Assembly (NCBI GenBank): GCA_947460975.1
Contig: CANHGO010000006.1
Location: 1 to 64,000 of the forward strand
DNA: 64,000 nt
Direction: 5' to 3'
Source: Cytophagaceae bacterium
GTDB lineage: Bacteria; Bacteroidota; Bacteroidia; Cytophagales; Spirosomataceae
Shown: one piece after another, positions 1-64,000 of the stretch
How positions within the stretch are numbered: position 1 is the first letter of the stretch
How the letters are laid out: every line of letters starts with the position of its first letter
Position numbers and translations under genes: made by a program
The notes under the pieces: model-generated
Told to the model about the DNA's origin: nothing
The model's database searches: none
The model's input: only the letters and a program-made list of their open reading frames with translations

Positions 1-106
1 ATTTTATTCGTCTACCAGGCACGCAAAAAGACCTCGGAACCCATGTTGGGGCTAATCGTAAAATTCCTTTTCCTTGCTCTAGCGCTTTAGCTGCATTCTT
101 GCTCAT
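1..106 (-). CDS. N-terminal fragment of a conserved protein, possibly cupin/mannose-6-phosphate isomerase-like
   Basis: An ATG at 106-104 opens a frame that stays open to the window edge, giving about 35 residues that begin MSKNAAKALEQGKGI and continue with LAPTWVPRSFCVPGRR. Its start shares one base with the stop codon of the upstream gene (TAATG), so the two are probably translationally coupled. The Trp-Val-Pro-Arg and Pro-Gly-Arg-Arg segment resembles the start of uncharacterised proteins annotated as class I mannose-6-phosphate isomerase-like cupins, but this is from memory and rests on a short stretch. The context is carbohydrate catabolism. The catalytic part lies outside the window, so function is unproven. 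Confidence 0.55.
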   Translation of the reverse strand, partial: MSKNAAKALEQGKGILRLAPTWVPRSFCVPGRRIK

Positions 107-1164
107 TATTCGTTAATTAAATTGATAAAATTAGTATAAGTTGTGTAAGGACCAACCTCTGGGCCCAACACGGATAAATTCACTTCAATTGATTTTTTTT
201 CACCAGGGGCTAAGAAAGTCAATGTGTTTGATTCTCTTGCTGCCTTCTGACCAATAGGCGGATTCGTTCCAGGTTCAATACCTGTTACATATTCGTTTTT
301 GGCAAAATGTTGCCAGTTGGTCAACCAAGGTAATTCCCTTTTGTCAAAAGAAATTTGAACCCCTAATTGCTTCTTTTCGTTCCACAAACCACAATACACT
401 TGATGGTCAGCATTTGCCTCCGGCTCAATAAATACCACAGATTCTCCTCCACCATCATGAACGGATAAGGGATCAGGACATTTCTTGATGTCAGCGATTC
501 CTAAAAGTTTAGGATCTGAAGCCACTCGGTGATTGCCTTTCCAAATAATATCAGTTCCTTCATCAACCAAAGGCCAACCGAAATTAAAATGATATAAAAG
601 CATTAATGGAGCTGGCGTATTTCCTTCATTCAACACCTCATCTTTGATTGTCAAACCTGCTTGTCCCAAACGACCCGATATGGTTCGCTTCAGTGTCAAA
701 CACGGTCCAAAAATTTTATGTTGGCGTATAATCCCAGTGATCGACATATCTAATTGACCTGCTTGGACATCTGGTTGCTGAATGGAAATGATTTCAGCTG
801 GTATGTTGCTGATTAAACCATGAACACCTCGACTACCATGAGCATCTTCATCAGGGCCACCTACATGATCTAAACCACAGGTAACCAAAAGGCCTCCACC
901 AAACGTACGAAGCCAATCTATTCCTTGGTTCGACATCGGTTGAGGCCCTAAAACTCCTACGTGACTTATCCACGCAAGACTATGCTGGTTGAAAAATGCC
1001 TCCGCAATATCCATGGCACGGTCAAGCACCACTTTATAACGAAATCCTGAACCCGTATCAATCCAAGCAATTCGGACTCCTCTACCTGCGCCATTATCTA
1101 AAACGGACGTTTCAATTCCTCCTAATTGCTTGTGATTCGATATTTTATCGGTCCATTCCGGCAT
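106..1164 (-). CDS. DUF4432 family aldose-1-epimerase-like (mutarotase fold) protein
   Basis: This 352-residue protein has no signal peptide and looks cytoplasmic. Its text (an early GRGVRIAWIDTGSGF segment, then LDRAMDIAEAFF, the GLDHVGG segment near residue 96 and HGLISNIPAE near 115) fits the DUF4432 branch of the galactose-mutarotase beta-sandwich superfamily. Such proteins bind pyranose sugars; the exact reaction of this branch is not known to me. The stop overlaps the next start by one base, and the gene begins 8 bases after the large cytochrome gene, so it is part of the same minus-strand run. A role in processing an unusual sugar or its keto derivative is inferred from neighbours only. 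Confidence 0.8.
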   Translation of the reverse strand: MPEWTDKISNHKQLGGIETSVLDNGAGRGVRIAWIDTGSGFRYKVVLDRAMDIAEAFFNQHSLAWISHVGVLGPQPMSNQGIDWLRTFGGGLLVTCGLDHVGGPDEDAHGSRGVHGLISNIPAEIISIQQPDVQAGQLDMSITGIIRQHKIFGPCLTLKRTISGRLGQAGLTIKDEVLNEGNTPAPLMLLYHFNFGWPLVDEGTDIIWKGNHRVASDPKLLGIADIKKCPDPLSVHDGGGESVVFIEPEANADHQVYCGLWNEKKQLGVQISFDKRELPWLTNWQHFAKNEYVTGIEPGTNPPIGQKAARESNTLTFLAPGEKKSIEVNLSVLGPEVGPYTTYTNFINLINE

Positions 1165-1172
1165 AATTCATT

Positions 1173-3887
1173 TTACTTTTTCTTAAACATTGCGTTGCTT
1201 TCGCTTCCGCCTGACATCAAATAAGCCATTAAATCTTTTAATTCTTCCCCATTAAGGCTATTAATTAAACCTGGCAACATGCTTGATACCGGTGAATATT
1301 TAACTGAACGAACGTTTTTCTTTAATATTTTTTCAATTTGATCTGGCGCATATGGATTTTGAGAAACATAGTAAGCCATTTTATCTTCGTTGGTCACACG
1401 CCCAATCACAGAAGTACCGTTTCTCAACATAATTTGAGTCGCTGCATACTGGTCAGAAACAGTTTTATTTGGATCAATGATAGATTCTAACATATCCTTC
1501 TTCGAGAAACGAGTTCCCAAATTAGTTAAATCAGGACCCACATTTCCACCGCCATCACTACCCATGGCATGACAACGAACGCAAGTAGTTGCGGCAAACA
1601 TAGATTTACCATTTTGGAAATCACGATCCGCCAAAGGAGCATCTAATAAGGCAACTGCATCATTCAACTTCCATTGCTTACCTGGACCCTTTGGATAATT
1701 GATCGCTACGATATCATTTCCACTTGAAGAAAGCATATCTGCACCACCCAATTTATCGTAATAAGCGCGCTTAGATTCAGCTACATTCTTCAAAGCTAGT
1801 TTACGTGCACGGTCGATAAATCCAACATAACTACGTCCTCCTGAAAAGGCAAAAGCCTTTTTAAACCATGAGAAATAACGCTCATGTTGCTCTGGAGTCC
1901 AATTAGTTTTAGCTGCCGATAACATAGTAGCCATATAAGTTTGCTGAGCTGGTGGAATTTTTTCCAACATCTTCGCAATATCCGTTCCGTATTGAGGATT
2001 ACGCATAATTAAATCCGCAGACGAAGTAGCCGTTTCTACGCGATAAGCAGTAGCACTAGCCGTATCCTTTGTTTCCATTAACTTCAAGGTACGCTCGATA
2101 ACATTAGGAGCTTCCAAAGGAATTAATAAACGACTTAACGCGCGATCCATATTCATGCGATTCGATGGATAAGATGCATTGTATTTAGCAATGATCTTAG
2201 CTGATGTAGCAGCATCTGGCATTCCTAAACGTAACATAGCTAATTCATATGCACGTAAAATGTCTAATTTTTGTGATTCGGTAAATGCCTTATTATCTAC
2301 GGCAAGAAGCGAAGCATAAATAGCTGATTTTAATTCAGGCTTACTTTGACGAATTAAGCCGATCAAAGCATGTGTAGCAGTAATTGGATCTTTTTCACTC
2401 AATGCCTTATCTTTCCACTCATTGATTGGTTGGTGTTCTAAAGCTAAACGCGCCGCATAACGAATAAAACGATCTGGATGCTTTAAATATGGCCAAGCAT
2501 ATGCCACGGCTGCAGGATTAGCTCCTTGGTGAAATTGCTCAATCTTACGACGCGTTTCGTTCAATGGATTAGGTGCGCCAACTAACGTTTTTGCACTTGC
2601 TTCTTCAGTACCTACATAAGAAACACGGTATACATCTGATTCCAAACGACGACCACCTGCCATAAAGTAAAGTGCTCCATCAGGACCAACAACACCATCT
2701 GTCAAAGGCAAAGGAATGCCTGAAATAAACTCTTCGCGATCTGCCAAGAAAGTAGATCCAGAAGCTTTTAATTTAATTAAGTGACCAATACCAAATGTCC
2801 AGTCAAAAGCCAACAATGATTTCTTGTATTTAGCTGGAAACTTGGCATCCTTCAAAGACAATAAACTGGTAGGTGATCCTTGTCCAATATTCAATACCGG
2901 AGGTAAATTGTCAGGATAAGTTGTTGACCATTTGCTATTACCTGTTCTCCAACCATACTCAGAAGCACTTGTTACATGACAAATACGCGTTGGACGGTAC
3001 CAAGGTAAACCAAAATCCCACTCCATATCCGCATCATATGAAAATAAATCTCCTGTCTCATTAAAGGCGATATCAAAAGCATTACGGTAACCTGCTGAAA
3101 TTAATTCCCATTTTTTTCCTTCTGGATCTATGTTGGCAATCCATCCTCCTGGAGCATAACGATCGTTCGCATGTCCACGCGGGTCTTTAATTAAAGGGAA
3201 AATATTATCTTCTTGCCAGTTTTTAGGCAAACGATAGGCATCCATTTCTGGTACATCCGTATGATTACCTGAAATCAAGAAAATAGATTTCTTATCTGGT
3301 GATAAAATAATACTGTGTGGACCATGTTCTCCCTCTCCTTTAAATTCTTTCATTAAAGTGATTTTGTCAAACTGATCATCTCCATCTAAATCCTGAACAC
3401 GATACAAGCCACTACCTCTTGGCGTAAAGCCTTGTGCTGGTCCACGACCCGGATTAGCTGAAGCGCCTGGTCTTGTTGCTCTCGCATTCACCATCACATA
3501 AAGACTGTTGAATGCATATAACATACCGTGCGCATTTCCAATACCTAAGGTATCTACGCCCTTACCAAATTTCAATTTTTCAACCTTAGGCTTTACGCTG
3601 GCTGATCCTATTGCAGGAATAGTCAAACGATATAATCCACCATATTGATCCGAGCAAATCATACGACCTTTATCATCAAAAGTCATCGAAACCCAAGAAC
3701 CCATGTTTTCATCGGATGGGCTAATCAAATGTTCAATCTTAAAACCAGGTTGTAATCTGATTTTATCCAACTTAGGATTGGCACCTTCTACGTGAGCAGG
3801 TTCAATCTTAAATAAACTGTTGTAGCCAGCACTTCCTAGGCCAACTACCGCAACGAGCGCTAATAAATACTTAAAAATTGGTTTCAT
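1173..3887 (-). CDS. PVC-type haem-binding protein: beta-propeller dehydrogenase-like domain, helical repeats, C-terminal cytochrome c
   Basis: The 904-residue product begins with a hydrophobic anchor or signal (residues 6-22). Residues about 40-430 look like the soluble glucose/sorbosone dehydrogenase-type propeller (segments such as GPHSIILSPD and FDIAFNETGDLF). A helical middle region follows, and a cytochrome c domain has its haem site CVRCH at 769-773 and a likely distal Met in the MLPG segment near 877. The architecture matches the membrane-bound dehydrogenase family common in Planctomycetes and Bacteroidota (TIGR02604/TIGR02603 type). It should sit on the periplasmic face and pass electrons from sugar oxidation to the respiratory chain; the substrate is unknown. 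The gene lies 4 bases downstream of the DUF1080 gene. Confidence 0.85.
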   Translation of the reverse strand: MKPIFKYLLALVAVVGLGSAGYNSLFKIEPAHVEGANPKLDKIRLQPGFKIEHLISPSDENMGSWVSMTFDDKGRMICSDQYGGLYRLTIPAIGSASVKPKVEKLKFGKGVDTLGIGNAHGMLYAFNSLYVMVNARATRPGASANPGRGPAQGFTPRGSGLYRVQDLDGDDQFDKITLMKEFKGEGEHGPHSIILSPDKKSIFLISGNHTDVPEMDAYRLPKNWQEDNIFPLIKDPRGHANDRYAPGGWIANIDPEGKKWELISAGYRNAFDIAFNETGDLFSYDADMEWDFGLPWYRPTRICHVTSASEYGWRTGNSKWSTTYPDNLPPVLNIGQGSPTSLLSLKDAKFPAKYKKSLLAFDWTFGIGHLIKLKASGSTFLADREEFISGIPLPLTDGVVGPDGALYFMAGGRRLESDVYRVSYVGTEEASAKTLVGAPNPLNETRRKIEQFHQGANPAAVAYAWPYLKHPDRFIRYAARLALEHQPINEWKDKALSEKDPITATHALIGLIRQSKPELKSAIYASLLAVDNKAFTESQKLDILRAYELAMLRLGMPDAATSAKIIAKYNASYPSNRMNMDRALSRLLIPLEAPNVIERTLKLMETKDTASATAYRVETATSSADLIMRNPQYGTDIAKMLEKIPPAQQTYMATMLSAAKTNWTPEQHERYFSWFKKAFAFSGGRSYVGFIDRARKLALKNVAESKRAYYDKLGGADMLSSSGNDIVAINYPKGPGKQWKLNDAVALLDAPLADRDFQNGKSMFAATTCVRCHAMGSDGGGNVGPDLTNLGTRFSKKDMLESIIDPNKTVSDQYAATQIMLRNGTSVIGRVTNEDKMAYYVSQNPYAPDQIEKILKKNVRSVKYSPVSSMLPGLINSLNGEELKDLMAYLMSGGSESNAMFKKK

Positions 3888-3891
3888 GTTT

Positions 3892-4668
3892 TTATTTTAG
3901 GTTTTTGATACGAATATTCCTGTACTCTACTTTCATTGGGGGACCTACGTGTACTTGAACACCTAACCAACCCTCTGATTTGCCATTAACTTTATCCAAG
4001 TCAGTGACGTCACTCATTAAAACTCCATTGACATAATGCAAAAGACGATTTCCTTTCACAATTAAATGCACTTCATTCCAATCCTCTGATTTAATTTTAG
4101 TTTTTAAAGAATCTGAATTTCCTAATGAACCAGTTACCTTACGAGGCAACCATGCATTACGAGCTGAATAAGCACGAAGGTTGTTTTTAACCTCTGGATC
4201 CGTTTGTTCGTTCACGTTTACAATCTCACCACGGTACCCTAAGGTTGTGCGTCCACGTTCCTCATAGTTTTGACCTGTGTAACGAATGGCTCCGTCGATG
4301 TCAGCCTGATATCCTTTTAAAGCAAAAGGTAAATCTGGCAATAACTCCTCTGAACGATAATTGATCCCTGTATTGCCATCTTTGGTGATTTTAACCTCAC
4401 ATTTTAATTCGAAATCAGAAGGTTTTGCATCACGGTAAATAATGAAGGTATTGCGCTTCAAAAGAGTTGCCGGTGTAATTTCACCCACAATACTACCATT
4501 TTCAGCTTTCCAATAGACAGGATCTCCCTCCCAACCTTTCAATGTTTTACCATCAAAAATTTTCTTGAATCCCTTCTCGGACGCTTGAGCCTTTTGAGCA
4601 AAGCTTGGACTGTAAAAGCCAAGCAGCGTAACAAATAACCAAACTAGGTTACGGTAATTAATTTTCAT
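3892..4668 (-). CDS. DUF1080 protein, 3-keto-disaccharide hydrolase/lyase-like, exported
   Basis: The 258-residue protein has an N-terminal signal (residues 1-24, ending SFAQ). A concanavalin-like beta-sandwich follows with the hallmarks of DUF1080: FKKIFDGKTLKGWEG near residue 35, FELKCEVKI near 95, GINYRSE near 110 and the closing VEYRNIRIKNLK. Members act on 3-keto-glycosides; in Bacteroides thetaiotaomicron a member cleaves 3-keto-glucosides by elimination. It would act in the periplasm on oligosaccharides brought in by the SusCD pair upstream. It is 4 bases from the cytochrome gene, so they are probably one transcript. The exact substrate cannot be read from sequence. Confidence 0.85.
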   Translation of the reverse strand: MKINYRNLVWLFVTLLGFYSPSFAQKAQASEKGFKKIFDGKTLKGWEGDPVYWKAENGSIVGEITPATLLKRNTFIIYRDAKPSDFELKCEVKITKDGNTGINYRSEELLPDLPFALKGYQADIDGAIRYTGQNYEERGRTTLGYRGEIVNVNEQTDPEVKNNLRAYSARNAWLPRKVTGSLGNSDSLKTKIKSEDWNEVHLIVKGNRLLHYVNGVLMSDVTDLDKVNGKSEGWLGVQVHVGPPMKVEYRNIRIKNLK

Positions 4669-4740
4669 ATGTATAAGTTTAAAGGTTTAAATTAATTTAA
4701 AATAAATTGAAAAAAAAGAATTGGCTATTTTTTGTAAAAA

Positions 4741-5931
4741 TTAAATTCTTTTAAACAAAAACACACCCTTTTTATTTGAAATAATAATATCATTTTTCTT
4801 ATCCTTGTTCATATCCTCCACAAAAAAGTTAATCCCTGCACCTGAATCTGAATCAATCACATGAGAAACCCAATGCGGCGATGGTTTAGGCTGATATTCA
4901 TACCATTGTAAATTAGCACTTTCAAATTCTCCCGGATCTTTTCCATTATGAGCCATAAATCGTTTGCCCACAATAAAATCAGGATTCTTATCTCCATTCA
5001 AATCAACGAATTGCATTGAATGAGTTTGAGAAAGTGATTTATCAATTAAATGATTTTCAATTTCACCCGTCGCTAATGACTTAGTCTCATTCCACCATAT
5101 ACCATAATCATGTGCAGAAGAGGATAAAATATCCATGTCTCCATCTTTGTCAAAATCGTAGACATACATTTGCGCACAATCAAACTTGGTTGATAATGCA
5201 TGAAAAGTCCATTCAGTTTGAAGGTCTTTTGGCATTTCCCACCAACCTTCCTTAATGATCACATCCTTTCGGCCGTCTTGATTTAAATCAGCAAAGCCCA
5301 AACCATGTGTGTACTTGTGGGTACCTAATTTAGGATTAGCTGAAATAGTTCGCGCAACCCAAACACTATCTTTTGCCGAAGGTGCCTGGTACCAAACCAC
5401 TTTTTGGTTTTTAGAATCATTCCCAATCAAATCCTTTTTGCCATCTCCATCCACATCTTCAAACAATGGTGATTCATTTCCTAAGGATGCACATAAAAAA
5501 TGTCGCTTCCAGTAACCTGATTTATTTTGATTGTTTTCAAACCAATAAACCGCTTCTCCTGGTAAGCCTACTTTGATTACATCGACCCAACCATCTTGAT
5601 TAATATCTGCTGAAAAATTAGCAAAAGAATCCGAATATCCCTCATCTACCTTAAATACATGAGTATCTGGAAATGACTTCAATGATTTGTCATACCTAAT
5701 TTCAGTAGAAAACTGATGCTTAACCCAGGTAGGTGCTTCATACCAAAATGCACCCGCAATAATGTCCTTGTTCCCATCCTTATTGATGTCACCGACACAA
5801 ACACCTTCAGAAACAAACTCAGTAGAAATGACAATTTTTTGAAATTCTACCGACTTTTTTACCTCTTTATTTTCAGGAGAAAAACCAGTGAAAAAAGCGT
5901 AAAAAAGGGCAATTAAGTTAAGTATGCTCAT
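4741..5931 (-). CDS. Exported FG-GAP/VCBS repeat beta-propeller protein
   Basis: The 396-residue protein has a short N-terminal hydrophobic signal (residues 1-18). At least seven calcium-binding D-x-D/N-x-D-G repeats follow: DINKDGNKDII, DINQDGWVDVI, DVDGDGKKDLI, DLNQDGRKDVI, DFDKDGDMDIL, DLNGDKNPDFI and DMNKDKKNDII. This spacing is that of an integrin-like seven-bladed FG-GAP propeller. Such proteins are secreted or surface exposed and are frequent beside DUF1080 and PVC-type cytochrome genes. No catalytic motif was recognised, so binding or scaffolding is the safer guess. A terminator hairpin separates it from susD, so it may have its own promoter; 72 bases separate it from the DUF1080 gene. 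Confidence 0.85.
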   Translation of the reverse strand: MSILNLIALFYAFFTGFSPENKEVKKSVEFQKIVISTEFVSEGVCVGDINKDGNKDIIAGAFWYEAPTWVKHQFSTEIRYDKSLKSFPDTHVFKVDEGYSDSFANFSADINQDGWVDVIKVGLPGEAVYWFENNQNKSGYWKRHFLCASLGNESPLFEDVDGDGKKDLIGNDSKNQKVVWYQAPSAKDSVWVARTISANPKLGTHKYTHGLGFADLNQDGRKDVIIKEGWWEMPKDLQTEWTFHALSTKFDCAQMYVYDFDKDGDMDILSSSAHDYGIWWNETKSLATGEIENHLIDKSLSQTHSMQFVDLNGDKNPDFIVGKRFMAHNGKDPGEFESANLQWYEYQPKPSPHWVSHVIDSDSGAGINFFVEDMNKDKKNDIIISNKKGVFLFKRI

Positions 5932-5937
5932 AATTTA

Positions 5938-5973
5938 GAGAAAAAAAATAGCCGCCAATTCCTTGGCGGCTAT
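5938..5973 (-). terminator. Rho-independent terminator after susD
   Basis: A perfect 11-bp stem (ATAGCCGCCAA at 5948-5958, TTGGCGGCTAT at 5963-5973) has a 4-base loop. On the minus strand it is followed by a run of T (A-tract 5938-5947 on the plus strand). It lies 14 bases past the susD stop and just before the FG-GAP start, so it should end or attenuate the susC-susD transcript. Confidence 0.9.
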
Positions 5974-5986
5974 CCATTAATGATAC

Positions 5987-7498
5987 TTATTTAATGTTTG
6001 GATTCAAAGCAGCTTCATCAGCAGGCAATGGATAGTACTTATCAATCACCGTAAATGAATTACTACGCAATGTATATCCTCTTTCATAGTAATGTGCAAA
6101 TGGATCAGCCTTAATCGCATTTCCTTTAGCAGTTATCACTTCTTTAAACGTATCAGTACGAACTAAGTCATGCCATCTTTTATTTTCAAAAGCTAACTCC
6201 CAACGACGCTCATTCATTAAAGCTGTACGGAAAGCAGCTTGAGTAGATGCAGTTGTTTCAGCCAAACCAGCACGCTTACGTACTTGATTCATAAACGGAG
6301 CTGCCTCAGCTGTTTTTCCTTGCTCATTTAATGCTTCAGCTAAGAATAACAAAACCTCAGAGTAACGGAAAATAGGCCAGTTCATCCCATGGTTACCATT
6401 CAAGGAATGGGTTCTAGCAAACTTCTTAATGTAAGGATAGGTTTTAGCCTGCCATAAAGTAGTTGAACATGTTATATAACCAATGGAAGCATCCTTTCGC
6501 AAATCACCTGCTGAATATGAATTAATCAACTCTGGCATCGGTGCATTATTTCCTTCACCTGTTTGAGGTTGAGGATTTGATGTACCCGTCAAGGTAAATA
6601 ACTCAGCTGCAGTCATAGGTCTAGGTAAGAAGTTATACATAAATGATCCTTGGAAACCATTAGCTCCTTCTTGGTATTGAACTTCGAAAACGCTTTCCGC
6701 ATTGTTCTTATTCCCTGTGCTTGTCGTAAATGCATTATTATAATCAGGCATTAGAGAATAACTTCCTTCTGCAACGATTTCACGGCATAACTTTTCAGCA
6801 CCCGCCCAGTTTTTCTGAATCAAATACAAATTAGCTAGTAACGCTCTCGCTGCTCCAGCCGTTGCACGACCAGGCTCTTGAGTAGCCTTTGGCCTTAATC
6901 CAGCAATCGCACCCGTCAAATCACCAATGATGATTTTTGAGATATCATCAGCAGTTCCAAGCTTTGCTGCGGCCTCTTGTCTATTAGCTACTGGAGTCAA
7001 CTGCAAAGGCCCTTTATTGAAATACCTGTAGATTTCAAAATAAGCAAAGGCACGCATAAATTGCGCTTGTCCTTTAAGATTTGCTTTCACAGTGGCATCA
7101 AAATCGGCCTTATCGATCAACGCTAAAATTTGATTAGCACGCGCAATAATTAAATAATCTTGGCGATATTGATTCAATACGTGTGTATTAGTCGTTAAAT
7201 TATTCGATACTGGAATCGAAAAATCCGCTAAATCTTCTTGTTGCTCCGTCGCACCAAATGCTGTATTACGATAGTAATACGTATTATCAGAGTGCATTTC
7301 AGAAAGAAGCCAAGAACGATCGTTATAAATCGTTCTCAAGGGAACGTAACAAGCATTCACTGCTTGCGTAAAATCGGCTTCTGTCTTAAAGAACGTCACC
7401 GAACTTAAACTTGTTTCTGGAGTTATCTCCAAAAATTCAGCTGTGCAACCTGATAATCCTAGGGCTAGCAAACAGCTTAATATGATTTTATTTTTCAT
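5987..7498 (-). CDS. RagB/SusD family outer-membrane glycan-binding lipoprotein
   Basis: The 503-residue lipoprotein has lipobox LGLSGC with the lipidated Cys at 18. The SusD signature is present: the N-terminal FLEITPETSLSSVTFFKTEADF segment, the helical TPR-like core (FMRAFAYFEIYRYF near 155) and the C-terminal FRYSEVLLFLAEALNEQGK and RRWELAFENKRWHDLVRT segments. SusD proteins cap the SusC channel on the cell surface and deliver oligosaccharides. It lies 34 bases downstream of the SusC gene and is followed by a strong terminator. The ligand cannot be predicted; the neighbouring DUF1080 and cytochrome genes suggest a glycoside that is later oxidised at C3. Confidence 0.95.
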   Translation of the reverse strand: MKNKIILSCLLALGLSGCTAEFLEITPETSLSSVTFFKTEADFTQAVNACYVPLRTIYNDRSWLLSEMHSDNTYYYRNTAFGATEQQEDLADFSIPVSNNLTTNTHVLNQYRQDYLIIARANQILALIDKADFDATVKANLKGQAQFMRAFAYFEIYRYFNKGPLQLTPVANRQEAAAKLGTADDISKIIIGDLTGAIAGLRPKATQEPGRATAGAARALLANLYLIQKNWAGAEKLCREIVAEGSYSLMPDYNNAFTTSTGNKNNAESVFEVQYQEGANGFQGSFMYNFLPRPMTAAELFTLTGTSNPQPQTGEGNNAPMPELINSYSAGDLRKDASIGYITCSTTLWQAKTYPYIKKFARTHSLNGNHGMNWPIFRYSEVLLFLAEALNEQGKTAEAAPFMNQVRKRAGLAETTASTQAAFRTALMNERRWELAFENKRWHDLVRTDTFKEVITAKGNAIKADPFAHYYERGYTLRSNSFTVIDKYYPLPADEAALNPNIK

Positions 7499-7532
7499 TT
7501 TTTCTTAAAATAAACGTTTGATATCTAGCTAA

Positions 7533-10500
7533 TTAAAAGTTAAAGTTTGCACCAAGAGTAAATGTTCTTGGAACTGGATAGTTGGATAAATCCACACCTG
7601 GACTCAAGTTACCACCGTCACCTTGACCGTTTGATTGAGCACTTGTTTCTGGATTGGGTCCACCCCAATAATTAGTAAACACATAAGCTTGTTGGCATGA
7701 TGCGTAAACACGTACCGACTTGTAAACCTTCGTTGGCTTAGAAAATGTATAACCCAAGGTAACGTTACGAATCGTGAAATAAGATGCATCTGCAACAAAA
7801 CGACTGTTAATCCAGTCACGCTCGATACCTGTTACGTTTCCACCACCTACGGTAGTTCCGTACATTCCCATTCCTGGATTAGCTTCTGAACGGAAGCGAT
7901 ATTTAGCTCCATCCACCATGTTAAACACACCGTCTAAGTTAGCCGTTGAGTAAATATGACGAACCAATAATTGATTACCATAAGAACCAGATCCAATGAT
8001 ATTGAAATCCCAATCCCCGTAAGTAACATTGTTCGTGATACCATATACAAAATCAGGGAATGGATTACCCATGATAACACGATCATCCGAGTTTCCACCG
8101 AAATCAATTACTCCGTTTCCATTTGCATCCTTAAGTTTGATACTTCCCACTGTGGAACGTCCTGGAACTTTAGGAGAAGCAGCTAAATCTGCCGCATTTT
8201 TGTAAACACCATCAGCCATCACACCATAAAATTGACCAAATGGCTGACCAACCTTAGTAATGTGGAAAGATCCATATACACGATCAATGCCTGGAGCTAA
8301 AGCAACTACTACGTTTCTGTTAAAAGAAATGTTTGCATTTGTAGTCCACTTAACCTTACCTGTCGTATTGGTTGTGTTTAACGAGAATTCATGTCCCCAG
8401 AATTTAATTTCTCCAATGTTATCGTTGAAGTTACCAAAACCAGATTCTTGTGCAATTTGTACAGCGAATAATAAGTTAGTTGTATTCTTCGTGTAATAAT
8501 CATACGCAAAATTAACCCGATTATTAAACAAGTTTAAATCCAAACCTAAATCCAATTGTGTAGTCGTTTCCCAACCTAAATTCGGATTCGCCAGTGAACT
8601 AACTGAAGCACCTGTAGAAACTGTATTTCCAAACACACCATTCACGGTATTGTTAATCAATGCATATGAAGTATAGTTACCTAAGTTGTTGTTACCAATG
8701 ACACCCCAGCTACCCCTTAATTTCATGAATGAAACTGCAGGTATATCTGACATAAATGCCTCATCAGAAACAACCCAACCCGCACCTACGGATGGGAAAG
8801 TACCCCAACGGTTATTAGCACCGAAACGAGATGAACCATCACTACGAATCGCTGCATTAAATAAATACTTGCCTTTATAATTATAATTTAAACGAGCTAA
8901 ATAAGATGTTAAAGCCCACTCTTGTACACCAGAGTTCGTACCACCTCTAGCAATGTTGATGGCACCTTGAATCGTAGGAAGGCGATCATCTGCATAAGTA
9001 TCAGCCTGAATACGCGTTGACTCTTGACGGAAGTATTGGTTTGTATAACCTCCTAATAATTCAAATTTATGATCATCCCATAAAGTCTTATTGTAGGTAA
9101 CCGTATTTTCATTCAACCAAGATAAGTTCTCAAAATTCTCGCGAATAGACGCTGCTGTCGTTGGAATCGGTGTATTGATTGCTGAAGTAGCATTCGAAGG
9201 GTTAAAGAAGAAAAACTTCGTTCTCAAAATCTCTCCGTTCATCGATGACTTAAATTTCAAACCTTTAACCGGCTCAAATTCAACAAACGCATTTGATAAC
9301 AAATTAGTTGTTGTAGTTTCATTAATCAACTCATCTGCCGAACGTACCCAGTTGGCATAAGCGAAAATATTACCCGTACTCGCTGGAAAACGATTGAATT
9401 TTGTTAAAGTCTTACCATCCGCCTCATAAATAGGCATAATAGGCCAAGTATGTAATGCGTTAAATAAAATACCGGTTCCACGATCACCATCCGTTCTAGG
9501 CGTATTATCATATACCATTTGTGGCGCTACATTAAATCCAATAGTCACCTTGTCCGAAATGTCGTATTCTGAATTCATACGCAATGAATACCGCTGATAA
9601 TCCGTATTTCTCACTACACCTTTTTGCTGCAATACTCCAGCAACCAAAGAAGTTCTAGATTTCTCTTTATTTGAAGAGATCGATAAATTATAACTTGATA
9701 TCGGCGCATCTTTATTAATCAAGGCTCCATACCAGTCGTTATCTTTATCCTTATATTGAGAAGGATTTTGGAATTCTACTGGAACGGGTTGCTTAGCATC
9801 TTCATAAGACTCTTTCTTAAATTGAGCAAATTCCTCTGCATTCATCATATCAAGACGTCCCTTCATAGGTACATTTTGAGTTCCTGTAAAGACATTAAAA
9901 CTAACGTTAACTCCTGCACCCTTTCCTTTCTTTGTCGTAATCAATACAACACCATTCGCAGCACGAGAACCGTAAAGTGAAGTTGATGACGCATCTTTTA
10001 AGACCGAAATATCTTCAATCTCATCTGGGTTCATCGCACCAATTGCACCTGTGATAGGAAATCCATCCACTACATATAATGGATCAGAACCCGCAGAAAC
10101 AGATAATTGACCACGAATACGAATATTCATACCCGTTCCTGGCTTACCTGTTGTTTGGTTGATTTGAACACCCGCTAATTGGCCTTGTAATTTTTGACCA
10201 ATCTGTGTAACAGGTAAATCTTTCAAATCCTTATACGATATTGTTTGTACAGCTCCAGTAATCTCTTTTTTACTTTGACTACCGTAACCCATAACAACAA
10301 TCTCATTTAAGGTCTTGTTATCTACTGTTAATGTTACATCAATAGACTTCTGTCCTGTGTAAACAACATCAGCAGAGTTGTAACCCACGGAAGAAATCCT
10401 TAAGGTTTCATTTCTGCTCACATTAATTTTAAAATTACCATCTCCGTCGGTAGAAGCACCACGGGAAGTACCAACAACTGAAACTGAGGCTCCTATAACA

Positions 10501-10640
10501 GGCTGGCCATCAGATCCCTTCACTTTCCCTGTAGCTGCTTGCTGCTGTGCCATCAAGGACGTGGACAGAATTAGAAATAGTCCGAGGAATACTCCCCCAA
10601 TCTGACTTCCAATTCGATAAACAATAGAATTGTTTTTCAT
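7533..10640 (-). CDS. SusC/RagA family TonB-dependent outer-membrane transporter
   Basis: The 1035-residue protein has a signal peptide (to about residue 31), then a CarboxypepD_reg-like domain (about 35-115; GKVKGSDGQPVIGASVSVVGT). A TonB-box-like VMGYGSQSKKEITGAV segment near 116, a plug domain (GTGMNIRIRGQLSV, DPLYVVDGFPI) and a 22-strand barrel ending in FTLGANFNF follow. The length is normal for SusC. It imports oligosaccharides with the SusD partner 34 bases downstream, energised by TonB/ExbBD. It is transcribed away from the M24 peptidase gene across a 237-base intergenic region holding two inverted repeats that could control it. No adjacent anti-sigma factor or hybrid two-component regulator is visible. 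Confidence 0.95.
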   Translation of the reverse strand: MKNNSIVYRIGSQIGGVFLGLFLILSTSLMAQQQAATGKVKGSDGQPVIGASVSVVGTSRGASTDGDGNFKINVSRNETLRISSVGYNSADVVYTGQKSIDVTLTVDNKTLNEIVVMGYGSQSKKEITGAVQTISYKDLKDLPVTQIGQKLQGQLAGVQINQTTGKPGTGMNIRIRGQLSVSAGSDPLYVVDGFPITGAIGAMNPDEIEDISVLKDASSTSLYGSRAANGVVLITTKKGKGAGVNVSFNVFTGTQNVPMKGRLDMMNAEEFAQFKKESYEDAKQPVPVEFQNPSQYKDKDNDWYGALINKDAPISSYNLSISSNKEKSRTSLVAGVLQQKGVVRNTDYQRYSLRMNSEYDISDKVTIGFNVAPQMVYDNTPRTDGDRGTGILFNALHTWPIMPIYEADGKTLTKFNRFPASTGNIFAYANWVRSADELINETTTTNLLSNAFVEFEPVKGLKFKSSMNGEILRTKFFFFNPSNATSAINTPIPTTAASIRENFENLSWLNENTVTYNKTLWDDHKFELLGGYTNQYFRQESTRIQADTYADDRLPTIQGAINIARGGTNSGVQEWALTSYLARLNYNYKGKYLFNAAIRSDGSSRFGANNRWGTFPSVGAGWVVSDEAFMSDIPAVSFMKLRGSWGVIGNNNLGNYTSYALINNTVNGVFGNTVSTGASVSSLANPNLGWETTTQLDLGLDLNLFNNRVNFAYDYYTKNTTNLLFAVQIAQESGFGNFNDNIGEIKFWGHEFSLNTTNTTGKVKWTTNANISFNRNVVVALAPGIDRVYGSFHITKVGQPFGQFYGVMADGVYKNAADLAASPKVPGRSTVGSIKLKDANGNGVIDFGGNSDDRVIMGNPFPDFVYGITNNVTYGDWDFNIIGSGSYGNQLLVRHIYSTANLDGVFNMVDGAKYRFRSEANPGMGMYGTTVGGGNVTGIERDWINSRFVADASYFTIRNVTLGYTFSKPTKVYKSVRVYASCQQAYVFTNYWGGPNPETSAQSNGQGDGGNLSPGVDLSNYPVPRTFTLGANFNF

Positions 10641-10684
10641 AAAAAATAGTTTAGGTTAAATAAAATAAATAAAATAAGTTTAGA

Positions 10685-10732
10685 GGTGTTAAATCAAGAA
10701 TATACTCTTTTCAACACAACAAGTTTAACACC
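10685..10732. repeat. Inverted repeat 1 in the susC leader region
   Basis: GGTGTTAAA at 10685-10693 and its exact complement TTTAACACC at 10724-10732 are separated by 30 bases. It lies 45-92 bases upstream of the susC start. It may be a long-loop RNA stem in the susC leader or a two-half-site operator; the sequence does not decide between them. Confidence 0.6.
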
Positions 10733-10740
10733 CTTTATCT

Positions 10741-10776
10741 ATTTAACTATCCTTATAGGCATTAGGATAGTTAAAT
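10741..10776. repeat. Inverted repeat 2, perfect 13-bp arms, between susC and the M24 peptidase gene
   Basis: ATTTAACTATCCT at 10741-10753 is matched exactly by AGGATAGTTAAAT at 10764-10776 with a 10-base spacer. It sits between two divergent genes, where no terminator is needed, so an operator or leader hairpin is more likely. T-rich sequence after the right arm leaves a terminator for a short plus-strand RNA possible. Confidence 0.7.
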
Positions 10777-10877
10777 TATTTATGGTTTTATTTAAATAAA
10801 AATTTTGCGTGTCTTTTTATTTCCAAAGTGACAAATCGAATATACTTGGTATATTTATATTAAATAATTTTTAAAAT

Positions 10878-12125
10878 ATGCAGTCAACTCGAAGATCCTT
10901 TTTGCAAATTTCTAGTTTGGGGCTAATTAGTGTCCCCAAGATTAATTCTAGCAATATTTTTTCATCTAAAAATATAAAAGGTATTTCAGAGGCACCTTTC
11001 ATTCAAAATGAAGAACGTATAGCCCGTATTAAAAAAGCACAAAAACTATTAAATCAAAATAAGATGATTGCGCTGGTGTTAGACGCAGGCACCAACATGG
11101 AATATTTTTCTGGAATTCGTTGGAATCCTTCCGAAAGGTCTATGTTGGCCGTCATTCCGGCTACCGGAGAAATCAATTATATATGCCCATCTTTTGAGGA
11201 AGATCGATTTCTTGAGGTTAAAAAAATAGGTTCAACAGTTCATACCTGGGAGGAACACGAAAATCCATTTGAGTTAGTTATTCAAGTGCTTAAAAAGGCA
11301 GGTTTCAAACAAGGGAATATTGCCATTGAAGAACAAACGCGATTCTTTATTTCAGATGGAATCAAAAAAGCGGGCAAAGGATTTAAATTAGTCAGCGGGG
11401 ATCCGATTACAATTCCTTGCCGACTCATTAAATCGAAAAATGAAATAGCCCTGATGCAGAAAGCCAATGACATCACGGCTATTGCTATTCAATACGGCTT
11501 AACATTTTTATCTGAAGGGATCAATCCGGCCTCTATTTCACAGAAAATTGCCGCCAAACACGTTGAATTAGGAGGGCAACACCGTTTTGCTTCCGTGACT
11601 TTTGGGGTAGCTAGCTCTTTTCCTCACGGCAGTTCTCAAAAACAAATACTTAAAAAAGGAGATATAGTGATGCTCGATTGCGGTTGCAGTGTAGGAGGTT
11701 ACGAATCCGATATTACAAGAACAATTGTTTTTGGTCCCGCATCCGAAAAGCAAATTAAAATTTGGGAACTCGAAAAAAGAGCACAAGCCGCGGGATTTGC
11801 CGCTGCAAAACTGGGTGATCCCTGTGAAAATGTAGATTTCGCCGCTCGTAAAGTCATCATCAATGCAGGCTTTGGCCCAGGATATAAATTGCCGGGACTA
11901 CCGCATCGAACTGGGCACGGAATAGGAATGAACGGTCACGAATGGGGAAATATGGTTAAGGGCAACCAATTAAAACTCCAAGTGGGGATGTGTTTTAGTA
12001 TTGAACCGACCATCGCCATCCCGAATGAATTTGGAGTGCGCCTTGAGGATTGTGTATATATGACTGAAAATGGACCTAAATGGTTTTCAAACCCAAGTCC
12101 TTCCATCGACCAACCATTTATTTAA
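10878..12125 (+). CDS. M24 family metallopeptidase (Xaa-Pro aminopeptidase-like), probably Tat-exported
   Basis: The 415-residue protein starts with a twin-arginine-like signal (STRRSFLQ at residues 3-10). A creatinase N-domain (about 45-180) and a pita-bread peptidase domain (about 190-400) follow. The five metal ligands are all visible: D267, D278, H347 (in TGHGIG), E376 and E390, so it should be an active di-metal enzyme cleaving dipeptides or N-terminal Xaa-Pro bonds in the periplasm. It stands alone: divergent from susC, and its TAA directly abuts the stop codon of the convergent ABC gene with no spacer. Confidence 0.9.
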   Translation: MQSTRRSFLQISSLGLISVPKINSSNIFSSKNIKGISEAPFIQNEERIARIKKAQKLLNQNKMIALVLDAGTNMEYFSGIRWNPSERSMLAVIPATGEINYICPSFEEDRFLEVKKIGSTVHTWEEHENPFELVIQVLKKAGFKQGNIAIEEQTRFFISDGIKKAGKGFKLVSGDPITIPCRLIKSKNEIALMQKANDITAIAIQYGLTFLSEGINPASISQKIAAKHVELGGQHRFASVTFGVASSFPHGSSQKQILKKGDIVMLDCGCSVGGYESDITRTIVFGPASEKQIKIWELEKRAQAAGFAAAKLGDPCENVDFAARKVIINAGFGPGYKLPGLPHRTGHGIGMNGHEWGNMVKGNQLKLQVGMCFSIEPTIAIPNEFGVRLEDCVYMTENGPKWFSNPSPSIDQPFI

Positions 12126-13547
12126 TTACCCTAATTTCAAATGTTGGTTGACACAGGACGGAATATCACTCGCATAATGAGACACATAAATAAGTGCGGT
12201 TTGACTATTAGAACAGATATAGTCTAAAATTTCTTTGACTCGCTGAATTTGTTCCTCATCCAATCCTTGGCATGGCTCATCCAAAATCAACAAAGGAGGA
12301 TTCTTGACCAGCGCCCTAGCTAATAAAACCATTCGCTGCTCGCCCGTTGAAATTTGTTGAAACATTCGATCTGCCAAATGAGAGATTCCAAAAACACCTA
12401 AGCACAAATCAATCCGCTGATGTTGGTCTTCCGAAATTTTCTTGTATACCCCCAAAGTATCGAATAATCCCGATCCTACGACATTAAAAACATTTGCTGG
12501 CTCCCTAAAATAAACATGGAGCTCAGGGCTTACATACCCGATCCGTTTTTTTATATCCCAGATACTCTCCCCAGTCCCTCGCTTTCGGTCAAATAAAATA
12601 ATGTCCTGTGAATAGGCTTGAGGATTATCTGCCGTTATCAAACTTAATAAAGTTGATTTACCCGCACCATTGGGACCCGAAAGGGCCCAACGATCACCCG
12701 ATCTGACTTTCCAAGTTATGTCGGACAAAATTACTTTTTCCCCATATTGAATGGTCACATTCCGTAGGTGTACAGCCTGTTGGAATGATTCAAAAACCTG
12801 GGCCGATGTGATCAAATCATCCATCTTCGACCGATCAAAAGTTAACTGACCAACCTTGCGTGCCGATTCATACTTTGAAACTTCACCATCCCAGGTAGCA
12901 CGACCATTATCTAAATAAATAACGCGATTGACACATGCAGGCAAAGCTGCAGGAGAGTTAATCAAAATAAATTGAATGGAATTTTCCCGAAGCTTCTCCA
13001 AACAATTAGCTAATATCTCCCTCCCCTCCACATCAAGACCTAAAAAAGGATTATCCAAAATAAGCCAATCAGGATCCCTTAGGACTGATTTAACTAATTG
13101 CAAACGCTTATTTTCACCGTTGGAAAGGGTGACTAAGGGCTTATCACGTAGGTGATCCAGCATAAAAAAGCCCAACCAATATGCTAATGGCACTTCATCT
13201 TCTTGGGACAATTCCTCCCGAATCGTATAAGCATCCCCAGCATCCGCTGAATTAAAGCGCTGCTGGAGATAAAAATCCTGCATATTGCTCCGATTTTTAA
13301 AATGATGCTGCTGCTCAACCAGTAAAATGCTAGGATGTACTCGGGTGGTTCTTGATTTGAAATAAACAGTTCCTGTTCTAAATAATCGACCGGATAAGGC
13401 TTTGGCTAAGGTCGTTTTTCCGGAACCGACAGGCCCTACAATAGCCAAACAATCATCCTCATTAAGTGTAAAACTTATATCAGACAAGACTTTAGCACCT
13501 CCATAGGAAGCACTTAAGCCCTCAATGACAGCTATAGGTTCCCCCAT
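12126..13547 (-). CDS. Tandem-ABC ATPase, ModF/PhrA-like
   Basis: The 473-residue protein has two ABC modules and no membrane segment. Module 1 has Walker A GPVGSGKTT at 38-46 and a degenerate signature (LSNGENKRLQLV). Module 2 has Walker A GPNGAGKST near 290, the DIKKRIGYVSPELH segment, signature STGEQRMVLLARAL and Walker B LLILDEPCQGLD. The ModF/PhrA family has exactly this build; its role (linked to molybdate genes or photorepair in Escherichia coli) is poorly defined. Its ATG overlaps the acs stop by one base (TAATG), so it is translationally coupled to acs, although no functional link to acetate is known. Confidence 0.8.
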   Translation of the reverse strand: MGEPIAVIEGLSASYGGAKVLSDISFTLNEDDCLAIVGPVGSGKTTLAKALSGRLFRTGTVYFKSRTTRVHPSILLVEQQHHFKNRSNMQDFYLQQRFNSADAGDAYTIREELSQEDEVPLAYWLGFFMLDHLRDKPLVTLSNGENKRLQLVKSVLRDPDWLILDNPFLGLDVEGREILANCLEKLRENSIQFILINSPAALPACVNRVIYLDNGRATWDGEVSKYESARKVGQLTFDRSKMDDLITSAQVFESFQQAVHLRNVTIQYGEKVILSDITWKVRSGDRWALSGPNGAGKSTLLSLITADNPQAYSQDIILFDRKRGTGESIWDIKKRIGYVSPELHVYFREPANVFNVVGSGLFDTLGVYKKISEDQHQRIDLCLGVFGISHLADRMFQQISTGEQRMVLLARALVKNPPLLILDEPCQGLDEEQIQRVKEILDYICSNSQTALIYVSHYASDIPSCVNQHLKLG

Positions 13548-15460
13548 TAAATTCGTTCGTCTTTGATTTTTTCTACCACCGCAGGATCCAATAAAGTTGA
13601 CGTATCCCCTAAATTTGACACATCCCCTTCGGCTATTTTCCGCAAAATTCGACGCATAATTTTGCCCGATCTCGTTTTGGGTAAGCCGCTCACAATCTGT
13701 ATTTTATCTGGTCTAGCAATGGCACCAATCACTTTGGTCACCGTAGCTGAAATATCTTTTTTGATTTGTTCCGGATCATGGCTTGAATTTTCCATAATCA
13801 CATAGGCATAAATTCCTTGCCCCTTGATATCATGTGGGTAACCAACTACAGCAGACTCGATGACACCGGAGTGCATATTAATGGCATTTTCAACCTCAGC
13901 GGTTCCAATGCGGTGACCTGAAATATTCATCACATCATCCACTCGGCCGGTAATCCGATAATACCCATCCTCATCTCGCAAACAACCATCGCCTGTGAAA
14001 TATAAATTTTTATAAGTGGCAAAATAAGTAGTCCGACATCTATCATGATCGCCATACGTAGTTCGAATCATGCCTGGCCATGGGAATTTAATGCACAAAT
14101 TACCTGAAACACCATTTCCAATGACCTCTTCCCCCTTTTCATCCACCAAAATAGGCTGAATACCAGGCAAAGGTAAGGTGGCAAAACAAGGTTTAGTTGG
14201 CGTTATATTAGCCAATGGAGAAATCATGATTCCACCCGTTTCCGTCTGCCACCAAGTATCGACGATGGGACAATTTCCCTTGCCAATATGCGCATGATAC
14301 CAATTCCAAGCTTCCTCGTTGATCGGCTCACCCACAGATCCCAAGACCTGCAAAGAACTTAAATCCTTATTTTTGACAAAATCAAGCCCAAATGCCATCA
14401 ATGACCGAATAGCCGTAGGTGCCGTATACAGTATATTTACTTTGAATTTCTCCACAATATCCCAAAAACGACCCGCATCTGGGAAGGTAGGAATGCCCTC
14501 AAACATTACGCTCGTCGCACCAGAAGCTAATGGCCCATAAACAATGTAGGTATGGCCTGTAATCCAACCGATATCTGCGGTGCAAAAATAGATTTGTCCT
14601 TTTTTGTATTGAAATATATTCTGAAAAGTATAGGTCGCAAAAACCATATAGCCCCCGCACGTATGAACAACTCCTTTAGGTTTGCCCGTAGATCCTGATG
14701 TATATAAAATGAATAGTGGGTCTTCGGAGTCCATGGGTTCAGCTGCAAAATCCGTTAATCCTAAAGATTCCATGCGCGACATCTCTTGATCATAAAAAAC
14801 ATCCCGCCCCTTTTCCATCGAAATGGCTGATTTAGAGCGCTCAACAACGATCACTCGTTCCACCGATGGACATGAGATTAAGGCCTCATCCATGATATTT
14901 TTTAAACAAATTTCTTTGTTACCACGGAAAGAACCATCCGCTGTGACGACAATATTGCATTGAGCATCTTGAATACGATCCGAAATAGATTGGGCAGAAA
15001 AACCCCCAAAAACAACTGAATGAATGGCACCAATTCGGGCACAAGCCAAAACGGCTATTTCCAATTCAGGAATCATAGGCATATAAAGGCATATTCGATC
15101 GCCTTTCTTTGCTCCATTTTGTTTTAGCACATTGGAAAACGTACACACTTGTTGGTGCAATTCGCGATATGATATATTTTTGGATGGCTCATTCGGGTCA
15201 TTTGACTCCCAAATAATCGCAATGTCATCTCCGTTATTTTCTAAATGTCTATCTAAACAATTCTCCGTGATATTTAATTTTGCCCCTCCAAACCATTCCA
15301 TTTTGGGCTCTGAAAAATTCCAATCCAACACACGATCCCACTTCTTTTTCCACGTAAAATGCTCGGCTATGTTCGCCCAAAAAACTTCAGGGTTATCGAC
15401 GCTTAATTGGTACGCTTGTTGGTACTCTTCAAAAGATTTTACTTGTAAATTCATTGTCAA
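13547..15460 (-). CDS. acs: Acetyl-coenzyme A synthetase (AMP-forming)
   Basis: The 637-residue enzyme activates acetate to acetyl-CoA through acetyl-AMP. Motifs in order: the ACAS N-domain (WFGGAKLNITENCLDRHLE), the P-loop-like YTSGSTGKPKGVVHT, the adenine motif DTWWQTETGG, YFTGDGCLRDEDGYYRITGRVDD at the domain hinge, and the C-terminal KTRSGKIMRRILRK with the lysine that is acetylated in regulated Acs. Full length for the family. It follows the small membrane gene by 6 bases and the MFS gene before it, which makes an acetate or short-acid uptake-and-activation operon likely. It is coupled to the ABC gene downstream. Confidence 0.95.
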   Translation of the reverse strand: MTMNLQVKSFEEYQQAYQLSVDNPEVFWANIAEHFTWKKKWDRVLDWNFSEPKMEWFGGAKLNITENCLDRHLENNGDDIAIIWESNDPNEPSKNISYRELHQQVCTFSNVLKQNGAKKGDRICLYMPMIPELEIAVLACARIGAIHSVVFGGFSAQSISDRIQDAQCNIVVTADGSFRGNKEICLKNIMDEALISCPSVERVIVVERSKSAISMEKGRDVFYDQEMSRMESLGLTDFAAEPMDSEDPLFILYTSGSTGKPKGVVHTCGGYMVFATYTFQNIFQYKKGQIYFCTADIGWITGHTYIVYGPLASGATSVMFEGIPTFPDAGRFWDIVEKFKVNILYTAPTAIRSLMAFGLDFVKNKDLSSLQVLGSVGEPINEEAWNWYHAHIGKGNCPIVDTWWQTETGGIMISPLANITPTKPCFATLPLPGIQPILVDEKGEEVIGNGVSGNLCIKFPWPGMIRTTYGDHDRCRTTYFATYKNLYFTGDGCLRDEDGYYRITGRVDDVMNISGHRIGTAEVENAINMHSGVIESAVVGYPHDIKGQGIYAYVIMENSSHDPEQIKKDISATVTKVIGAIARPDKIQIVSGLPKTRSGKIMRRILRKIAEGDVSNLGDTSTLLDPAVVEKIKDERI

Positions 15461-15466
15461 GGCTAT

Positions 15467-15691
15467 TTAATCAACTCTTTTATACTCATTCTGTAGGGCA
15501 TAAACCCCAAAAATACACATGCCTCCGGTCAACAAAGGCGCTAAAATAAACGTATAAATAATGGCAGGGACGATATTGTCCATCCCTCCTTTTTCAAACA
15601 ATTTCAACGATTGTTCAAAGACCAAAAAGTATCCTGCGGCTAAGCCTAGCAAGATCCAAACTATTCCAAAAATCTGTCTTATTGCATTCAT
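15467..15691 (-). CDS. Small two-helix inner-membrane protein (DUF6814-like)
   Basis: The 74-residue protein has two hydrophobic stretches (about 6-26 and 41-64) separated by LKLFEKGGMDN, so it is a two-pass membrane protein. It lies 2 bases after the MFS symporter and 6 bases before acs. I recognise it as the small membrane protein regularly encoded beside MHS-type symporters in Bacteroidota (DUF6814, from memory). It may assist or stabilise the transporter; nothing in its sequence suggests catalysis. Confidence 0.8.
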   Translation of the reverse strand: MNAIRQIFGIVWILLGLAAGYFLVFEQSLKLFEKGGMDNIVPAIIYTFILAPLLTGGMCIFGVYALQNEYKRVD

Positions 15692-15693
15692 GA

Positions 15694-17274
15694 TTAATCG
15701 TTAATTTCTTTATCTTTTCCATTGACATACAAGAGTCCTATCACAAAACAAACTCCGCCGATAATAATGGGATACCATAAACCCTCTAAATAAGGTTTAT
15801 CATAAGGAATTGCCTGGCCAGCTGCAACCGCCACTTCATTGGCCGTGCTAGCCTTGGCAGCTAAATAGGTCGCCACCGCCGGAAGCAATCCTCCAAAAAT
15901 TCCATTTCCAATGTGATAGGGCAAGGACATGGAGGTATACCGAATGGCTGTTGGGAACATCTCAACAAGGAAGGCGGCAATCGGCCCATACACCATGGTC
16001 ACATACAAAACTTGGATAAAGACCAACAAAATTAAAAACCAAAAACTGGATGAACCCACATGAACGATCCTTTTTACTTCAGGCTTTTGGGGATTTTTAC
16101 CTGGAAAAATCGTGGTCAAAGAAGATTCCTCTAAAGTCAATGTGGAACCATCGGTATATGAAAATTCCGTCTTCACTGTTTTCTTTAAATCTACGCTTTT
16201 GGGTATCATAAAATAGTCCGTCTTAATCACCTTTGAACCTGCTACCTCGGTTTTTAGTGACACATCAGCTGTCTCATACATAGCCTGATAAATAGGCCTG
16301 TAGGTACAAATGGCTAATAACATACCGGTCAGCATCACTACTTTACGACCAATCTTATCTGAAAGCCAGCCAAAAAAGATGAAAAATCCAGTGCCTCCCG
16401 CTAAAGAAGCTGCAATGATGTAATTGCTTTGCTCAAATTCTATATTGGCCACTTTTTGAAGAAAAGAAAGGGCATAAAACTGACCTGTGTACCAGACGAC
16501 TCCTTGGCCCATCGTGGCACCAAATAAGGCCAATAACACAAATTTGAAATTCAATTTTTTACCGAAAGATTCCTTCAGCGGATTTGCGACAATTTCACCT
16601 GCAGCTTTCGCCTTCTCAAACATGGGCGATTCGTCCATATTTTTGCGAATAAAATACGATATGCCCACCATGACGATGGATATGAGGAATGGGATGCGCC
16701 AACCAAAATTTGCGAAGGCTTCTGCGCTCATCGATTTTTTGGTAGCCAGAATCACTAATAAAGAAATAAATAAGCCTAAAGAAGCGGTAGTTTGAATCCA
16801 AGCGGTTCGATACCCTCTTTTCCCCGGCTCCGAATGTTCAGCCACATACGTTGCCGCACCTCCATATTCACCCCCTAAGGCCAATCCTTGTAACAATCTC
16901 AAAATTAAAACAAGTAAAGGAGCAATAAAACCGATGGTCTCATAACCAGGAATTAAACCAATGGCAAAAGTCGAAAAGCCCATGATCAACAAAGTAACCA
17001 TAAAGGTATATTTACGGCCAATCAAATCTCCTAAGCGTCCAAAAAACAAAGCACCAAAAGGTCGGACCACAAAACCTGCGGCAAAAGTAGCCAAGGTGGA
17101 TAGAAATGCAGCGGTGGGATTATCGGAAGGAAAAAACTTAGTGGCTATCACGACGGATAAGCTACCAAAAATATAAAAATCGTACCATTCAATGAGGGTT
17201 CCGACGGAAGAGGCGGCGATAACTTTACGAAGTTTTTTCTTGTCGACCTGTTCGGAGGATAAATTTGAATTCAT
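15694..17274 (-). CDS. MFS metabolite:H+ symporter with an ~80-residue inserted loop; likely acetate/monocarboxylate uptake
   Basis: The 526-residue transporter has 12 predicted helices. Both copies of the MFS motif A are seen (GRLGDLIGRK at 79-88, GWLSDKIGRK at 302-311), as is the MHS-family LLQGLALGGEYGGAATYVAEH segment at 127-147. Unusually, residues about 327-407 between TM8 and TM9 form a hydrophilic, beta-rich insertion (KTDYFMIPKS, FSYTDGSTLTLEE). Typical MHS members are about 430-450 residues. The neighbours (small membrane protein, acs) suggest acetate or propionate as substrate. The 5' region up to 17526 is shared with the divergent isomerase gene. Confidence 0.88.
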   Translation of the reverse strand: MNSNLSSEQVDKKKLRKVIAASSVGTLIEWYDFYIFGSLSVVIATKFFPSDNPTAAFLSTLATFAAGFVVRPFGALFFGRLGDLIGRKYTFMVTLLIMGFSTFAIGLIPGYETIGFIAPLLVLILRLLQGLALGGEYGGAATYVAEHSEPGKRGYRTAWIQTTASLGLFISLLVILATKKSMSAEAFANFGWRIPFLISIVMVGISYFIRKNMDESPMFEKAKAAGEIVANPLKESFGKKLNFKFVLLALFGATMGQGVVWYTGQFYALSFLQKVANIEFEQSNYIIAASLAGGTGFFIFFGWLSDKIGRKVVMLTGMLLAICTYRPIYQAMYETADVSLKTEVAGSKVIKTDYFMIPKSVDLKKTVKTEFSYTDGSTLTLEESSLTTIFPGKNPQKPEVKRIVHVGSSSFWFLILLVFIQVLYVTMVYGPIAAFLVEMFPTAIRYTSMSLPYHIGNGIFGGLLPAVATYLAAKASTANEVAVAAGQAIPYDKPYLEGLWYPIIIGGVCFVIGLLYVNGKDKEIND

Positions 17275-17526
17275 ATGCTAGGTTTCTCGTGATTACATCA
17301 CTTGTGAAGACAAATTAAGCATTATTTCATTATTTTTAGAAAAAATTAATCTTAATGATGAAAAAAATGCCCTTGAAACTGGTTGAATTCAAGGCGATTT
17401 AAAATCACCGATTGGTATAACAGGAAATTAAAATTTCGTCGCAAAAATTAACTTAAAGGGTAACTATTCTCAAAAATTATTATATCATTGTGGTACATTA
17501 AAATTTACATTAAAACCTATTTCAAT

Positions 17527-18537
17527 ATGTCAAATCAAAACAATCAATCTCGTCGTCAATTTTTGATCAACGGGTCATTAGCTTCTTTAGGCGTTATATG
17601 GGCTAGTCAGGCTGCCGTTTCAAGCACATTATTTGCAGGAAAACCTAATTCCAAATTTGGAGGTGTTCAAATTGGAGCCATCACGTATTCATTCCGCAGC
17701 ATGCCAGGTAGTGTAGATGATTTAATTAAATACTGCGTAGCATGTAACATTAGTGCAATTGAATTAATGGGAGATGCCGTGGAAGAATATGCGGGCAAAC
17801 CAAAAAGCACGATGGCAAGAGCGGCTTATGTTCCAGGCCAACCACGTCCACAGATGACAGATGAGCAAAGAGCTGCGATGGCAAAATTAAATAAAGATGT
17901 TGCGGATTGGCGCGCTAGTGTATCGATGGATAAGTTTGTTGAAGTAAGAAAAATGTTCAACAAAGCTGGTATATCAATATATGCGTTTAAGCCGAACGCT
18001 TTAGGTCCAAACAATACAGATGGAGAAGTTGAATACGCGTTAAAAGCAGCGAAGGCTTTAGGAGCAAATTCAGTTACCATTGAATTACCTACTGATCCAA
18101 AACAATCTCAGAGATTAGGCGATTTAGCATCCAAGCATAAAGTTTACATTGGATATCATGCACACACGCAAGCGACAGATACCGCATGGGATGTGGCATT
18201 AGCCCAATCACCTTATAATTCCTTGAACTTGGATTGCGGACACTACATTGCTGCAGGTGGTCCAAATACGACAGCTACTTTATTAGCTTTAATCGAAGCA
18301 AAGCATGACCGCATTACCAGCATGCACATTAAAGACCGCAAGAATAAAGAAAATGGAGGTCAAAATGTGGTTTGGGGTCAAGGAAATACGCCATTGAAAG
18401 ATATCTTAGGATTATTAAAATCTAAAAAATATAAATTCCCTGCTTCGATCGAGTTGGAATATGATATTCCTGCTGGTTCGGATGCAGTCCAAGAGACCAA
18501 AAAATGTGTGGAATACGCGAAAGCGATCCTTTCATAA
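17527..18537 (+). CDS. Tat-exported sugar phosphate isomerase/epimerase (TIM barrel, AP-endonuclease-2 fold)
   Basis: I chose the ATG at 17527 rather than the upstream 17488, because MSNQNNQSRRQFLINGS gives a proper twin-arginine signal directly. The 336-residue product has the xylose-isomerase-like TIM barrel: GAITYSF near 53, AIELMGDAVEEY, ALGANSVTIELP, IGYHAHTQ, LNLDCGHYIAAGG, ITSMHIKDRK and SIELEYDIP, with metal ligands expected at the E, D, H and E of these strands. Periplasmic members in Bacteroides hydrate 3-keto-glucal in the 3-keto-glycoside route, so it may work with the DUF1080 protein. A terminator hairpin follows at 18556. Confidence 0.85.
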   Translation: MSNQNNQSRRQFLINGSLASLGVIWASQAAVSSTLFAGKPNSKFGGVQIGAITYSFRSMPGSVDDLIKYCVACNISAIELMGDAVEEYAGKPKSTMARAAYVPGQPRPQMTDEQRAAMAKLNKDVADWRASVSMDKFVEVRKMFNKAGISIYAFKPNALGPNNTDGEVEYALKAAKALGANSVTIELPTDPKQSQRLGDLASKHKVYIGYHAHTQATDTAWDVALAQSPYNSLNLDCGHYIAAGGPNTTATLLALIEAKHDRITSMHIKDRKNKENGGQNVVWGQGNTPLKDILGLLKSKKYKFPASIELEYDIPAGSDAVQETKKCVEYAKAILS

Positions 18538-18555
18538 ATTAATAATCTACCTATG

Positions 18556-18600
18556 AATCGCGTTGTTAATCTACCATCTTGATTAGCAACGCGATTTTAT
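18556..18600 (+). terminator. Terminator after the TIM-barrel isomerase gene
   Basis: The 16-base arms AATCGCGTTGTTAATC (18556-18571) and GATTAGCAACGCGATT (18581-18596) pair with a single G-U wobble and a 9-base loop, followed by TTAT. The T-tract is short, so termination may be incomplete before the esterase gene. Confidence 0.75.
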
Positions 18601-18626
18601 ATAAGCCAAAAAACAAAAATTAAACC

Positions 18627-20270
18627 ATGAAGTCAAAATCTACTTTTTTCATCGTTCTGATGAGCTTTTTAACTTTCGTCATGAATGCACAAGAAATCGC
18701 AAATCCGTATGGATTAACCACCCAAGTAAAAACAAAATATGGTACCTTAGAAGGAACCTTCGATACCCGAACAAAAATTGCCAGTTTTAAAGGTGTTCCC
18801 TTTGCTTTACCTCCTGTAGGAGCGTTAAGGTGGAGAGAGCCGATGGATCCAAAACCCTGGAGTGGTGTTTTACAAGCTAAAAAATTCGGCCCAAAAGCTA
18901 TCCAAGCTCCCTTATTTGGCGACATGGGTTTTCGTAGCAATGGAATGAGTGAAGATTGCTTATATCTAAACATTTGGTCTCCTAACCCAAAATCTACGGC
19001 AAAATTACCTGTGTTAGTTTATTTTTATGGAGGTGGATTTATGGCCGGTGATGGTTCTGAGCCACGGTATGATGGGGAAGTGATCGCACAAAAAGGAATC
19101 GTTACAGTTACGGTAAATTACCGCTTAGGTTTATTAGGTTTCTTTTCACATCCTGAATTAACCAAAGAATCCCCACACAAGGCCAGTGGAAATCAAGGTT
19201 TATTAGATCAAAATGCCTCATTAAAATGGGTTAAAGAAAATATTGAAAATTTTGGTGGAGACCCCAACCGAGTGACCATCGCCGGGGAATCAGCAGGTTC
19301 TATGTCGGTAAGTGCCCAAATGGCTTCTCCCCTATCGAAAAACTTAATTCATGGCGCCGTGGGTGAAAGTGGGGCCTGGATTGGTTCAGGCTTAGGACCT
19401 GTAACTTTAAAAGATGCCGAAAAAGTAGGCCTTACCTTTGGCGAAAAAGCAGGCGCTAAATCATTGAAAGAATTAAGGGATATCCCAACTTTAGATTTAT
19501 ACCAAAAAATGTTAGAGCCAGGAATGCCCCGTTTTTCAGCGTGCATCGATGGATATTTCATTTCAAAAACGTTGCCTGAGATATTTGCCAACAAAGAACA
19601 GGCGATGGTTCCTTTGCTTTTAGGTTGGAATTCAGAGGAAATGAATTACAAGTCCATGACGAAAGGACAGCCCATTACTACAGAAAATTATGCGGCGGCA
19701 GTCAAAGATTTGTACAAAGAAAATGCGGACAAGATTCTAGCTCTTTATCCGGGTAAGTCGGCGGAGGAAGCAGAACAATCCGCCACTGATTTAGCAGGTG
19801 ACCGTTTCATCGGTTTCTCTACTTGGAAATGGTTTGATATGCACCGTAAAAACAGTCAAAATCCAGTATATAGATATTATTTCGCAAAGCCAAGGCCTGA
19901 AATGATCGTAAAAGGTGTACAAGCAGCTCTTGCGGGTGGTGTAGTGAAAGTGGATCCCAATGCGCCTAAACAAGCAGCGCCAAAAGGTGCTGTTCACTCA
20001 GCAGATATCGAATATTTTATGGGAAATCTATCAACCAATTTGACCTATGGTTGGACCCCTGATGATCATAAAACCTCCAAAGACATGCAAGAGTATTTAG
20101 CTAATTTCATTAAAACAGGAAATCCCAACGGAGGTAAATTAACGAATTGGCCTACAGCTGGGCAAGAAGCTCAACCAGAATTAATCATTTTGGATGCCAA
20201 TCCTAGAGTTGTCAAAGGAACCAAAGACGCTCGTTACGAATTATTAGATTCCATTATCCTAAAAAAATAA
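18627..20270 (+). CDS. Exported carboxylesterase type B (alpha/beta hydrolase)
   Basis: The 547-residue protein has a signal peptide to about residue 21. The type-B esterase core shows the oxyanion segment FYGGGFMAGDG at 133-143 and catalytic GESAG with Ser222. The likely acid is Glu337 or Glu338 in NSEEMN, and His457 lies in GAVHSADIEY. SEDCLYLNIW at 108-117 is the family's second signature. It should hydrolyse esters in the periplasm, for example acetylated or aromatic-esterified glycans. It has strong terminators on both sides, so it is a single-gene unit, though it lies among sugar genes. Confidence 0.92.
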   Translation: MKSKSTFFIVLMSFLTFVMNAQEIANPYGLTTQVKTKYGTLEGTFDTRTKIASFKGVPFALPPVGALRWREPMDPKPWSGVLQAKKFGPKAIQAPLFGDMGFRSNGMSEDCLYLNIWSPNPKSTAKLPVLVYFYGGGFMAGDGSEPRYDGEVIAQKGIVTVTVNYRLGLLGFFSHPELTKESPHKASGNQGLLDQNASLKWVKENIENFGGDPNRVTIAGESAGSMSVSAQMASPLSKNLIHGAVGESGAWIGSGLGPVTLKDAEKVGLTFGEKAGAKSLKELRDIPTLDLYQKMLEPGMPRFSACIDGYFISKTLPEIFANKEQAMVPLLLGWNSEEMNYKSMTKGQPITTENYAAAVKDLYKENADKILALYPGKSAEEAEQSATDLAGDRFIGFSTWKWFDMHRKNSQNPVYRYYFAKPRPEMIVKGVQAALAGGVVKVDPNAPKQAAPKGAVHSADIEYFMGNLSTNLTYGWTPDDHKTSKDMQEYLANFIKTGNPNGGKLTNWPTAGQEAQPELIILDANPRVVKGTKDARYELLDSIILKK

Positions 20271-20291
20271 TTTTCAAATCTCGAAAAAATT

Positions 20292-20319
20292 AAAGGCCGT
20301 TTTTCAAACGGCCTTTTTT
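20292..20319 (+). terminator. Rho-independent terminator after the carboxylesterase
   Basis: AAAGGCCGTTT (20292-20302), loop TTC, AAACGGCCTTT (20306-20316), then further T. A perfect 11-bp stem with a T-tract, 22 bases past the stop. Confidence 0.95.
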
Positions 20320-20363
20320 CATGTCTATAATTGATTATTTTTACCTGATCATTTCAATACAAT

Positions 20364-21413
20364 ATGACAAACTCGATTATAAAATCAGCTTTACTTTCTT
20401 ATGGAATGTCTGGACGTGTATTCCACGCCCCATTCATTGACCTACATCCAGGTTTTTCCCTAGCAGGCGCATGGGAAAGAACGAACAAAAATATTGAAAA
20501 GGATTATCCTGGAGTTAAATCCTATACAAGCATAGACGAAATTTTAACAGATCCCTCGATCGACTTAGTCGTGGTTAACACGCCCATTTACTCCCATTAC
20601 GAATATGCATTAGCTGCTTTAAATGCGGGCAAACACATCATTGTAGAAAAAGCGTTCACGACTAATTTACAAGAAGCATTAGCCTTAGATACATTAGCGA
20701 AATTAAAATCAAAACACATTTTTGTTTACCAAAACAGACGTTTAGATTCCGATTTTCTAACTGTAAAAAAAATAGTGGACGCGGGCGTAGTAGGTGAGCT
20801 GGTGGAAGTAGAGATCAGATACGATCGTTTTAATGGAGCTCAATCACCCAAATTACATAAAGAAATTCCCGGACCCGGTGCAGGAATTGTGAAAGATTTA
20901 GGACCTCACTTGATCGACCAGGCCATTTATTTATTTGGTAGTCCGGAAAAAGTATTCGCAGATTTACGAATGACCCGTCCTGAAACCCAAGTAGATGATT
21001 ATTTTGAAATATTATTCTATTACCCTAACCTGAGAGTGAGGCTTAGAGGGGGATATTATTTCAAAGAGCCTGTCCCATCGTTTCAATTGCATGGAAAAAA
21101 GGGAAGCTTTTTGAAAGTGAGAGCTGATAAACAAGAAACTGATTTATTGGCCGGTTTAAAGCCAAAGGGGGATGATTGGGGTACAGAAAATGAATCAGAT
21201 TTTGGAATATTACATGTAGATGGTCAGGAAAAAATCAGAGTTCCATCTGAAAAAGGCAACTTCATGTATTTCTATGAAAATGTATTTGACACCCTTCAAG
21301 GTCGAGCTGAACCATTTGTTTCAGCCATGCAAGGAGCTCAATGCATGCAGGTGATCGATGCTGTTTTCGAAAGTCATGAAGCGCAAAAAGTGATTCATTT
21401 AAATTCATTATAA
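20364..21413 (+). CDS. Gfo/Idh/MocA family NAD(P)-dependent oxidoreductase
   Basis: The 349-residue enzyme has no signal peptide. The N-terminal Rossmann domain has a GMSGRVFHAPFI segment at 14-25 in place of the classical GxGxxG. VVVNTPIYSHYEYALAALNAGK follows at 69-90, then the family Glu-Lys pair E95-K96. The C-terminal domain has VKDLGPHLIDQAIYLFG with the likely catalytic His180. Family members oxidise or reduce sugar hydroxyls, and related proteins are glucoside-3-dehydrogenases. With the isomerase and DUF1080 proteins it could form a 3-keto-sugar route, but this gene is cytoplasmic and unlinked by operon to them. The next gene starts 6 bases on. Confidence 0.88.
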   Translation: MTNSIIKSALLSYGMSGRVFHAPFIDLHPGFSLAGAWERTNKNIEKDYPGVKSYTSIDEILTDPSIDLVVVNTPIYSHYEYALAALNAGKHIIVEKAFTTNLQEALALDTLAKLKSKHIFVYQNRRLDSDFLTVKKIVDAGVVGELVEVEIRYDRFNGAQSPKLHKEIPGPGAGIVKDLGPHLIDQAIYLFGSPEKVFADLRMTRPETQVDDYFEILFYYPNLRVRLRGGYYFKEPVPSFQLHGKKGSFLKVRADKQETDLLAGLKPKGDDWGTENESDFGILHVDGQEKIRVPSEKGNFMYFYENVFDTLQGRAEPFVSAMQGAQCMQVIDAVFESHEAQKVIHLNSL

Positions 21414-21419
21414 CTCAAA

Positions 21420-22055
21420 ATGGAAATTCCTTTGATGCTATTCACGCAATTTGAGCCTGAATTATCTAAAAAAATTCAGCAAGTTGGCGTAGTCAGAAAG
21501 TTTAAATCAGATGAATTCCTGATGAAGACTGGACAGTCGATTCGCTCCGCCGTTTTAGTGACCAAAGGAATTATCAAAGTATTTCGAGAGGATGATGAAG
21601 GAAATGAAATTTTCATGTACAACCTACATCCAGGAGAAGCCTGTGCCATTTCGATGACCTGCGCGGCCCGACAAATTGCTTCCCAAATCATGGCAAAAGC
21701 CTTAATTGACACAGAAGTGATTGCCATTCCCGCCGAGCTAATGGATGAATGGGGTTCTAAATATAAGTCATGGTATCAATTTGTATTAGAAACTTATCGG
21801 TCGAGGTTTGAGGAATTATTAGACACTTTAGATCAAATTGCCTTCAGAAATTTGGATGAACGATTACTTTGGTATTTGAAACAGCATCAAAAAAGCTTAA
21901 AAACGAATCTTTTAAAAGCCTCTTTCACAGAAATCGCCCATGAATTAAACTCATCCAGGGAGGTTATTTCAAGGCTAATTAAGAAACTAGCGGAGAAAGG
22001 CCATATCAAAATGCATAAAAACCAAATTGAAATTATCGATTTAAAAGGACTGTGA
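21420..22055 (+). CDS. Crp/Fnr family regulator of the sulfur island, with a Cys-X5-Cys pair
   Basis: The 211-residue protein has a cyclic-nucleotide-like beta-roll (about 10-110), a dimer helix (115-150) and a C-terminal winged helix (FTEIAHELNSSREVISRLIKKL, 169-190). There are no N-terminal Fnr cysteines. Instead Cys75 and Cys81 sit in GEACAISMTCA at the place where the effector loop lies in Crp. Two close cysteines in a regulator heading a persulfide-oxidation gene set suggest a thiol or persulfide switch; this is inference. The gene is 6 bases after the oxidoreductase, and a CRP-like palindrome overlaps its stop codon. Confidence 0.88.
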   Translation: MEIPLMLFTQFEPELSKKIQQVGVVRKFKSDEFLMKTGQSIRSAVLVTKGIIKVFREDDEGNEIFMYNLHPGEACAISMTCAARQIASQIMAKALIDTEVIAIPAELMDEWGSKYKSWYQFVLETYRSRFEELLDTLDQIAFRNLDERLLWYLKQHQKSLKTNLLKASFTEIAHELNSSREVISRLIKKLAEKGHIKMHKNQIEIIDLKGL

Positions 22056-22066
22056 TAAAAGTCACC
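22051..22066. promoter_or_regulatory. CRP-like palindrome overlapping the Crp/Fnr stop codon
   Basis: TGTGA (22051-22055), six bases, TCACC (22062-22066) matches nine of ten positions of the classical TGTGA-N6-TCACA site. It overlaps the TGA stop (22053-22055) and lies 49 bases before the TauE start, a sensible place for a binding site of the regulator just encoded. Confidence 0.55.
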
Positions 22067-22114
22067 ATTTAGAAGGAGAATTAGATCTAAATTTGTCCCA
22101 ACAAAAAAAGAAAT

Positions 22115-22936
22115 ATGGAGATTTTAGGCTACTTCGCCTCATTAATTATCGGATTATCCTTAGGCTTAATTGGCGGTGGTGGATCCATATTAACTGTCCC
22201 CGTTTTAGTCTATCTTTTCGGTGTAAATCCTATTTTAGCTACTGCCTATTCGTTATTTATCGTGGGCGCAAGTAGTTTGGTCGGCGCCTTCCCAAAATAC
22301 AAACAAGGTTTAGTCAATTTAAAGACGGCCCTTATTTTTGGAATTCCATCCATCGTATCCGTATTTGCTACCAGGAAATTCATTGTTCCACTCATTCCTA
22401 ATCAAGTTTTTGTCCTAGGTGATTTCTTGGTAACCAAGTCGATTTTAATGATGGTTTTATTTGCCATCCTAATGGTAGCAGCATCTATCTCGATGATACG
22501 TGGTAAATGCGAGCAATGTGAAAAAGAAAAGGATGAAAATTTCATAGTTGATGTACAAGTTTTTAATTATCCCATGATCCTTTTGGAAGGAGCAGTCGTT
22601 GGCATTTTAACTGGCTTAGTCGGCGCAGGAGGAGGTTTTCTCATCATTCCAGCCCTTGTGATGCTGTCAAAATTATCCATGAAGCAGGCCATTGGCACTT
22701 CTTTATTAATCATTGCCGCCAAATCATTAATTGGATTTACTGGTGATTTGGGTCATCAAATCATTGATTGGAAATTACTTTTAACGGTCACAGGATTAGC
22801 GATTGTAGGTATATTTATTGGGGATATCGTAAGTAAAAAAATAGACGGAAATAAGCTTAAAGTGGGATTTGGTTGGTTTGTTTTAATTATGGGAGTATTT
22901 ATCCTAGTCCAACAATTAGCCTTTCCTATCCAATAA
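22115..22936 (+). CDS. TauE/SafE family sulfite/organosulfonate exporter-like permease
   Basis: The 273-residue integral membrane protein has about eight helices and the two homologous GGGGSI/GAGGGF-type glycine motifs of the family (SLGLIGGGGSILTVPVL near residue 14, GLVGAGGGFLIIPAL near 170). A short Cys-rich cytosolic loop (GKCEQCEKEKDEN near 130) lies between the halves. TauE-like proteins move sulfite, thiosulfate or sulfonates. It follows the Crp/Fnr gene by 59 bases and precedes the persulfide dioxygenase by 17, so export of sulfite formed from persulfide oxidation, or thiosulfate uptake, is a reasonable role. Direction of transport is not shown by sequence. Confidence 0.9.
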   Translation: MEILGYFASLIIGLSLGLIGGGGSILTVPVLVYLFGVNPILATAYSLFIVGASSLVGAFPKYKQGLVNLKTALIFGIPSIVSVFATRKFIVPLIPNQVFVLGDFLVTKSILMMVLFAILMVAASISMIRGKCEQCEKEKDENFIVDVQVFNYPMILLEGAVVGILTGLVGAGGGFLIIPALVMLSKLSMKQAIGTSLLIIAAKSLIGFTGDLGHQIIDWKLLLTVTGLAIVGIFIGDIVSKKIDGNKLKVGFGWFVLIMGVFILVQQLAFPIQ

Positions 22937-22953
22937 TTTAAAAATAAAAAGCC

Positions 22954-24372
22954 ATGAAAGTAGAGCAAATTTACACGGGATGTTTAGCGCAGGGAGCTTA
23001 TTACATCGAGAATAACGGAGAAGCGGCCATTATAGATCCACTTCGTGAGGTACAACCCTATATTGAAAAAGCAAAAAGAAATAATGCTAAAATCAAGTAC
23101 GTATTTGAAACTCATTTTCATGCAGATTTTGTTTCAGGTCATTTAGATTTGTCGGCAAAGACAGGGGCGCCAATCGTTTATGGTCCCAATGCCCAATGTG
23201 GATTTGATTGTATTTCTGCCACAGACGGTCAAGAATTTCCCTTAGGTGATGCCAAAATTCGTGTCATTCACACTCCGGGCCATACGATGGAATCGACTTG
23301 TTTTTTATTGATCGATCAAGCAGGAAAAGCTACCAGTTTGTTTTCGGGAGACACCTTGTTTATTGGCGATGTAGGCCGACCCGATTTAGCTCAAAAAGTA
23401 TCCGCTGATTTAACTGAAGATATGTTGGCCGGTTTTTTATACGATTCTCTTCAAAACAAAATCATGCCTTTAGCGGATGATATCACCGTATATCCAGCGC
23501 ATGGAGCGGGTTCTGCTTGTGGTAAAAATATGAGTAAAGAGACTACGGATACCTTAGGAAATCAGAAAAAGACCAACTATGCTTTAAATCCTGCTCTTAG
23601 CCGAGAACAATTTAAAAAAGAGGTGTTAACGGGTTTGGTGGCACCTCCTGCATATTTCCCATTAAATGTGTTGATGAATATTCAAGGATACGATTCGATT
23701 GACAAGGTTTTAGAGCGAGGCCAACATGCCCTTTCTCCAGCAGCATTTGAAGCGGCGGCCAATGAAACATCGGCTTTGATTTTAGATACCCGAAATGTAC
23801 AAACGTTTGCAGCCGGTTTCGTACCTAATTCAATTAACATTGCCATTGACGGTTCTTTTGCACCCTGGGTAGGCGCCATGATTCCAGATATCAAGCAAGA
23901 AATATTATTAGTCACTGATGAAGGCCGTGAAGAAGAAGTCATAACCCGATTGGCCCGAGTAGGATATGATTTTACCATTGGTTATTTAAAAGGGGGCATA
24001 TCAGCTTGGAAAGATTCAGGAAAGGAAATAGATCAAATCGAATCCATCTCTGTGGAGGAGACTTTGAATCGAGCCAAATTGGGTGAAGGTGAAATCATTG
24101 ATGTAAGAAAAAATAGCGAATACCTTTCTGAGCATATTGTTGACGTGGAAAATGCCCCCTTAGATTTCATTAATGACAGTATGCTTAAAATCAAGAAGGA
24201 TAAAACATATTTTGTGCATTGCGCCAGTGGCTATAGATCGATGATATTTATTTCGACTTTAAGAGCAAGGGGCTACGAGAATTTAATCGACGTGCAAGGC
24301 GGATTTAAGGCCATTAAAGAATCAGAGAAATTCAAATTGTCGGAATATGTTTGTCCAACGACATTGTTGTAG
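22954..24372 (+). CDS. Persulfide dioxygenase-rhodanese fusion (metallo-beta-lactamase fold)
   Basis: The 472-residue protein has an ETHE1-like metallo-beta-lactamase domain (1-250) with THFHADFVSGH at 53-63, HTPGH ending in H110, D133 and H183. These are the mono-iron ligands of persulfide dioxygenases, which turn glutathione or low-molecular-weight persulfide plus O2 into sulfite. Two rhodanese repeats follow: the first (about 265-355) lacks a catalytic Cys, the second (365-460) has Cys423 in HCASGYR. The ratio of domains matches the CstB/PDO-rhodanese type, so it may release thiosulfate. It lies 17 bases after TauE. Confidence 0.92.
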   Translation: MKVEQIYTGCLAQGAYYIENNGEAAIIDPLREVQPYIEKAKRNNAKIKYVFETHFHADFVSGHLDLSAKTGAPIVYGPNAQCGFDCISATDGQEFPLGDAKIRVIHTPGHTMESTCFLLIDQAGKATSLFSGDTLFIGDVGRPDLAQKVSADLTEDMLAGFLYDSLQNKIMPLADDITVYPAHGAGSACGKNMSKETTDTLGNQKKTNYALNPALSREQFKKEVLTGLVAPPAYFPLNVLMNIQGYDSIDKVLERGQHALSPAAFEAAANETSALILDTRNVQTFAAGFVPNSINIAIDGSFAPWVGAMIPDIKQEILLVTDEGREEEVITRLARVGYDFTIGYLKGGISAWKDSGKEIDQIESISVEETLNRAKLGEGEIIDVRKNSEYLSEHIVDVENAPLDFINDSMLKIKKDKTYFVHCASGYRSMIFISTLRARGYENLIDVQGGFKAIKESEKFKLSEYVCPTTLL

Positions 24373-24432
24373 ATCTTTAAACGTGTAAACTTTCAATAAA
24401 GGAACATTAATTTTTCAAATAAATAACAAGCT

Positions 24433-24684
24433 ATGCTCGCTAACATCACACAAAATTGGGGATTTATGCGCGTGATTCGCCTGGCTTTAGGCGTTTATGC
24501 CATGATCGAAGCGGTAAAGGCGCATGAATTATTGATGGGCATGTTAGGCCTTTTAATAGCAGGCATGGCCCTATTTAATATGGGCTGTGGCACACAAGGC
24601 TGTGGCGTTCCAATCGTAAAAAACACAAAAACCAAAGACCAAAATCAGGATGAAGTGGAATATGAAGAAGTTCATTCAAAATAG
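24433..24684 (+). CDS. Small Cys-containing membrane protein (DUF2892/YgaP-like)
   Basis: The 83-residue protein has two hydrophobic segments (about 14-27 and 32-50). MGCGTQGCGVP at about 51-61 puts two Gly-flanked cysteines at the membrane edge, and an acidic tail follows. It looks like the DUF2892 inner-membrane domain that is fused to rhodanese in YgaP, so a partner in sulfane-sulfur handling is plausible. Its 3' end overlaps the next gene by 23 bases (from 24662). Confidence 0.8.
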   Translation: MLANITQNWGFMRVIRLALGVYAMIEAVKAHELLMGMLGLLIAGMALFNMGCGTQGCGVPIVKNTKTKDQNQDEVEYEEVHSK

Positions 24685-24877
24685 TTTCTGGGAAATTCTT
24701 GGCGGATTTTTTGGGGGCTTAATAGGCTATTTTTACTGGCGAGACATTGGTTGCTCAACAGGCACCTGTCCCATTACGAGTAAACCTTTGAATAGTATAC
24801 TGTATTTTGCCTTTTTAGGGTATCTATTTGTGAATATTGTTTCCCAATGGCGAACGCAAAAAAAATCATTTAAATAA
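24662..24877 (+). CDS. Small Cys-containing membrane protein (DUF6132-like)
   Basis: The 71-residue product starts at ATG 24662; an in-frame ATG at 24650 would add four residues. It has a first helix with GGFFGGLIGYFYW, then IGCSTGTCPITSKPLNS (Cys pair C-x4-C), then a second helix. The GCxxGTCPITSxP motif is what I know as DUF6132, a small protein of Bacteroidota sulfur/redox loci. It overlaps the previous small membrane gene, so the two are co-translated. Function unknown. Confidence 0.75.
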   Translation: MKKFIQNSFWEILGGFFGGLIGYFYWRDIGCSTGTCPITSKPLNSILYFAFLGYLFVNIVSQWRTQKKSFK

Positions 24878-24883
24878 ATTAAA

Positions 24884-24956
24884 TTTACTTTTTACCTGTT
24901 ACTTGATACCTATTACCTAATACTTTTTACCTATTACCTAATTTTAACTTACCTAA
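24884..24956. repeat. 7-bp periodic WWTACCT array, copy 1
   Basis: Eight consecutive heptamers fit WWTACYT in phase from 24884 to 24939 (TTTACTT, TTTACCT, GTTACTT, GATACCT, ATTACCT, AATACTT, TTTACCT, ATTACCT). A decayed unit and an off-phase one follow up to 24954. It fills the whole gap before the YeeE start at 24959, so it includes the leader of that gene. A second array lies at 28552. Confidence 0.85.
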
Positions 24957-24958
24957 TA

Positions 24959-25522
24959 ATGATCGAAACATTAACTCAGCCGTGGCCTTGGTATGTGGCA
25001 GGAGCAATCATCGGACTTATAGTCCCTACCCTATTAATTTTAGGCAATAAGCATTTTGGAATTTCGGCCAATTTGAGGCATATGTGTGCGGCATGTTTTC
25101 CAAGTAACATCCCATTTTTCAACTATGATTGGAAGAAAGAATCTTGGAATTTATTTTTCATCGGTGGTATTTTAGTTGGCGGTATCATTTCCACCCAGTA
25201 CCTAAGCTCTCCTGATCCCGTCATTATTCATCCTGATTTAGCTAAGGATTTAACTCAATTCGGGATTACTGATTTTTCTGGTTTAGTACCTGTTCAATTA
25301 TTTTCTTTTGACCAACTATTCACACTTCGCGGATTAATCATGATGGTTGGCGGGGGATTTCTAGTCGGATTTGGCACTCGATATGCTGGAGGATGTACCT
25401 CAGGACATGCCATTATGGGCCTCAGTGACTTACAGTGGCCATCATTAGTGGCGACGATCAGTTTTATGATCGGCGGTTTTTTGATGACTAATTTGATTTT
25501 ACCTTATATTTTAGCCTTATAA
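24959..25522 (+). CDS. YeeE/YedE (TsuA-like) sulfur-transport half-protein, N-terminal half
   Basis: The 187-residue membrane protein has about four to five helices, with HMCAACFP (Cys43, Cys46) near the first loop and RYAGGCTSGHAIMGLS (Cys146) in the signature helix. In the thiosulfate channel TsuA/YeeE such membrane-buried cysteines relay thiosulfate. This gene and the next code for the two halves that are one protein in Escherichia coli. It begins directly after the heptamer array and ends 2 bases before the partner gene. Confidence 0.92.
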   Translation: MIETLTQPWPWYVAGAIIGLIVPTLLILGNKHFGISANLRHMCAACFPSNIPFFNYDWKKESWNLFFIGGILVGGIISTQYLSSPDPVIIHPDLAKDLTQFGITDFSGLVPVQLFSFDQLFTLRGLIMMVGGGFLVGFGTRYAGGCTSGHAIMGLSDLQWPSLVATISFMIGGFLMTNLILPYILAL

Positions 25523-25524
25523 AG

Positions 25525-26022
25525 ATGAAAACGAAACAAGAAGAAACGGATTTTGAAGTACGTTCGCTAGACACCATGTGTGTCAATGAGTCTGAATTGG
25601 TTCATCCTTGGTGGTATAATTTCAAATACGCAGCAGTGGGAGTGATTTTTGGTATTGTGTTTATCAAAGCTGAGATTATTTCTTGGTTTAGAATTCAGGA
25701 AATGTTTAAACTCCAAAGTTTCCACATGTATGGCGTAATTGGAACGGCCGTGGTGGTAGGAGCGATTTCAGTATTTTTAATCAAAAAACTGAAGATTAAA
25801 ACAGTTCACGGAGAAGAAATCACCTTTACAAATAAGAAATTCAATAAAGGCCAAATATACGGCGGATTGATATTCGGTCTAGGTTGGGCCATTACTGGCG
25901 CATGCCCAGGACCTTTATTTGCCCAATTAGGATCTGGTTCCCTTGCTGTAATCGTTGTCATAGCAAGCGCCATGTCCGGAACTTGGATCTATGGTAAATT
26001 CAGGGAGCAGTTACCCCATTAA
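25525..26022 (+). CDS. YeeE/YedE sulfur-transport half-protein, C-terminal half (DUF6691-like)
   Basis: The 165-residue membrane protein has about four helices and the signature GLGWAITGACPGPLFAQLG with Cys127. A cytosolic N-terminal extension (LDTMCVNES, Cys19) is present. It should pair with the preceding half-protein to form a thiosulfate or sulfur-compound channel. The gene is 2 bases downstream of its partner and ends the plus-strand sulfur operon; a short hairpin (26041-26070) follows before the convergent cytochrome gene. Confidence 0.9.
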   Translation: MKTKQEETDFEVRSLDTMCVNESELVHPWWYNFKYAAVGVIFGIVFIKAEIISWFRIQEMFKLQSFHMYGVIGTAVVVGAISVFLIKKLKIKTVHGEEITFTNKKFNKGQIYGGLIFGLGWAITGACPGPLFAQLGSGSLAVIVVIASAMSGTWIYGKFREQLPH

Positions 26023-26040
26023 GGAAAAGTAGCAGAAAAA

Positions 26041-26070
26041 ATAAAATGCGCTAAATGCATGTCATTTTAT
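26041..26070. terminator. Possible weak bidirectional hairpin between convergent genes
   Basis: ATAAAATG (26041-26048) and CATTTTAT (26063-26070) form an A/T-rich 8-bp stem with a 14-base loop, between the YeeE operon and the convergent cytochrome gene. There is no long T-tract, so it is only a candidate. Confidence 0.35.
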
Positions 26071-26110
26071 CCATATGCAATTCGGATAAATGGAATAGGT
26101 ACGTTATCTT

Positions 26111-27139
26111 TTAATTTTTAGAATACCAATCTTTGATCGGCTTATAGGGTCCAAATTTATGTTGCTCCTCTGAAAATGGGTCTACATAAGGTCCAAAAGG
26201 ATGATCAAATGGTTTTTTGGCAATTTTAGGCCAATCCATAGACAAATCTTTGCTCGGCCTAGGCATCGAATTTACATAAGCCGCCACATCCCAAGCTTCC
26301 TCATCCGTCAATACTGGCTTTTCATACGTTGTGCCTTGCGGCATATTGTATTTAACATACCCAGCAAAATTCGAAATTCGAAATAAACCCGCCCCATGGT
26401 TATAGCTATTTTTACCCCATAGAGGTGGATAGGTATAGGATTTGCCATTTTCGGCCAATAAGCCTCCCCCATCTGCTTGATGACAAGACTGACATTTGGC
26501 CACATAAACCTCCAAACCCTTTGAGGGATCGCAGGCCCTTTTCATTCCTTTCATCTTAAATATGCCAGAGCCCCTTGGAATTTTATCTTTCTCCACGTCC
26601 TTTCCAAGCCAGTTGATGTAAGCCAAAATCGCACGCATCTCTCTGCCCGTAGAATCTAAGGCCTTCCCATTTAAACTCCGTTGAAAGCAGTCATTGACAC
26701 GTTTAATTTGATTTTCCACGGTGCCCGAACGAGCACGGAATTTTGGATAGGTCGATTGCACAGCAAAATAATTATTTCCCCAAGGTTGGGTTCCCGCATT
26801 CAAATGGCAATTCTGACAATTCATCCCATTGGACATTTGCAAAACCGATCCCTTAGGACCTAAATATTCGGAAGTATGCGCAATTAATTCTCGGCCATAC
26901 TGCACTAAATCTCTCTCACTTGAATCCAAATAGATCATGCGCCAATCAGAAGGTGCTGTCCAAACATGATTGAAATTTGTATCTGGGGCCACATAAACAT
27001 GGCTAGAATCAGGTGATTTTGAGGATCCAATCGACGACTGGCGAAATACGATGATTCCTAATGCCATGAATAATAACAATAGCGCCCCATATAAAAATGT
27101 GGATAATCGTTGGAACCGTTTTTGATTAGGAAAACTCAC
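26111..27139 (-). CDS. tsdA: Dihaem cytochrome c, TsdA-like thiosulfate dehydrogenase, membrane-anchored
   Basis: The 342-residue protein has one N-terminal helix (about 14-32) as anchor, with two haem sites behind it on the periplasmic side: CQNCH at 108-112 and CQSCH at 216-220. Between them FRARSGTVENQIKRVNDCFQ ends in Cys151, placed as the Cys axial ligand that is the hallmark of TsdA (39 residues after His112; about 43 in the Allochromatium enzyme, from memory). Met266 in NMPQGT may ligate haem 2. TsdA joins two thiosulfates to tetrathionate, or the reverse. The sulfur neighbours strengthen the call. The gene begins 6 bases after the DsrE-like gene. Confidence 0.75.
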   Translation of the reverse strand: MSFPNQKRFQRLSTFLYGALLLLFMALGIIVFRQSSIGSSKSPDSSHVYVAPDTNFNHVWTAPSDWRMIYLDSSERDLVQYGRELIAHTSEYLGPKGSVLQMSNGMNCQNCHLNAGTQPWGNNYFAVQSTYPKFRARSGTVENQIKRVNDCFQRSLNGKALDSTGREMRAILAYINWLGKDVEKDKIPRGSGIFKMKGMKRACDPSKGLEVYVAKCQSCHQADGGGLLAENGKSYTYPPLWGKNSYNHGAGLFRISNFAGYVKYNMPQGTTYEKPVLTDEEAWDVAAYVNSMPRPSKDLSMDWPKIAKKPFDHPFGPYVDPFSEEQHKFGPYKPIKDWYSKN

Positions 27140-27145
27140 AGCTAA

Positions 27146-27553
27146 TTAATATTTCAAATAGGACCAACCTTCTTCTTGCTTAATGATTACTTCTGAAACA
27201 CCTGAGGGAACAAATCCCGATTGTGGCAAAATGGTAGCCTTATCTATTTTCCGCTCCCGAATGGTATTTTCACAAGCCACAAACTTAACCCCCATAGCGG
27301 CTAATTCAGCAATTTTAGCTTGTTGGGTTGTCTTGGAAGCAATTAATAAACCAATACCAGAACCATGAGCCACCACTTCAATTTGAGTGTTATTACCTAA
27401 GGCGGTCTGCATATTCGCAATATTTCGCATGACACCATGCCAAACTGTGGTATCAGCCGTATTAATTTGCATTACTACTTTATGTGTTTTTTGTGCGAAG
27501 GCCGAAGCAGAAATAAATAGGCCAATGATTGAAGTTAAAATTAGTTTTTTCAT
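27146..27553 (-). CDS. Exported DsrE-like sulfur-relay protein
   Basis: Start placed at ATG 27553 (MKKLILTSIIGLFISASAFAQ), which gives a clean signal peptide; the longer frame from 27598 would bury it. The 135-residue product has the DsrE/DsrF Rossmann-like core (HKVVMQINTADTTVWHG, TQIEVVAHGSGIGLL, FVACENTIRER) with a single conserved Cys in VACENT at the position that carries sulfur in related proteins. It should act in the periplasm. It is encoded 6 bases before the TsdA-like cytochrome, suggesting a shared sulfur-oxidation task. The 264 bases upstream to the rhodanese gene hold the divergent promoters; nothing else was recognised there. Confidence 0.82.
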   Translation of the reverse strand: MKKLILTSIIGLFISASAFAQKTHKVVMQINTADTTVWHGVMRNIANMQTALGNNTQIEVVAHGSGIGLLIASKTTQQAKIAELAAMGVKFVACENTIRERKIDKATILPQSGFVPSGVSEVIIKQEEGWSYLKY

Positions 27554-27817
27554 CGAATGATTTTTTTTAAAACTAACATTTTTAAATAATGAAAGCAAAT
27601 TGGCCTAAGCGAATGTGCACGAATGAATTTCAATGCGAAACTGCTCTCATTGATTTATTAAAATTAACCAAAGAGTGATTAAAACTTAGGCTAATATGCC
27701 TGCCAACTGCCTAGACGATTGAATAAATTATATGGCGATCACGTGCATGACGTTGCGGACAAATGTCACGAATTCCAATTTTCCAACTCTGTAGATTTGC
27801 ATATAAATAAAACAAAA

Positions 27818-28120
27818 ATGATCGCATTGATAAAAAGTTTATTGGGTTTGGGTGAAAAAGTAAATGTTAATGAACTTATAGCCAATGGCGCTATCGTTCT
27901 TGATGTTCGATCTCCAGCAGAATTTAAAGATGGACACATCAAAGGAGCACTTAATTTTCCATTGCAAAATTTAACCTCACAAATGAACAAATTAAAGAAA
28001 GAACAAGTTATTGTAACTTGTTGCCGTTCAGGAAGCCGAAGTGGAATGGCTAAGCGCATGTTAAAGTCCAATGGATTTCTTCAAGTGCATAATGGAGGCC
28101 CTTGGACAAATTTAAAGTAA
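27818..28120 (+). CDS. Single-domain rhodanese (sulfurtransferase)
   Basis: The start at 27818 gives a 100-residue single-domain rhodanese. The open frame extends 33 codons upstream to 27719, but that stretch shows no domain feature. The fold is evident from VLDVRSPAEFKDGHIKGALNFPL (about 28-49), and the active loop is CRSGSR, with Cys69 carrying the persulfide. The cytosolic enzyme may move sulfane sulfur from persulfide to cyanide or thiols. It is 18 bases before the thioredoxin-like gene, with which it likely forms a two-gene transcript. Confidence 0.88.
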   Translation: MIALIKSLLGLGEKVNVNELIANGAIVLDVRSPAEFKDGHIKGALNFPLQNLTSQMNKLKKEQVIVTCCRSGSRSGMAKRMLKSNGFLQVHNGGPWTNLK

Positions 28121-28138
28121 AATATAAAGACACAGAAA

Positions 28139-28435
28139 ATGAGCAAATTCAGCGAACTTTTAAAAACGCCAGAACCCGTTTTAGTTGATTTTTCAGCGGA
28201 ATGGTGCGGCCCTTGTAAACAATTAAAGCCAATTTTAGAGCAATTGAAGTCTAAAATAGGTGATTCCGCTAAAATCATTAAAATCGACGTAGATAAAAAC
28301 AAATCATTATCGGTACAATTTCAAATCAGATCCGTCCCGACGTTGATTTTATTCAAAGATGGGAAGTCTGTTTGGCGCCAGTCGGGGGTTGTTCCCGCCA
28401 ATACCTTAGAAGGCATCATCAAACAATATGTGTAA
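28139..28435 (+). CDS. Thioredoxin family protein
   Basis: The 98-residue protein has the classical EWCGPCK active site (Cys23, Cys26), preceded by VLVDFSA and followed by cis-Pro RSVPTLILF near residue 65. It lacks a signal, so it is cytosolic. Coupled to the rhodanese, it probably reduces the persulfide or disulfide intermediates that the rhodanese makes. It could also be a general thioredoxin, but the sequence after the active site diverges enough that I do not call it trxA. Confidence 0.9.
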   Translation: MSKFSELLKTPEPVLVDFSAEWCGPCKQLKPILEQLKSKIGDSAKIIKIDVDKNKSLSVQFQIRSVPTLILFKDGKSVWRQSGVVPANTLEGIIKQYV

Positions 28436-28516
28436 ACATTGACGCCAATAGTCAATTGGCTTTATCCTATTTCCTTGACTTAAAATAGGTTGATTCTTAG
28501 ATTAATAATAATCCTT

Positions 28517-28547
28517 TAAAAAACTAAAGGACGGTGTAAACCCGTCC
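28517..28547 (-). terminator. Terminator after msrB
   Basis: Read on the minus strand, GGACGG and CCGTCC (plus coordinates 28542-28547 and 28529-28534) form a stem around a 7-base loop. TTTAGTTTTTT follows, which is a usable rho-independent terminator about 48 bases beyond the msrB stop. The heptamer array 2 lies in between. Confidence 0.65.
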
Positions 28548-28551
28548 CCTT

Positions 28552-28597
28552 ATTACCTAATACCTATTAATTTTTACCTAATACCTACTTTTACCTA
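28552..28597. repeat. 7-bp periodic WWTACCT array, copy 2
   Basis: Units ATTACCT, AATACCT, ATTAATT, TTTACCT, AATACCT (28552-28586), a 3-base slip, then TTTACCT (28590-28596). The msrB stop codon TAG (28597-28595) is formed by the last unit. The consensus is the same as the array at 24884, which is about 3.6 kb away at the other side of the island. Confidence 0.8.
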
Positions 28598-29080
28598 TTT
28601 TTTCACCGGCTCAAAGCCAATCGAAACCGAATTCACGCAATAACGTAAACCAGTCTCCGTGGGACCGTCATCAAAAACGTGACCCAAATGTCCCCCACAT
28701 TTTCCACAGGTAATCTCCACTCGGCGCATGCCCAACGTATTATCTACGGTTTCTTTGATGACACCGGCTTTTAATTCTTTGTCGAAGGAAGGCCAACCGC
28801 AATGCGAGTCGAACTTAGAATTTGAACTAAAAAGTGGAGCACCACAGCCTTTACATGTGTACACCCCTTTTTCATTATGCATTAAAAACTTGCCCGTATA
28901 AGGTCGTTCTGTGCCTTTTTGACGTAAAATATAATACTCTTCTTCACTTAATTTAGCTTTCCACTCAGCTTCTGTTTTAGGCAAATTTTCCATTTTATTC
29001 GTTTCCATTTTTTTTTGTCCACAAGCCTGAAAGCTTATGAATACCAGCACAAATAATATATTTGACAAAATAGTTTTCAT
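28595..29080 (-). CDS. msrB: Peptide-methionine (R)-S-oxide reductase, lipoprotein form
   Basis: Start set at 29080: MKTILSNILFVLVFISFQAC is a lipoprotein signal with the lipidated Cys at 20. The frame upstream to 29179 is unlikely to be used. The 161-residue product has the MsrB fold: zinc cysteines 76, 79, 125 and 128, FDSHCGWPSF at 90-99, and catalytic Cys148 in RYCVNS. It repairs methionine-R-sulfoxide in envelope proteins, consistent with a lipid anchor. Its last codons run into the heptamer repeat, and a terminator follows. It is downstream of dnaE2 but divided from it by 103 bases. Confidence 0.94.
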   Translation of the reverse strand: MKTILSNILFVLVFISFQACGQKKMETNKMENLPKTEAEWKAKLSEEEYYILRQKGTERPYTGKFLMHNEKGVYTCKGCGAPLFSSNSKFDSHCGWPSFDKELKAGVIKETVDNTLGMRRVEITCGKCGGHLGHVFDDGPTETGLRYCVNSVSIGFEPVKK

Positions 29081-29183
29081 CTTTATTTTTGTTTGAGTCT
29101 TAAACGCAAATATAACCGAAATTGTTTCCACAATGAATACCATTAGACCTAATCTATCATTTTTTTCATTTGCTCCCAACCCA

Positions 29184-32114
29184 CTAATCAGCTCTCCTCG
29201 GATCTACTCGCCAGCCTAATTTCCTCAAAGCCTGCACCCGTAAACTACGGTGCTCAAACTCTTCCATAACCACACCTTTCATCCAATAAACCCCGCCTCC
29301 ACGGAAAGAATACTGTTTTAAGTCAGAAGGAAAATGTAAGGTGTCAAAAAACTCGCCCCGAACATCCACAAAATAACCAAAATACATACGCTCCCCCGCC
29401 TTCGTGCGAGTCGGCTTAAGCGTAACCAAATACCCCAATATATCGCCCCGCTCGTAACATAAATCAGCATTCAATAATGTTTCAGGGAGTTCGTCCACCA
29501 AGTCAAAGGGAGAACAGAGCGGAAATCCCAAAATCTCCCACTGATCAAATGCATCCTCGATCTCATCGTGCACCAACTCCGGCAATATCCCTAAATCAGA
29601 AGAATCATCCGCAAACATCTCCATCGAAACCACCTGAGACACCTTTCCCTGAAAACGAGCATGAGCTTCCCAGAGCAAAGGTTTCTTGCCGACACCCAAA
29701 TTCCTAAAAGCCCCCACTCGGATCAATAAAATCGCCTGTTCCAAACCTAATGAAACTCGGTGAACAAAATCATCCCAAGAACGAAATGGCCCTAATTGGC
29801 CCCTAGAGGCAATTAAATCCTGAATGACACGCTTCTCAAGGCCTTTGACATGTACCCAACCTAAGCTAATCACAGAACCCCGAATACTGGTCAAATACCC
29901 ACTCTCATTAATCTCGGGTGCCTCCACCTGCGCGCCACAGCGCCTAGCCTCATGTACATAAAATTCGGTCCGGTAAAATCCCCCAAAATTATTGATCACC
30001 GCCACCATAAATTCCAAGGGATAATAAGTCTTCAGATACAGACTTTGATAACTCTCCACCGCAAATGAAGCCGAATGTGCCTTGGAAAAACTATATCCCG
30101 AAAAACTTTCCATCTGCCTCCACACTTCGCTGGCGACGGCCAACTCATACCCTTTGTCCGCACAATTCACAAAAAAAGCCTCCCGAATCCGATCGAATTC
30201 TGCCCGAGAGCGGTACTTGCCCGACATCCCTCGCCTCAGTACATCCGCCTCCGCCAAACTTAAACCCGCAAAATAATGCGCCACCTTAATCACATCCTCT
30301 TGGTATACCATCACCCCATAGGTTTCTTTCATTAATTCACCCATCAAAGGGTGGACAGGTTCGTAAGAATCGGGCGCATGAAAACGCTCGATATAAGCCT
30401 TCATCATCCCTGAAGAAGCCACCCCCGGACGAATAATCGACGAGGCCGCCACCAGCGTCAAATAATCCTGACACCTTAATTTTTTCAGAAGTTGGCGCAT
30501 CGCAGGCGACTCAATGTAAAAACAACCCATGGTTTCGTGGCGCATCAACTGCCTCCTGACTTGTTCATCGCGCATGAAATCTTGCACGCGGTGAATGTCC
30601 ACATCTTGGCCTCGATTAGCCCGAATGATATCCACCGATTCTTTAATATGCCCTAAACCTCTTTGAGACAATATATCAAACTTTGCAAAACCAATCTCCT
30701 CCGCCACATGCATATCAAATTGGCAAATAGGAAAGCCTTTTGGCATAGGCTCCAAGGCAGTATAATGAGCCAAGGGATGCTCCGAAATCAAAATTCCGCC
30801 CGCATGAATGCTCAAATAATTAGGAAAATCAAGCAACAAACTGCCATACTTAACAATCAAACGCTGAACTTCCGAGCCCACCTCGCGCATCGCAGCCGCC
30901 GGATCAAGCCAAGCATCCACCTCCGCTTTGGGTAAACCGAAAACTTTCGCCAATTCCCGGTAAATCGATTTATCCCGAAAAGTCACATAGGTCGCCAACA
31001 AGCAAACATATTTAGTCCCATAGCGCTTAAAAATATAATCGATAATATCATCCCGCTCATCCCACGAAAAATCAATGTCAAAATCAGGCGGACTAGTCCG
31101 ATGTGGATTAATAAATCGCTCAAAATATAAATCCAAATCCACCGGATCCACATCCGTAATCCCCAAACAATAAGCCACAATTGAATTAGCCCCAGAACCC
31201 CGGCCCACATGAAAATAGCCCCGAGAACGCGCATAACGAATAATATCCCAAGTAATTAAAAAATAAGCATTAAAACCAAGCTCATTAATGACCTTTAACT
31301 CCTTCTCAACCCTCGCCTTAGCCTCTCGGTCCGAACGCGGATACCGATACCGCAATCCCTCATAAGCAAGCTTGGTCAAAAGAGCCAAATCATCCTCCGA
31401 ACTCGACCCAAATAGCACCCGATTTTTAGGCCGTTTAAAATCAAATTCAAAGGAGCAATCCGCTAAAATTCGTTCCGACTCCTCCAGCAAAAACGGATAA
31501 TCTTGGCAGTAATCCGCCAACTCATCCTGCGAGTACATACGCTCATCTTCCTGAGCTTGTGCGTCCACAGAAAGTTTACTCAATAGCGTATTTTCATCGA
31601 TTGCACGCAGCAAACGATGCATCGAAAAACCCCGTTTGTCCAAAAACGTAAAGGGCTGACACCAAACCGTCTTATCCCAATCTTTTTCCTTCCACAAACG
31701 ATTGCGATCACTCGCGCGTACCCCCCAACGCTCATACTCACCTAAATTTTTGAGTTTTTTTTTACGAACCCAAGGGAAAATAGTCCACACTTCCGCCCAC
31801 TCCGGAGGACGCTCAGGCCAAGACTCCTCAGCCAATAAGTAAGTAGAGGCAAAAGCATTAATCTGCGCCATACCATGGGCATTCCGAGCGAGACATATAT
31901 ACATCAACGTATGATTGTTTCTGAATTCCATCCCCAACACAGGTTTGATTCCTGCATCTTGGCACGCCTGAACAAAATCGAACACCCCAGAGGCTCGGTG
32001 AATATCCGTCAACGCCAGCGTTTTTATTCCATGCTTCACAGCCGCTTCCACCAATTGCTCCGGCGAAAGCGTTCCATAACGCAAGCTATAATAGGAATGG
32101 CAATTCAAATACAT
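29184..32114 (-). CDS. dnaE2: Error-prone DNA polymerase III alpha subunit (DnaE2-like)
   Basis: The 976-residue polymerase starts with a PHP domain (1-70, NCHSYYSLRYGTLS and LALTDIHR) in which the first metal-binding His of replicative DnaE is absent. The catalytic palm has GRGSGANSIVAYCLGITDVDP and PDFDIDFSWDERDD, with the polymerase aspartates, followed by the YGVMVYQEDV and MRQLLKKLR regions. At under 1000 residues it is shorter than DnaE1 (about 1160) and fits DnaE2/ImuC. It starts 2 bases after dinB and near an S24 repressor, the usual damage-inducible translesion set. Parts of the gene have clearly higher G+C than the neighbourhood (35 of 60 bases at 30841-30900). Confidence 0.9.
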   Translation of the reverse strand: MYLNCHSYYSLRYGTLSPEQLVEAAVKHGIKTLALTDIHRASGVFDFVQACQDAGIKPVLGMEFRNNHTLMYICLARNAHGMAQINAFASTYLLAEESWPERPPEWAEVWTIFPWVRKKKLKNLGEYERWGVRASDRNRLWKEKDWDKTVWCQPFTFLDKRGFSMHRLLRAIDENTLLSKLSVDAQAQEDERMYSQDELADYCQDYPFLLEESERILADCSFEFDFKRPKNRVLFGSSSEDDLALLTKLAYEGLRYRYPRSDREAKARVEKELKVINELGFNAYFLITWDIIRYARSRGYFHVGRGSGANSIVAYCLGITDVDPVDLDLYFERFINPHRTSPPDFDIDFSWDERDDIIDYIFKRYGTKYVCLLATYVTFRDKSIYRELAKVFGLPKAEVDAWLDPAAAMREVGSEVQRLIVKYGSLLLDFPNYLSIHAGGILISEHPLAHYTALEPMPKGFPICQFDMHVAEEIGFAKFDILSQRGLGHIKESVDIIRANRGQDVDIHRVQDFMRDEQVRRQLMRHETMGCFYIESPAMRQLLKKLRCQDYLTLVAASSIIRPGVASSGMMKAYIERFHAPDSYEPVHPLMGELMKETYGVMVYQEDVIKVAHYFAGLSLAEADVLRRGMSGKYRSRAEFDRIREAFFVNCADKGYELAVASEVWRQMESFSGYSFSKAHSASFAVESYQSLYLKTYYPLEFMVAVINNFGGFYRTEFYVHEARRCGAQVEAPEINESGYLTSIRGSVISLGWVHVKGLEKRVIQDLIASRGQLGPFRSWDDFVHRVSLGLEQAILLIRVGAFRNLGVGKKPLLWEAHARFQGKVSQVVSMEMFADDSSDLGILPELVHDEIEDAFDQWEILGFPLCSPFDLVDELPETLLNADLCYERGDILGYLVTLKPTRTKAGERMYFGYFVDVRGEFFDTLHFPSDLKQYSFRGGGVYWMKGVVMEEFEHRSLRVQALRKLGWRVDPRRAD

Positions 32115-32116
32115 GT

Positions 32117-33307
32117 TTATTCGTCCGTTTTAGCAGGTAATCGATTTCTGCGTTCTCCGCTCCCCATGAATCCACTAGCCCTTAAAATAGAAAAATCTCC
32201 ATAGCGATTTCTTAATTTGTCCATCGCCCCATACAAAGGCACCAGCCGAGCACCCTCATCAAAAATCTGCAACTGCTCTTGCCCCTGCCATAGTTTTGAA
32301 AAGCGAACGCCTATAAGTCGGATCAATAAACGTCGATCATACAGTTTTTCAAAAAGCTCCTGAACCGCAGGAATCAGTCGGTGATCACTGGCCGAAGCAG
32401 GAATACTGATTTGTCGGGTATGGGTATCGAAATTCGAGTACCTCAACTTCACCGTCACACAAGCCGTGCATTGCCCAAGCTTACGTAAATCATACGCTAA
32501 TTGCTCCGTCAACGAACCCAAAATACGGCGCAGCAAAACCACATCCGTACTATCTTGTTCAAACGTGATTTCCTTCGACAAAGACTTCTGCTCAGAATAA
32601 GGAACCACAGGCCTCAAATCGATCCCATTAGCCCGCTCCCAAAGAACAGTCCCCGATTTCCCAAAAGTCTTTTCCAATATTTTCAAAGGCATCTGACTCA
32701 AAGTACCCACATGAACAATGCCCATATTACGCAAGGTTTGAGAAGTAACCGCACCGATCATCGGAATCTTCCCCACCGGCATAGGGGCTAAAAATGATTT
32801 TTCCTGGCCCGATACTACCTGAAATTCCCCCGCCGGTTTAACGTGATTGGTGGCCACTTTTGATACGGTCTTGTTGACCGATAACCCAAAAGACATCTGC
32901 AAACCAATCTCCTTTTTTATCCGATTTCGAAGGTCTTGAGCAAAAGCATAAGAACCAAAAAACCGTTCCATGCCGGTCATATCAAGGTAAAATTCGTCAA
33001 TAGAAGCCTTTTCAACTAAAGGAGCTCTCCCCATAATTAGCGAGGTCACCGCCTCTGAATGTTGGGTATACGCATCAAAATCCCCCCGCAAGACAATCGC
33101 ATCCGGACATAACTTCAAGGCCATCTTCATGGGCATAGCCGAACGTACCCCAAAAGCCCGCGTTTCATAACTGCATGCCGCCACCACCCCACGGTCTGAC
33201 ATTCCACCCACAATGACCGGTTTTCCCACAAGCCTAGTATCACGGAGACGCTCCACCGAAACAAAAAAACTGTCCAAATCCATGTGCACAATGGCGCGTT
33301 CTTGCAT
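32117..33307 (-). CDS. dinB: Y-family DNA polymerase IV / ImuB-like
   Basis: The 396-residue polymerase has the palm signatures VHMDLDSFFVSVE at 7-19 and ASIDEFYLDMTG near 100, with both acidic clusters intact, so it is catalytically competent rather than a dead ImuB. The thumb (GAVTSQTLRNMGI) and little-finger domain (about 230-340) follow. It copies past DNA lesions. It is the first gene of dinB-dnaE2, with a palindromic operator candidate 18-33 bases before its start; the S24 repressor is transcribed away from the same region. Confidence 0.94.
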   Translation of the reverse strand: MQERAIVHMDLDSFFVSVERLRDTRLVGKPVIVGGMSDRGVVAACSYETRAFGVRSAMPMKMALKLCPDAIVLRGDFDAYTQHSEAVTSLIMGRAPLVEKASIDEFYLDMTGMERFFGSYAFAQDLRNRIKKEIGLQMSFGLSVNKTVSKVATNHVKPAGEFQVVSGQEKSFLAPMPVGKIPMIGAVTSQTLRNMGIVHVGTLSQMPLKILEKTFGKSGTVLWERANGIDLRPVVPYSEQKSLSKEITFEQDSTDVVLLRRILGSLTEQLAYDLRKLGQCTACVTVKLRYSNFDTHTRQISIPASASDHRLIPAVQELFEKLYDRRLLIRLIGVRFSKLWQGQEQLQIFDEGARLVPLYGAMDKLRNRYGDFSILRASGFMGSGERRNRLPAKTDE

Positions 33308-33325
33308 AAAATTGGTAGATATTTG

Positions 33326-33340
33326 GGTATTTTGAATACC
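33326..33340. promoter_or_regulatory. Palindromic operator candidate between dinB and the S24 repressor gene
   Basis: GGTATT-TTG-AATACC is a perfect 6-bp inverted repeat with a 3-base spacer. It lies 18 bases from the dinB start and 75 bases before the repressor start, a good place for an autoregulating LexA-like repressor. Confidence 0.6.
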
Positions 33341-33415
33341 TTTCGTAACTTCGAAAAGATTATCAATAGAATTCAGCTACGAATTTTATCCATTTTAGTT
33401 TAATAAGCAAATCTT

Positions 33416-34117
33416 ATGAGTACTTTTTTTAGTCAGAATTTACGTTTTTTACGCAGCAAAATGTCGGAGAAAACTTCTCAAGAAAAACTAGCTGAATTAC
33501 TGAATATTAAGAAGCCAACCTTAGGCTCATACGAATCCGGAAGAGCCGAGCCTAAATACATCGATTTGATCCTATTGGCTCAGTTTTTCAATGTTGAGGT
33601 GGACGAATTACTCAAAGAAGATTTAGCCCAGAGAATACCCGGATTAGCGAATAAGCCTAAGCTACGAATTTTAGCCACTACGGTAGATTCAAATAATGAA
33701 GAGAATATCGAGATGGTGCCCATCAAGGCTTTGGCTGGTTATACCGCCTCCTACGATGACCTCGAATTCATCCAAGAACTGCCTACATTCCAAGTCCCTT
33801 TTCTACCCCGTGATAAAAAATACCGCGTTTTCCCGATCAAAGGGGAATCTATGTTACCCTTAAAGCCTAACTCCCTCGTGTTTGCCGAATATGTGGAAGA
33901 TTGGAAATCGATCAAGGATGATACGATTTGCATCGTAGTCACGAGAGAAGAAGGAGTGGTTTTGAAAAAAATCATCAATCACCTAGAAGCCAAGAGTATC
34001 CTGATTTTAAAATCGACCAATCCCATATACGATCCATATCCCATCTTAGGAGCTGAAATCCAAGAAATATGGAAGTTTGCGGGTTATTTTCATAGCGATT
34101 TTCCTACGAACGAATAG
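33416..34117 (+). CDS. XRE-type HTH plus S24 peptidase (LexA-like self-cleaving repressor)
   Basis: The 233-residue protein has an N-terminal XRE helix-turn-helix (about 7-65; SQEKLAELLNIKKPTLGSYESGR) in place of the LexA winged helix, then an S24 domain. Its self-cleavage parts are all present: Ala107-Gly108 in KALAGY, catalytic Ser145 in KGESMLP and the general-base Lys184 or Lys185. RecA-stimulated cleavage should release dinB-dnaE2. Divergent placement and the palindrome support that. Bacteroidota often use such XRE-S24 proteins beside translesion polymerases. Confidence 0.9.
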   Translation: MSTFFSQNLRFLRSKMSEKTSQEKLAELLNIKKPTLGSYESGRAEPKYIDLILLAQFFNVEVDELLKEDLAQRIPGLANKPKLRILATTVDSNNEENIEMVPIKALAGYTASYDDLEFIQELPTFQVPFLPRDKKYRVFPIKGESMLPLKPNSLVFAEYVEDWKSIKDDTICIVVTREEGVVLKKIINHLEAKSILILKSTNPIYDPYPILGAEIQEIWKFAGYFHSDFPTNE

Positions 34118-34214
34118 AAAGCCAAAGCCTTCAAAACATATCTCTTCGCTAAAATACGCGAGTAATCAGCAGCTTTGAACTCAAATGTCGCACCTATTAC
34201 ATTAGCCAAAAATC

Positions 34215-36329
34215 ATGTCCAACCTATTTTCCAAAATATCCACTGCGCTTCAAATCAGCGAAAACCAAGTACGAAAAACCATCGCTTTACTGGACGAAGG
34301 GGCCACAATACCTTTTATCTCTCGCTATCGCAAAGAAATGACAGGAAGTTTGGATGAAGTTCAGGTAGCTGCTATTCGGGATCTAAGGGACCAATATGTG
34401 GAATTGGAAAAACGGCGTGACGCTATTTTAAAATCTTTGCTAGAGTTAGAAAAACTGACTCCGGAATTAGAGAAAGCGGTACGAGCGGCTGAAACATTAG
34501 CCAAACTAGAAGATATCTATTTGCCCTACAAACCTAAACGTAAAACTCGTGCGATGGCTGCCCGTGAAAAAGGTTTGCAGGAACTGGCTGATAAATTATA
34601 CCAACAAGGCCTTATTGCCCCAGAAGCATTAGCGGTTAATTACCTGGATCAGGTGGCGAACGTCGACGAAGCCCTTGCCGGAGCTCGAGATATTTTGGCT
34701 GAAGAAATGATGGAAACAGCGGAAGCTAGAGAGGAAGCAAGGAATTTATTTACTCGTAAAACGACCGTAAAGTCTAGTATCGCCAGAGGAAAACAAGAGG
34801 CGGGAATCAAATACAAAGACTATTTCGATTGGTCTGAATCTCTCGCACAAGCCCCTTCACATCGGATTTTAGCTTTATTTAGAGGCGAAAATGAAGGTTT
34901 TTTAAACCTGAGTTTGCTGGGGCCCGATGAAGAAGTCCTTACCAAACTAGAGCGCAGATTCATCACAGGCAATAATTCCTGCGCCAAGCAAGTGGAAATG
35001 GCCATTCAAGATGGGTACAAGCGTTTATTGATGCCTGCCATGGAAACGGAAGTACGGGCTGAAGCTAAAAAACGAGCCGACGAGAACGCGATACGTGTAT
35101 TTGCTGAAAATATCAGGCAATTACTTTTAGCGGCTCCCTTAGGCCAAAAGCGTGTTTTGGCATTAGACCCTGGATTTAGAACAGGATGCAAAGTCGTATG
35201 CCTGGACGAACAAGGGAGCTTATTGGCCAATACAGCGATTTACCCTCACACAGGTCCTGGACAAGCTTCCGAAGCGGCTGAAACCATTAAAGATTGGGTG
35301 AAAAAATACCAAATTCAGGCCATTGCCATTGGTAATGGAACAGCGGGAAGAGAAACGGAAACTTTTGTTCGCAACTTAAATTTGAACGGCATCCATATTA
35401 TTATGGTGAACGAAAGCGGCGCTTCCATCTATTCGGCCTCCGAAGTCGCAAGAGATGAATTTCCAGATAAAGATGTGACCGTTCGAGGCGCTGTTTCTAT
35501 CGGTCGTAGACTGATGGATCCACTCGCTGAGTTAGTCAAAATTGACGCAAAGTCGATTGGCGTAGGCCAATACCAACATGATGTAGATCAAAAAAAATTA
35601 CAAGCTTCGTTGGACGACACAGTGGTGTCATGTGTCAATTTAGTTGGCGTAGAACTTAACACCGCCTCCAAACAGATTTTATCCTATGTATCAGGCCTAG
35701 GTCCCCAACTGGCTCAAAATATTATTGACTACCGGACAAAAAATGGTCCCTTTGTCAAGCGTTCTGACCTTAAAAAAGTGACAAGGTTAGGAGAAAAAGC
35801 CTTTGAGCAAGCCGCAGCTTTCTTGCGCATTCGACATGCGAAAAATCCGTTAGATGCGAGTGCCGTTCACCCTGAGCGCTATGAGATAGTCGAAAAAATG
35901 GCCAAAGATCTACATTGTAAAGTCGCCGATCTTTTGGCAGATGAATCACTGCGCAAGCAAATTCAATTAAGCCAATATGTAACGTCAGATGTGGGGATGC
36001 CCACATTAACCGATATCATTTCAGAACTGGCCAAACCAGGCCTCGACCCACGCGAAAAATTTGAGGCATTTGAGTTTGCCGATGGAGTAAATAATATCAA
36101 AGATTTACGGATTGGCATGACCTTGCCTGGGATTGTGACCAACATTACCAATTTTGGGGCTTTTGTGGATATTGGGGTACACCAAGATGGTTTGGTGCAC
36201 GTAAGCCAACTAGCCGACAAGTTTGTCAAGGATCCCAATGAAGTGGTGAAAGTATCACAAAAGGTGATGGTGCGTGTCACCGAAGTGGATGAAGCCAGAA
36301 AGAGAATTGCCCTAAGCATGAAGAGCTAA
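34215..36329 (+). CDS. tex: Tex family RNA-binding transcription accessory protein
   Basis: The 704-residue protein matches Tex in domain order: an N-terminal helical bundle (MSNLFSKISTALQ; PFISRYRKEMTGSLDEVQ near 35), a YqgF-type RNase-H-like domain (VLALDPGFRTGCKVVCLD near 318), a helix-hairpin-helix pair (LSYVSGLGPQLAQNIIDYR near 495) and a C-terminal S1 RNA-binding domain (GMTLPGIVTNITNFGAFVDIGVHQDGLVHVSQLADKFV, about 636-673). A few Tex proteins are somewhat longer. It is expressed alone, 97 bases after the repressor. The role is modulation of transcription or ribosome-associated RNA handling; the fine mechanism is open. Confidence 0.95.
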   Translation: MSNLFSKISTALQISENQVRKTIALLDEGATIPFISRYRKEMTGSLDEVQVAAIRDLRDQYVELEKRRDAILKSLLELEKLTPELEKAVRAAETLAKLEDIYLPYKPKRKTRAMAAREKGLQELADKLYQQGLIAPEALAVNYLDQVANVDEALAGARDILAEEMMETAEAREEARNLFTRKTTVKSSIARGKQEAGIKYKDYFDWSESLAQAPSHRILALFRGENEGFLNLSLLGPDEEVLTKLERRFITGNNSCAKQVEMAIQDGYKRLLMPAMETEVRAEAKKRADENAIRVFAENIRQLLLAAPLGQKRVLALDPGFRTGCKVVCLDEQGSLLANTAIYPHTGPGQASEAAETIKDWVKKYQIQAIAIGNGTAGRETETFVRNLNLNGIHIIMVNESGASIYSASEVARDEFPDKDVTVRGAVSIGRRLMDPLAELVKIDAKSIGVGQYQHDVDQKKLQASLDDTVVSCVNLVGVELNTASKQILSYVSGLGPQLAQNIIDYRTKNGPFVKRSDLKKVTRLGEKAFEQAAAFLRIRHAKNPLDASAVHPERYEIVEKMAKDLHCKVADLLADESLRKQIQLSQYVTSDVGMPTLTDIISELAKPGLDPREKFEAFEFADGVNNIKDLRIGMTLPGIVTNITNFGAFVDIGVHQDGLVHVSQLADKFVKDPNEVVKVSQKVMVRVTEVDEARKRIALSMKS

Positions 36330-36422
36330 TTGGCAAGCTATATTGATTTTTGATACCGAAGAAATATCGCCTACCCCATTAAGGTGCAAACCATATTCTC
36401 CGGTACCTAACATCTTAAAAAT

Positions 36423-36635
36423 TTACTTTTTAGCCAATTTTAATTCCATCGTGCACTGAGGACATTTGCCTTTTTTAGCATAGGTTTTAGTCCCCTCGCA
36501 TTTCATCGGACACTGATAAGCTTCTTTTTTGTCCGCTGCAGTTTCCTTTTTTTCAACTTTCGTTGCTTCTTGCTGTTGAGCCATCGCTCCAAACATTCCT
36601 GCCATCAAAGTGGCCATTAACATCATTTTTTTCAT
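36423..36635 (-). CDS. Exported heavy-metal-binding domain (HMBD) protein
   Basis: The 70-residue protein has a signal to about residue 19, a KEKK-rich linker, and one HMBD motif: YQCPMKCEG...KGKCPQCTMELK (Cys41, Cys45, Cys57, Cys60 region). This fits the YxCPMHP...GKCPKCGM consensus of copper/heavy-metal HMBD domains. It lies 7 bases downstream of the TonB receptor and so is probably co-transcribed. It likely binds Cu or Ni/Zn in the periplasm, as a carrier or sponge; the metal is not decided by sequence. Confidence 0.82.
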   Translation of the reverse strand: MKKMMLMATLMAGMFGAMAQQQEATKVEKKETAADKKEAYQCPMKCEGTKTYAKKGKCPQCTMELKLAKK

Positions 36636-36642
36636 GTTGAAT

Positions 36643-38862
36643 TTATTTTATTTTAAATCGTATTCCTGAGTAAATCATTCGGCCGACAATCGGCCCCCAA
36701 ACCATCGTTGCATCAAAATAACGACTAAACGGATCTGTCGCATACATTAAAGGATTTGTTTGCGTAAAATTACTAAGATTTTCTCCGCCAACATACCATT
36801 CCCATTGCTTAAATTGCCTAGTCACCTGTGCGTAGATGGTAGAAAAAGCTGGGGAAATGACCAAGGGAGAATTGGGTTCATGTGCGTGTCCGGCAGCTGC
36901 ATTGGGAATACGCCTTTCTCCATTCCACTGCCAAGTTAAATCAAATTTCCATTTTGACATCGTAGTCTCATAACCCATATTCAACAAAACTCGTTCCTTA
37001 TTCACAAAGGGTTTCGCCAAACGGCTCAAGCTACCATTGGAACTAATGTAGTCCGATTGCACATCTTGCCAGCGGTAAGCTGCTTTAAGCTCAAAACGCT
37101 TAAATGGACTATAATTAAATTCTAGTTGCACGCTATTTGCAAAAGACACCCCCGGACTTGAATACATACGAATCAGACCAGAGGTCTCCATATCGACCAA
37201 CCATTGTTGCTCAAAATCAGTTCGATATGCGTCAAAAACAAAATTTGCTTTTCTTGTGCCTAGCATCAAATTTTTAGTCAATGACAAACCGTAGTTCCAG
37301 GATTTCTCGATTGGACTTAAATTACCCATCAATTGGATTCTTCGTCCATTCGCTAAAAAACCCATGTTTTCAGCGATTGGATTCACGCGGCGCCAACCTT
37401 TTCCTGCAGACAATCTAAAAATCCAATCGGATGAAATATCCCACTTAAGGTGCATCCTAGGTGTCCATTGGGTGCCTAATTGATTATGAAAATCGACTCG
37501 TTGGCCCACAACTAACAACAATACATTAGGAACCGTTAAGGCATATTCTCCAAAAAATCCAGGTACCATTTCAGTACGCGCAAAAGCCGAATCTATGTAC
37601 GATTCTTGATAAGAATCATATAAAAAGCTTGCACCCGCTTTCCAGCCATGGTTTGTGTTTCCAATGATGGACTGATAAATTAAATTCCCATACATGCTTT
37701 GCTCGCGACCTCGATAATTTTTAAAGGCAAAGTAAGAATCGTTATCATGTTGGTTTGCATTCAAAATTAAACCAAGACCCTTCCAAGGCTTCAATTGGAA
37801 TAGTCGGGCTATTTTAGAAAAAGCTTCCCAACGAGACGTCTTGCTTCCAAAACCATATACTAAATAGCGGTTGGATGATAAGTCCTCAAAATTCATTTGA
37901 CCAGCCACCCTATTTTCATGTAAATAACTGGCCCCCCACTGAACAATCCATTGATCTGTCGCATACTTCCAGCGATTTAAAACATTGGCAAACGTAAAAA
38001 GTGGCTGATCCATAAAGCCATCTTTATTCCCATCGGTCCTTGCTGCTTGTTGAGAAAAATGGGTAAAAACACCCATAGAAAGTTTATCGTTAAATTTGTG
38101 TGCCGCTTGTTGGTTTATTTCATAGCGACCCTGAGAATTCACATAGGTATTTAAAAAATAGGCCTCAGAAGTATCAGGTTTGGCTAACTCAATATTTATT
38201 CCACCCGTCATGGATTCATAGCCATTGGCCACCGAACTAACCCCTTTACTTAAATCAATGGATTTTATCCAAGTTCCAGGCAAATAACTTAGGCCATAGG
38301 TAGATTTCAAACCCCGGATGGATGGCATATTTTCAAGGTTTGTCTGGACATAATTCCCTGATAAACCCAATAATTGGATTTGCTTAGCCCCAGTTACCCC
38401 ATCTGTAAAGTTGACCGATACACTCGCATTCGTTTCAAAACTTTCAGATAAATTGCAACATGCGGCTTTTGCCAAAGTCTTCATCGTCAAAACCTCTCTT
38501 TGAAGTAACGACATGTTGTCTTGTTGGCCCGGATTAGCCAATACCCGAACCTCATATAATTCATTGGTTTTTGCCCACAAATGAATGTGCTGAAAGGCAG
38601 ATTTTTCAACCCAAACAGAATCGGTTTGAAATCCAACGTAAGTAGTAACAAGCCAACCGGGAAATTTACCTGCCGACAATTTAAACATGCCCCCAGCAGT
38701 GGTGAGCACAGCGACGCGAGTAGGTTTATAAACGACAGAGGCGCCAATAAGGTCTTCCATGTTTCCAGCGGAATCCAAACTCATCACACGTCCAGTGATT
38801 TCTTGGCCCCATAATCCAAAGGGCGCTAGTAATAAAAGATAAATAATTATTTTTTTGTACAT
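36643..38862 (-). CDS. TonB-dependent receptor, likely metal/metallophore related
   Basis: The 739-residue receptor has a signal peptide (1-20), a carboxypeptidase-regulatory-like domain (about 21-105), a plug (about 120-225, with LSESFETNASVSVNFTDGVTGAKQ and SYLPGTWIKSIDLSKG) and a barrel ending in IYSGIRFKIK. A Cys-Cys pair (AKAACCNLSESF, about 133-134) sits at the plug start. It has no SusD partner. The HMBD gene directly downstream and the Cys-rich gene upstream point to a metal role, such as copper, but substrate is uncertain. A siderophore remains possible. Confidence 0.88.
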   Translation of the reverse strand: MYKKIIIYLLLLAPFGLWGQEITGRVMSLDSAGNMEDLIGASVVYKPTRVAVLTTAGGMFKLSAGKFPGWLVTTYVGFQTDSVWVEKSAFQHIHLWAKTNELYEVRVLANPGQQDNMSLLQREVLTMKTLAKAACCNLSESFETNASVSVNFTDGVTGAKQIQLLGLSGNYVQTNLENMPSIRGLKSTYGLSYLPGTWIKSIDLSKGVSSVANGYESMTGGINIELAKPDTSEAYFLNTYVNSQGRYEINQQAAHKFNDKLSMGVFTHFSQQAARTDGNKDGFMDQPLFTFANVLNRWKYATDQWIVQWGASYLHENRVAGQMNFEDLSSNRYLVYGFGSKTSRWEAFSKIARLFQLKPWKGLGLILNANQHDNDSYFAFKNYRGREQSMYGNLIYQSIIGNTNHGWKAGASFLYDSYQESYIDSAFARTEMVPGFFGEYALTVPNVLLLVVGQRVDFHNQLGTQWTPRMHLKWDISSDWIFRLSAGKGWRRVNPIAENMGFLANGRRIQLMGNLSPIEKSWNYGLSLTKNLMLGTRKANFVFDAYRTDFEQQWLVDMETSGLIRMYSSPGVSFANSVQLEFNYSPFKRFELKAAYRWQDVQSDYISSNGSLSRLAKPFVNKERVLLNMGYETTMSKWKFDLTWQWNGERRIPNAAAGHAHEPNSPLVISPAFSTIYAQVTRQFKQWEWYVGGENLSNFTQTNPLMYATDPFSRYFDATMVWGPIVGRMIYSGIRFKIK

Positions 38863-38901
38863 CGTTTTTGATTTAAATGAGTGAATAAAAACTCAAAAAA
38901 A

Positions 38902-39327
38902 TCAAATTAGATATGCTTGCAGGCTCGCTAGACGCGTGCTTAAAGGAGGAGGTGAATGATTTGAATAATAAAAACTTAACTTTTCAGAGGCTCTTGACCC
39001 ACTCAAATTCAAAAAAGTCAAAGATGGGGACGTCAAAACAGCATCAGCTACTTGATGCTTTTGAATTTTATTACCAGTCTGATCAAAATTGAATTTTAAC
39101 GCGTATCGATCATAAGAGCAACATTTAGCCCGGCTGAATGTAGATGTATTTGCGTGATTAAAATTGGGTTTAGTATTCTTTGAACAACACGAAACCGCCT
39201 TATCAAATGAATATTTTTTATTTCCAGTGAAAAGGCATGTGGACTGAGTATATGAAATACCTAAATTTCCTACTAAAAAGTAGGTAGCTAAATAAACCAA
39301 AAAGAAGCGCTTGATAGCTAATTTCAT
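38902..39327 (-). CDS. Small exported Cys-rich protein (HYC_CC_PP-like)
   Basis: Start placed at ATG 39327 (MKLAIKRFFLVYLATYFLVG), giving a signal peptide and 141 residues. Cys-Cys pairs occur in VSCCSKN and AKCCSYD, with another Cys in STCLFTG and a C-terminal HSPPPLSTR. This pattern matches the Bacteroidota family named HYC_CC_PP (recalled from memory), except that STC replaces HYC. It lies 39 bases before the TonB receptor gene and may bind a metal for it. A perfect -7 element (39345-39352) sits just upstream. Confidence 0.72.
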   Translation of the reverse strand: MKLAIKRFFLVYLATYFLVGNLGISYTQSTCLFTGNKKYSFDKAVSCCSKNTKPNFNHANTSTFSRAKCCSYDRYALKFNFDQTGNKIQKHQVADAVLTSPSLTFLNLSGSRASEKLSFYYSNHSPPPLSTRLASLQAYLI

Positions 39328-39344
39328 CTCAAAAAATAATGGCA

Positions 39345-39352
39345 CAAATTTA
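39345..39352 (-). promoter_or_regulatory. -7 promoter element before the Cys-rich gene
   Basis: Minus-strand TAAATTTG fits the Bacteroidota -7 consensus TAnnTTTG exactly. It lies 18 bases from the ATG, so the leader would be very short. No good -33 TTTG was found at the right distance. Confidence 0.45.
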
Positions 39353-39434
39353 CAAATTTTATAGATATTCTATTGAATTGATGAAATTTATGTGCTTTTG
39401 GTTTAAATTATTTAATTTGCACCAACTATTCAAT

Positions 39435-41075
39435 ATGCGTCCTCAATTTAGGTTAATCCTACTGTTTTTTATTTCCTTTATTGGGAGCCTTTCAGCTTTC
39501 GCTCAGAATACTACCTATCGATATTTGGTGCTGTTTAAGGATAAAAACAATAGCCCTTTTTCAATTACGAAACCAGAAACATTTCTAAGTTCCAAGTCTA
39601 TAGAACGTAGAAAAAAAATGAATATTGCCGTACAAGCGCAAGATTTACCGGTTAACCCCAGTTATTTAGACCAATTGAAATCCACAGGGGCAACCATCAT
39701 TTTTCCATTAAAATGGATTAATGGAGCATTGATTTCGCAAAAACCGAGCGACCTTTCCAAAGTATTAAAACTTGAAAATGTGAAAGGTCTTTATTGGAAT
39801 TTCCCTGCGGATTCGAGTGCCAACAATCAAATTAAAAGCAATGGAATCACAGGAACTAAATTATCAAATGCAGATCCAGATTTTGGGAGTTCGCTGACAC
39901 AAGTTTCCCAACTAGGAATCGACATTATGCATGCAAAAGGTTTTCGTGGAGAAAATACCCTGATTACTTTGCTGGATAATGGCTTTTTAAATGCGAATCA
40001 AGTCCCTTACTTGCAGGCCATTTTTACCGAAAAAAGAGTGATTGGCACGCTCACTACAACCCCCAGTTTAAAATCGGTCTATGTAGGAGGTTCCCATGGA
40101 ACGAATGTCCTTAGCACCATTGCCGGTCAATCCCCCGGAAAATTGTTTGGAACAGCCTATTTAGCCAATTTTGCAATGGCGCAAACCGAGGAAGATGGTT
40201 CTGAATTAATCGTCGAAGAAGCAAATTGGCTCAGAGGCGCTGAATGGGCCGATAGCTTAGGAACCGATGTATTAAGTTCATCTTTGGGCTATTCTGAATT
40301 TGACAACTTAAAACATAACCATACCTATGCAGATATGAATGGACGAACAACTTTGGTTTCAAAAGCCGCTGTCTGGGCATCACAAAAAGGGATTATTTGC
40401 ACCATAAGCGCTGGAAACGAAGGAACAAATACATGGAAATACATTTCAGCACCAGCGGATGCCGATTCAATTTTAGCCGTGGGAGCCGTAGACAGATCCG
40501 GTTTAAAAGCGAGTTTTAGCTCATTTGGACCTAGTTTTGATAAAAGAATAAAACCTGATGTTTCTTCTATGGGACTGGGGACTGTGGTTGGCACAACAAG
40601 TGGGACGATTGCCACATCCAATGGAACCTCATTTTCAGCACCCCTCATGGCTGGATTTGCTGCTGGAATGGTCCAAGCTAATCCACGTAATAGTTCTTGG
40701 CAAATCATGGATGCCATCCGAAAATCAGGCAATCAAGCATCTAAACCAGATAATTTATTGGGATACGGAATTCCGAATTTTTTAAAGGCCACCACCATAT
40801 TAAATCCGATATTAGGCGTTGAGCCCATCAATGAAATTGCGGTTCGAATTTATCCTAATCCAGTTAAAATAGGGGAAAAAATCAACATTGATCTACCTAA
40901 AGAAATGGAAATGAAACTTGAGATTTTTAATGCACAAGGGATCATTTTGAATACATTAATCCTAAAACAAATACACGAAGAAATATTCCTTCCGCCACTC
41001 AGCTCGGGCAAGTATTATTTTAGGTTCACGGAAACAAATACCTCCCAAACGATTCCTGTGCTTTATAATTTTTAG
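39435..41075 (+). CDS. Secreted S8 subtilisin-like serine protease with T9SS sorting domain
   Basis: Start set at ATG 39435 (MRPQFRLILLFF...AFAQ signal); longer frames begin up to 96 bases upstream. The 546-residue product has the subtilase triad Asp181 (LLDNGF), His221 (GSHGTN) and Ser399 (NGTSFSAP), and the oxyanion Asn328 (SAGNEG). Residues about 458-546 are a type A Por/T9SS sorting domain (VRIYPNP, then ...GKYYFRF). It should be exported through Sec, then T9SS, and attached to or released from the surface for protein degradation. Monocistronic; a divergent Cys-rich gene is upstream. Confidence 0.93.
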   Translation: MRPQFRLILLFFISFIGSLSAFAQNTTYRYLVLFKDKNNSPFSITKPETFLSSKSIERRKKMNIAVQAQDLPVNPSYLDQLKSTGATIIFPLKWINGALISQKPSDLSKVLKLENVKGLYWNFPADSSANNQIKSNGITGTKLSNADPDFGSSLTQVSQLGIDIMHAKGFRGENTLITLLDNGFLNANQVPYLQAIFTEKRVIGTLTTTPSLKSVYVGGSHGTNVLSTIAGQSPGKLFGTAYLANFAMAQTEEDGSELIVEEANWLRGAEWADSLGTDVLSSSLGYSEFDNLKHNHTYADMNGRTTLVSKAAVWASQKGIICTISAGNEGTNTWKYISAPADADSILAVGAVDRSGLKASFSSFGPSFDKRIKPDVSSMGLGTVVGTTSGTIATSNGTSFSAPLMAGFAAGMVQANPRNSSWQIMDAIRKSGNQASKPDNLLGYGIPNFLKATTILNPILGVEPINEIAVRIYPNPVKIGEKINIDLPKEMEMKLEIFNAQGIILNTLILKQIHEEIFLPPLSSGKYYFRFTETNTSQTIPVLYNF

Positions 41076-41098
41076 GCTGCAAATTTCTTGTGCGACTA

Positions 41099-42010
41099 TT
41101 ACAACATCGCTGCTCCAAAAACACCAGCACTATCCCCTAATTTCGGTTTAACGATGGGGGTCAATACTTCACCAGAGTTGAAAATATATTTTTTGATTCG
41201 CTCATAGCCTTCGCTATACAACAAATCGATGTTTCCAACTCCCCCACCGATCACAATCACATCGGGATCAATGACGTTAATGATCGTAGAAATAGCTTTC
41301 CCATAATATTCAAATAATCGCTCCATGGTGACTGTCGCATTTGAATCGGAACCCGCTATATAGGCTTGAACAATATCTTTTAATTTCTTTTTATCCCCAG
41401 TTTGTCTTTCATAAAACAATTCTAAGGATGGACCGGCAATGACTTTCTCAACACATCCAGCCTTGCCACAATAACAAGGCTCACCCCCTTCTTCCAAAAT
41501 ATTATGTCCCCATTCGCCACCAATTCCATGAAGCCCATTAATCACCTTACCATTCACCACTAAACCACCGCCAACACCCGTGCCTAAAATAACTCCAAAT
41601 ACTACTTGGGCCTCTTTATTTATTTCCTGAACCGCACCTAAAAGTGCTTCTGCTAACGCAAAGCAATTGGCATCATTGGCCAACACAACTTCACAACCAA
41701 CCACTTTGGCTAAATCGGCGGCCATAGGTTTGCCGTTCATGCTTGTCGTATTGCAATTTTTCATGGTCTGTGAAGCAGGATCCAAAACCCCTGGAGTAGC
41801 AAAACCTAAGCGCGTTGGCCTAAATCCCACTTTTTGACTGACTGAATCAATCAATCTACCCACCTGAGAAATGATATGATCATATCCCTTAATCGATTCT
41901 GTATCAATACGTTCACGTAAAATGACTTGAGTCGGATCATATTGATCTAAAATAGCACATTCAATTTTCGTTCCTCCTAAATCTATCCCCCAATTATATT
42001 TTTTTTCCAT
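41099..42010 (-). CDS. ROK family sugar kinase (glucokinase-like)
   Basis: Start placed at ATG 42010 (MEKKYNWGIDLGGTKIEC), which sits 4 bases after the rsgA stop; a longer frame from 42040 would overlap rsgA. The 303-residue kinase has the ATP-binding DLGGTK, the ROK signature LGTGVGGGLVVNGKVINGLHGIGGEWGH and the zinc-binding CYCGKAGCVE. It likely phosphorylates glucose or another hexose freed by the glycan enzymes. It has no DNA-binding domain, so it is a kinase, not a repressor. It lies downstream of rsgA in one run with waaA. Confidence 0.9.
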   Translation of the reverse strand: MEKKYNWGIDLGGTKIECAILDQYDPTQVILRERIDTESIKGYDHIISQVGRLIDSVSQKVGFRPTRLGFATPGVLDPASQTMKNCNTTSMNGKPMAADLAKVVGCEVVLANDANCFALAEALLGAVQEINKEAQVVFGVILGTGVGGGLVVNGKVINGLHGIGGEWGHNILEEGGEPCYCGKAGCVEKVIAGPSLELFYERQTGDKKKLKDIVQAYIAGSDSNATVTMERLFEYYGKAISTIINVIDPDVIVIGGGVGNIDLLYSEGYERIKKYIFNSGEVLTPIVKPKLGDSAGVFGAAML

Positions 42011-42014
42011 AGGT

Positions 42015-42944
42015 TTATCGACGATTATCGTCATTTTCAAAAATACTAAAATAACTTAAATATCTACTTGACGCAATTTCACCGTCCTTAACTGCTTGTT
42101 GGACCACACAATGTGGTTCATGCAAATGTAAACAATTATTAAATTTGCACTGTCCCAAAAGTGCCCGCATCTCAGGGAAATAATGGGCTAATTCTTCTTT
42201 TTCTATTTCCATGACCCCAAATTCATTAATCCCTGGGCTATCGATCAAATAAGTATCGGGCCCTAGTTCCCACATCGTTGAATACGTAGTGGTATGAACC
42301 CCTTTTTGGGCAAAATCAGAAATTTCTTTCGTTTTAATATGTAAGGTAGGTGCGACGATATTTAAAAGACTTGATTTACCAACGCCTGAATGACCGGCCA
42401 TCAAAGATACCTTGCCTTCAAACATTTCTTTAAATTCCGAAATGCCCTGATTTAATGGGATTGAAGTAAATAAAACCCCATACCCCAATTCCTGGTATAA
42501 ACCTGCCCACTCAAAAACTTGATCTTTTTCTTCCTCATGTAATAAGTCCATTTTATTGAAAACGATCGTCACCGGAATTCGAAATGCTTCAGCAGTGACT
42601 AAAAACCGATCTAAAAATCCTAAAGATGTTTTGGGGAATTTATAGGTAAATATAAAAATGGCTTGATCTACATTCGCCGCTAATAATTGGCCATGGCTAG
42701 TCTTATGGACAGATTTTCGAATAATATAATTTTGCCTCGGCGAAATTTCTTCAATAACCACCGTTTGATTAGCCTCATCCTCCATGGAGAAAAGCACCTT
42801 ATCTCCCACGGTAATTGGGTTAGAGGTTTTAGGGCCATTCAACTTAAACTTCCCTTTTAATCTAGCTCGATATACCTTTCCCGATTCGGCACGAACTTCA
42901 TACCAAGAGCCTGTTGAACGCATGATGAGACCTTTATTCAGCAT
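42015..42944 (-). CDS. rsgA: Ribosome small-subunit-dependent GTPase A
   Basis: The 309-residue circularly permuted GTPase has an N-terminal OB fold (about 1-75), then G4 (NKMDL, 130-134), G1 (GHSGVGKSS, 184-192) and G3 (DSPG, 235-238) in permuted order. A C-terminal zinc knuckle has Cys266, Cys271, His273 and Cys279. This is diagnostic of RsgA, which helps the 30S subunit mature. It overlaps the waaA 3' end by 11 bases, so start at 42944 is consistent with coupling; 42923 is an alternative. Confidence 0.95.
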   Translation of the reverse strand: MLNKGLIMRSTGSWYEVRAESGKVYRARLKGKFKLNGPKTSNPITVGDKVLFSMEDEANQTVVIEEISPRQNYIIRKSVHKTSHGQLLAANVDQAIFIFTYKFPKTSLGFLDRFLVTAEAFRIPVTIVFNKMDLLHEEEKDQVFEWAGLYQELGYGVLFTSIPLNQGISEFKEMFEGKVSLMAGHSGVGKSSLLNIVAPTLHIKTKEISDFAQKGVHTTTYSTMWELGPDTYLIDSPGINEFGVMEIEKEELAHYFPEMRALLGQCKFNNCLHLHEPHCVVQQAVKDGEIASSRYLSYFSIFENDDNRR

Positions 42945-44190
42945 ATTTTTGGCCTAAATTTTTTCGTACATAGTTCATGATACATACTGTGGCACCTGCA
43001 TGGGTGGCCACATATTGGCGAGATTGTACTTGTTTTTGGACTAATAAATCTTCAGAAAGATAAATTTCAAGCATTTTTTCTTCTAATTCATGGCTATTTG
43101 CCACAGGAAAAGCTAATCCTACATTCACCAATTCAAGTGCCTCATGGAATTTTTCAAAATTCTTATTTCCAAAAAAGACGGTTGGCCCAAAAACGGCAGC
43201 CTCCAACGTATTATGTAATCCAGCGCCAAAAGCACCGCCAATATAAGCAAATAAGGCCCCTCGGTACAAATAAGATAAGCGACCAACTTCATTCACAAAT
43301 AATACCTGTGCATTTGTATCTAAAGGCACGCCTTTGGAATAGCCTACTTGAATTTCAATCTTTGACTCCCATGATTTTAACGTTGATTCATTAATTTCAT
43401 GTGGCACCACCACCCATTTAAATGGAAATTTACCTGAGTTGATCAGTGGAATTAAACAATCCATATCAGCGTCCCACACGGAACCAAGGACTACAAATTC
43501 GTTCTGGCCAACAAACTCCGAGCATAAAGACCATGTTTGAGCTGAACGAAGATTGGATAATACTCGATCAAATCGCGTATCACCACCCAATGTAACGTGC
43601 TGAATACCAATCTGATTCAACATATCTTTTGACGATTCATCCTGAACAAAAAGCTGGTCAAAAGAAGTTAATATATTCCTAAAGAATCCACCGTACCCTT
43701 TAAAAAACAATTGATCTTTTCTAAAAATGGCTGAAACTAAAATCGTTTTAATACTTCTCTTTTTAAGTTCATGTAAATAGAAATACCAAAATTCATATTT
43801 CACAAAAAATACCATGGACGGATTGACAAGATCCAAAAATCTTTGGCTAGTGGACGACCCATCAAAAGGCAAATAACTTACATAATCAATACCTGGCGCA
43901 TTTTTCCGCACCTCATACCCTGAAGGAGAAAAAAAGGTAACTAAAATAAAATAGTCTGGAAATTCTTCAGAAAATGCGTCGATGATCGGTTTTCCCTGTT
44001 CAAATTCACCCATGGATGCTGTATGAAACCAGGCAACGGGCTTGCTATTATTTTTGAAAGCAGATTCCAGCCCTTCCCAAACATGTTTTTGGCCATAATT
44101 CCATTTCTTAGCCTTGCCATGGAACACAGAAATGAATCCTAAAATCTGCTTATATAAAAACAAGGCAAAAATATACAGCCAAACCCTCAA
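42934..44190 (-). CDS. waaA: 3-deoxy-D-manno-octulosonic acid (Kdo) transferase
   Basis: The 418-residue membrane-associated glycosyltransferase has an N-terminal hydrophobic anchor (WLYIFALFLYKQILGF) and WFHTASMGEFEQGKPII near 54, the family's catalytic-base region. The SLGLCE-like VFFVKYEFWYFYLHEL segment follows near 130, and the C-terminal domain has IGGAFGAGLHNTLEAAVFGPTVFFG near 328. It adds Kdo to lipid A precursors, showing that the organism makes LPS. It overlaps rsgA by 11 bases. A possible -7 element (TAATTTTG on the minus strand) lies 36 bases upstream. Confidence 0.94.
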   Translation of the reverse strand: MRVWLYIFALFLYKQILGFISVFHGKAKKWNYGQKHVWEGLESAFKNNSKPVAWFHTASMGEFEQGKPIIDAFSEEFPDYFILVTFFSPSGYEVRKNAPGIDYVSYLPFDGSSTSQRFLDLVNPSMVFFVKYEFWYFYLHELKKRSIKTILVSAIFRKDQLFFKGYGGFFRNILTSFDQLFVQDESSKDMLNQIGIQHVTLGGDTRFDRVLSNLRSAQTWSLCSEFVGQNEFVVLGSVWDADMDCLIPLINSGKFPFKWVVVPHEINESTLKSWESKIEIQVGYSKGVPLDTNAQVLFVNEVGRLSYLYRGALFAYIGGAFGAGLHNTLEAAVFGPTVFFGNKNFEKFHEALELVNVGLAFPVANSHELEEKMLEIYLSEDLLVQKQVQSRQYVATHAGATVCIMNYVRKNLGQKYAE

Positions 44191-44197
44191 TTTTTCT

Positions 44198-44205
44198 TAA
44201 ATTTG
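44198..44205 (+). promoter_or_regulatory. -7 promoter element for ytxJ
   Basis: TAAATTTG matches TAnnTTTG and lies 51 bases before the ytxJ ATG; no clear -33 TTTG. A minus-strand TAATTTTG (44226-44233) in the same gap could serve waaA, so the two divergent promoters would interleave. Confidence 0.4.
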
Positions 44206-44255
44206 ATGTTGAAACAATAAATTTACAAAATTAGACGAATACCTACATCATCCTT

Positions 44256-44588
44256 ATGCATTGGAACCCATTAACAGACCTTCATCAATTGGATGAAATA
44301 GTTGAAATTTCACAAAATCAACCTGTGGTGATTTTCAAACATAGCACGCGTTGCTCCATTTCGTCGACTGCATTAAGTCGATTTGAGCGAGCTTGGGGAG
44401 ATACTGAAAACGCAGCTTTTTATTTGGATTTGATTGCATATCGACCTATTTCCTTAGAAATTGCCGAAAAATTTGGGATACAACATCAGTCGCCTCAGGC
44501 TTTGGTCATCAGCAAGGGGGCCTGTACCTATTCCGCAACCCATTGGGACATTTCGGTAGACGAATTAAAACCCTATTTGAGCGAATGA
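44256..44588 (+). CDS. ytxJ: Bacillithiol-system redox-active protein YtxJ
   Basis: The 110-residue thioredoxin-like protein has the YtxJ pattern VIFKHSTRCSISSTALSRFE, with a single active Cys (residue 33) in a monothiol site. LDLIAYRPISLEIAEKFGIQHQSPQALVISKG follows. YtxJ-family proteins are monothiol bacilliredoxins, so the organism probably uses bacillithiol or a similar thiol. That fits the persulfide machinery elsewhere. Its stop overlaps the next ATG by four bases (ATGA). Confidence 0.9.
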   Translation: MHWNPLTDLHQLDEIVEISQNQPVVIFKHSTRCSISSTALSRFERAWGDTENAAFYLDLIAYRPISLEIAEKFGIQHQSPQALVISKGACTYSATHWDISVDELKPYLSE

Positions 44589-45412
44589 AAAAATTAATTG
44601 GATTTCTTTTTATTTTTTATTGGTCCTCAACCGTAGTTTGGGCTCAAAGAAAATCAGCACCTAAAGAAACCATAATTCAGGCGCCCAGCTCAACCAATCG
44701 GTCAAAAGTTATTTCCAAAAATAATGTTAGTAATGTTAAAAATACCAATCCTACCGGAATCTTAGCGCTTGGCATTAGCACATCGACGAGTTCAGGAATA
44801 TTTGGAGGAATCACGGCTAGAAAAGTGTGGATTAATAACCCTAAAAGTCAATCCCTTTTTGGACTTGATTTTTCTAACATAAAGGATTACAGAGAGTTTG
44901 ATTCGCCCTATTCTTACAATGGAAGAGGTTATACAGAAGGTAAATTAAATCAGTTGATCGTGATTAGACCAGAATATGGCCGCCAATGGACCTTGTTTAA
45001 AAAACCATCTGAAGGGGGTGCCGCTTTAAAGGGCTTAATCGCTACTGGACCCAATATAGGTATGCAAATGCCTTATCATGTCGACATTTCCTTATCCAAT
45101 CCAGGCACAGGAAAATCATCGATACTATCGATCCCCATGTCACAAACCTACGATAACACCTATCAGCGAACCGTTATTTTAGGTGAAAGTAGTTTTTTCA
45201 AGGGTGCCAGCGAATCTATTTATGTTCCGGGCTGGCATCTAAAAACAGCTTTCAACGTAGAATTAGATACATTTAAACAGAATTATTTAGCTTTGGAAAT
45301 GGGATTTATTGTGGATTATTTTTCCAAGCCTATTGAAATGTTAAACCAAACGCCACAGCGATCGGTTTATACCACTGGATATCTAACCTTTTTCTTTGGA
45401 AAGAGTAAATAA
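44585..45412 (+). CDS. Exported beta-rich protein of unknown function
   Basis: Start placed at ATG 44585, which overlaps the ytxJ stop (ATGA) and gives a signal peptide (MKKLIGFLFIFYWSSTVVWAQ). The 275-residue product has no motif I recognise. It has alternating hydrophobic and aromatic strands and ends with VYTTGYLTFFFGKSK, which suggests a small outer-membrane beta-barrel. An S/N/K-rich stretch after the signal may be a linker. It sits in ytxJ-(this)-lipA, but I see no functional link. Confidence 0.7.
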   Translation: MKKLIGFLFIFYWSSTVVWAQRKSAPKETIIQAPSSTNRSKVISKNNVSNVKNTNPTGILALGISTSTSSGIFGGITARKVWINNPKSQSLFGLDFSNIKDYREFDSPYSYNGRGYTEGKLNQLIVIRPEYGRQWTLFKKPSEGGAALKGLIATGPNIGMQMPYHVDISLSNPGTGKSSILSIPMSQTYDNTYQRTVILGESSFFKGASESIYVPGWHLKTAFNVELDTFKQNYLALEMGFIVDYFSKPIEMLNQTPQRSVYTTGYLTFFFGKSK

Positions 45413-45421
45413 AAATACAAT

Positions 45422-46291
45422 ATGATCGAGTTACCCCAAGTGAATTCAGCCCCTTCCTCAAGAAAGCCAGATTGGCTGCGGGTTAAATTGCCTATTGGTG
45501 AAAAATATACAAATGTTCGGAAAATAGTTGATGAGTATAAATTACATACTATTTGTCAATCAGGGAATTGCCCAAACATGGGCGAGTGTTGGGGAGAAGG
45601 AACGGCCACATTCATGATTTTGGGAAATGTTTGTACTCGGTCATGTACATTTTGTGCTGTGGCGACCGGCAGACCTAACGAATATGATGAAGATGAGCCC
45701 CGCAGAGTTGCTGAAGCAATTCAATTAATGAAGGTAAAGCATGCGGTCATCACGTCGGTCAATCGAGATGAGTTGAAAGATCGTGGTGCTGAAATTTGGT
45801 ATCAAACTGTCCGAGCGGTAAAAGAAACGACTCCGCTAACGACCATTGAAACACTTATTCCGGACACAAAGGGCAATTGGGATGCGTTAATTCGAATGAT
45901 CGAGGGGGGCCAAGAAGTAGTGTCGCATAATATGGAAACCGTAGCGAGATTATACAAATTCGTTCGGCCACAAGCCAAGTATGAGCGAAGTTTAGAACAA
46001 ACGAAGCGTACGAAAGAGTTTGGAAAAAGAACCAAATCTGGACTTATGCTCGGATTAGGAGAAACAAAAGAAGAGGTTTTTCAAGCAATGGATGATTTAG
46101 TTGCCCATGGTTTGGATGTGTTAACGTTGGGTCAATATTTGCAACCAACCAAAATGCACCATGAAGTGATCGAATGGATTCATCCCGAGACATTTTTGAT
46201 GTACAAAGAAGAAGGATTGAAAAGGGGATTAAACTATGTGGAATCAGGAGCTTTAGTACGTTCGTCCTATCACGCTGAAAAACATATCTAA
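45422..46291 (+). CDS. lipA: Lipoyl synthase
   Basis: The 289-residue radical-SAM enzyme has the auxiliary 4Fe-4S ligands Cys45, Cys50 and Cys56 ([12 protein letters not shown]) and the radical-SAM triad Cys71, Cys75 and Cys78 (CTRSCTFC). GVNRDEL-like [11 protein letters not shown] and the C-terminal [10 protein letters not shown] complete the family fingerprint. It inserts two sulfurs into protein-bound octanoate to make lipoyl groups for 2-oxoacid dehydrogenases. It lies 10 bases after the unknown exported gene and 4 bases before crtY. Confidence 0.97.
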
Positions 46292-46294
46292 TTC

Positions 46295-47479
46295 ATGAAT
46301 AAGCCAGTACAATCCCAGTTTGCGTTTATAATTGCAGGCGGTGGAATGGCCGGTTTATCCTTAGCTTATTACCTTTCAAAAAGTTCTTTAGGTGATTTAC
46401 CTATTTTAATCATTGACCAATTCCCCAAAAATAAAAACGATAAGACCTGGTGTTATTGGTCTGATTGTGAAGAGGAATTCGACAAAATTGCGGAAAAAAG
46501 CTGGGATTCCTTATGGTTTCATAGCCAAAGAAACCAGTCTAAACTACTGAATATCAACCCATTTCAATACAGAAAAATTAATAGTGGCGATTGGTATGCT
46601 CAGGTCAATAAACAATTAGCGACAAAGCCAAACATCCAGTTTTTGAATGCGAAGATTCACTCATTTTTTTACAAAGGAGTAGATGTGTGCGTGAGCACGG
46701 ACCAAGGAGATTTTCATGCATCACAAAAAGTTTTTGATAGCATCAGTCCCTTTGTATGTGATTTTGAAAATTCCGAACATATCAAACAGCACTTTTTAGG
46801 TTGGACCATCGAAAGTCATTTTCCTGTATTCAAACAAGATTCGGCTGATCTATTTGATTTTAGGGTAGCGTTCGACTTAGAATGTGAATTCATGTATGTG
46901 TTGCCCACAAGTCCCAAGAAAGCCTTATTTGAGTATACTTTCTTCTCAGGTAAATTACGAGACAAAAACTACTACCGAGATAAATTGAAAGCCTATTTGT
47001 TAGCCTATTATGGTTTCGGCGAAGATGATTATGACCTTTTAGAGGAAGAATATGGAGTTATCCCGATGCGTCCCTTGGAAGAAAACGCACAAAACTTACA
47101 TGCTAAATTAATTAAGATTGGAACCTCAGGAGGATTTGTCAAATCGACGACTGGATATAGCTTTTTGAGAACTCAGCGCACATTAAAAGTATTAGCCGCC
47201 AACCTGGAGACAAAAAATCACAAAGCTTTTGTCTTAAAAGAACTCAGGTTTAAAAAATGGATGGACAAAGTTTTTTTACAAGTATTTATTGATCAAAAAA
47301 TTGCTGGATCAAAAGTATTTGAATCACTTTTCTTTAAAAATTCCCCTCAGAAAATATTGCGGTTTTTGGAAGAAAAAACAAGTTTACGTGAAGATTTATC
47401 ATTAATGTTCACGGTTCCAACCTTACCGTTTGTATGGGCAGCTGTCAAATTATTTTTCAAAGGAAATAAATTGCCATGA
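46295..47479 (+). CDS. crtY: Lycopene beta-cyclase
   Basis: The 394-residue flavoprotein has an N-terminal FAD-binding motif (FIIAGGGMAGLSLAYYLSKS, 10-29) and the CrtY-type segment NDKTWCYWSD near 48. A central FEYTFFSGKLRDKNYY and the C-terminal GFVKSTTGYSFLRTQR follow. It closes the ends of lycopene to beta-carotene, so the cell is pigmented or makes retinal precursors. No other carotenoid gene is nearby; it is translationally near-coupled to lipA, an unusual neighbour. Confidence 0.9.
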   Translation: MNKPVQSQFAFIIAGGGMAGLSLAYYLSKSSLGDLPILIIDQFPKNKNDKTWCYWSDCEEEFDKIAEKSWDSLWFHSQRNQSKLLNINPFQYRKINSGDWYAQVNKQLATKPNIQFLNAKIHSFFYKGVDVCVSTDQGDFHASQKVFDSISPFVCDFENSEHIKQHFLGWTIESHFPVFKQDSADLFDFRVAFDLECEFMYVLPTSPKKALFEYTFFSGKLRDKNYYRDKLKAYLLAYYGFGEDDYDLLEEEYGVIPMRPLEENAQNLHAKLIKIGTSGGFVKSTTGYSFLRTQRTLKVLAANLETKNHKAFVLKELRFKKWMDKVFLQVFIDQKIAGSKVFESLFFKNSPQKILRFLEEKTSLREDLSLMFTVPTLPFVWAAVKLFFKGNKLP

Positions 47480-47496
47480 CCATATCCTAAATTCAA

Positions 47497-47528
47497 TTTG
47501 TGGCTCTCTAATATTAATATTAAATTTG
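47497..47528 (+). promoter_or_regulatory. metK promoter (Bacteroidota -33/-7 type)
   Basis: TTTG (47497-47500), exactly 20 bases, then TAAATTTG (47521-47528), matching the TTTG-N19/21-TAnnTTTG consensus in full. It is 37 bases before the metK ATG. Confidence 0.85.
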
Positions 47529-47565
47529 CGTATTCTTAAAACTTAATTTATAAACTAATTCACGA

Positions 47566-48822
47566 ATGGCTTATTTATTTACCTCAGAGTCAGTATCCGA
47601 AGGACATCCTGATAAAGTTGCAGACCAAATTTCCGATGCGTTAATTGACCATTTTATGGCTTTTGACCCTACTTCCAAAGTTGCATGTGAAACACTTGTG
47701 ACTACAGGTCAGGTAGTTTTAGCGGGTGAGGTAAATACCACAACCTACTTAGATGTACAAGCCATTACTCGAGAAGTTATTCGTAAAATAGGCTATACCA
47801 AGTCGGAATATATGTTTGAAGCTAATTCTTGCGGTATTCTTTCGGCCATTCACGAGCAATCAGCTGATATCAATCAGGGTGTTGATCGAGCTAATCCAGA
47901 GGACCAAGGAGCGGGAGATCAAGGAATGATGTTTGGCTTTGCAACGAAAGAAACGGACAACTACATGCCATTGGCATTAGATTTGGCTCATAAGATTTTA
48001 CAAGAGTTGTCATCGATTCGCAATAATGAGTCATCTTTAATAGGTTACCTTCGTCCAGATGCGAAATCGCAGGTAACCATTGAATATAGTGATAACCACG
48101 AGCCACAAAGAATTGACACGATTGTTGTTTCGACACAGCATGACGACTTTGCTGCGGAAGCTGATATGTTGGCGAAAATCAAAAAAGATATCGTTGAGAT
48201 TGTGATTCCACGTGTGAAGGCAAAATTAAAGCCTGAGTTACAGGCCTTATTTAATGATGCGATTACCTACCATATTAATCCTACAGGTAAGTTTGTGATT
48301 GGTGGCCCGCATGGCGATACAGGTTTAACGGGACGTAAAATTATCGTAGACACCTACGGTGGAAAAGGAGCCCACGGAGGAGGTGCATTTTCAGGAAAAG
48401 ATCCTTCCAAAGTGGATCGTTCTGCTGCCTATGCAACTAGACATATTGCAAAAAATTTAGTGGCTGCTGGATTGTGTGACCAAGTATTAGTTCAAGTATC
48501 TTATGCGATAGGTGTGGCAAAACCATGTGGTTTATTTATTGACACCTACGGATCAGCTAAAGTTGGTTTAACCGATGGAGAAATCGCTAAAAAAGTAGAA
48601 GCTATTTTTGATATGCGCCCTTACTTTATTGAGCAAAGATTAAAGCTTAGAAATCCTATTTATTCTGAAACTGCAGCTTATGGCCACATGGGCCGTAAAA
48701 ACGAAGTGGTGACGAAACATTTTGTTGGGCCTAATGGTCAAAAGGTGACTAAGGAAGTGGAATTATTTACTTGGGAAAAATTAGATTATGTAGATGCGGT
48801 TAAAAGCGCTTTCAACTTATAA
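47566..48822 (+). CDS. metK: S-adenosylmethionine synthetase
   Basis: The 418-residue enzyme has all the MetK landmarks: [21 protein letters not shown] at the start, [11 protein letters not shown] near 121, [21 protein letters not shown] near 246 and the second signature [19 protein letters not shown] near 270. It makes S-adenosylmethionine from methionine and ATP, using Mg and K. It stands alone behind a textbook promoter and ends at a strong bidirectional terminator. No SAM-riboswitch structure is visible in its 86-base leader. Confidence 0.98.
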
Positions 48823-48842
48823 GTGTTTTAAAAATTGCAAAT

Positions 48843-48868
48843 AAAAAAGGGGCTTTCGCCCCTTTTTT
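48843..48868. terminator. Bidirectional terminator between metK and hpf
   Basis: AAAAAAGGGGC (48843-48853), TTTC loop, GCCCCTTTTTT (48858-48868). It has T-tracts in both directions and lies between two converging genes. Confidence 0.95.
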
Positions 48869-48872
48869 ATGT

Positions 48873-49211
48873 TTAAAATTCAGTCGATATATCAGGCAAG
48901 CGCCCTATTTTTTTTTGATTCGTTTTCGATTTAAATCTTTTAATTTGTTCAGCTAAGGCATTTAATGCCAAATCTAAAGCTTCTTCAAACGACTTGGCTT
49001 TTTCCTTGACAAACAAAATGGCGCCGGGAACGGCCAACTTAATTTCCAGAAATTTTTCTTTGACTTTTCCAACGCCAGTAGAGACTTTTAAAAAAACCTC
49101 ACCACTGGTTATTCGGTCATAAAATGTTTCCAATTTATCTAATTTAGCTTGAATGCTGTCAATTAATTTTTGATCAGCATTGAAGTGAATGGCGTGAACT
49201 TGCACTTTCAT
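48873..49211 (-). CDS. hpf: Ribosome hibernation-promoting factor / RaiA
   Basis: Start at ATG 49211 (MKVQVHAIHFNADQKLID); a second in-frame ATG at 49217 adds two residues. The 112-residue protein has the HPF short-form alpha/beta fold: LDKLETFYDRITSGEVFLKV, then KFLEIKLAVPGAILFVKEKAKSFEEALDLALNALAEQIKRFK. It lacks the C-terminal dimer domain of long HPF, so it is the RaiA/YfiA or short HPF kind. It binds the 30S decoding region in stationary phase. Converges on metK over a shared terminator. Confidence 0.93.
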   Translation of the reverse strand: MKVQVHAIHFNADQKLIDSIQAKLDKLETFYDRITSGEVFLKVSTGVGKVKEKFLEIKLAVPGAILFVKEKAKSFEEALDLALNALAEQIKRFKSKTNQKKIGRLPDISTEF

Positions 49212-49351
49212 AAGCATACAATTTAAATGGTGGAAAATGCCCCAGGAATCAAATAGGGACTAAAGAAGAAAGAACGTTTGTGATTCGTCTGAAATGTAAA
49301 CGATTTTTAAAAGCTTGTCAAGTTTTACGAACTTTTTATTTTAAGATTCAG

Positions 49352-51025
49352 TTAATCCGCCCAAGCAACACGGTACAATTCAAATTTAATACCCGTCTTT
49401 ATTAAAAAATCATGCCAAAAATATTGGATTGCCGACAAGTGATCCGTGGGCGATTTTACTTCTATAAATTGATACTCAGAATCTTTGAAAACAAACAAAT
49501 CAGGAAATCCTTTTGCGTGAGTTGATAAATGTGTCCATAAATACCGCAATACAAATGCTAAACTTTCCTGGGGAACCCGAAGAACCAACTCCCTAATTAA
49601 TTCAATATCAAGTGTATACCAATCGATCAAAGGGTTCAATTTGCCCTCATGGTTTTCTTTGATATGTAGCGCATGAGCAAAAAATAAATCTAATGAGGCC
49701 AATAAACCCATTTTTTCTTCAAAATCTTTTTCTTTTCCCAAGGTAAACCCCTCAGAAGAATAATGACTTGGCGCCCACTGAAATGGATGATGAATGCCGG
49801 TTTGATTTTCATCAAAAACTAGATCCCAACAAAGAATCCCAAGAACATTTTTCCAAAGGTGATTTTCAGTAAAATGGGCTGAATACCCCATGTTCTCAAA
49901 ATAATCTATGACACCCAGCTCAACATTCCCCTTCCATTTGATGTCAATCAATATTGTAGTCGACAATTTTAACGATTGAGTGACCGCTTTTATATGCTTC
50001 TTTGAGTTTTGCTTTAAGATAAAATCTTCAAAAAAATGGGTCTCTTTTGGAGAAAAACCAATTTCTAGGCCCAATTTGGCCAATAGCAAAGCTTCTTCCG
50101 TCCGCTTTAATTTGGCTAAAATCCTAACCCTACGTTCCAATGACAAACCTGATAAACTCGGTTCATAAATATCCAAAGCAAGCTCCATACAGCCTAGTCG
50201 TTCAAGCCAACGGCCCAAAGAAAATAAGGCACGCTCAAAGGAACCCATTGCCAAATCCGAAATATCGACATATATGGGTAAAATATCTTGATTCCATGAT
50301 TGAACTAATTCTTGGGTTAATGCTGGATCTTTAGACATTTCATAAAAATTTTCTCGCCAAAGACTAATTTTCCACTTTTCGATAGCCTCCTTTCTCGTCT
50401 GAAAATAGGGGACAAATTCTTCCTCATTGACAGCAACGTATTGCCTATGGCCTAAATCCCGAATAACAAATTCGGACATATCACGAAATTTTGTACCAAA
50501 AAACAAGAATTGAATAAATGTGAAATTTTCTAATTGGACCGGGCAAATGAGTCGACTAGCCATTCCATTCAACACCTGCATTATTTCATAGCTAAAAGGC
50601 TTACATAAATCCACTAAATGTTCTTTGGAAATCGTAGATGCATATGTAGGAAAATGCGCTATTTTAGATGTCAAAGCGATGCACTCCTTCTTTGAAAATA
50701 CAGACAATATGGAGACTAGATTATTTGAATCTGGAGTTGAAGCAAAACGAATAAATCCTTTTTCACCCAACTCATCTAAGCTTAATGAAATATTAGAAAT
50801 TTCGACATAAGTCAGTTTTTCCTCTCTAAACCAAAGCGCACGCCTACTAGCTAATCGAAGGTAAAGGCATTGCGATTCTTTAGGTAAATTTTCAAAATCA
50901 TGAATGAATATTATTTCGGAGTCTGATAATAAATTTTTATACTGCTTTTTTACATATCCTAAAACATAATTGAAATTTTCCCAATAGTAAAAAGGTGACA
51001 AGTCAGGAATAGGCTGTTTGATCAT
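49352..51025 (-). CDS. FAN1-like VRR-NUC structure-specific nuclease
   Basis: Start chosen at ATG 51025 (MIKQPIPDLSPFYYWENF); the frame up to 51049 is less likely. The 557-residue protein has a large helical region with TPR-like repeats (about 240-340; LERRVRILAKLKRTEEALLLAKLGLEIGF). A C-terminal VRR-NUC domain has PDLFVF (metal-binding Asp) and EVKSPTD (Glu-x-Lys) of the PD-(D/E)XK type. FAN1 is an interstrand crosslink repair nuclease; bacterial members are known. It is monocistronic between hpf and pgk. Confidence 0.85.
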   Translation of the reverse strand: MIKQPIPDLSPFYYWENFNYVLGYVKKQYKNLLSDSEIIFIHDFENLPKESQCLYLRLASRRALWFREEKLTYVEISNISLSLDELGEKGFIRFASTPDSNNLVSILSVFSKKECIALTSKIAHFPTYASTISKEHLVDLCKPFSYEIMQVLNGMASRLICPVQLENFTFIQFLFFGTKFRDMSEFVIRDLGHRQYVAVNEEEFVPYFQTRKEAIEKWKISLWRENFYEMSKDPALTQELVQSWNQDILPIYVDISDLAMGSFERALFSLGRWLERLGCMELALDIYEPSLSGLSLERRVRILAKLKRTEEALLLAKLGLEIGFSPKETHFFEDFILKQNSKKHIKAVTQSLKLSTTILIDIKWKGNVELGVIDYFENMGYSAHFTENHLWKNVLGILCWDLVFDENQTGIHHPFQWAPSHYSSEGFTLGKEKDFEEKMGLLASLDLFFAHALHIKENHEGKLNPLIDWYTLDIELIRELVLRVPQESLAFVLRYLWTHLSTHAKGFPDLFVFKDSEYQFIEVKSPTDHLSAIQYFWHDFLIKTGIKFELYRVAWAD

Positions 51026-51100
51026 TTTCAAATATAAATAAAAACACAAATTGTACTATTTGTAGATAAATTTCAAGTTTTTGAACATAAAATTAGATTA

Positions 51101-51132
51101 TTTCAACAAATTGCAAAACAATAGTATATTTG
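51101..51132 (+). promoter_or_regulatory. pgk promoter
   Basis: TATATTTG (51125-51132) fits the -7 consensus TAnnTTTG; an imperfect -33 TTTC is 20 bases upstream at 51101-51104. The ATG follows at 51185. Confidence 0.65.
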
Positions 51133-51184
51133 CACCGCCTAAAAATAGGTCAATTTTACAAAACAATTTCGAAACAAAATAAAT

Positions 51185-52375
51185 ATGCAAACAGTTTCAA
51201 CCTTTAATTTTGCCGGTAAAAAAGCATTAGTTCGCGTAGACTTTAATGTACCCTTAAATGAGCGTTTTGAAATTACAGATGATACAAGAATTAAGGCTAC
51301 GATCCCAACCATTCAAAAGATTATTCATGATGGTGGCTCTGTCATATTGATGTCACATTTGGGTAGACCTAAAGATGGTCCTATTGAAAAATATTCGTTA
51401 AGGCATTTGGTTACCCCTTTATCCATTGTTTTTGGGGTAAAAGTTAAATTTGCGCCTGATTGCATCGGAAAAGAAGCTGTTACATTAGCATCTGAATTAA
51501 AAGCTGGTGAAATTTTACTTTTAGAAAATTTGCGTTTTTATAAGGAAGAAGAAAAAGGAGACGAAGCATTTGCGGAAAAACTTTCCAAATTAGGAGATGT
51601 GTGGGTTAATGATGCATTTGGAACTGCCCATAGGGCACATGCTTCCACTGCGGTCATTGGCCAATTTTTCAGCGAAAAAGTAGCAGGATTTGTGATGCAA
51701 GCTGAAATTGAAAATGCCCAAAAAATATTGGAATACGCAGAAAGACCTTTTACTGCGATCATGGGTGGTTCAAAAATTTCAGATAAAATATTAATCATTG
51801 AACAATTATTAGACAAAGTAGACAATCTAATTATAGGTGGAGGGATGACCTACACATTTTCATTAGCTGAAGGGGGTAAAATTGGTAAATCTATTTCAGA
51901 ACCTGATAAAGTAGATTTGGCTAAGTCTCTCCTCGAAAAAGCAAAAGCGAAGGGAGTTAATATTTATATGCCATTAGATAATATGTGTGCAGATGATTTT
52001 AACAATAATGCCAATAGACAAATTGTCAATAGGGGTGAAATTCCGGATGGCTGGGAAGGTTTAGATATTGGTCCTAAATCGATTGAATTATTCCAAGAGG
52101 TAGTCGCGCAATCAAAAACCATTTTATGGAATGGACCCATGGGTGTTTTTGAATTTTCAAATTTCGCTAAAGGGACTAATGCCATAGCGGATGCGGTTGT
52201 TAAAGCAACGGAGGAGAATGGCGCATTCTCATTAATTGGCGGTGGAGATTCCGCATCAGCGGTGAATAATGCAGGATATGGTGATCGAGTAAGTTATGTG
52301 TCGACAGGTGGGGGTGCATTGCTTGAATACATGGAAGGCAAAGTATTACCAGGTGTCGCTGCATTAGAAGCATAA
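51185..52375 (+). CDS. pgk: Phosphoglycerate kinase
   Basis: The 396-residue glycolytic enzyme has [14 protein letters not shown] at 12-25, the substrate-binding MSHLGRPK near 58, [13 protein letters not shown] near 140 and the C-terminal [35 protein letters not shown]. It transfers phosphate from 1,3-bisphosphoglycerate to ADP. Single gene between its promoter and a strong terminator. Confidence 0.98.
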
Positions 52376-52393
52376 AAAATAAGATTTTATTTT

Positions 52394-52425
52394 AAAAGGC
52401 AAGGGAATGTTTCCTTGCCTTTTTG
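52394..52425 (+). terminator. Terminator after pgk
   Basis: AAAAGGCAAGG (52394-52404), 8-base loop, CCTTGCCTTTT (52413-52423) and more T; 19 bases after the pgk stop. Confidence 0.92.
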
Positions 52426-52458
52426 TATTTTAGCTTATTGCGAAATGAATAAACGTAT

Positions 52459-54912
52459 ATGATTTACACTTTACCACCCCAATCATTAAAATCATTATTG
52501 ATTAGCTTAGATAGTAGGCAGATTTATGACGCTCCTAATACGGCTTTCTTTGCAGTCAGGGGTATTCATCATGACGGACACCAATACATTGAAAACTTAT
52601 ATAAAAGCGGCATCAAAGAATTTATCGTAGAAAAGGTAGCATGGACCGGTATTTTATCTGAGAAAGCAAAAAAATGGAACGATGCGGATTTTCATGTAGT
52701 AGAAAATAGTATTCAAACTTTACAAAATTTAGCGGCCCTACATCGTAGTAAATTCGACTACGATCTTGTGGCAATTACAGGTTCAAACGGTAAAACTATT
52801 TGCAAAGAGTGGCTTGCTACTTTACTGAATGGAACTTATAATTTGGTCAAAAGTCCCAAAAGTTTTAATTCACAAATAGGAGTTCCATTATCTGTATGGG
52901 CCATGAAACCTAATCACAATTTGGGGATATTTGAAGCAGGTATTTCGCAACCTGGTGAAATGGCAAATTTAGAAACCATTTTAAAACCAAGCCATGGAAT
53001 TTTAACCCATTTTGGAGAAGCTCATGGAGCTAATTTTGGAAATGAAGATTTAAAATTGCAAGAAAAATTAAAGCTCTTCAAAACGAGTAAAACTCTGATT
53101 TATCGATCAGGAAAATGGGATAAACTAATCCATACCTACATAAAAAGTATAAATCCGGGAATTGAACTGATCGAATGGAGCACAGAGGATCCAACTAAAA
53201 ATATTTTTGTTCATTTTAATAGATCTGCCCATGAAACTCAAATTAAATTAAAGAAAGCGTCGCAAAGCGAACCTTTTATAGACATAAAAACGGAATTAAC
53301 GGATGATGCTTCCTTAGAAAACATATGCCACTGTTTAATCATGGCCCATGTGTTAGCCATGGATAATTTAGCATTAAACCAAGCTATACGAAGAGTAAAG
53401 CCAATATCCATGAGGCTAGAAATAAAAGAAGGACTCAGGGATATAAAAATAATTGATGACTCTTATAACAACGACATCGATGGGTTAAGGCTGGCTTTAC
53501 CCCTATTAATGAAATATGAGACAAAGAAAAAAATATTAATTCTAAGCGATTTTCTAGAAACTGGTTTACCCGAAGAAAACTTATACAATGAAATAAATAC
53601 CATGATATTAAATCAAAAAATTGATTTAATCATAGGTATAGGTAGCCAAATTTCAAGAAATAAAGATAAAATTACCGGAATTGAGGTTTATCAATCGACG
53701 GAAGAATTTTTGAAATCAGGAAAGTTAAATTCATTTTACAATGCAGCCATCCTATTGAAAGGGGCTAGAAAATACAATTTTGAAAAGCTAGTGTATGCAT
53801 TAGAAAATAAATCACATTGCACCCAATTAGAAATAAATTTAGATGCACTTCAACATAACTTAAGTTACTATAAAAATAAAATAGGCCTAGAAACCAAATT
53901 AATGGTCATGATAAAGGCTTTTGCCTATGGAGCGGGCGCTGTGGAAATTGGTCAAATACTCCAGCAACAAGGAGTGGATTATCTGACAGTTGCTTATACT
54001 GATGAAGGAGTTGAATTACGCAAAAACGGAATTTATACACCCATTATGGTGATGAACCCCCAAATTGAAGAATTTACAAAACTAATTGAATATTCATTAG
54101 AGCCAGAAATCTATAGTTTTGAATTACTAAAAGCATTAGATGAATATTGCCTTTTAAATGAACAAAACATTAAAATACATATCAAATTAGATACTGGTAT
54201 GAAAAGATTAGGTTTTGAAAGCCACGAAATAGAATCATTAGCTAACTGTTTAGCAGAAATGCCACAATTATGGGTAGTCAGTATGATGAGCCATCTAGTA
54301 GCCTCAGAAAGTATAGAGCATGATTTGTTTACGAAAAACCAAATCGCCGAATTTAAAAAAATGTCTACCATATTAGCTCAAAAATTAAGCTATAAGCCCC
54401 TTTTACATATAGCAAATTCAGCTGCAATAGAGAATTATCCAGAAGCAAAATTGGATATGGTCAGATTAGGAATCAGTTTATATGGCATTACACAAAACCA
54501 AAAAGAAATTAAAAAAATCGAAAACGTTCTAACGTTAAAAACTTTTATATCTCAAATAAAACAGATTGACAAAAACGAAACAGTTGGATATGGTAGAAAA
54601 GGAAAAGTAAATAAAAAAAGCACCATTGCCACATTAGCTATTGGCTATGCGGATGGCTACCCAAGATCACTCGGAATGGGAAAAGGACACTTCGAAATTA
54701 ATGGAGAATTATGCCACACCATTGGAGCCATTTGTATGGACATGACGATGGTCGACATAAGTCATTTAAAGCATGTAGCGACCGGAGATACGGCTTTAGC
54801 CTTTGGCGGAAAAATACAATTATCAGAAATAGCTAATAATGCCAACACAATCCCTTACGAAATAATGACTAACATCAGCAGTCGGGTTAAAAGAGTCTAC
54901 ATAAAAAATTAG
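52459..54912 (+). CDS. murF-alr: MurF-alanine racemase fusion (bifunctional)
   Basis: The 817-residue protein joins MurF (1 to about 455; P-loop GSNGKT at 108-113; DDSYNNDIDGLRLAL near 334) to a fold-type III alanine racemase (about 458-817). The racemase has PLP-lysine Lys486 in MIKAFAYGAG and catalytic Tyr711 in VGYGRKG. The racemase makes D-Ala and MurF adds D-Ala-D-Ala to UDP-MurNAc-tripeptide. The fusion is common in Bacteroidota, so both ends of peptidoglycan side-chain supply are tied in one chain. It has no neighbour in its operon and is followed by a terminator. Confidence 0.95.
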   Translation: MIYTLPPQSLKSLLISLDSRQIYDAPNTAFFAVRGIHHDGHQYIENLYKSGIKEFIVEKVAWTGILSEKAKKWNDADFHVVENSIQTLQNLAALHRSKFDYDLVAITGSNGKTICKEWLATLLNGTYNLVKSPKSFNSQIGVPLSVWAMKPNHNLGIFEAGISQPGEMANLETILKPSHGILTHFGEAHGANFGNEDLKLQEKLKLFKTSKTLIYRSGKWDKLIHTYIKSINPGIELIEWSTEDPTKNIFVHFNRSAHETQIKLKKASQSEPFIDIKTELTDDASLENICHCLIMAHVLAMDNLALNQAIRRVKPISMRLEIKEGLRDIKIIDDSYNNDIDGLRLALPLLMKYETKKKILILSDFLETGLPEENLYNEINTMILNQKIDLIIGIGSQISRNKDKITGIEVYQSTEEFLKSGKLNSFYNAAILLKGARKYNFEKLVYALENKSHCTQLEINLDALQHNLSYYKNKIGLETKLMVMIKAFAYGAGAVEIGQILQQQGVDYLTVAYTDEGVELRKNGIYTPIMVMNPQIEEFTKLIEYSLEPEIYSFELLKALDEYCLLNEQNIKIHIKLDTGMKRLGFESHEIESLANCLAEMPQLWVVSMMSHLVASESIEHDLFTKNQIAEFKKMSTILAQKLSYKPLLHIANSAAIENYPEAKLDMVRLGISLYGITQNQKEIKKIENVLTLKTFISQIKQIDKNETVGYGRKGKVNKKSTIATLAIGYADGYPRSLGMGKGHFEINGELCHTIGAICMDMTMVDISHLKHVATGDTALAFGGKIQLSEIANNANTIPYEIMTNISSRVKRVYIKN

Positions 54913-54975
54913 AATCGGTTTTAAAGAACAATTGAACAACCTGAAAAAATAAACAGTAAATCAATTCATATCATC

Positions 54976-55009
54976 AAAATCCTTAGGACTATATCTAAGG
55001 ATTTTTTTT
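54976..55009 (+). terminator. Terminator after murF-alr
   Basis: AAAATCCTTAG (54976-54986), 8-base loop, CTAAGGATTTTTTTT (54995-55009). The perfect stem with eight T is 64 bases past the stop. Confidence 0.93.
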
Positions 55010-55098
55010 GCATTATAACTAAATGCCCAAATTCACAAAATAGCATTTCAAACGAATCTAATGAAATGATTCTCGATTAAGATTTAATTAAATATATT

Positions 55099-55270
55099 AT
55101 TTAGCTTAAAAGCTAATAACTATTTAGTCGTATAGCTATATATTTAGCTTTATTGACAATAATATTTGTTTTAAAAGCTAATTAATAAAAAGGTGGGTAT
55201 ATAATTAGCCCTATTAAAGCTAAATGATACTATTTGGAAATTAATAAAGAAATACCTAAATTAGCTAAAT
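55099..55270. repeat. Field of AGCTAA/TTAGCT half-sites before the ArsR gene
   Basis: TTAGCTT-AA-AAGCTAA (55101-55116) is a perfect palindrome. Further copies or variants are TATAGCTATA (55131-55140), TTTAGCTT (55143-55150), AAAGCTAAT (55174-55182), ATTAGC (55204-55209), AAAGCTAAAT (55216-55225) and TTAGCTAA (55261-55268). Seven sites in 172 bases end 14 bases before the regulator's ATG, a layout expected of an autoregulated operator array. Confidence 0.7.
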
Positions 55271-55281
55271 AAGTAATAATA

Positions 55282-55641
55282 ATGCGTATAGAGGATATAG
55301 CAAAAGCTTTAGGAGACGAATCAAGAAGAAAAATTGTAGAATTATTGCAGTCAGGGGAATTACCTGCCACGGCCATTTTTGAACAATTTTCTTTTGCCGC
55401 ACCCACTATATCCAGACATCTTTCTGTCTTAAAGGAAGCTGGTATTGTAAGCACTCGCAGAAATGGAGTTTTTATTTACTACTCGATTGAAAAAGAAACC
55501 TTGCAAATTCTGTCCAATTGGCTCTCCCCTTTTTTACCCGAGTCAACGGAAAAAATAAAATCAATACCGAAAGAAAGATCGAGTCCTGTAAAGAAAAAAG
55601 ATTTTGAAAATCCATTTGATAAATTTCAAAGTGAATTTTAA
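55282..55641 (+). CDS. ArsR/SmtB family repressor without metal-binding cysteines (SdpR-like)
   Basis: The 119-residue winged-helix regulator has IEDIAKALGDESRRKIVELLQSGELPATAIFEQF, recognition helix APTISRHLSVLKEAGIV and wing STRRNGVFIYYSIE. No cysteine is present, so it is not a classical metal sensor; SdpR-type autorepressors look like this. The C-terminal tail (about 90-119) is charged. It sits directly behind the AGCTAA repeats and 22 bases before a small gene of unknown function, probably its co-regulated partner. Confidence 0.9.
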   Translation: MRIEDIAKALGDESRRKIVELLQSGELPATAIFEQFSFAAPTISRHLSVLKEAGIVSTRRNGVFIYYSIEKETLQILSNWLSPFLPESTEKIKSIPKERSSPVKKKDFENPFDKFQSEF

Positions 55642-55663
55642 ATATTAAAATAATTATATTTTG

Positions 55664-55999
55664 ATGAAACGATTTGTAATCATTATTCGAGGCCCAATAC
55701 AAGGAATTTCTGGCGAAAATAGTATAGCGAACGAGGAGGAATTAGAGGTGATTAAGACTTGGCTAAGAGACCTTAAATCGAAATATTCCGACATGCTTTA
55801 TCAGAAATTTACGGGTCCACAAAGTTACTTTTCAAAGAGTGGAAAAATTGAAAATAAAATAATCCAACAAATTGACGGAGGTGAAATTTCGCAAATTGTC
55901 ACCTTGATTTTGCCATCGATCGACTTGGCCACTGAAATAGCCATGAGCTTTCCGTTCCCAAATACTTTTTACACCATTGAGCTGAGAGAAATGAGTTAA
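55664..55999 (+). CDS. Small protein of unknown function, YCII-like alpha/beta
   Basis: Start taken as ATG 55664 (a TTG codon precedes it), giving 111 residues. It opens with MKRFVIIIRGPIQGI and has NEEELEVIKTWLRDLKSKYSDMLYQKFTGPQSYF and a C-terminal PFPNTFYTIELREMS. The shape suggests a small ferredoxin-like fold as in YCII/DGPF-domain proteins, but the match is weak. Its operon partner is the ArsR-type gene 22 bases upstream, so it may be the output of that switch. No signal or membrane helix. Confidence 0.75.
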   Translation: MKRFVIIIRGPIQGISGENSIANEEELEVIKTWLRDLKSKYSDMLYQKFTGPQSYFSKSGKIENKIIQQIDGGEISQIVTLILPSIDLATEIAMSFPFPNTFYTIELREMS

Positions 56000-56005
56000 T
56001 TGCAT

Positions 56006-56040
56006 AAAAAATGCCCTAAATCGATATCTAGGGCATTTTT
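56006..56040. terminator. Bidirectional terminator between the ArsR operon and fumC
   Basis: AAAAAATGCCCTA (56006-56018), 10-base loop, TAGGGCATTTTT (56029-56040), between converging genes, with T-runs on both strands. Confidence 0.92.
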
Positions 56041-56079
56041 CGGGATTCTTTATGAGAATCAAATATTTTCGAAAAAAAA

Positions 56080-57480
56080 TTATTTTATTTCTCCTACCAT
56101 ATTCTCAGGCTTGACCCAAGCATCGAACTCCTCGGCAGTTACATATCCTAAGGAAATCGCTGTTTCTTTTAGTGTAGAGCCATTTTTATGTGCCGTTTGG
56201 GCTATTTCTGCTGCCTTGTAATATCCGATTTTAGTATTTAACGCCGTAACTAGCATTAAAGAGTTATTGACATGCTTTAAAATGTTTTCATGCAAAGGCT
56301 CAATACCTACAGCACATTTATCATTAAACGCCACACATACGTCACCAATCAATCTAGCTGAATGTAGAAAGTTATAGATCATCACCGGCTTAAATACATT
56401 TAACTCGAAGTGACCGTTTGATCCACCGATACCAATCGTCACATCATTGCCCATAACCTGAGCCGCGACCATTGTCATCGCCTCACATTGTGTAGGATTA
56501 ACCTTCCCAGGCATGATGGAAGATCCTGGCTCGTTATCAGGTATATAAATCTCACCAATACCCGAACGAGGCCCAGAGGACAACATACGAATATCATTTC
56601 CAATCTTCATTAAACTCACCGCCACTGTTTTCAACGCTCCATGAGCCTCTACAATTGCATCATGAGCAGCTAAAGCTTCAAACTTATTCTCCGCCGTAAT
56701 GAAGGGTAAACCAGTCAAATTTGCAATATGCCTAGCTACATTTTCAGAATAACCTTTGGGTGTATTAATTCCAGTTCCCACCGCTGTTCCCCCTAAGGCC
56801 AACTCAGATAAATGGGCTAATGTGTTGCTGATGGCCTTTAATCCGTGGGTCAACTGTGACACGTATCCTGAAAATTCTTGACCCAAAGTCAAAGGAGTGG
56901 CATCCATAAAATGAGTACGGCCTATTTTAACCACATTTTTAAACGATTTGGCCTTAGCATCTAATGTATCCCTCAGTTTTGTTATACCTGGAATAGTTAC
57001 TTCCATTAACGTTTGATATGCGGCAATGTGCATGGCCGTTGGAAACGTATCATTCGAAGATTGCGATTTATTTACATCATCATTCGGGTGAACGAATTTT
57101 TGTTCATCCAATAAATTACCGCCTTGTAAAACGTGAGCGCGATAGGCAATAACCTCATTACAATTCATATTGGATTGAGTACCAGATCCCGTTTGCCACA
57201 CAACTAAAGGAAATTGATCTGCCCACTGACCCGCTAAAATCTCATCACAAACTGCTGAAATTAAATTTTTCTTAGCCTCGTCAAGAACACCAGCCTCAAA
57301 ATTAGTTATCGCTGCAGCCTTTTTAAGATAGGCAAAGGCACGTATAATCTCCTTTGGCATTTTATTGATATCCTGAGCGATAGGGAAATTCTCAATCGAA
57401 CGCTGAGTTTGTGCCCCCCAATATACATGAGCAGGTACTTGAACCTTTCCCATCGTATCCTTTTCAATTCTATATTCCAT
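56080..57480 (-). CDS. fumC: Class II fumarate hydratase
   Basis: The 466-residue iron-independent fumarase has [13 protein letters not shown] near 98, [13 protein letters not shown] near 142, [19 protein letters not shown] near 190 and the superfamily signature [16 protein letters not shown] near 321. It hydrates fumarate to malate in the TCA cycle. A plausible -7 promoter element lies 34 bases upstream; a bidirectional terminator closes it. Confidence 0.97.
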
Positions 57481-57513
57481 ATGGCTATTTGTATTAATTT
57501 TGTAATAAGTTTA

Positions 57514-57521
57514 CAAAAATA
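57514..57521 (-). promoter_or_regulatory. -7 promoter element for fumC
   Basis: Minus-strand TATTTTTG fits TAnnTTTG exactly, 34 bases from the fumC start; a TTG-containing -33 region lies 17-22 bases further upstream but is not exact. Confidence 0.55.
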
Positions 57522-57567
57522 CCACCAAAATTGACACACAAAACAAGAAAACTAAATTATTAATACA

Positions 57568-57918
57568 ATGTTGAAAATTTACGGAATTCCAGCCTGCAAT
57601 ACAATGAAAAAAACATTTGAATACCTTCAATCAAAAGGCATTCCATTCGAATTCATAAATTATAAAAAAAATGGAATAAGCTCTACCGAACTGCAGGCTT
57701 TCATAGACCAATTAAGCCTTGACAAAGTATTTAATAAACAAGGATCCACATATAGACAATTACCAGAGGAGATAAAGTTGGCTTTAAATGATCCCAAAAA
57801 AGCATTTGAGTTTCTTTTGGAGAAAAACTCTGCCATCAAACGACCTATTCTTGTTGACAAAAACAAAATGATTGCAGGATTCAATGAATTAGAATTAGAC
57901 AAATGGCTAAATATCTAA
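57568..57918 (+). CDS. Spx/ArsC-like thioredoxin-fold reductase (YffB-type)
   Basis: The 116-residue protein has MLKIYGIPACNTMKKTFEYLQSKGIPFEFINY, with one active Cys (residue 10) in a CNTMKK site like that of YffB, and the C-terminal KRPILVDKNKMIAGFNE of the ArsC/Spx fold. It is a monothiol reductase-like protein; the arsenate-binding arginine pattern of true ArsC is not clear, so arsenate reduction is not claimed. Its TAA abuts the stop codon of the converging ABC permease gene directly. Confidence 0.88.
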   Translation: MLKIYGIPACNTMKKTFEYLQSKGIPFEFINYKKNGISSTELQAFIDQLSLDKVFNKQGSTYRQLPEEIKLALNDPKKAFEFLLEKNSAIKRPILVDKNKMIAGFNELELDKWLNI

Positions 57919-59238
57919 TTACCCTTTGTAAAACAACCATTTACCCAATTCTTTCCAGGTAACTTTCTTGCCATACATCAGAATCCCAACTCGATAAATT
58001 CGTGCTGAAACCCAACTACAGCCCAAGAATCCCAGGACTAATAACGTCATAGACAAGATTAATTCCCAAGCAGGAACTCCATAGGGTAAGCGGACCATCA
58101 TGTTGATAGGCGAAGTAAATGGGATCATCGACGCCCAAAATGCAATAGTGCTATCCGGATCTTGCATCGTGTACTGAGCCATCAAGAAGGACAGTATAAT
58201 CGGAATCATCACGATAAAAGTGAATTGCTGGGCTTCTGTTGCACTTTCCACTGCTGAACCAATCGCCGCAAATAAAGAGCTATACAGCATATATCCCACA
58301 AAAAAATAAAATAAGAAAGCGGCTATAATCATCGGTATATTCGTGCTTTCCAACACCTTCGTCACTTCAGACATAGGTGATTCTTCCTCACTTTTTGAGC
58401 TTATATTGCTTTGTTTTCCTGAGTCTATTTTTTTGATTTGGGTAATGTTATTTTTTACTTTTTCCCCATAAAATTTACTTGTAATCTGCGTTAGGCCAAT
58501 AGTCAACACAATCCATAGCAAAAACTGCGTTAGGCCAACTAAGCCCACTCCAATGATCTTTCCTAATAGCAATTGATAAGGTTTAACCGAAGAAATAATC
58601 ACCTCAATAATCCGACTGCTTTTTTCCTCAATAACCCCATTCATCACTTGAGATCCATATAACAACAAAGTAACATACAAAACCATACCCATAATTCCCG
58701 CTAAAATCATCGCTCCTCCGGAACTAGACCTTGTCTCTTGCCCGTCGGTTGACACCGTAATGGTCTTGCTATCTATGTCAACCTGAGTACTTTCATAAAT
58801 TTGAGTAGAAATACCCGCTTTCAACAATAATTCATGACGCACCTTTTGTTGAATAATCTTCTCTACAGACTCTTTTAAAGACATCCCTATATTCTTAGCA
58901 GAATAAATATGTACCCCTTTGGGATTTGTTAATACGTCCTCTGGGATACTCACAAACGCATCATAACCTTTAGACGCAAATGACATTTTCAATTCTTGCT
59001 CTTTGCCAGTAATAAAAACAAATTCAACCTCTTTATCTTCTAGGTCACTCTGTTTCCACAAACCGCTTAAATCCAATATTTCCACTCGCTTCACTTCCTT
59101 GTCTTTCATGGCTAACCAAATAGGTATCGCGTAAATAGCCGTGATTAAAACAGGGGCTAATAAGGATGAAATCCAAAAAGATTTCTTCAAAACTCTCGTA
59201 ATATATTCGCGCTGTATAATTAATAAGATCTTATTCAT
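57919..59238 (-). CDS. ABC-2 type exporter permease (NatB/YhaP-like)
   Basis: Start set at ATG 59238 (MNKILLIIQREYITRVLKKSFWISSLLAPVL), which overlaps the ATPase stop by 8 bases. The 439-residue membrane protein has an N-terminal helix, a large extracytoplasmic domain (about 60-180) and five to six C-terminal helices, the pattern of sodium-efflux NatB and related ABC-2 exporters. With the upstream ATPase it forms a two-gene exporter whose substrate (Na+, drugs or lipids) cannot be told. It ends at the zero-gap convergent stop. Confidence 0.88.
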   Translation of the reverse strand: MNKILLIIQREYITRVLKKSFWISSLLAPVLITAIYAIPIWLAMKDKEVKRVEILDLSGLWKQSDLEDKEVEFVFITGKEQELKMSFASKGYDAFVSIPEDVLTNPKGVHIYSAKNIGMSLKESVEKIIQQKVRHELLLKAGISTQIYESTQVDIDSKTITVSTDGQETRSSSGGAMILAGIMGMVLYVTLLLYGSQVMNGVIEEKSSRIIEVIISSVKPYQLLLGKIIGVGLVGLTQFLLWIVLTIGLTQITSKFYGEKVKNNITQIKKIDSGKQSNISSKSEEESPMSEVTKVLESTNIPMIIAAFLFYFFVGYMLYSSLFAAIGSAVESATEAQQFTFIVMIPIILSFLMAQYTMQDPDSTIAFWASMIPFTSPINMMVRLPYGVPAWELILSMTLLVLGFLGCSWVSARIYRVGILMYGKKVTWKELGKWLFYKG

Positions 59239-60130
59239 ATGCATTAGTTTCGTTTACAACTTGAATAAATATATCATTGAATGAAGGAATAATTTCTTGG
59301 AATTCTAACAGGTCTACATGCGAGATAATTTGAGATATGGCCTGATTAGAACTAATGCCAACCGCTAGTTTTAAGGTGGCCGACTGGTTATTCACCGACA
59401 AAATCTCCATACCTTTTAACTCTAAAGGCAGATTTCCTAAATACCTGATTTTAAATGTATTCTGCTTATATCGATTTTGAACTTCCGCTTTTTCCCCAGC
59501 TAACACAACTCTTGAATGATTAATTAACGCAATGTCATCACATAATTCCTCTACCGTTTCCATCCGATGCGTTGAAAATAAAATAGTGGTCCCACGCTCT
59601 TTAATGGCTAATATTTCATCTTTTAACATATTCGCATTAATTGGATCAAACCCAGAAAATGGCTCATCTAGAATCAAAAGTTTAGGCTCATGTACCACAG
59701 TAGCAATGAATTGAGTCTTTTGCTGCATACCCTTAGATAAATCATCCACAGGTTTATTCCACCAATCTTTAATATCCAGTCGAATAAACCAATCTTTTAA
59801 TTTCGAAATAGCCTCAGATTTTGACATCCCTTTCAACTGCGCCAAATACAATAACTGATCGCCTACTTTCATTTTCTTATACAGCCCTCTTTCTTCTGGC
59901 AAGTAGCCAATTTGATCTACGTGCTTGGCAGAGAGTGGTTCTCCATCAAAAATTATTTGTCCAGAATCAGGGGCAGTAATCTGATTAATGATCCGAATTA
60001 ACGAAGTTTTGCCAGCTCCATTCGGGCCTAACAACCCAAATATCTTAGCTCGAGGAATTTCCAAATCAATGTGATCTAAAGCCAAATGATCTGAGTACTT
60101 TTTAACTACTTGACGAACGGATAAAATCAT
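59231..60130 (-). CDS. ABC transporter ATPase (NatA-like)
   Basis: The 299-residue ATPase has Walker A GPNGAGKTS at 34-42, signature LSKGMQQKTQF near 128, Walker B LLILDEPFSGFDP near 152 and the switch His in STHRMETVEELC. The C-terminal about 80 residues are the extension typical of DUF4162/NatA-type ATPases. It partners the permease that overlaps its 3' end. Confidence 0.92.
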   Translation of the reverse strand: MILSVRQVVKKYSDHLALDHIDLEIPRAKIFGLLGPNGAGKTSLIRIINQITAPDSGQIIFDGEPLSAKHVDQIGYLPEERGLYKKMKVGDQLLYLAQLKGMSKSEAISKLKDWFIRLDIKDWWNKPVDDLSKGMQQKTQFIATVVHEPKLLILDEPFSGFDPINANMLKDEILAIKERGTTILFSTHRMETVEELCDDIALINHSRVVLAGEKAEVQNRYKQNTFKIRYLGNLPLELKGMEILSVNNQSATLKLAVGISSNQAISQIISHVDLLEFQEIIPSFNDIFIQVVNETNAYE

Positions 60131-60156
60131 ATCTAAAACAATTTTAGCTAAAATAA

Positions 60157-60202
60157 AAAATTGCGCTTACACCCATTTAGGAAATGGTATAAGCGCAATT
60201 TT
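60157..60202 (-). terminator. Terminator after the histone-like gene
   Basis: AAAATTGCGCTTA (60157-60169) pairs with TAAGCGCAATTTT (60190-60202), with an inner stem CCATTT/AAATGG. On the minus strand it ends in TTTTTTATTTT, 16 bases past the stop of the histone-like gene. Confidence 0.9.
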
Positions 60203-60217
60203 TAAAGGATAAGCGTT

Positions 60218-60607
60218 TTATTTTTTTGTAGCAGAAGTTCGAGCTGGAGCTTTTGCTGGCGCCTTCGGTTTTGTAGTACTTGCTACTGCAGGCTTAGTTG
60301 CTACCGGCTTTGGCACATCCAACAATAACGAAACTTGCTTTTGCTTAGATGCTTTTTTTGCTACTTTTTGTTTTTTTTTAGCTTCCTTAATGGCTAATTT
60401 TTTAGCTGCTTTGGCCGCTTTTTCTTTTTTCTTAGCTAAATCCTTAGCTTGTTCGTCCATCAACTTGTGGTATTTCTTAGAAATTTCTCCCAAAGCCTTA
60501 TGACTTAATTGAACCATTTTCTTAGCATTTTTCTCGCTTAACCCCTTCAATTTAGGCAATACGACTGTTGCTAAAACATCAACTAGTACTTTATCAGATT
60601 CACTCAT
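60218..60607 (-). CDS. Lys/Ala-rich histone H1-like basic protein
   Basis: The 129-residue protein has an N-terminal part (about 1-55; VLVDVLATVVLPKLKGLSEKNAKKMVQLSHKALG), which may form helices. Residues 56-129 follow, rich in Lys, Ala and Pro (AKKLAIKEAKKKQK; PKAPAKAPARTSATKK), with the makeup of histone H1 tails. No other domain is recognised. Such proteins compact DNA or bind RNA; several Bacteroidota carry H1-like proteins, but this N-terminus was not recognised. A 10-bp inverted repeat lies upstream. Confidence 0.85.
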   Translation of the reverse strand: MSESDKVLVDVLATVVLPKLKGLSEKNAKKMVQLSHKALGEISKKYHKLMDEQAKDLAKKKEKAAKAAKKLAIKEAKKKQKVAKKASKQKQVSLLLDVPKPVATKPAVASTTKPKAPAKAPARTSATKK

Positions 60608-60670
60608 AATATTATATTTTAATTATATGTTAAATCTATGTAAAGAAATTATTAATAAAAATTTTAGTGT

Positions 60671-60702
60671 GTTAAATTTTTAGAAGTGCGTGAAAATTTA
60701 AC
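60671..60702. repeat. Inverted repeat upstream of the histone-like gene
   Basis: GTTAAATTTT (60671-60680) and AAAATTTAAC (60693-60702) are perfect arms with a 12-base spacer, in the gap between the SPOUT methylase gene and the histone-like gene. It is a terminator or an operator candidate; the T-tract is poor, so termination is not certain. Confidence 0.6.
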
Positions 60703-60711
60703 ATTGAAAAA

Positions 60712-61245
60712 TTAAACATTAAGTTTAGAAACAAAATCATAGCTGACAATTCCCATGCAAACAGAGACATTTAAAGAATGTTTAGTCCCAAATTGAGGTA
60801 TTTCAAGCGAATAATCAGCTGATTCAATAAACAAATCGTTTACCCCAAATACTTCATTGCCAAACACAAAAGCATAATTATGATTTTGATCAGGTTTAAA
60901 TTCAAATAATGAGATTGAATCTTTTACCTGTTCTACGCATATTATTTTAAAACCAAGATCTTTTAAGGCTTGTATACAAATCGACGGACTTTCAAAATAA
61001 GTCCAATCCACAGATTCGTCGGCCCCTAAAGCTGTTTTAGATATTTCTCTGTGGGGAGGTTTTGCCGTTATTCCACACAAATAAATATGTGAACACCGGA
61101 AAGAATCAGCCGTCCGAAACGCTGACCCAACATTGTTCATGCTCCGGATATCATCCAAAACAAGAACAAAAGGAAACTTTTCTGAATTTTTAAATTGTGT
61201 CACATCGAGCCTGTTTAGCTCATCCATCGACAACTTTTCATTCAT
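60712..61245 (-). CDS. SPOUT (TrmH/SpoU) RNA 2'-O-methyltransferase
   Basis: The 177-residue protein has the knotted SPOUT signatures: VLVLDDIRSMNNVGSAFRTADSF (motif 1), YAFVFGNEVFGVNDL (motif 2) and LEIPQFGTKHSLNVSVCMGIVSYD (motif 3). It methylates a ribose in tRNA or rRNA; the target cannot be called from sequence. The start directly follows the desaturase stop (0 bases), so they are co-translated. Confidence 0.9.
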   Translation of the reverse strand: MNEKLSMDELNRLDVTQFKNSEKFPFVLVLDDIRSMNNVGSAFRTADSFRCSHIYLCGITAKPPHREISKTALGADESVDWTYFESPSICIQALKDLGFKIICVEQVKDSISLFEFKPDQNHNYAFVFGNEVFGVNDLFIESADYSLEIPQFGTKHSLNVSVCMGIVSYDFVSKLNV

Positions 61246-62226
61246 CTATTGTACAATCCAAGTAAACGGATAAGCTAATTCAGGAATTTTAACGCGATCG
61301 GCCAACTTTTCTAACCTCGTTGGCAAATTAGCTACATAATCTCTTGCCTTCTCAGCTACATCATTCAATCCAGACATTTTTTCAATATCCCAATCTTTAA
61401 TTAAGCCTTGCATGATACTGATGTAATCCATGGTTGTGTAAACTCCAATTCTTTGTGCAGCATCTGAAAAGTGCTCATAAACAGAACTTTTGGCCCCATT
61501 GATTTCGCGTAAAAAATGCGCTGGCATGACGATTTTCTTTTTCATCATATCAGCAAATGCAATCATCATTTCAGATGGATCTAATTTGAAAATTTCTGTC
61601 ACAAATGCCTTATATGCTTTCGCATGCCTTAATTCATCCGCCGCAATTTGGGCGCACATTCTTGACAATAATGAGTTACCATGTTGCTTCGCTAATGAGG
61701 CTGTTCTACGATGAGAAACGTTCGTTGCCATCTCTTGAAACGAAGTATAAATAAAGTTGCGATATGGATCACCTGAAGTACCAATATCAAAACCATCAGC
61801 AATCAAATACTGTGTTGAAACAGCTACAGAATGCATGTCAACCTTACCTGATAAGTATAAGTATGTGCCTAATAAATTACCATGTCTACCTTCTTCAGCA
61901 GTCCAATTGCGTATCCAACGAACCCAGCTATTTTCTTGATCTTGTTGGTTTACAGTATCCATTCCCATCAACCATGATTCGTAGGTTGGCAATGCCTCCT
62001 CAGTAATTGTATCCCCAATTAACACGGCCCAATAATCATAAGGCAACTCTTTCGCAGCTTCTTGCAATAACTTAACTTCATCAAAAAAATTATCTTTTGT
62101 TGAATCTGGAAGCATATCTGAAGGCTGCCAATTGCTATCGATCGGGTTTAAATATTGAGCAACAAAGTTGTCCATATTCCGGCCCAACTCAGTCATCACC
62201 TCTAATCTTGTAGTTGAAAGGGACAT
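61246..62226 (-). CDS. Acyl-ACP desaturase-like di-iron ferritin-type protein
   Basis: The 326-residue protein has the di-iron motifs of soluble acyl-ACP desaturases (E near ITEEALPTYE, E-E-x-x-H in NWTAEEGRHGNLLG, and D-E-L-R-H in AADELRHAKAYK). It has the plant-like length and an overall helical fold. It inserts a cis double bond in acyl chains bound to ACP with O2 and reduced ferredoxin, so the cell is aerobic and can tune membrane fluidity in cold water. Coupled to the SPOUT gene without spacer; the 183 bases upstream hold the promoter, which I could not define. Confidence 0.9.
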   Translation of the reverse strand: MSLSTTRLEVMTELGRNMDNFVAQYLNPIDSNWQPSDMLPDSTKDNFFDEVKLLQEAAKELPYDYWAVLIGDTITEEALPTYESWLMGMDTVNQQDQENSWVRWIRNWTAEEGRHGNLLGTYLYLSGKVDMHSVAVSTQYLIADGFDIGTSGDPYRNFIYTSFQEMATNVSHRRTASLAKQHGNSLLSRMCAQIAADELRHAKAYKAFVTEIFKLDPSEMMIAFADMMKKKIVMPAHFLREINGAKSSVYEHFSDAAQRIGVYTTMDYISIMQGLIKDWDIEKMSGLNDVAEKARDYVANLPTRLEKLADRVKIPELAYPFTWIVQ

Positions 62227-62409
62227 AAATAATCTATTTGAGAAAATAATAAAATTTAAATTAGTAAAATAATTGAGGATTCCCTAAATCAAGGACCCCA
62301 AATCGTTATTTGTTTGATAATAGTTTCTTTGTCATCAAAAAAACTAAAACTCTTCTTCACTTGCTTTAAAAAAAACATACACTTTAAAATAGCAGCAAAA
62401 AGTACCCTA

Positions 62410-63219
62410 CTAAAAAATAGAACTATGCTTGAATGTAAATTCTTCATCAGCTAAAACTAAGAAAAAAGCATTTTTGAAATTTGGACTAAACCAATCACCC
62501 AAATTAAAGTAGGTCGACCCCTCTCCTAACGGAAAAGCGATTGGATGGTGCCTATGCCCAAAAATATACGCTTTTTTATGGTTATTTGATTTTATATCTA
62601 CCTGCATTTGATCCCTAACGTAATTTAAAATAAAATCTGTATCTGATTCAAATGGAACATCACCAGCTGAAATCGTATCCGATTTACGCGTATTTGACCA
62701 CAAATGTGCTAGACGTACTCCCAAATCAGGATGCAAAATTTTAAACAAAAAGATCGATATTGGATTAATGAAAATTTGTTTTAAAAACTTATAGCCATAA
62801 TCTCCAGGACCCAAACCATCCCCATGACCTAACAAAGCCTTCACTGATTTTCCTTGGATATCAAAACTAAATTCAGTCGGCTGATCATAAATAATGGCAC
62901 CAATTTCCTCTTTAAGATAGGTTCGCATCCATAAATCGTGATTGCCTACAAAAATATGAATTCGAATACCCGCATCATTCATTTCGGCCAACTTCCCTAG
63001 AAACCGAACAAATCCTTTAGGTACCACTTGACTATACTCAAACCAGAAATCAAATAAATCACCTAATAAAAATACATCAGATGCATCTTTTTGAACTTGA
63101 CTGAGCCAGGTAATGATGTATTTCTCCCTGGCCAGAGATTCAGCATTATTAGGGAATCCTAGATGAAAATCAGATGCAAAATAGGCCTTTTTGCCTGCTG
63201 GAATTTGAACTTCAATCAT
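62410..63219 (-). CDS. lpxH: UDP-2,3-diacylglucosamine pyrophosphatase
   Basis: The 269-residue calcineurin-like phosphoesterase has AYFASDFHLGF (Asp17, His19), FLLGDLFDFWFEY (Asp54), FVGNHDLWM, LLGHGDGLGPGDYGYK and IFGHRHHP. The GDLFDFWFE text is that of LpxH in Bacteroidota. It cuts UDP-diacylglucosamine to lipid X in lipid A synthesis, which matches WaaA elsewhere. It lies 48 bases after ftsH, with a terminator between. Confidence 0.9.
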   Translation of the reverse strand: MIEVQIPAGKKAYFASDFHLGFPNNAESLAREKYIITWLSQVQKDASDVFLLGDLFDFWFEYSQVVPKGFVRFLGKLAEMNDAGIRIHIFVGNHDLWMRTYLKEEIGAIIYDQPTEFSFDIQGKSVKALLGHGDGLGPGDYGYKFLKQIFINPISIFLFKILHPDLGVRLAHLWSNTRKSDTISAGDVPFESDTDFILNYVRDQMQVDIKSNNHKKAYIFGHRHHPIAFPLGEGSTYFNLGDWFSPNFKNAFFLVLADEEFTFKHSSIF

Positions 63220-63228
63220 ATACTATCC

Positions 63229-63257
63229 AAAAAAAAAGTGGGGAAAAACCCCACCCA
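63229..63257 (-). terminator. Terminator after ftsH
   Basis: On the minus strand, GTGGGG-TTTTT-CCCCAC (plus 63238-63254) is followed by nine T (63229-63237), 14 bases after the ftsH stop. Confidence 0.94.
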
Positions 63258-63267
63258 ATTAATCTAT

Positions 63268-64000
63268 TTACTTTGATTTAGGCACCCTTTTCGCCACAGG
63301 TTTTTTCTCCTCTTTAGGCTCCTCTACCGGCTTCTTCCTAAGCTTGGGTTTAGCAGCTACTTTCTTAGTCGCATTTTTCTCAATTTCAGCTAAATCCCGA
63401 ACATCCTTAGCATCCTTTCTTTTCTTTTCCGTTTCACCCTTAATAAACTCTTGATAGGACGTTAATTGCTCAAAAGGACGAGGGCCGACCAACTCTTCTA
63501 AATCACTTTGAAAAAGAACTTCTTTTTTCAATAATTGCTCTGCTAGAATCGTTAATTTATCCTTTTTGTCACTTAATAGTTTTTTAGTACGCACATAAGC
63601 CTCCGCGATAATCTTACGAACCTCTTCATCGATTTCTCTAGCCGTTTGCTCTGAATATGGCTTATTGAATTGATATTCAGATCCTTTCGAATCATAATAT
63701 GAGATATTTCCCAACTTATCATTCATTCCATAAACCGTAACCATTGAATAGGCCAATTTTGTAATTCGCTCCAAGTCGTTTTGTGCACCCGTTGATATTT
63801 TACCAAAAATAATTTCCTCCGCAGCTCTTCCGCCTAAAGTCACACACATCTCATCCATCAATTGCTCCGTACGATACAAAAACTGCTCTTTGGGTAAGTA
63901 TTGAGCATAACCTAAAGCAGCGACCCCTCTAGGTACAATCGAAACCTTAACTAATGGATTCGCATGCTCCAAAAACCAACCTGCAATCGCATGGCCAGCC
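63268..64000 (-). CDS. ftsH: C-terminal part of FtsH (ATP-dependent zinc metalloprotease)
   Basis: The reading frame is open to the window edge; the first visible residues AGHAIAGWF belong to the HEAGH zinc motif, whose first two residues are outside. Then follow EHANPLVKVSIVPRGVAALGYAQYLP, the DEMCVTLGGRAAEEIIFG helix with the third zinc ligand, STGAQNDLERITKLAYSMVT, and a C-terminal extension that is unusually Lys/Glu/Pro-rich (about 65 residues; KPVEEPKEEKK). FtsH degrades membrane and short-lived proteins; the AAA domain is outside the window. It precedes lpxH on the minus strand. Confidence 0.97.
   Translation of the reverse strand, partial: AGHAIAGWFLEHANPLVKVSIVPRGVAALGYAQYLPKEQFLYRTEQLMDEMCVTLGGRAAEEIIFGKISTGAQNDLERITKLAYSMVTVYGMNDKLGNISYYDSKGSEYQFNKPYSEQTAREIDEEVRKIIAEAYVRTKKLLSDKKDKLTILAEQLLKKEVLFQSDLEELVGPRPFEQLTSYQEFIKGETEKKRKDAKDVRDLAEIEKNATKKVAAKPKLRKKPVEEPKEEKKPVAKRVPKSK

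Follow-up and report, generated by a model that had tools for sequence, protein, structure and literature searches.

A helically phased array of palindromic dyads upstream of arsR in Aquirufa, a candidate cooperative operator

Results

The arsR locus and its neighbourhood

The interval 55099-55641, which comprises a repeat array and the arsR gene, was examined within the window (the whole 64,000-nucleotide stretch of DNA that was analysed). Named relatives at 66-96% identity, among them Aquirufa rosea CAR-16, led us to assign the source genome to Aquirufa (Spirosomataceae), a group of freshwater bacteria. The features of the locus are listed in Table 1. A gap of 369 bases separates arsR from the murF-alr fusion gene, and a cluster of AGCTAA/TTAGCT hexamers lies within it. 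The murF-alr gene precedes arsR in every relative with a readable flank. In one Aquirufa clade (L019, L021-L024, L026 and L027) simple repeats, CAGTAGT-like and CCATTTACCATT-like, occupy the space from alr to the array and differ between species. On the downstream side, the gene for a 111-residue protein follows arsR at a distance of 19-24 nt in all 30 Aquirufa loci, and the adjacency of the two genes is also kept in the sister genus.

Table 1. Features of the arsR locus, in positions of the window
Feature	Position	Strand	Description
murF-alr fusion gene	52459-54912		Upstream of arsR; Mur ligase (MurF-like) and alanine racemase domains
Terminator-like hairpin of murF-alr	54976-55005	+	Sets murF-alr apart from the arsR operon
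Dyad 1	55101-55116		TTAGC-TTAAAA-GCTAA, 10/10; conserved at offset -181 in the clade
Dyad 2	55124-55139		TTAGT-CGTATA-GCTAT, 8.5/10; 23 bp after dyad 1; position conserved
Dyad 3	55144-55159		TTAGC-TTTATT-GACAA, 8/10; 20 bp after dyad 2
Dyad 4	55166-55181		TTGTT-TTAAAA-GCTAA, 7.5/10; degenerate left arm; 22 bp after dyad 3
Extra half-site pair	55205-55223		TTAGC-N9-GCTAA; non-canonical spacer; from sequence only
Conserved TTTG	55233-55236	+	Presumed core of the Bacteroidota -7 element; TA half missing here
Terminal element	55261-55276		TTAGCTAAATAAGTAA (TTAGC-N6-AGTAA, 8.5/10); 5' leader
arsR	55282-55641	+	119 aa; winged helix; conserved tail NPFDKFQSEF; Pfam HTH_5, NF033788
Partner gene	55664-55999	+	111 aa; possibly YCII-like fold; adjoins arsR

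The hexamer cluster is made of tandem 16-bp dyads

An earlier note on this DNA had described at least seven AGCTAA/TTAGCT copies in front of the regulator. We located seven exact copies within 168 bases (55101-55268), at 55101 (-), 55111 (+), 55144 (-), 55176 (+), 55218 (+), 55261 (-) and 55263 (+), and the perfect palindrome that had been claimed, TTAGCTT-AA-AAGCTAA, is present at 55101-55116 as an inverted repeat whose 7-bp arms flank a 2-bp spacer. Dinucleotide shuffling of 55099-55270 gave a mean of 1.1 copies and a maximum of 6, and seven were reached in none of 3000 shuffles. Elsewhere in the window, 172-bp stretches held at most 5 copies. AGCTAA is itself about 2.7-fold more abundant in the window than in dinucleotide shuffles (88 copies versus 32 expected), and 75 of these 88 copies fall in coding sequence. 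The motif is not equally frequent in A/T-rich gaps, as the 34 other intergenic gaps contained 6 copies in 4240 bases in total; A/T richness alone therefore does not explain the cluster. Five further copies are packed into 72 bases at 60378-60449, inside a minus-strand gene (60218-60607) for a Lys/Ala-rich, 129-residue protein with a histone-like tail. This stretch was rejected as a second array, since it is coding sequence and the copies arise from codon repetition.

Comparison of 30 orthologous promoters confirmed the repeat field but changed its unit, which is not the hexamer: hexamers are half-sites of a 16-bp dyad, TTAGY-N6-RCTAA (TTAGC-N6-GCTAA), that is repeated in tandem and often extended to TAATTAGY-N6-RCTAATTA. 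When spacers of 0-16 bp were tried, 68 near-perfect dyads (at least 9 of 10 positions) were found with the 6-bp spacer, against 0-2 with each other spacer. At a loose threshold the 30 promoters carried 4-5 dyads each, 131 in total. Dyads 2-4 are imperfect in the window's own genome, and the left arm of dyad 4 is frequently TTATC or TTGTC in relatives. Dyads 2 and 3 are spanned by a match to model R1 (55121-55160, E 4.5e-6). The extra half-site pair, present in L001, L008 and partly in L009, is probably recent or incidental.

The relatives that keep the arsR gene also retain the repeats. Identity at fixed positions, measured in clades A-C with clade D left out (L028 being registered two bases off), was 82-90% for the half-sites, 46-50% for the 6-bp cores, and 32-47% for the DNA further upstream. 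This pattern suggests that the bases in contact are preserved, whereas the spacer changes nearly as freely as unconstrained DNA, and the conserved dyads point to a palindromic operator for an ArsR dimer.

Dyad spacing, helical phase and the presumed promoter

Of 101 spacings between neighbouring dyads, 84 measure 20, 22 or 23 bp; the others are 31-33 bp (11 cases), 42 bp (2 cases), and 18, 21, 27 and 29 bp (once each). Apart from the few odd ones, they correspond to two, three or four helical turns. The terminal element is TTAGCTAA in 29 of 30 promoters and TTAGTTAA in L007, and TTAGCTAA sits 21-23 bp ahead of the start codon. The distance from the last scored dyad to TTAGCTAA differs between clades (64, 74-76, 94-96 or 126-127 bp), and these distances are in phase: among the periods tried from 7 to 15, 10.5 bp per turn gave the best resultant, 0.88. 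The phase test was reduced to distinct values, which removes the effect of ancestry among related species only partly; the Rayleigh approximation on the nine distinct distances (p about 0.001) is therefore optimistic.

A conserved TTTG lies 27-28 nt upstream of the terminal element in 30 of 30 promoters. The -7 consensus of Bacteroidota is TAnnTTTG (PMC6847099). Most species keep the TTTG and lack the TA half, and in the sister genus (L134) no TTTG was found at the corresponding place. If the TTTG marks the promoter, the transcript would begin about 40 nt ahead of arsR, most of the array would lie upstream, and the terminal element would begin at about +20.

The array is confined to arsR

We searched 38 genomes of the genus Aquirufa with a 42-column sequence model that covers two adjacent dyads. 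Matches with E below 1e-3 were found only at arsR. The array is present in 31 of the 33 genomes that have the arsR orthologue, and in 31 of the 32 in which the promoter is present as well. Of the two exceptions, G023 lacks the promoter at a contig end and in G036 (L025) the array is eroded. The orthologue is missing from four incomplete genomes (G003, G026, G028 and G030), which gave noise-level matches or none. A wider regulon is not supported, since the model found the array nowhere but at arsR in the 38 genomes.

Single dyads in the window's own genome gave 12 matches including the array, compared with 36 for a reversed-pattern control, and those inspected outside the array lay mostly in open frames. 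No dyads were found upstream of the paralogous arsR of the same genome (L002). In the related genus (G207, L134) the same genes occur in the same order, with the same ArsR tail, behind three dyads 32-33 bp apart and a terminal element, an arrangement that the 42-column model scores weakly.

ArsR and its 111-residue partner

The ArsR protein is of the ArsR-type winged helix-turn-helix class by its match to Pfam HTH_5 (3.9e-11, 43.1 bits versus a cut-off of 22), and it also exceeds the cut-off of the ArsR/SmtB subfamily model NF033788 (82.6 versus 55 bits). All orthologues share an identical recognition helix. Behind the winged helix follow a variable linker, which is probably disordered, and the conserved tail: these last ten residues (encoded at 55609-55638) are nearly invariant in all orthologues, and from their sequence they look like a short motif for binding a partner protein. 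No conserved Cys was found in the orthologues, and hence no Cys-type metal site; the description of the regulator as Cys-less holds in the sense of no conserved Cys, as the L009 protein has one. Since ArsR/SmtB includes metal-blind members, the absence of a Cys site removes only the claim of metal sensing. In named genomes outside Aquirufa the scan recovered just generic ArsR proteins, with identities of 29-48%.

In the searches of genomes at family and order level, the 111-residue protein occurs only in Aquirufa and one sister genus, one weak match apart. Its 11 members gave no Pfam match at E up to 10 and did not reach the cut-off of PF03795 (YCII), and a search for the YCII family in Aquirufa found nothing. 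Its profile had no convincing relative in the PDB and no PHROGs family, and the protein has no conserved Cys or His. A low-confidence structural model (pLDDT 62) shows a ferredoxin-like order, beta-alpha-beta, beta-alpha-beta. The best TM-score among the fold matches listed was 0.57, to 1s7i (PA1349), which we take to be a member of the YCII/DGPF family (PF03795); no Foldseek match reached E 0.001 or better. Comparison of the profile with DGPF proteins by hhalign was weakly positive (28.5% probability). We regard a YCII-like fold as possible.

Discussion

Cooperative autoregulation is the best supported of the proposals in the earlier note, since the dyads are phased, conserved in their half-sites, always placed before arsR, and absent from all other sites in the searched genomes. 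Its most likely form is autorepression. The position of the array before arsR argues for autoregulation, and most ArsR proteins repress; this usual mode, together with its fit to the leader element, favours repression. We infer that ArsR is the binder, that repression is the effect, and that looping may take part.

We consider it likely that the array is a cooperative operator array of ArsR, which holds the operon of arsR and the 111-residue gene off, possibly with a leader loop. One ArsR dimer would occupy each 16-bp dyad TTAGC-N6-GCTAA, and the whole-turn spacing of 4-5 dyads would place neighbouring dimers on one face of the DNA, where they could bind cooperatively. The leader element is in phase with the array across the promoter, and a short loop may close the filled array. 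The filled array would keep the two-gene operon off until ArsR falls or a signal releases it. More sites would make the response steeper, so that low amounts of repressor would suffice to hold the operon off, and the outcome would be a steep, self-limiting switch dedicated to the arsR operon. Against this reading stand the imperfect dyads 2-4 in the window's own genome and the eroded array of G036, as well as the location of most of the array ahead of the presumed promoter, a position from which repressors have a less direct effect.

The same location would suit an ArsR that activates its own operon: upstream dimers would act from a fixed helical face to stimulate a weak promoter, and the terminal element would be a minor or unrelated site. 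Activators likewise need helical phase with the promoter, some proteins of the ArsR family do activate (the PDB matches include HlyU entries that are named as activators), and activation stays in consideration because the presumed -7 element is poor, lacking its TA half in most species. However, the leader element, which lies past the presumed start, hardly varies and keeps phase with the array; repression explains this better, and the last dyad in clade B reaches the -33 region. We regard activation as unlikely, though not negligible. Less probable still is use of the array by another DNA-binding protein, such as a nucleoid protein or a global regulator. ArsR is linked to the dyads by indirect evidence, and other factors can occupy tandem sites, but a global factor would be expected to have sites elsewhere too, whereas in the 38 genomes the array occurs at this promoter alone and is missing where arsR is missing. 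The size of the dyad and the 11-bp distance between half-sites would also suit a winged-helix dimer.

Two further explanations are very improbable. Paired arms of an RNA element would fit the inverted repeats and the place of the terminal element in the leader, yet there is no Rfam match, the presumed start lies downstream of the array, and helical phasing with both arms conserved around free cores favours DNA binding. Chance repetition in A/T-rich DNA could appeal to the frequent AGCTAA in the window's coding sequence but is contradicted by the shuffles and the spacer specificity, and already refuted by conservation in 30 promoters.

Returning to the cooperative operator array, ArsR operators usually consist of one or two palindromes, so that 4-5 phased sites, kept across the genus for a single operon, would be a large investment for a 119-residue regulator. 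The natural variants, with two-, three- and four-turn spacings and 64-127 bp to the leader element, are suited to tests of cooperativity and looping by ArsR. The partner gene and the conserved tail are possible sensing parts. A switch that involves the 111-residue protein, as the earlier note had suggested, is plausible because the two genes are adjacent in 30 Aquirufa loci and in the sister genus. A more far-reaching version, in which the operon is a self-contained switch with a new layout, is speculative and rather improbable in our estimate: ArsR dimers would form a phased filament that loops to the leader operator, and the 111-residue partner would bind the NPFDKFQSEF tail and so serve as a sensor or anti-repressor. 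If true, an ArsR protein without a metal site would sense by way of a partner protein whose fold is enzyme-like.

Comparison with known systems

The partner resembles YCII/DGPF proteins (PF03795) in the predicted order of its elements and in its TM-score to 1s7i, and differs from them in having no Pfam match, a profile comparison of only 28.5%, and a model of low confidence. ArsR resembles SdpR-type autorepressors (NF033789) as a short ArsR-like protein scoring 81.1 bits; this is below the curated cut-off of 100, and the neighbouring gene does not encode an SdpI-type membrane protein.

By sequence, the closest solved structure to ArsR is SrnR of Streptomyces griseus (7p6f, 6.4e-17). SrnR showed no metal binding by itself and acts together with SrnQ, which binds nickel (PMC7055735, PMC1665450). 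The Aquirufa locus likewise places a metal-blind ArsR beside a small non-homologous partner gene; in contrast to SrnQ, the 111-residue partner has no conserved Cys or His.

CmtR of Mycobacterium tuberculosis, an ArsR/SmtB protein, senses Cd/Pb through Cys, whereas the Aquirufa ArsR has no conserved Cys. Chauhan 2009, as cited in PMC3338718, reports that CmtR interacts cooperatively with multiple operator sites; by that account the two systems share an ArsR-family protein, several operators at its own promoter, and a proposed cooperative autoregulation. What appears to be new in Aquirufa is a presumed autoregulatory region of arsR whose operator array is unusually long, helically phased and genus-wide and serves one operon.
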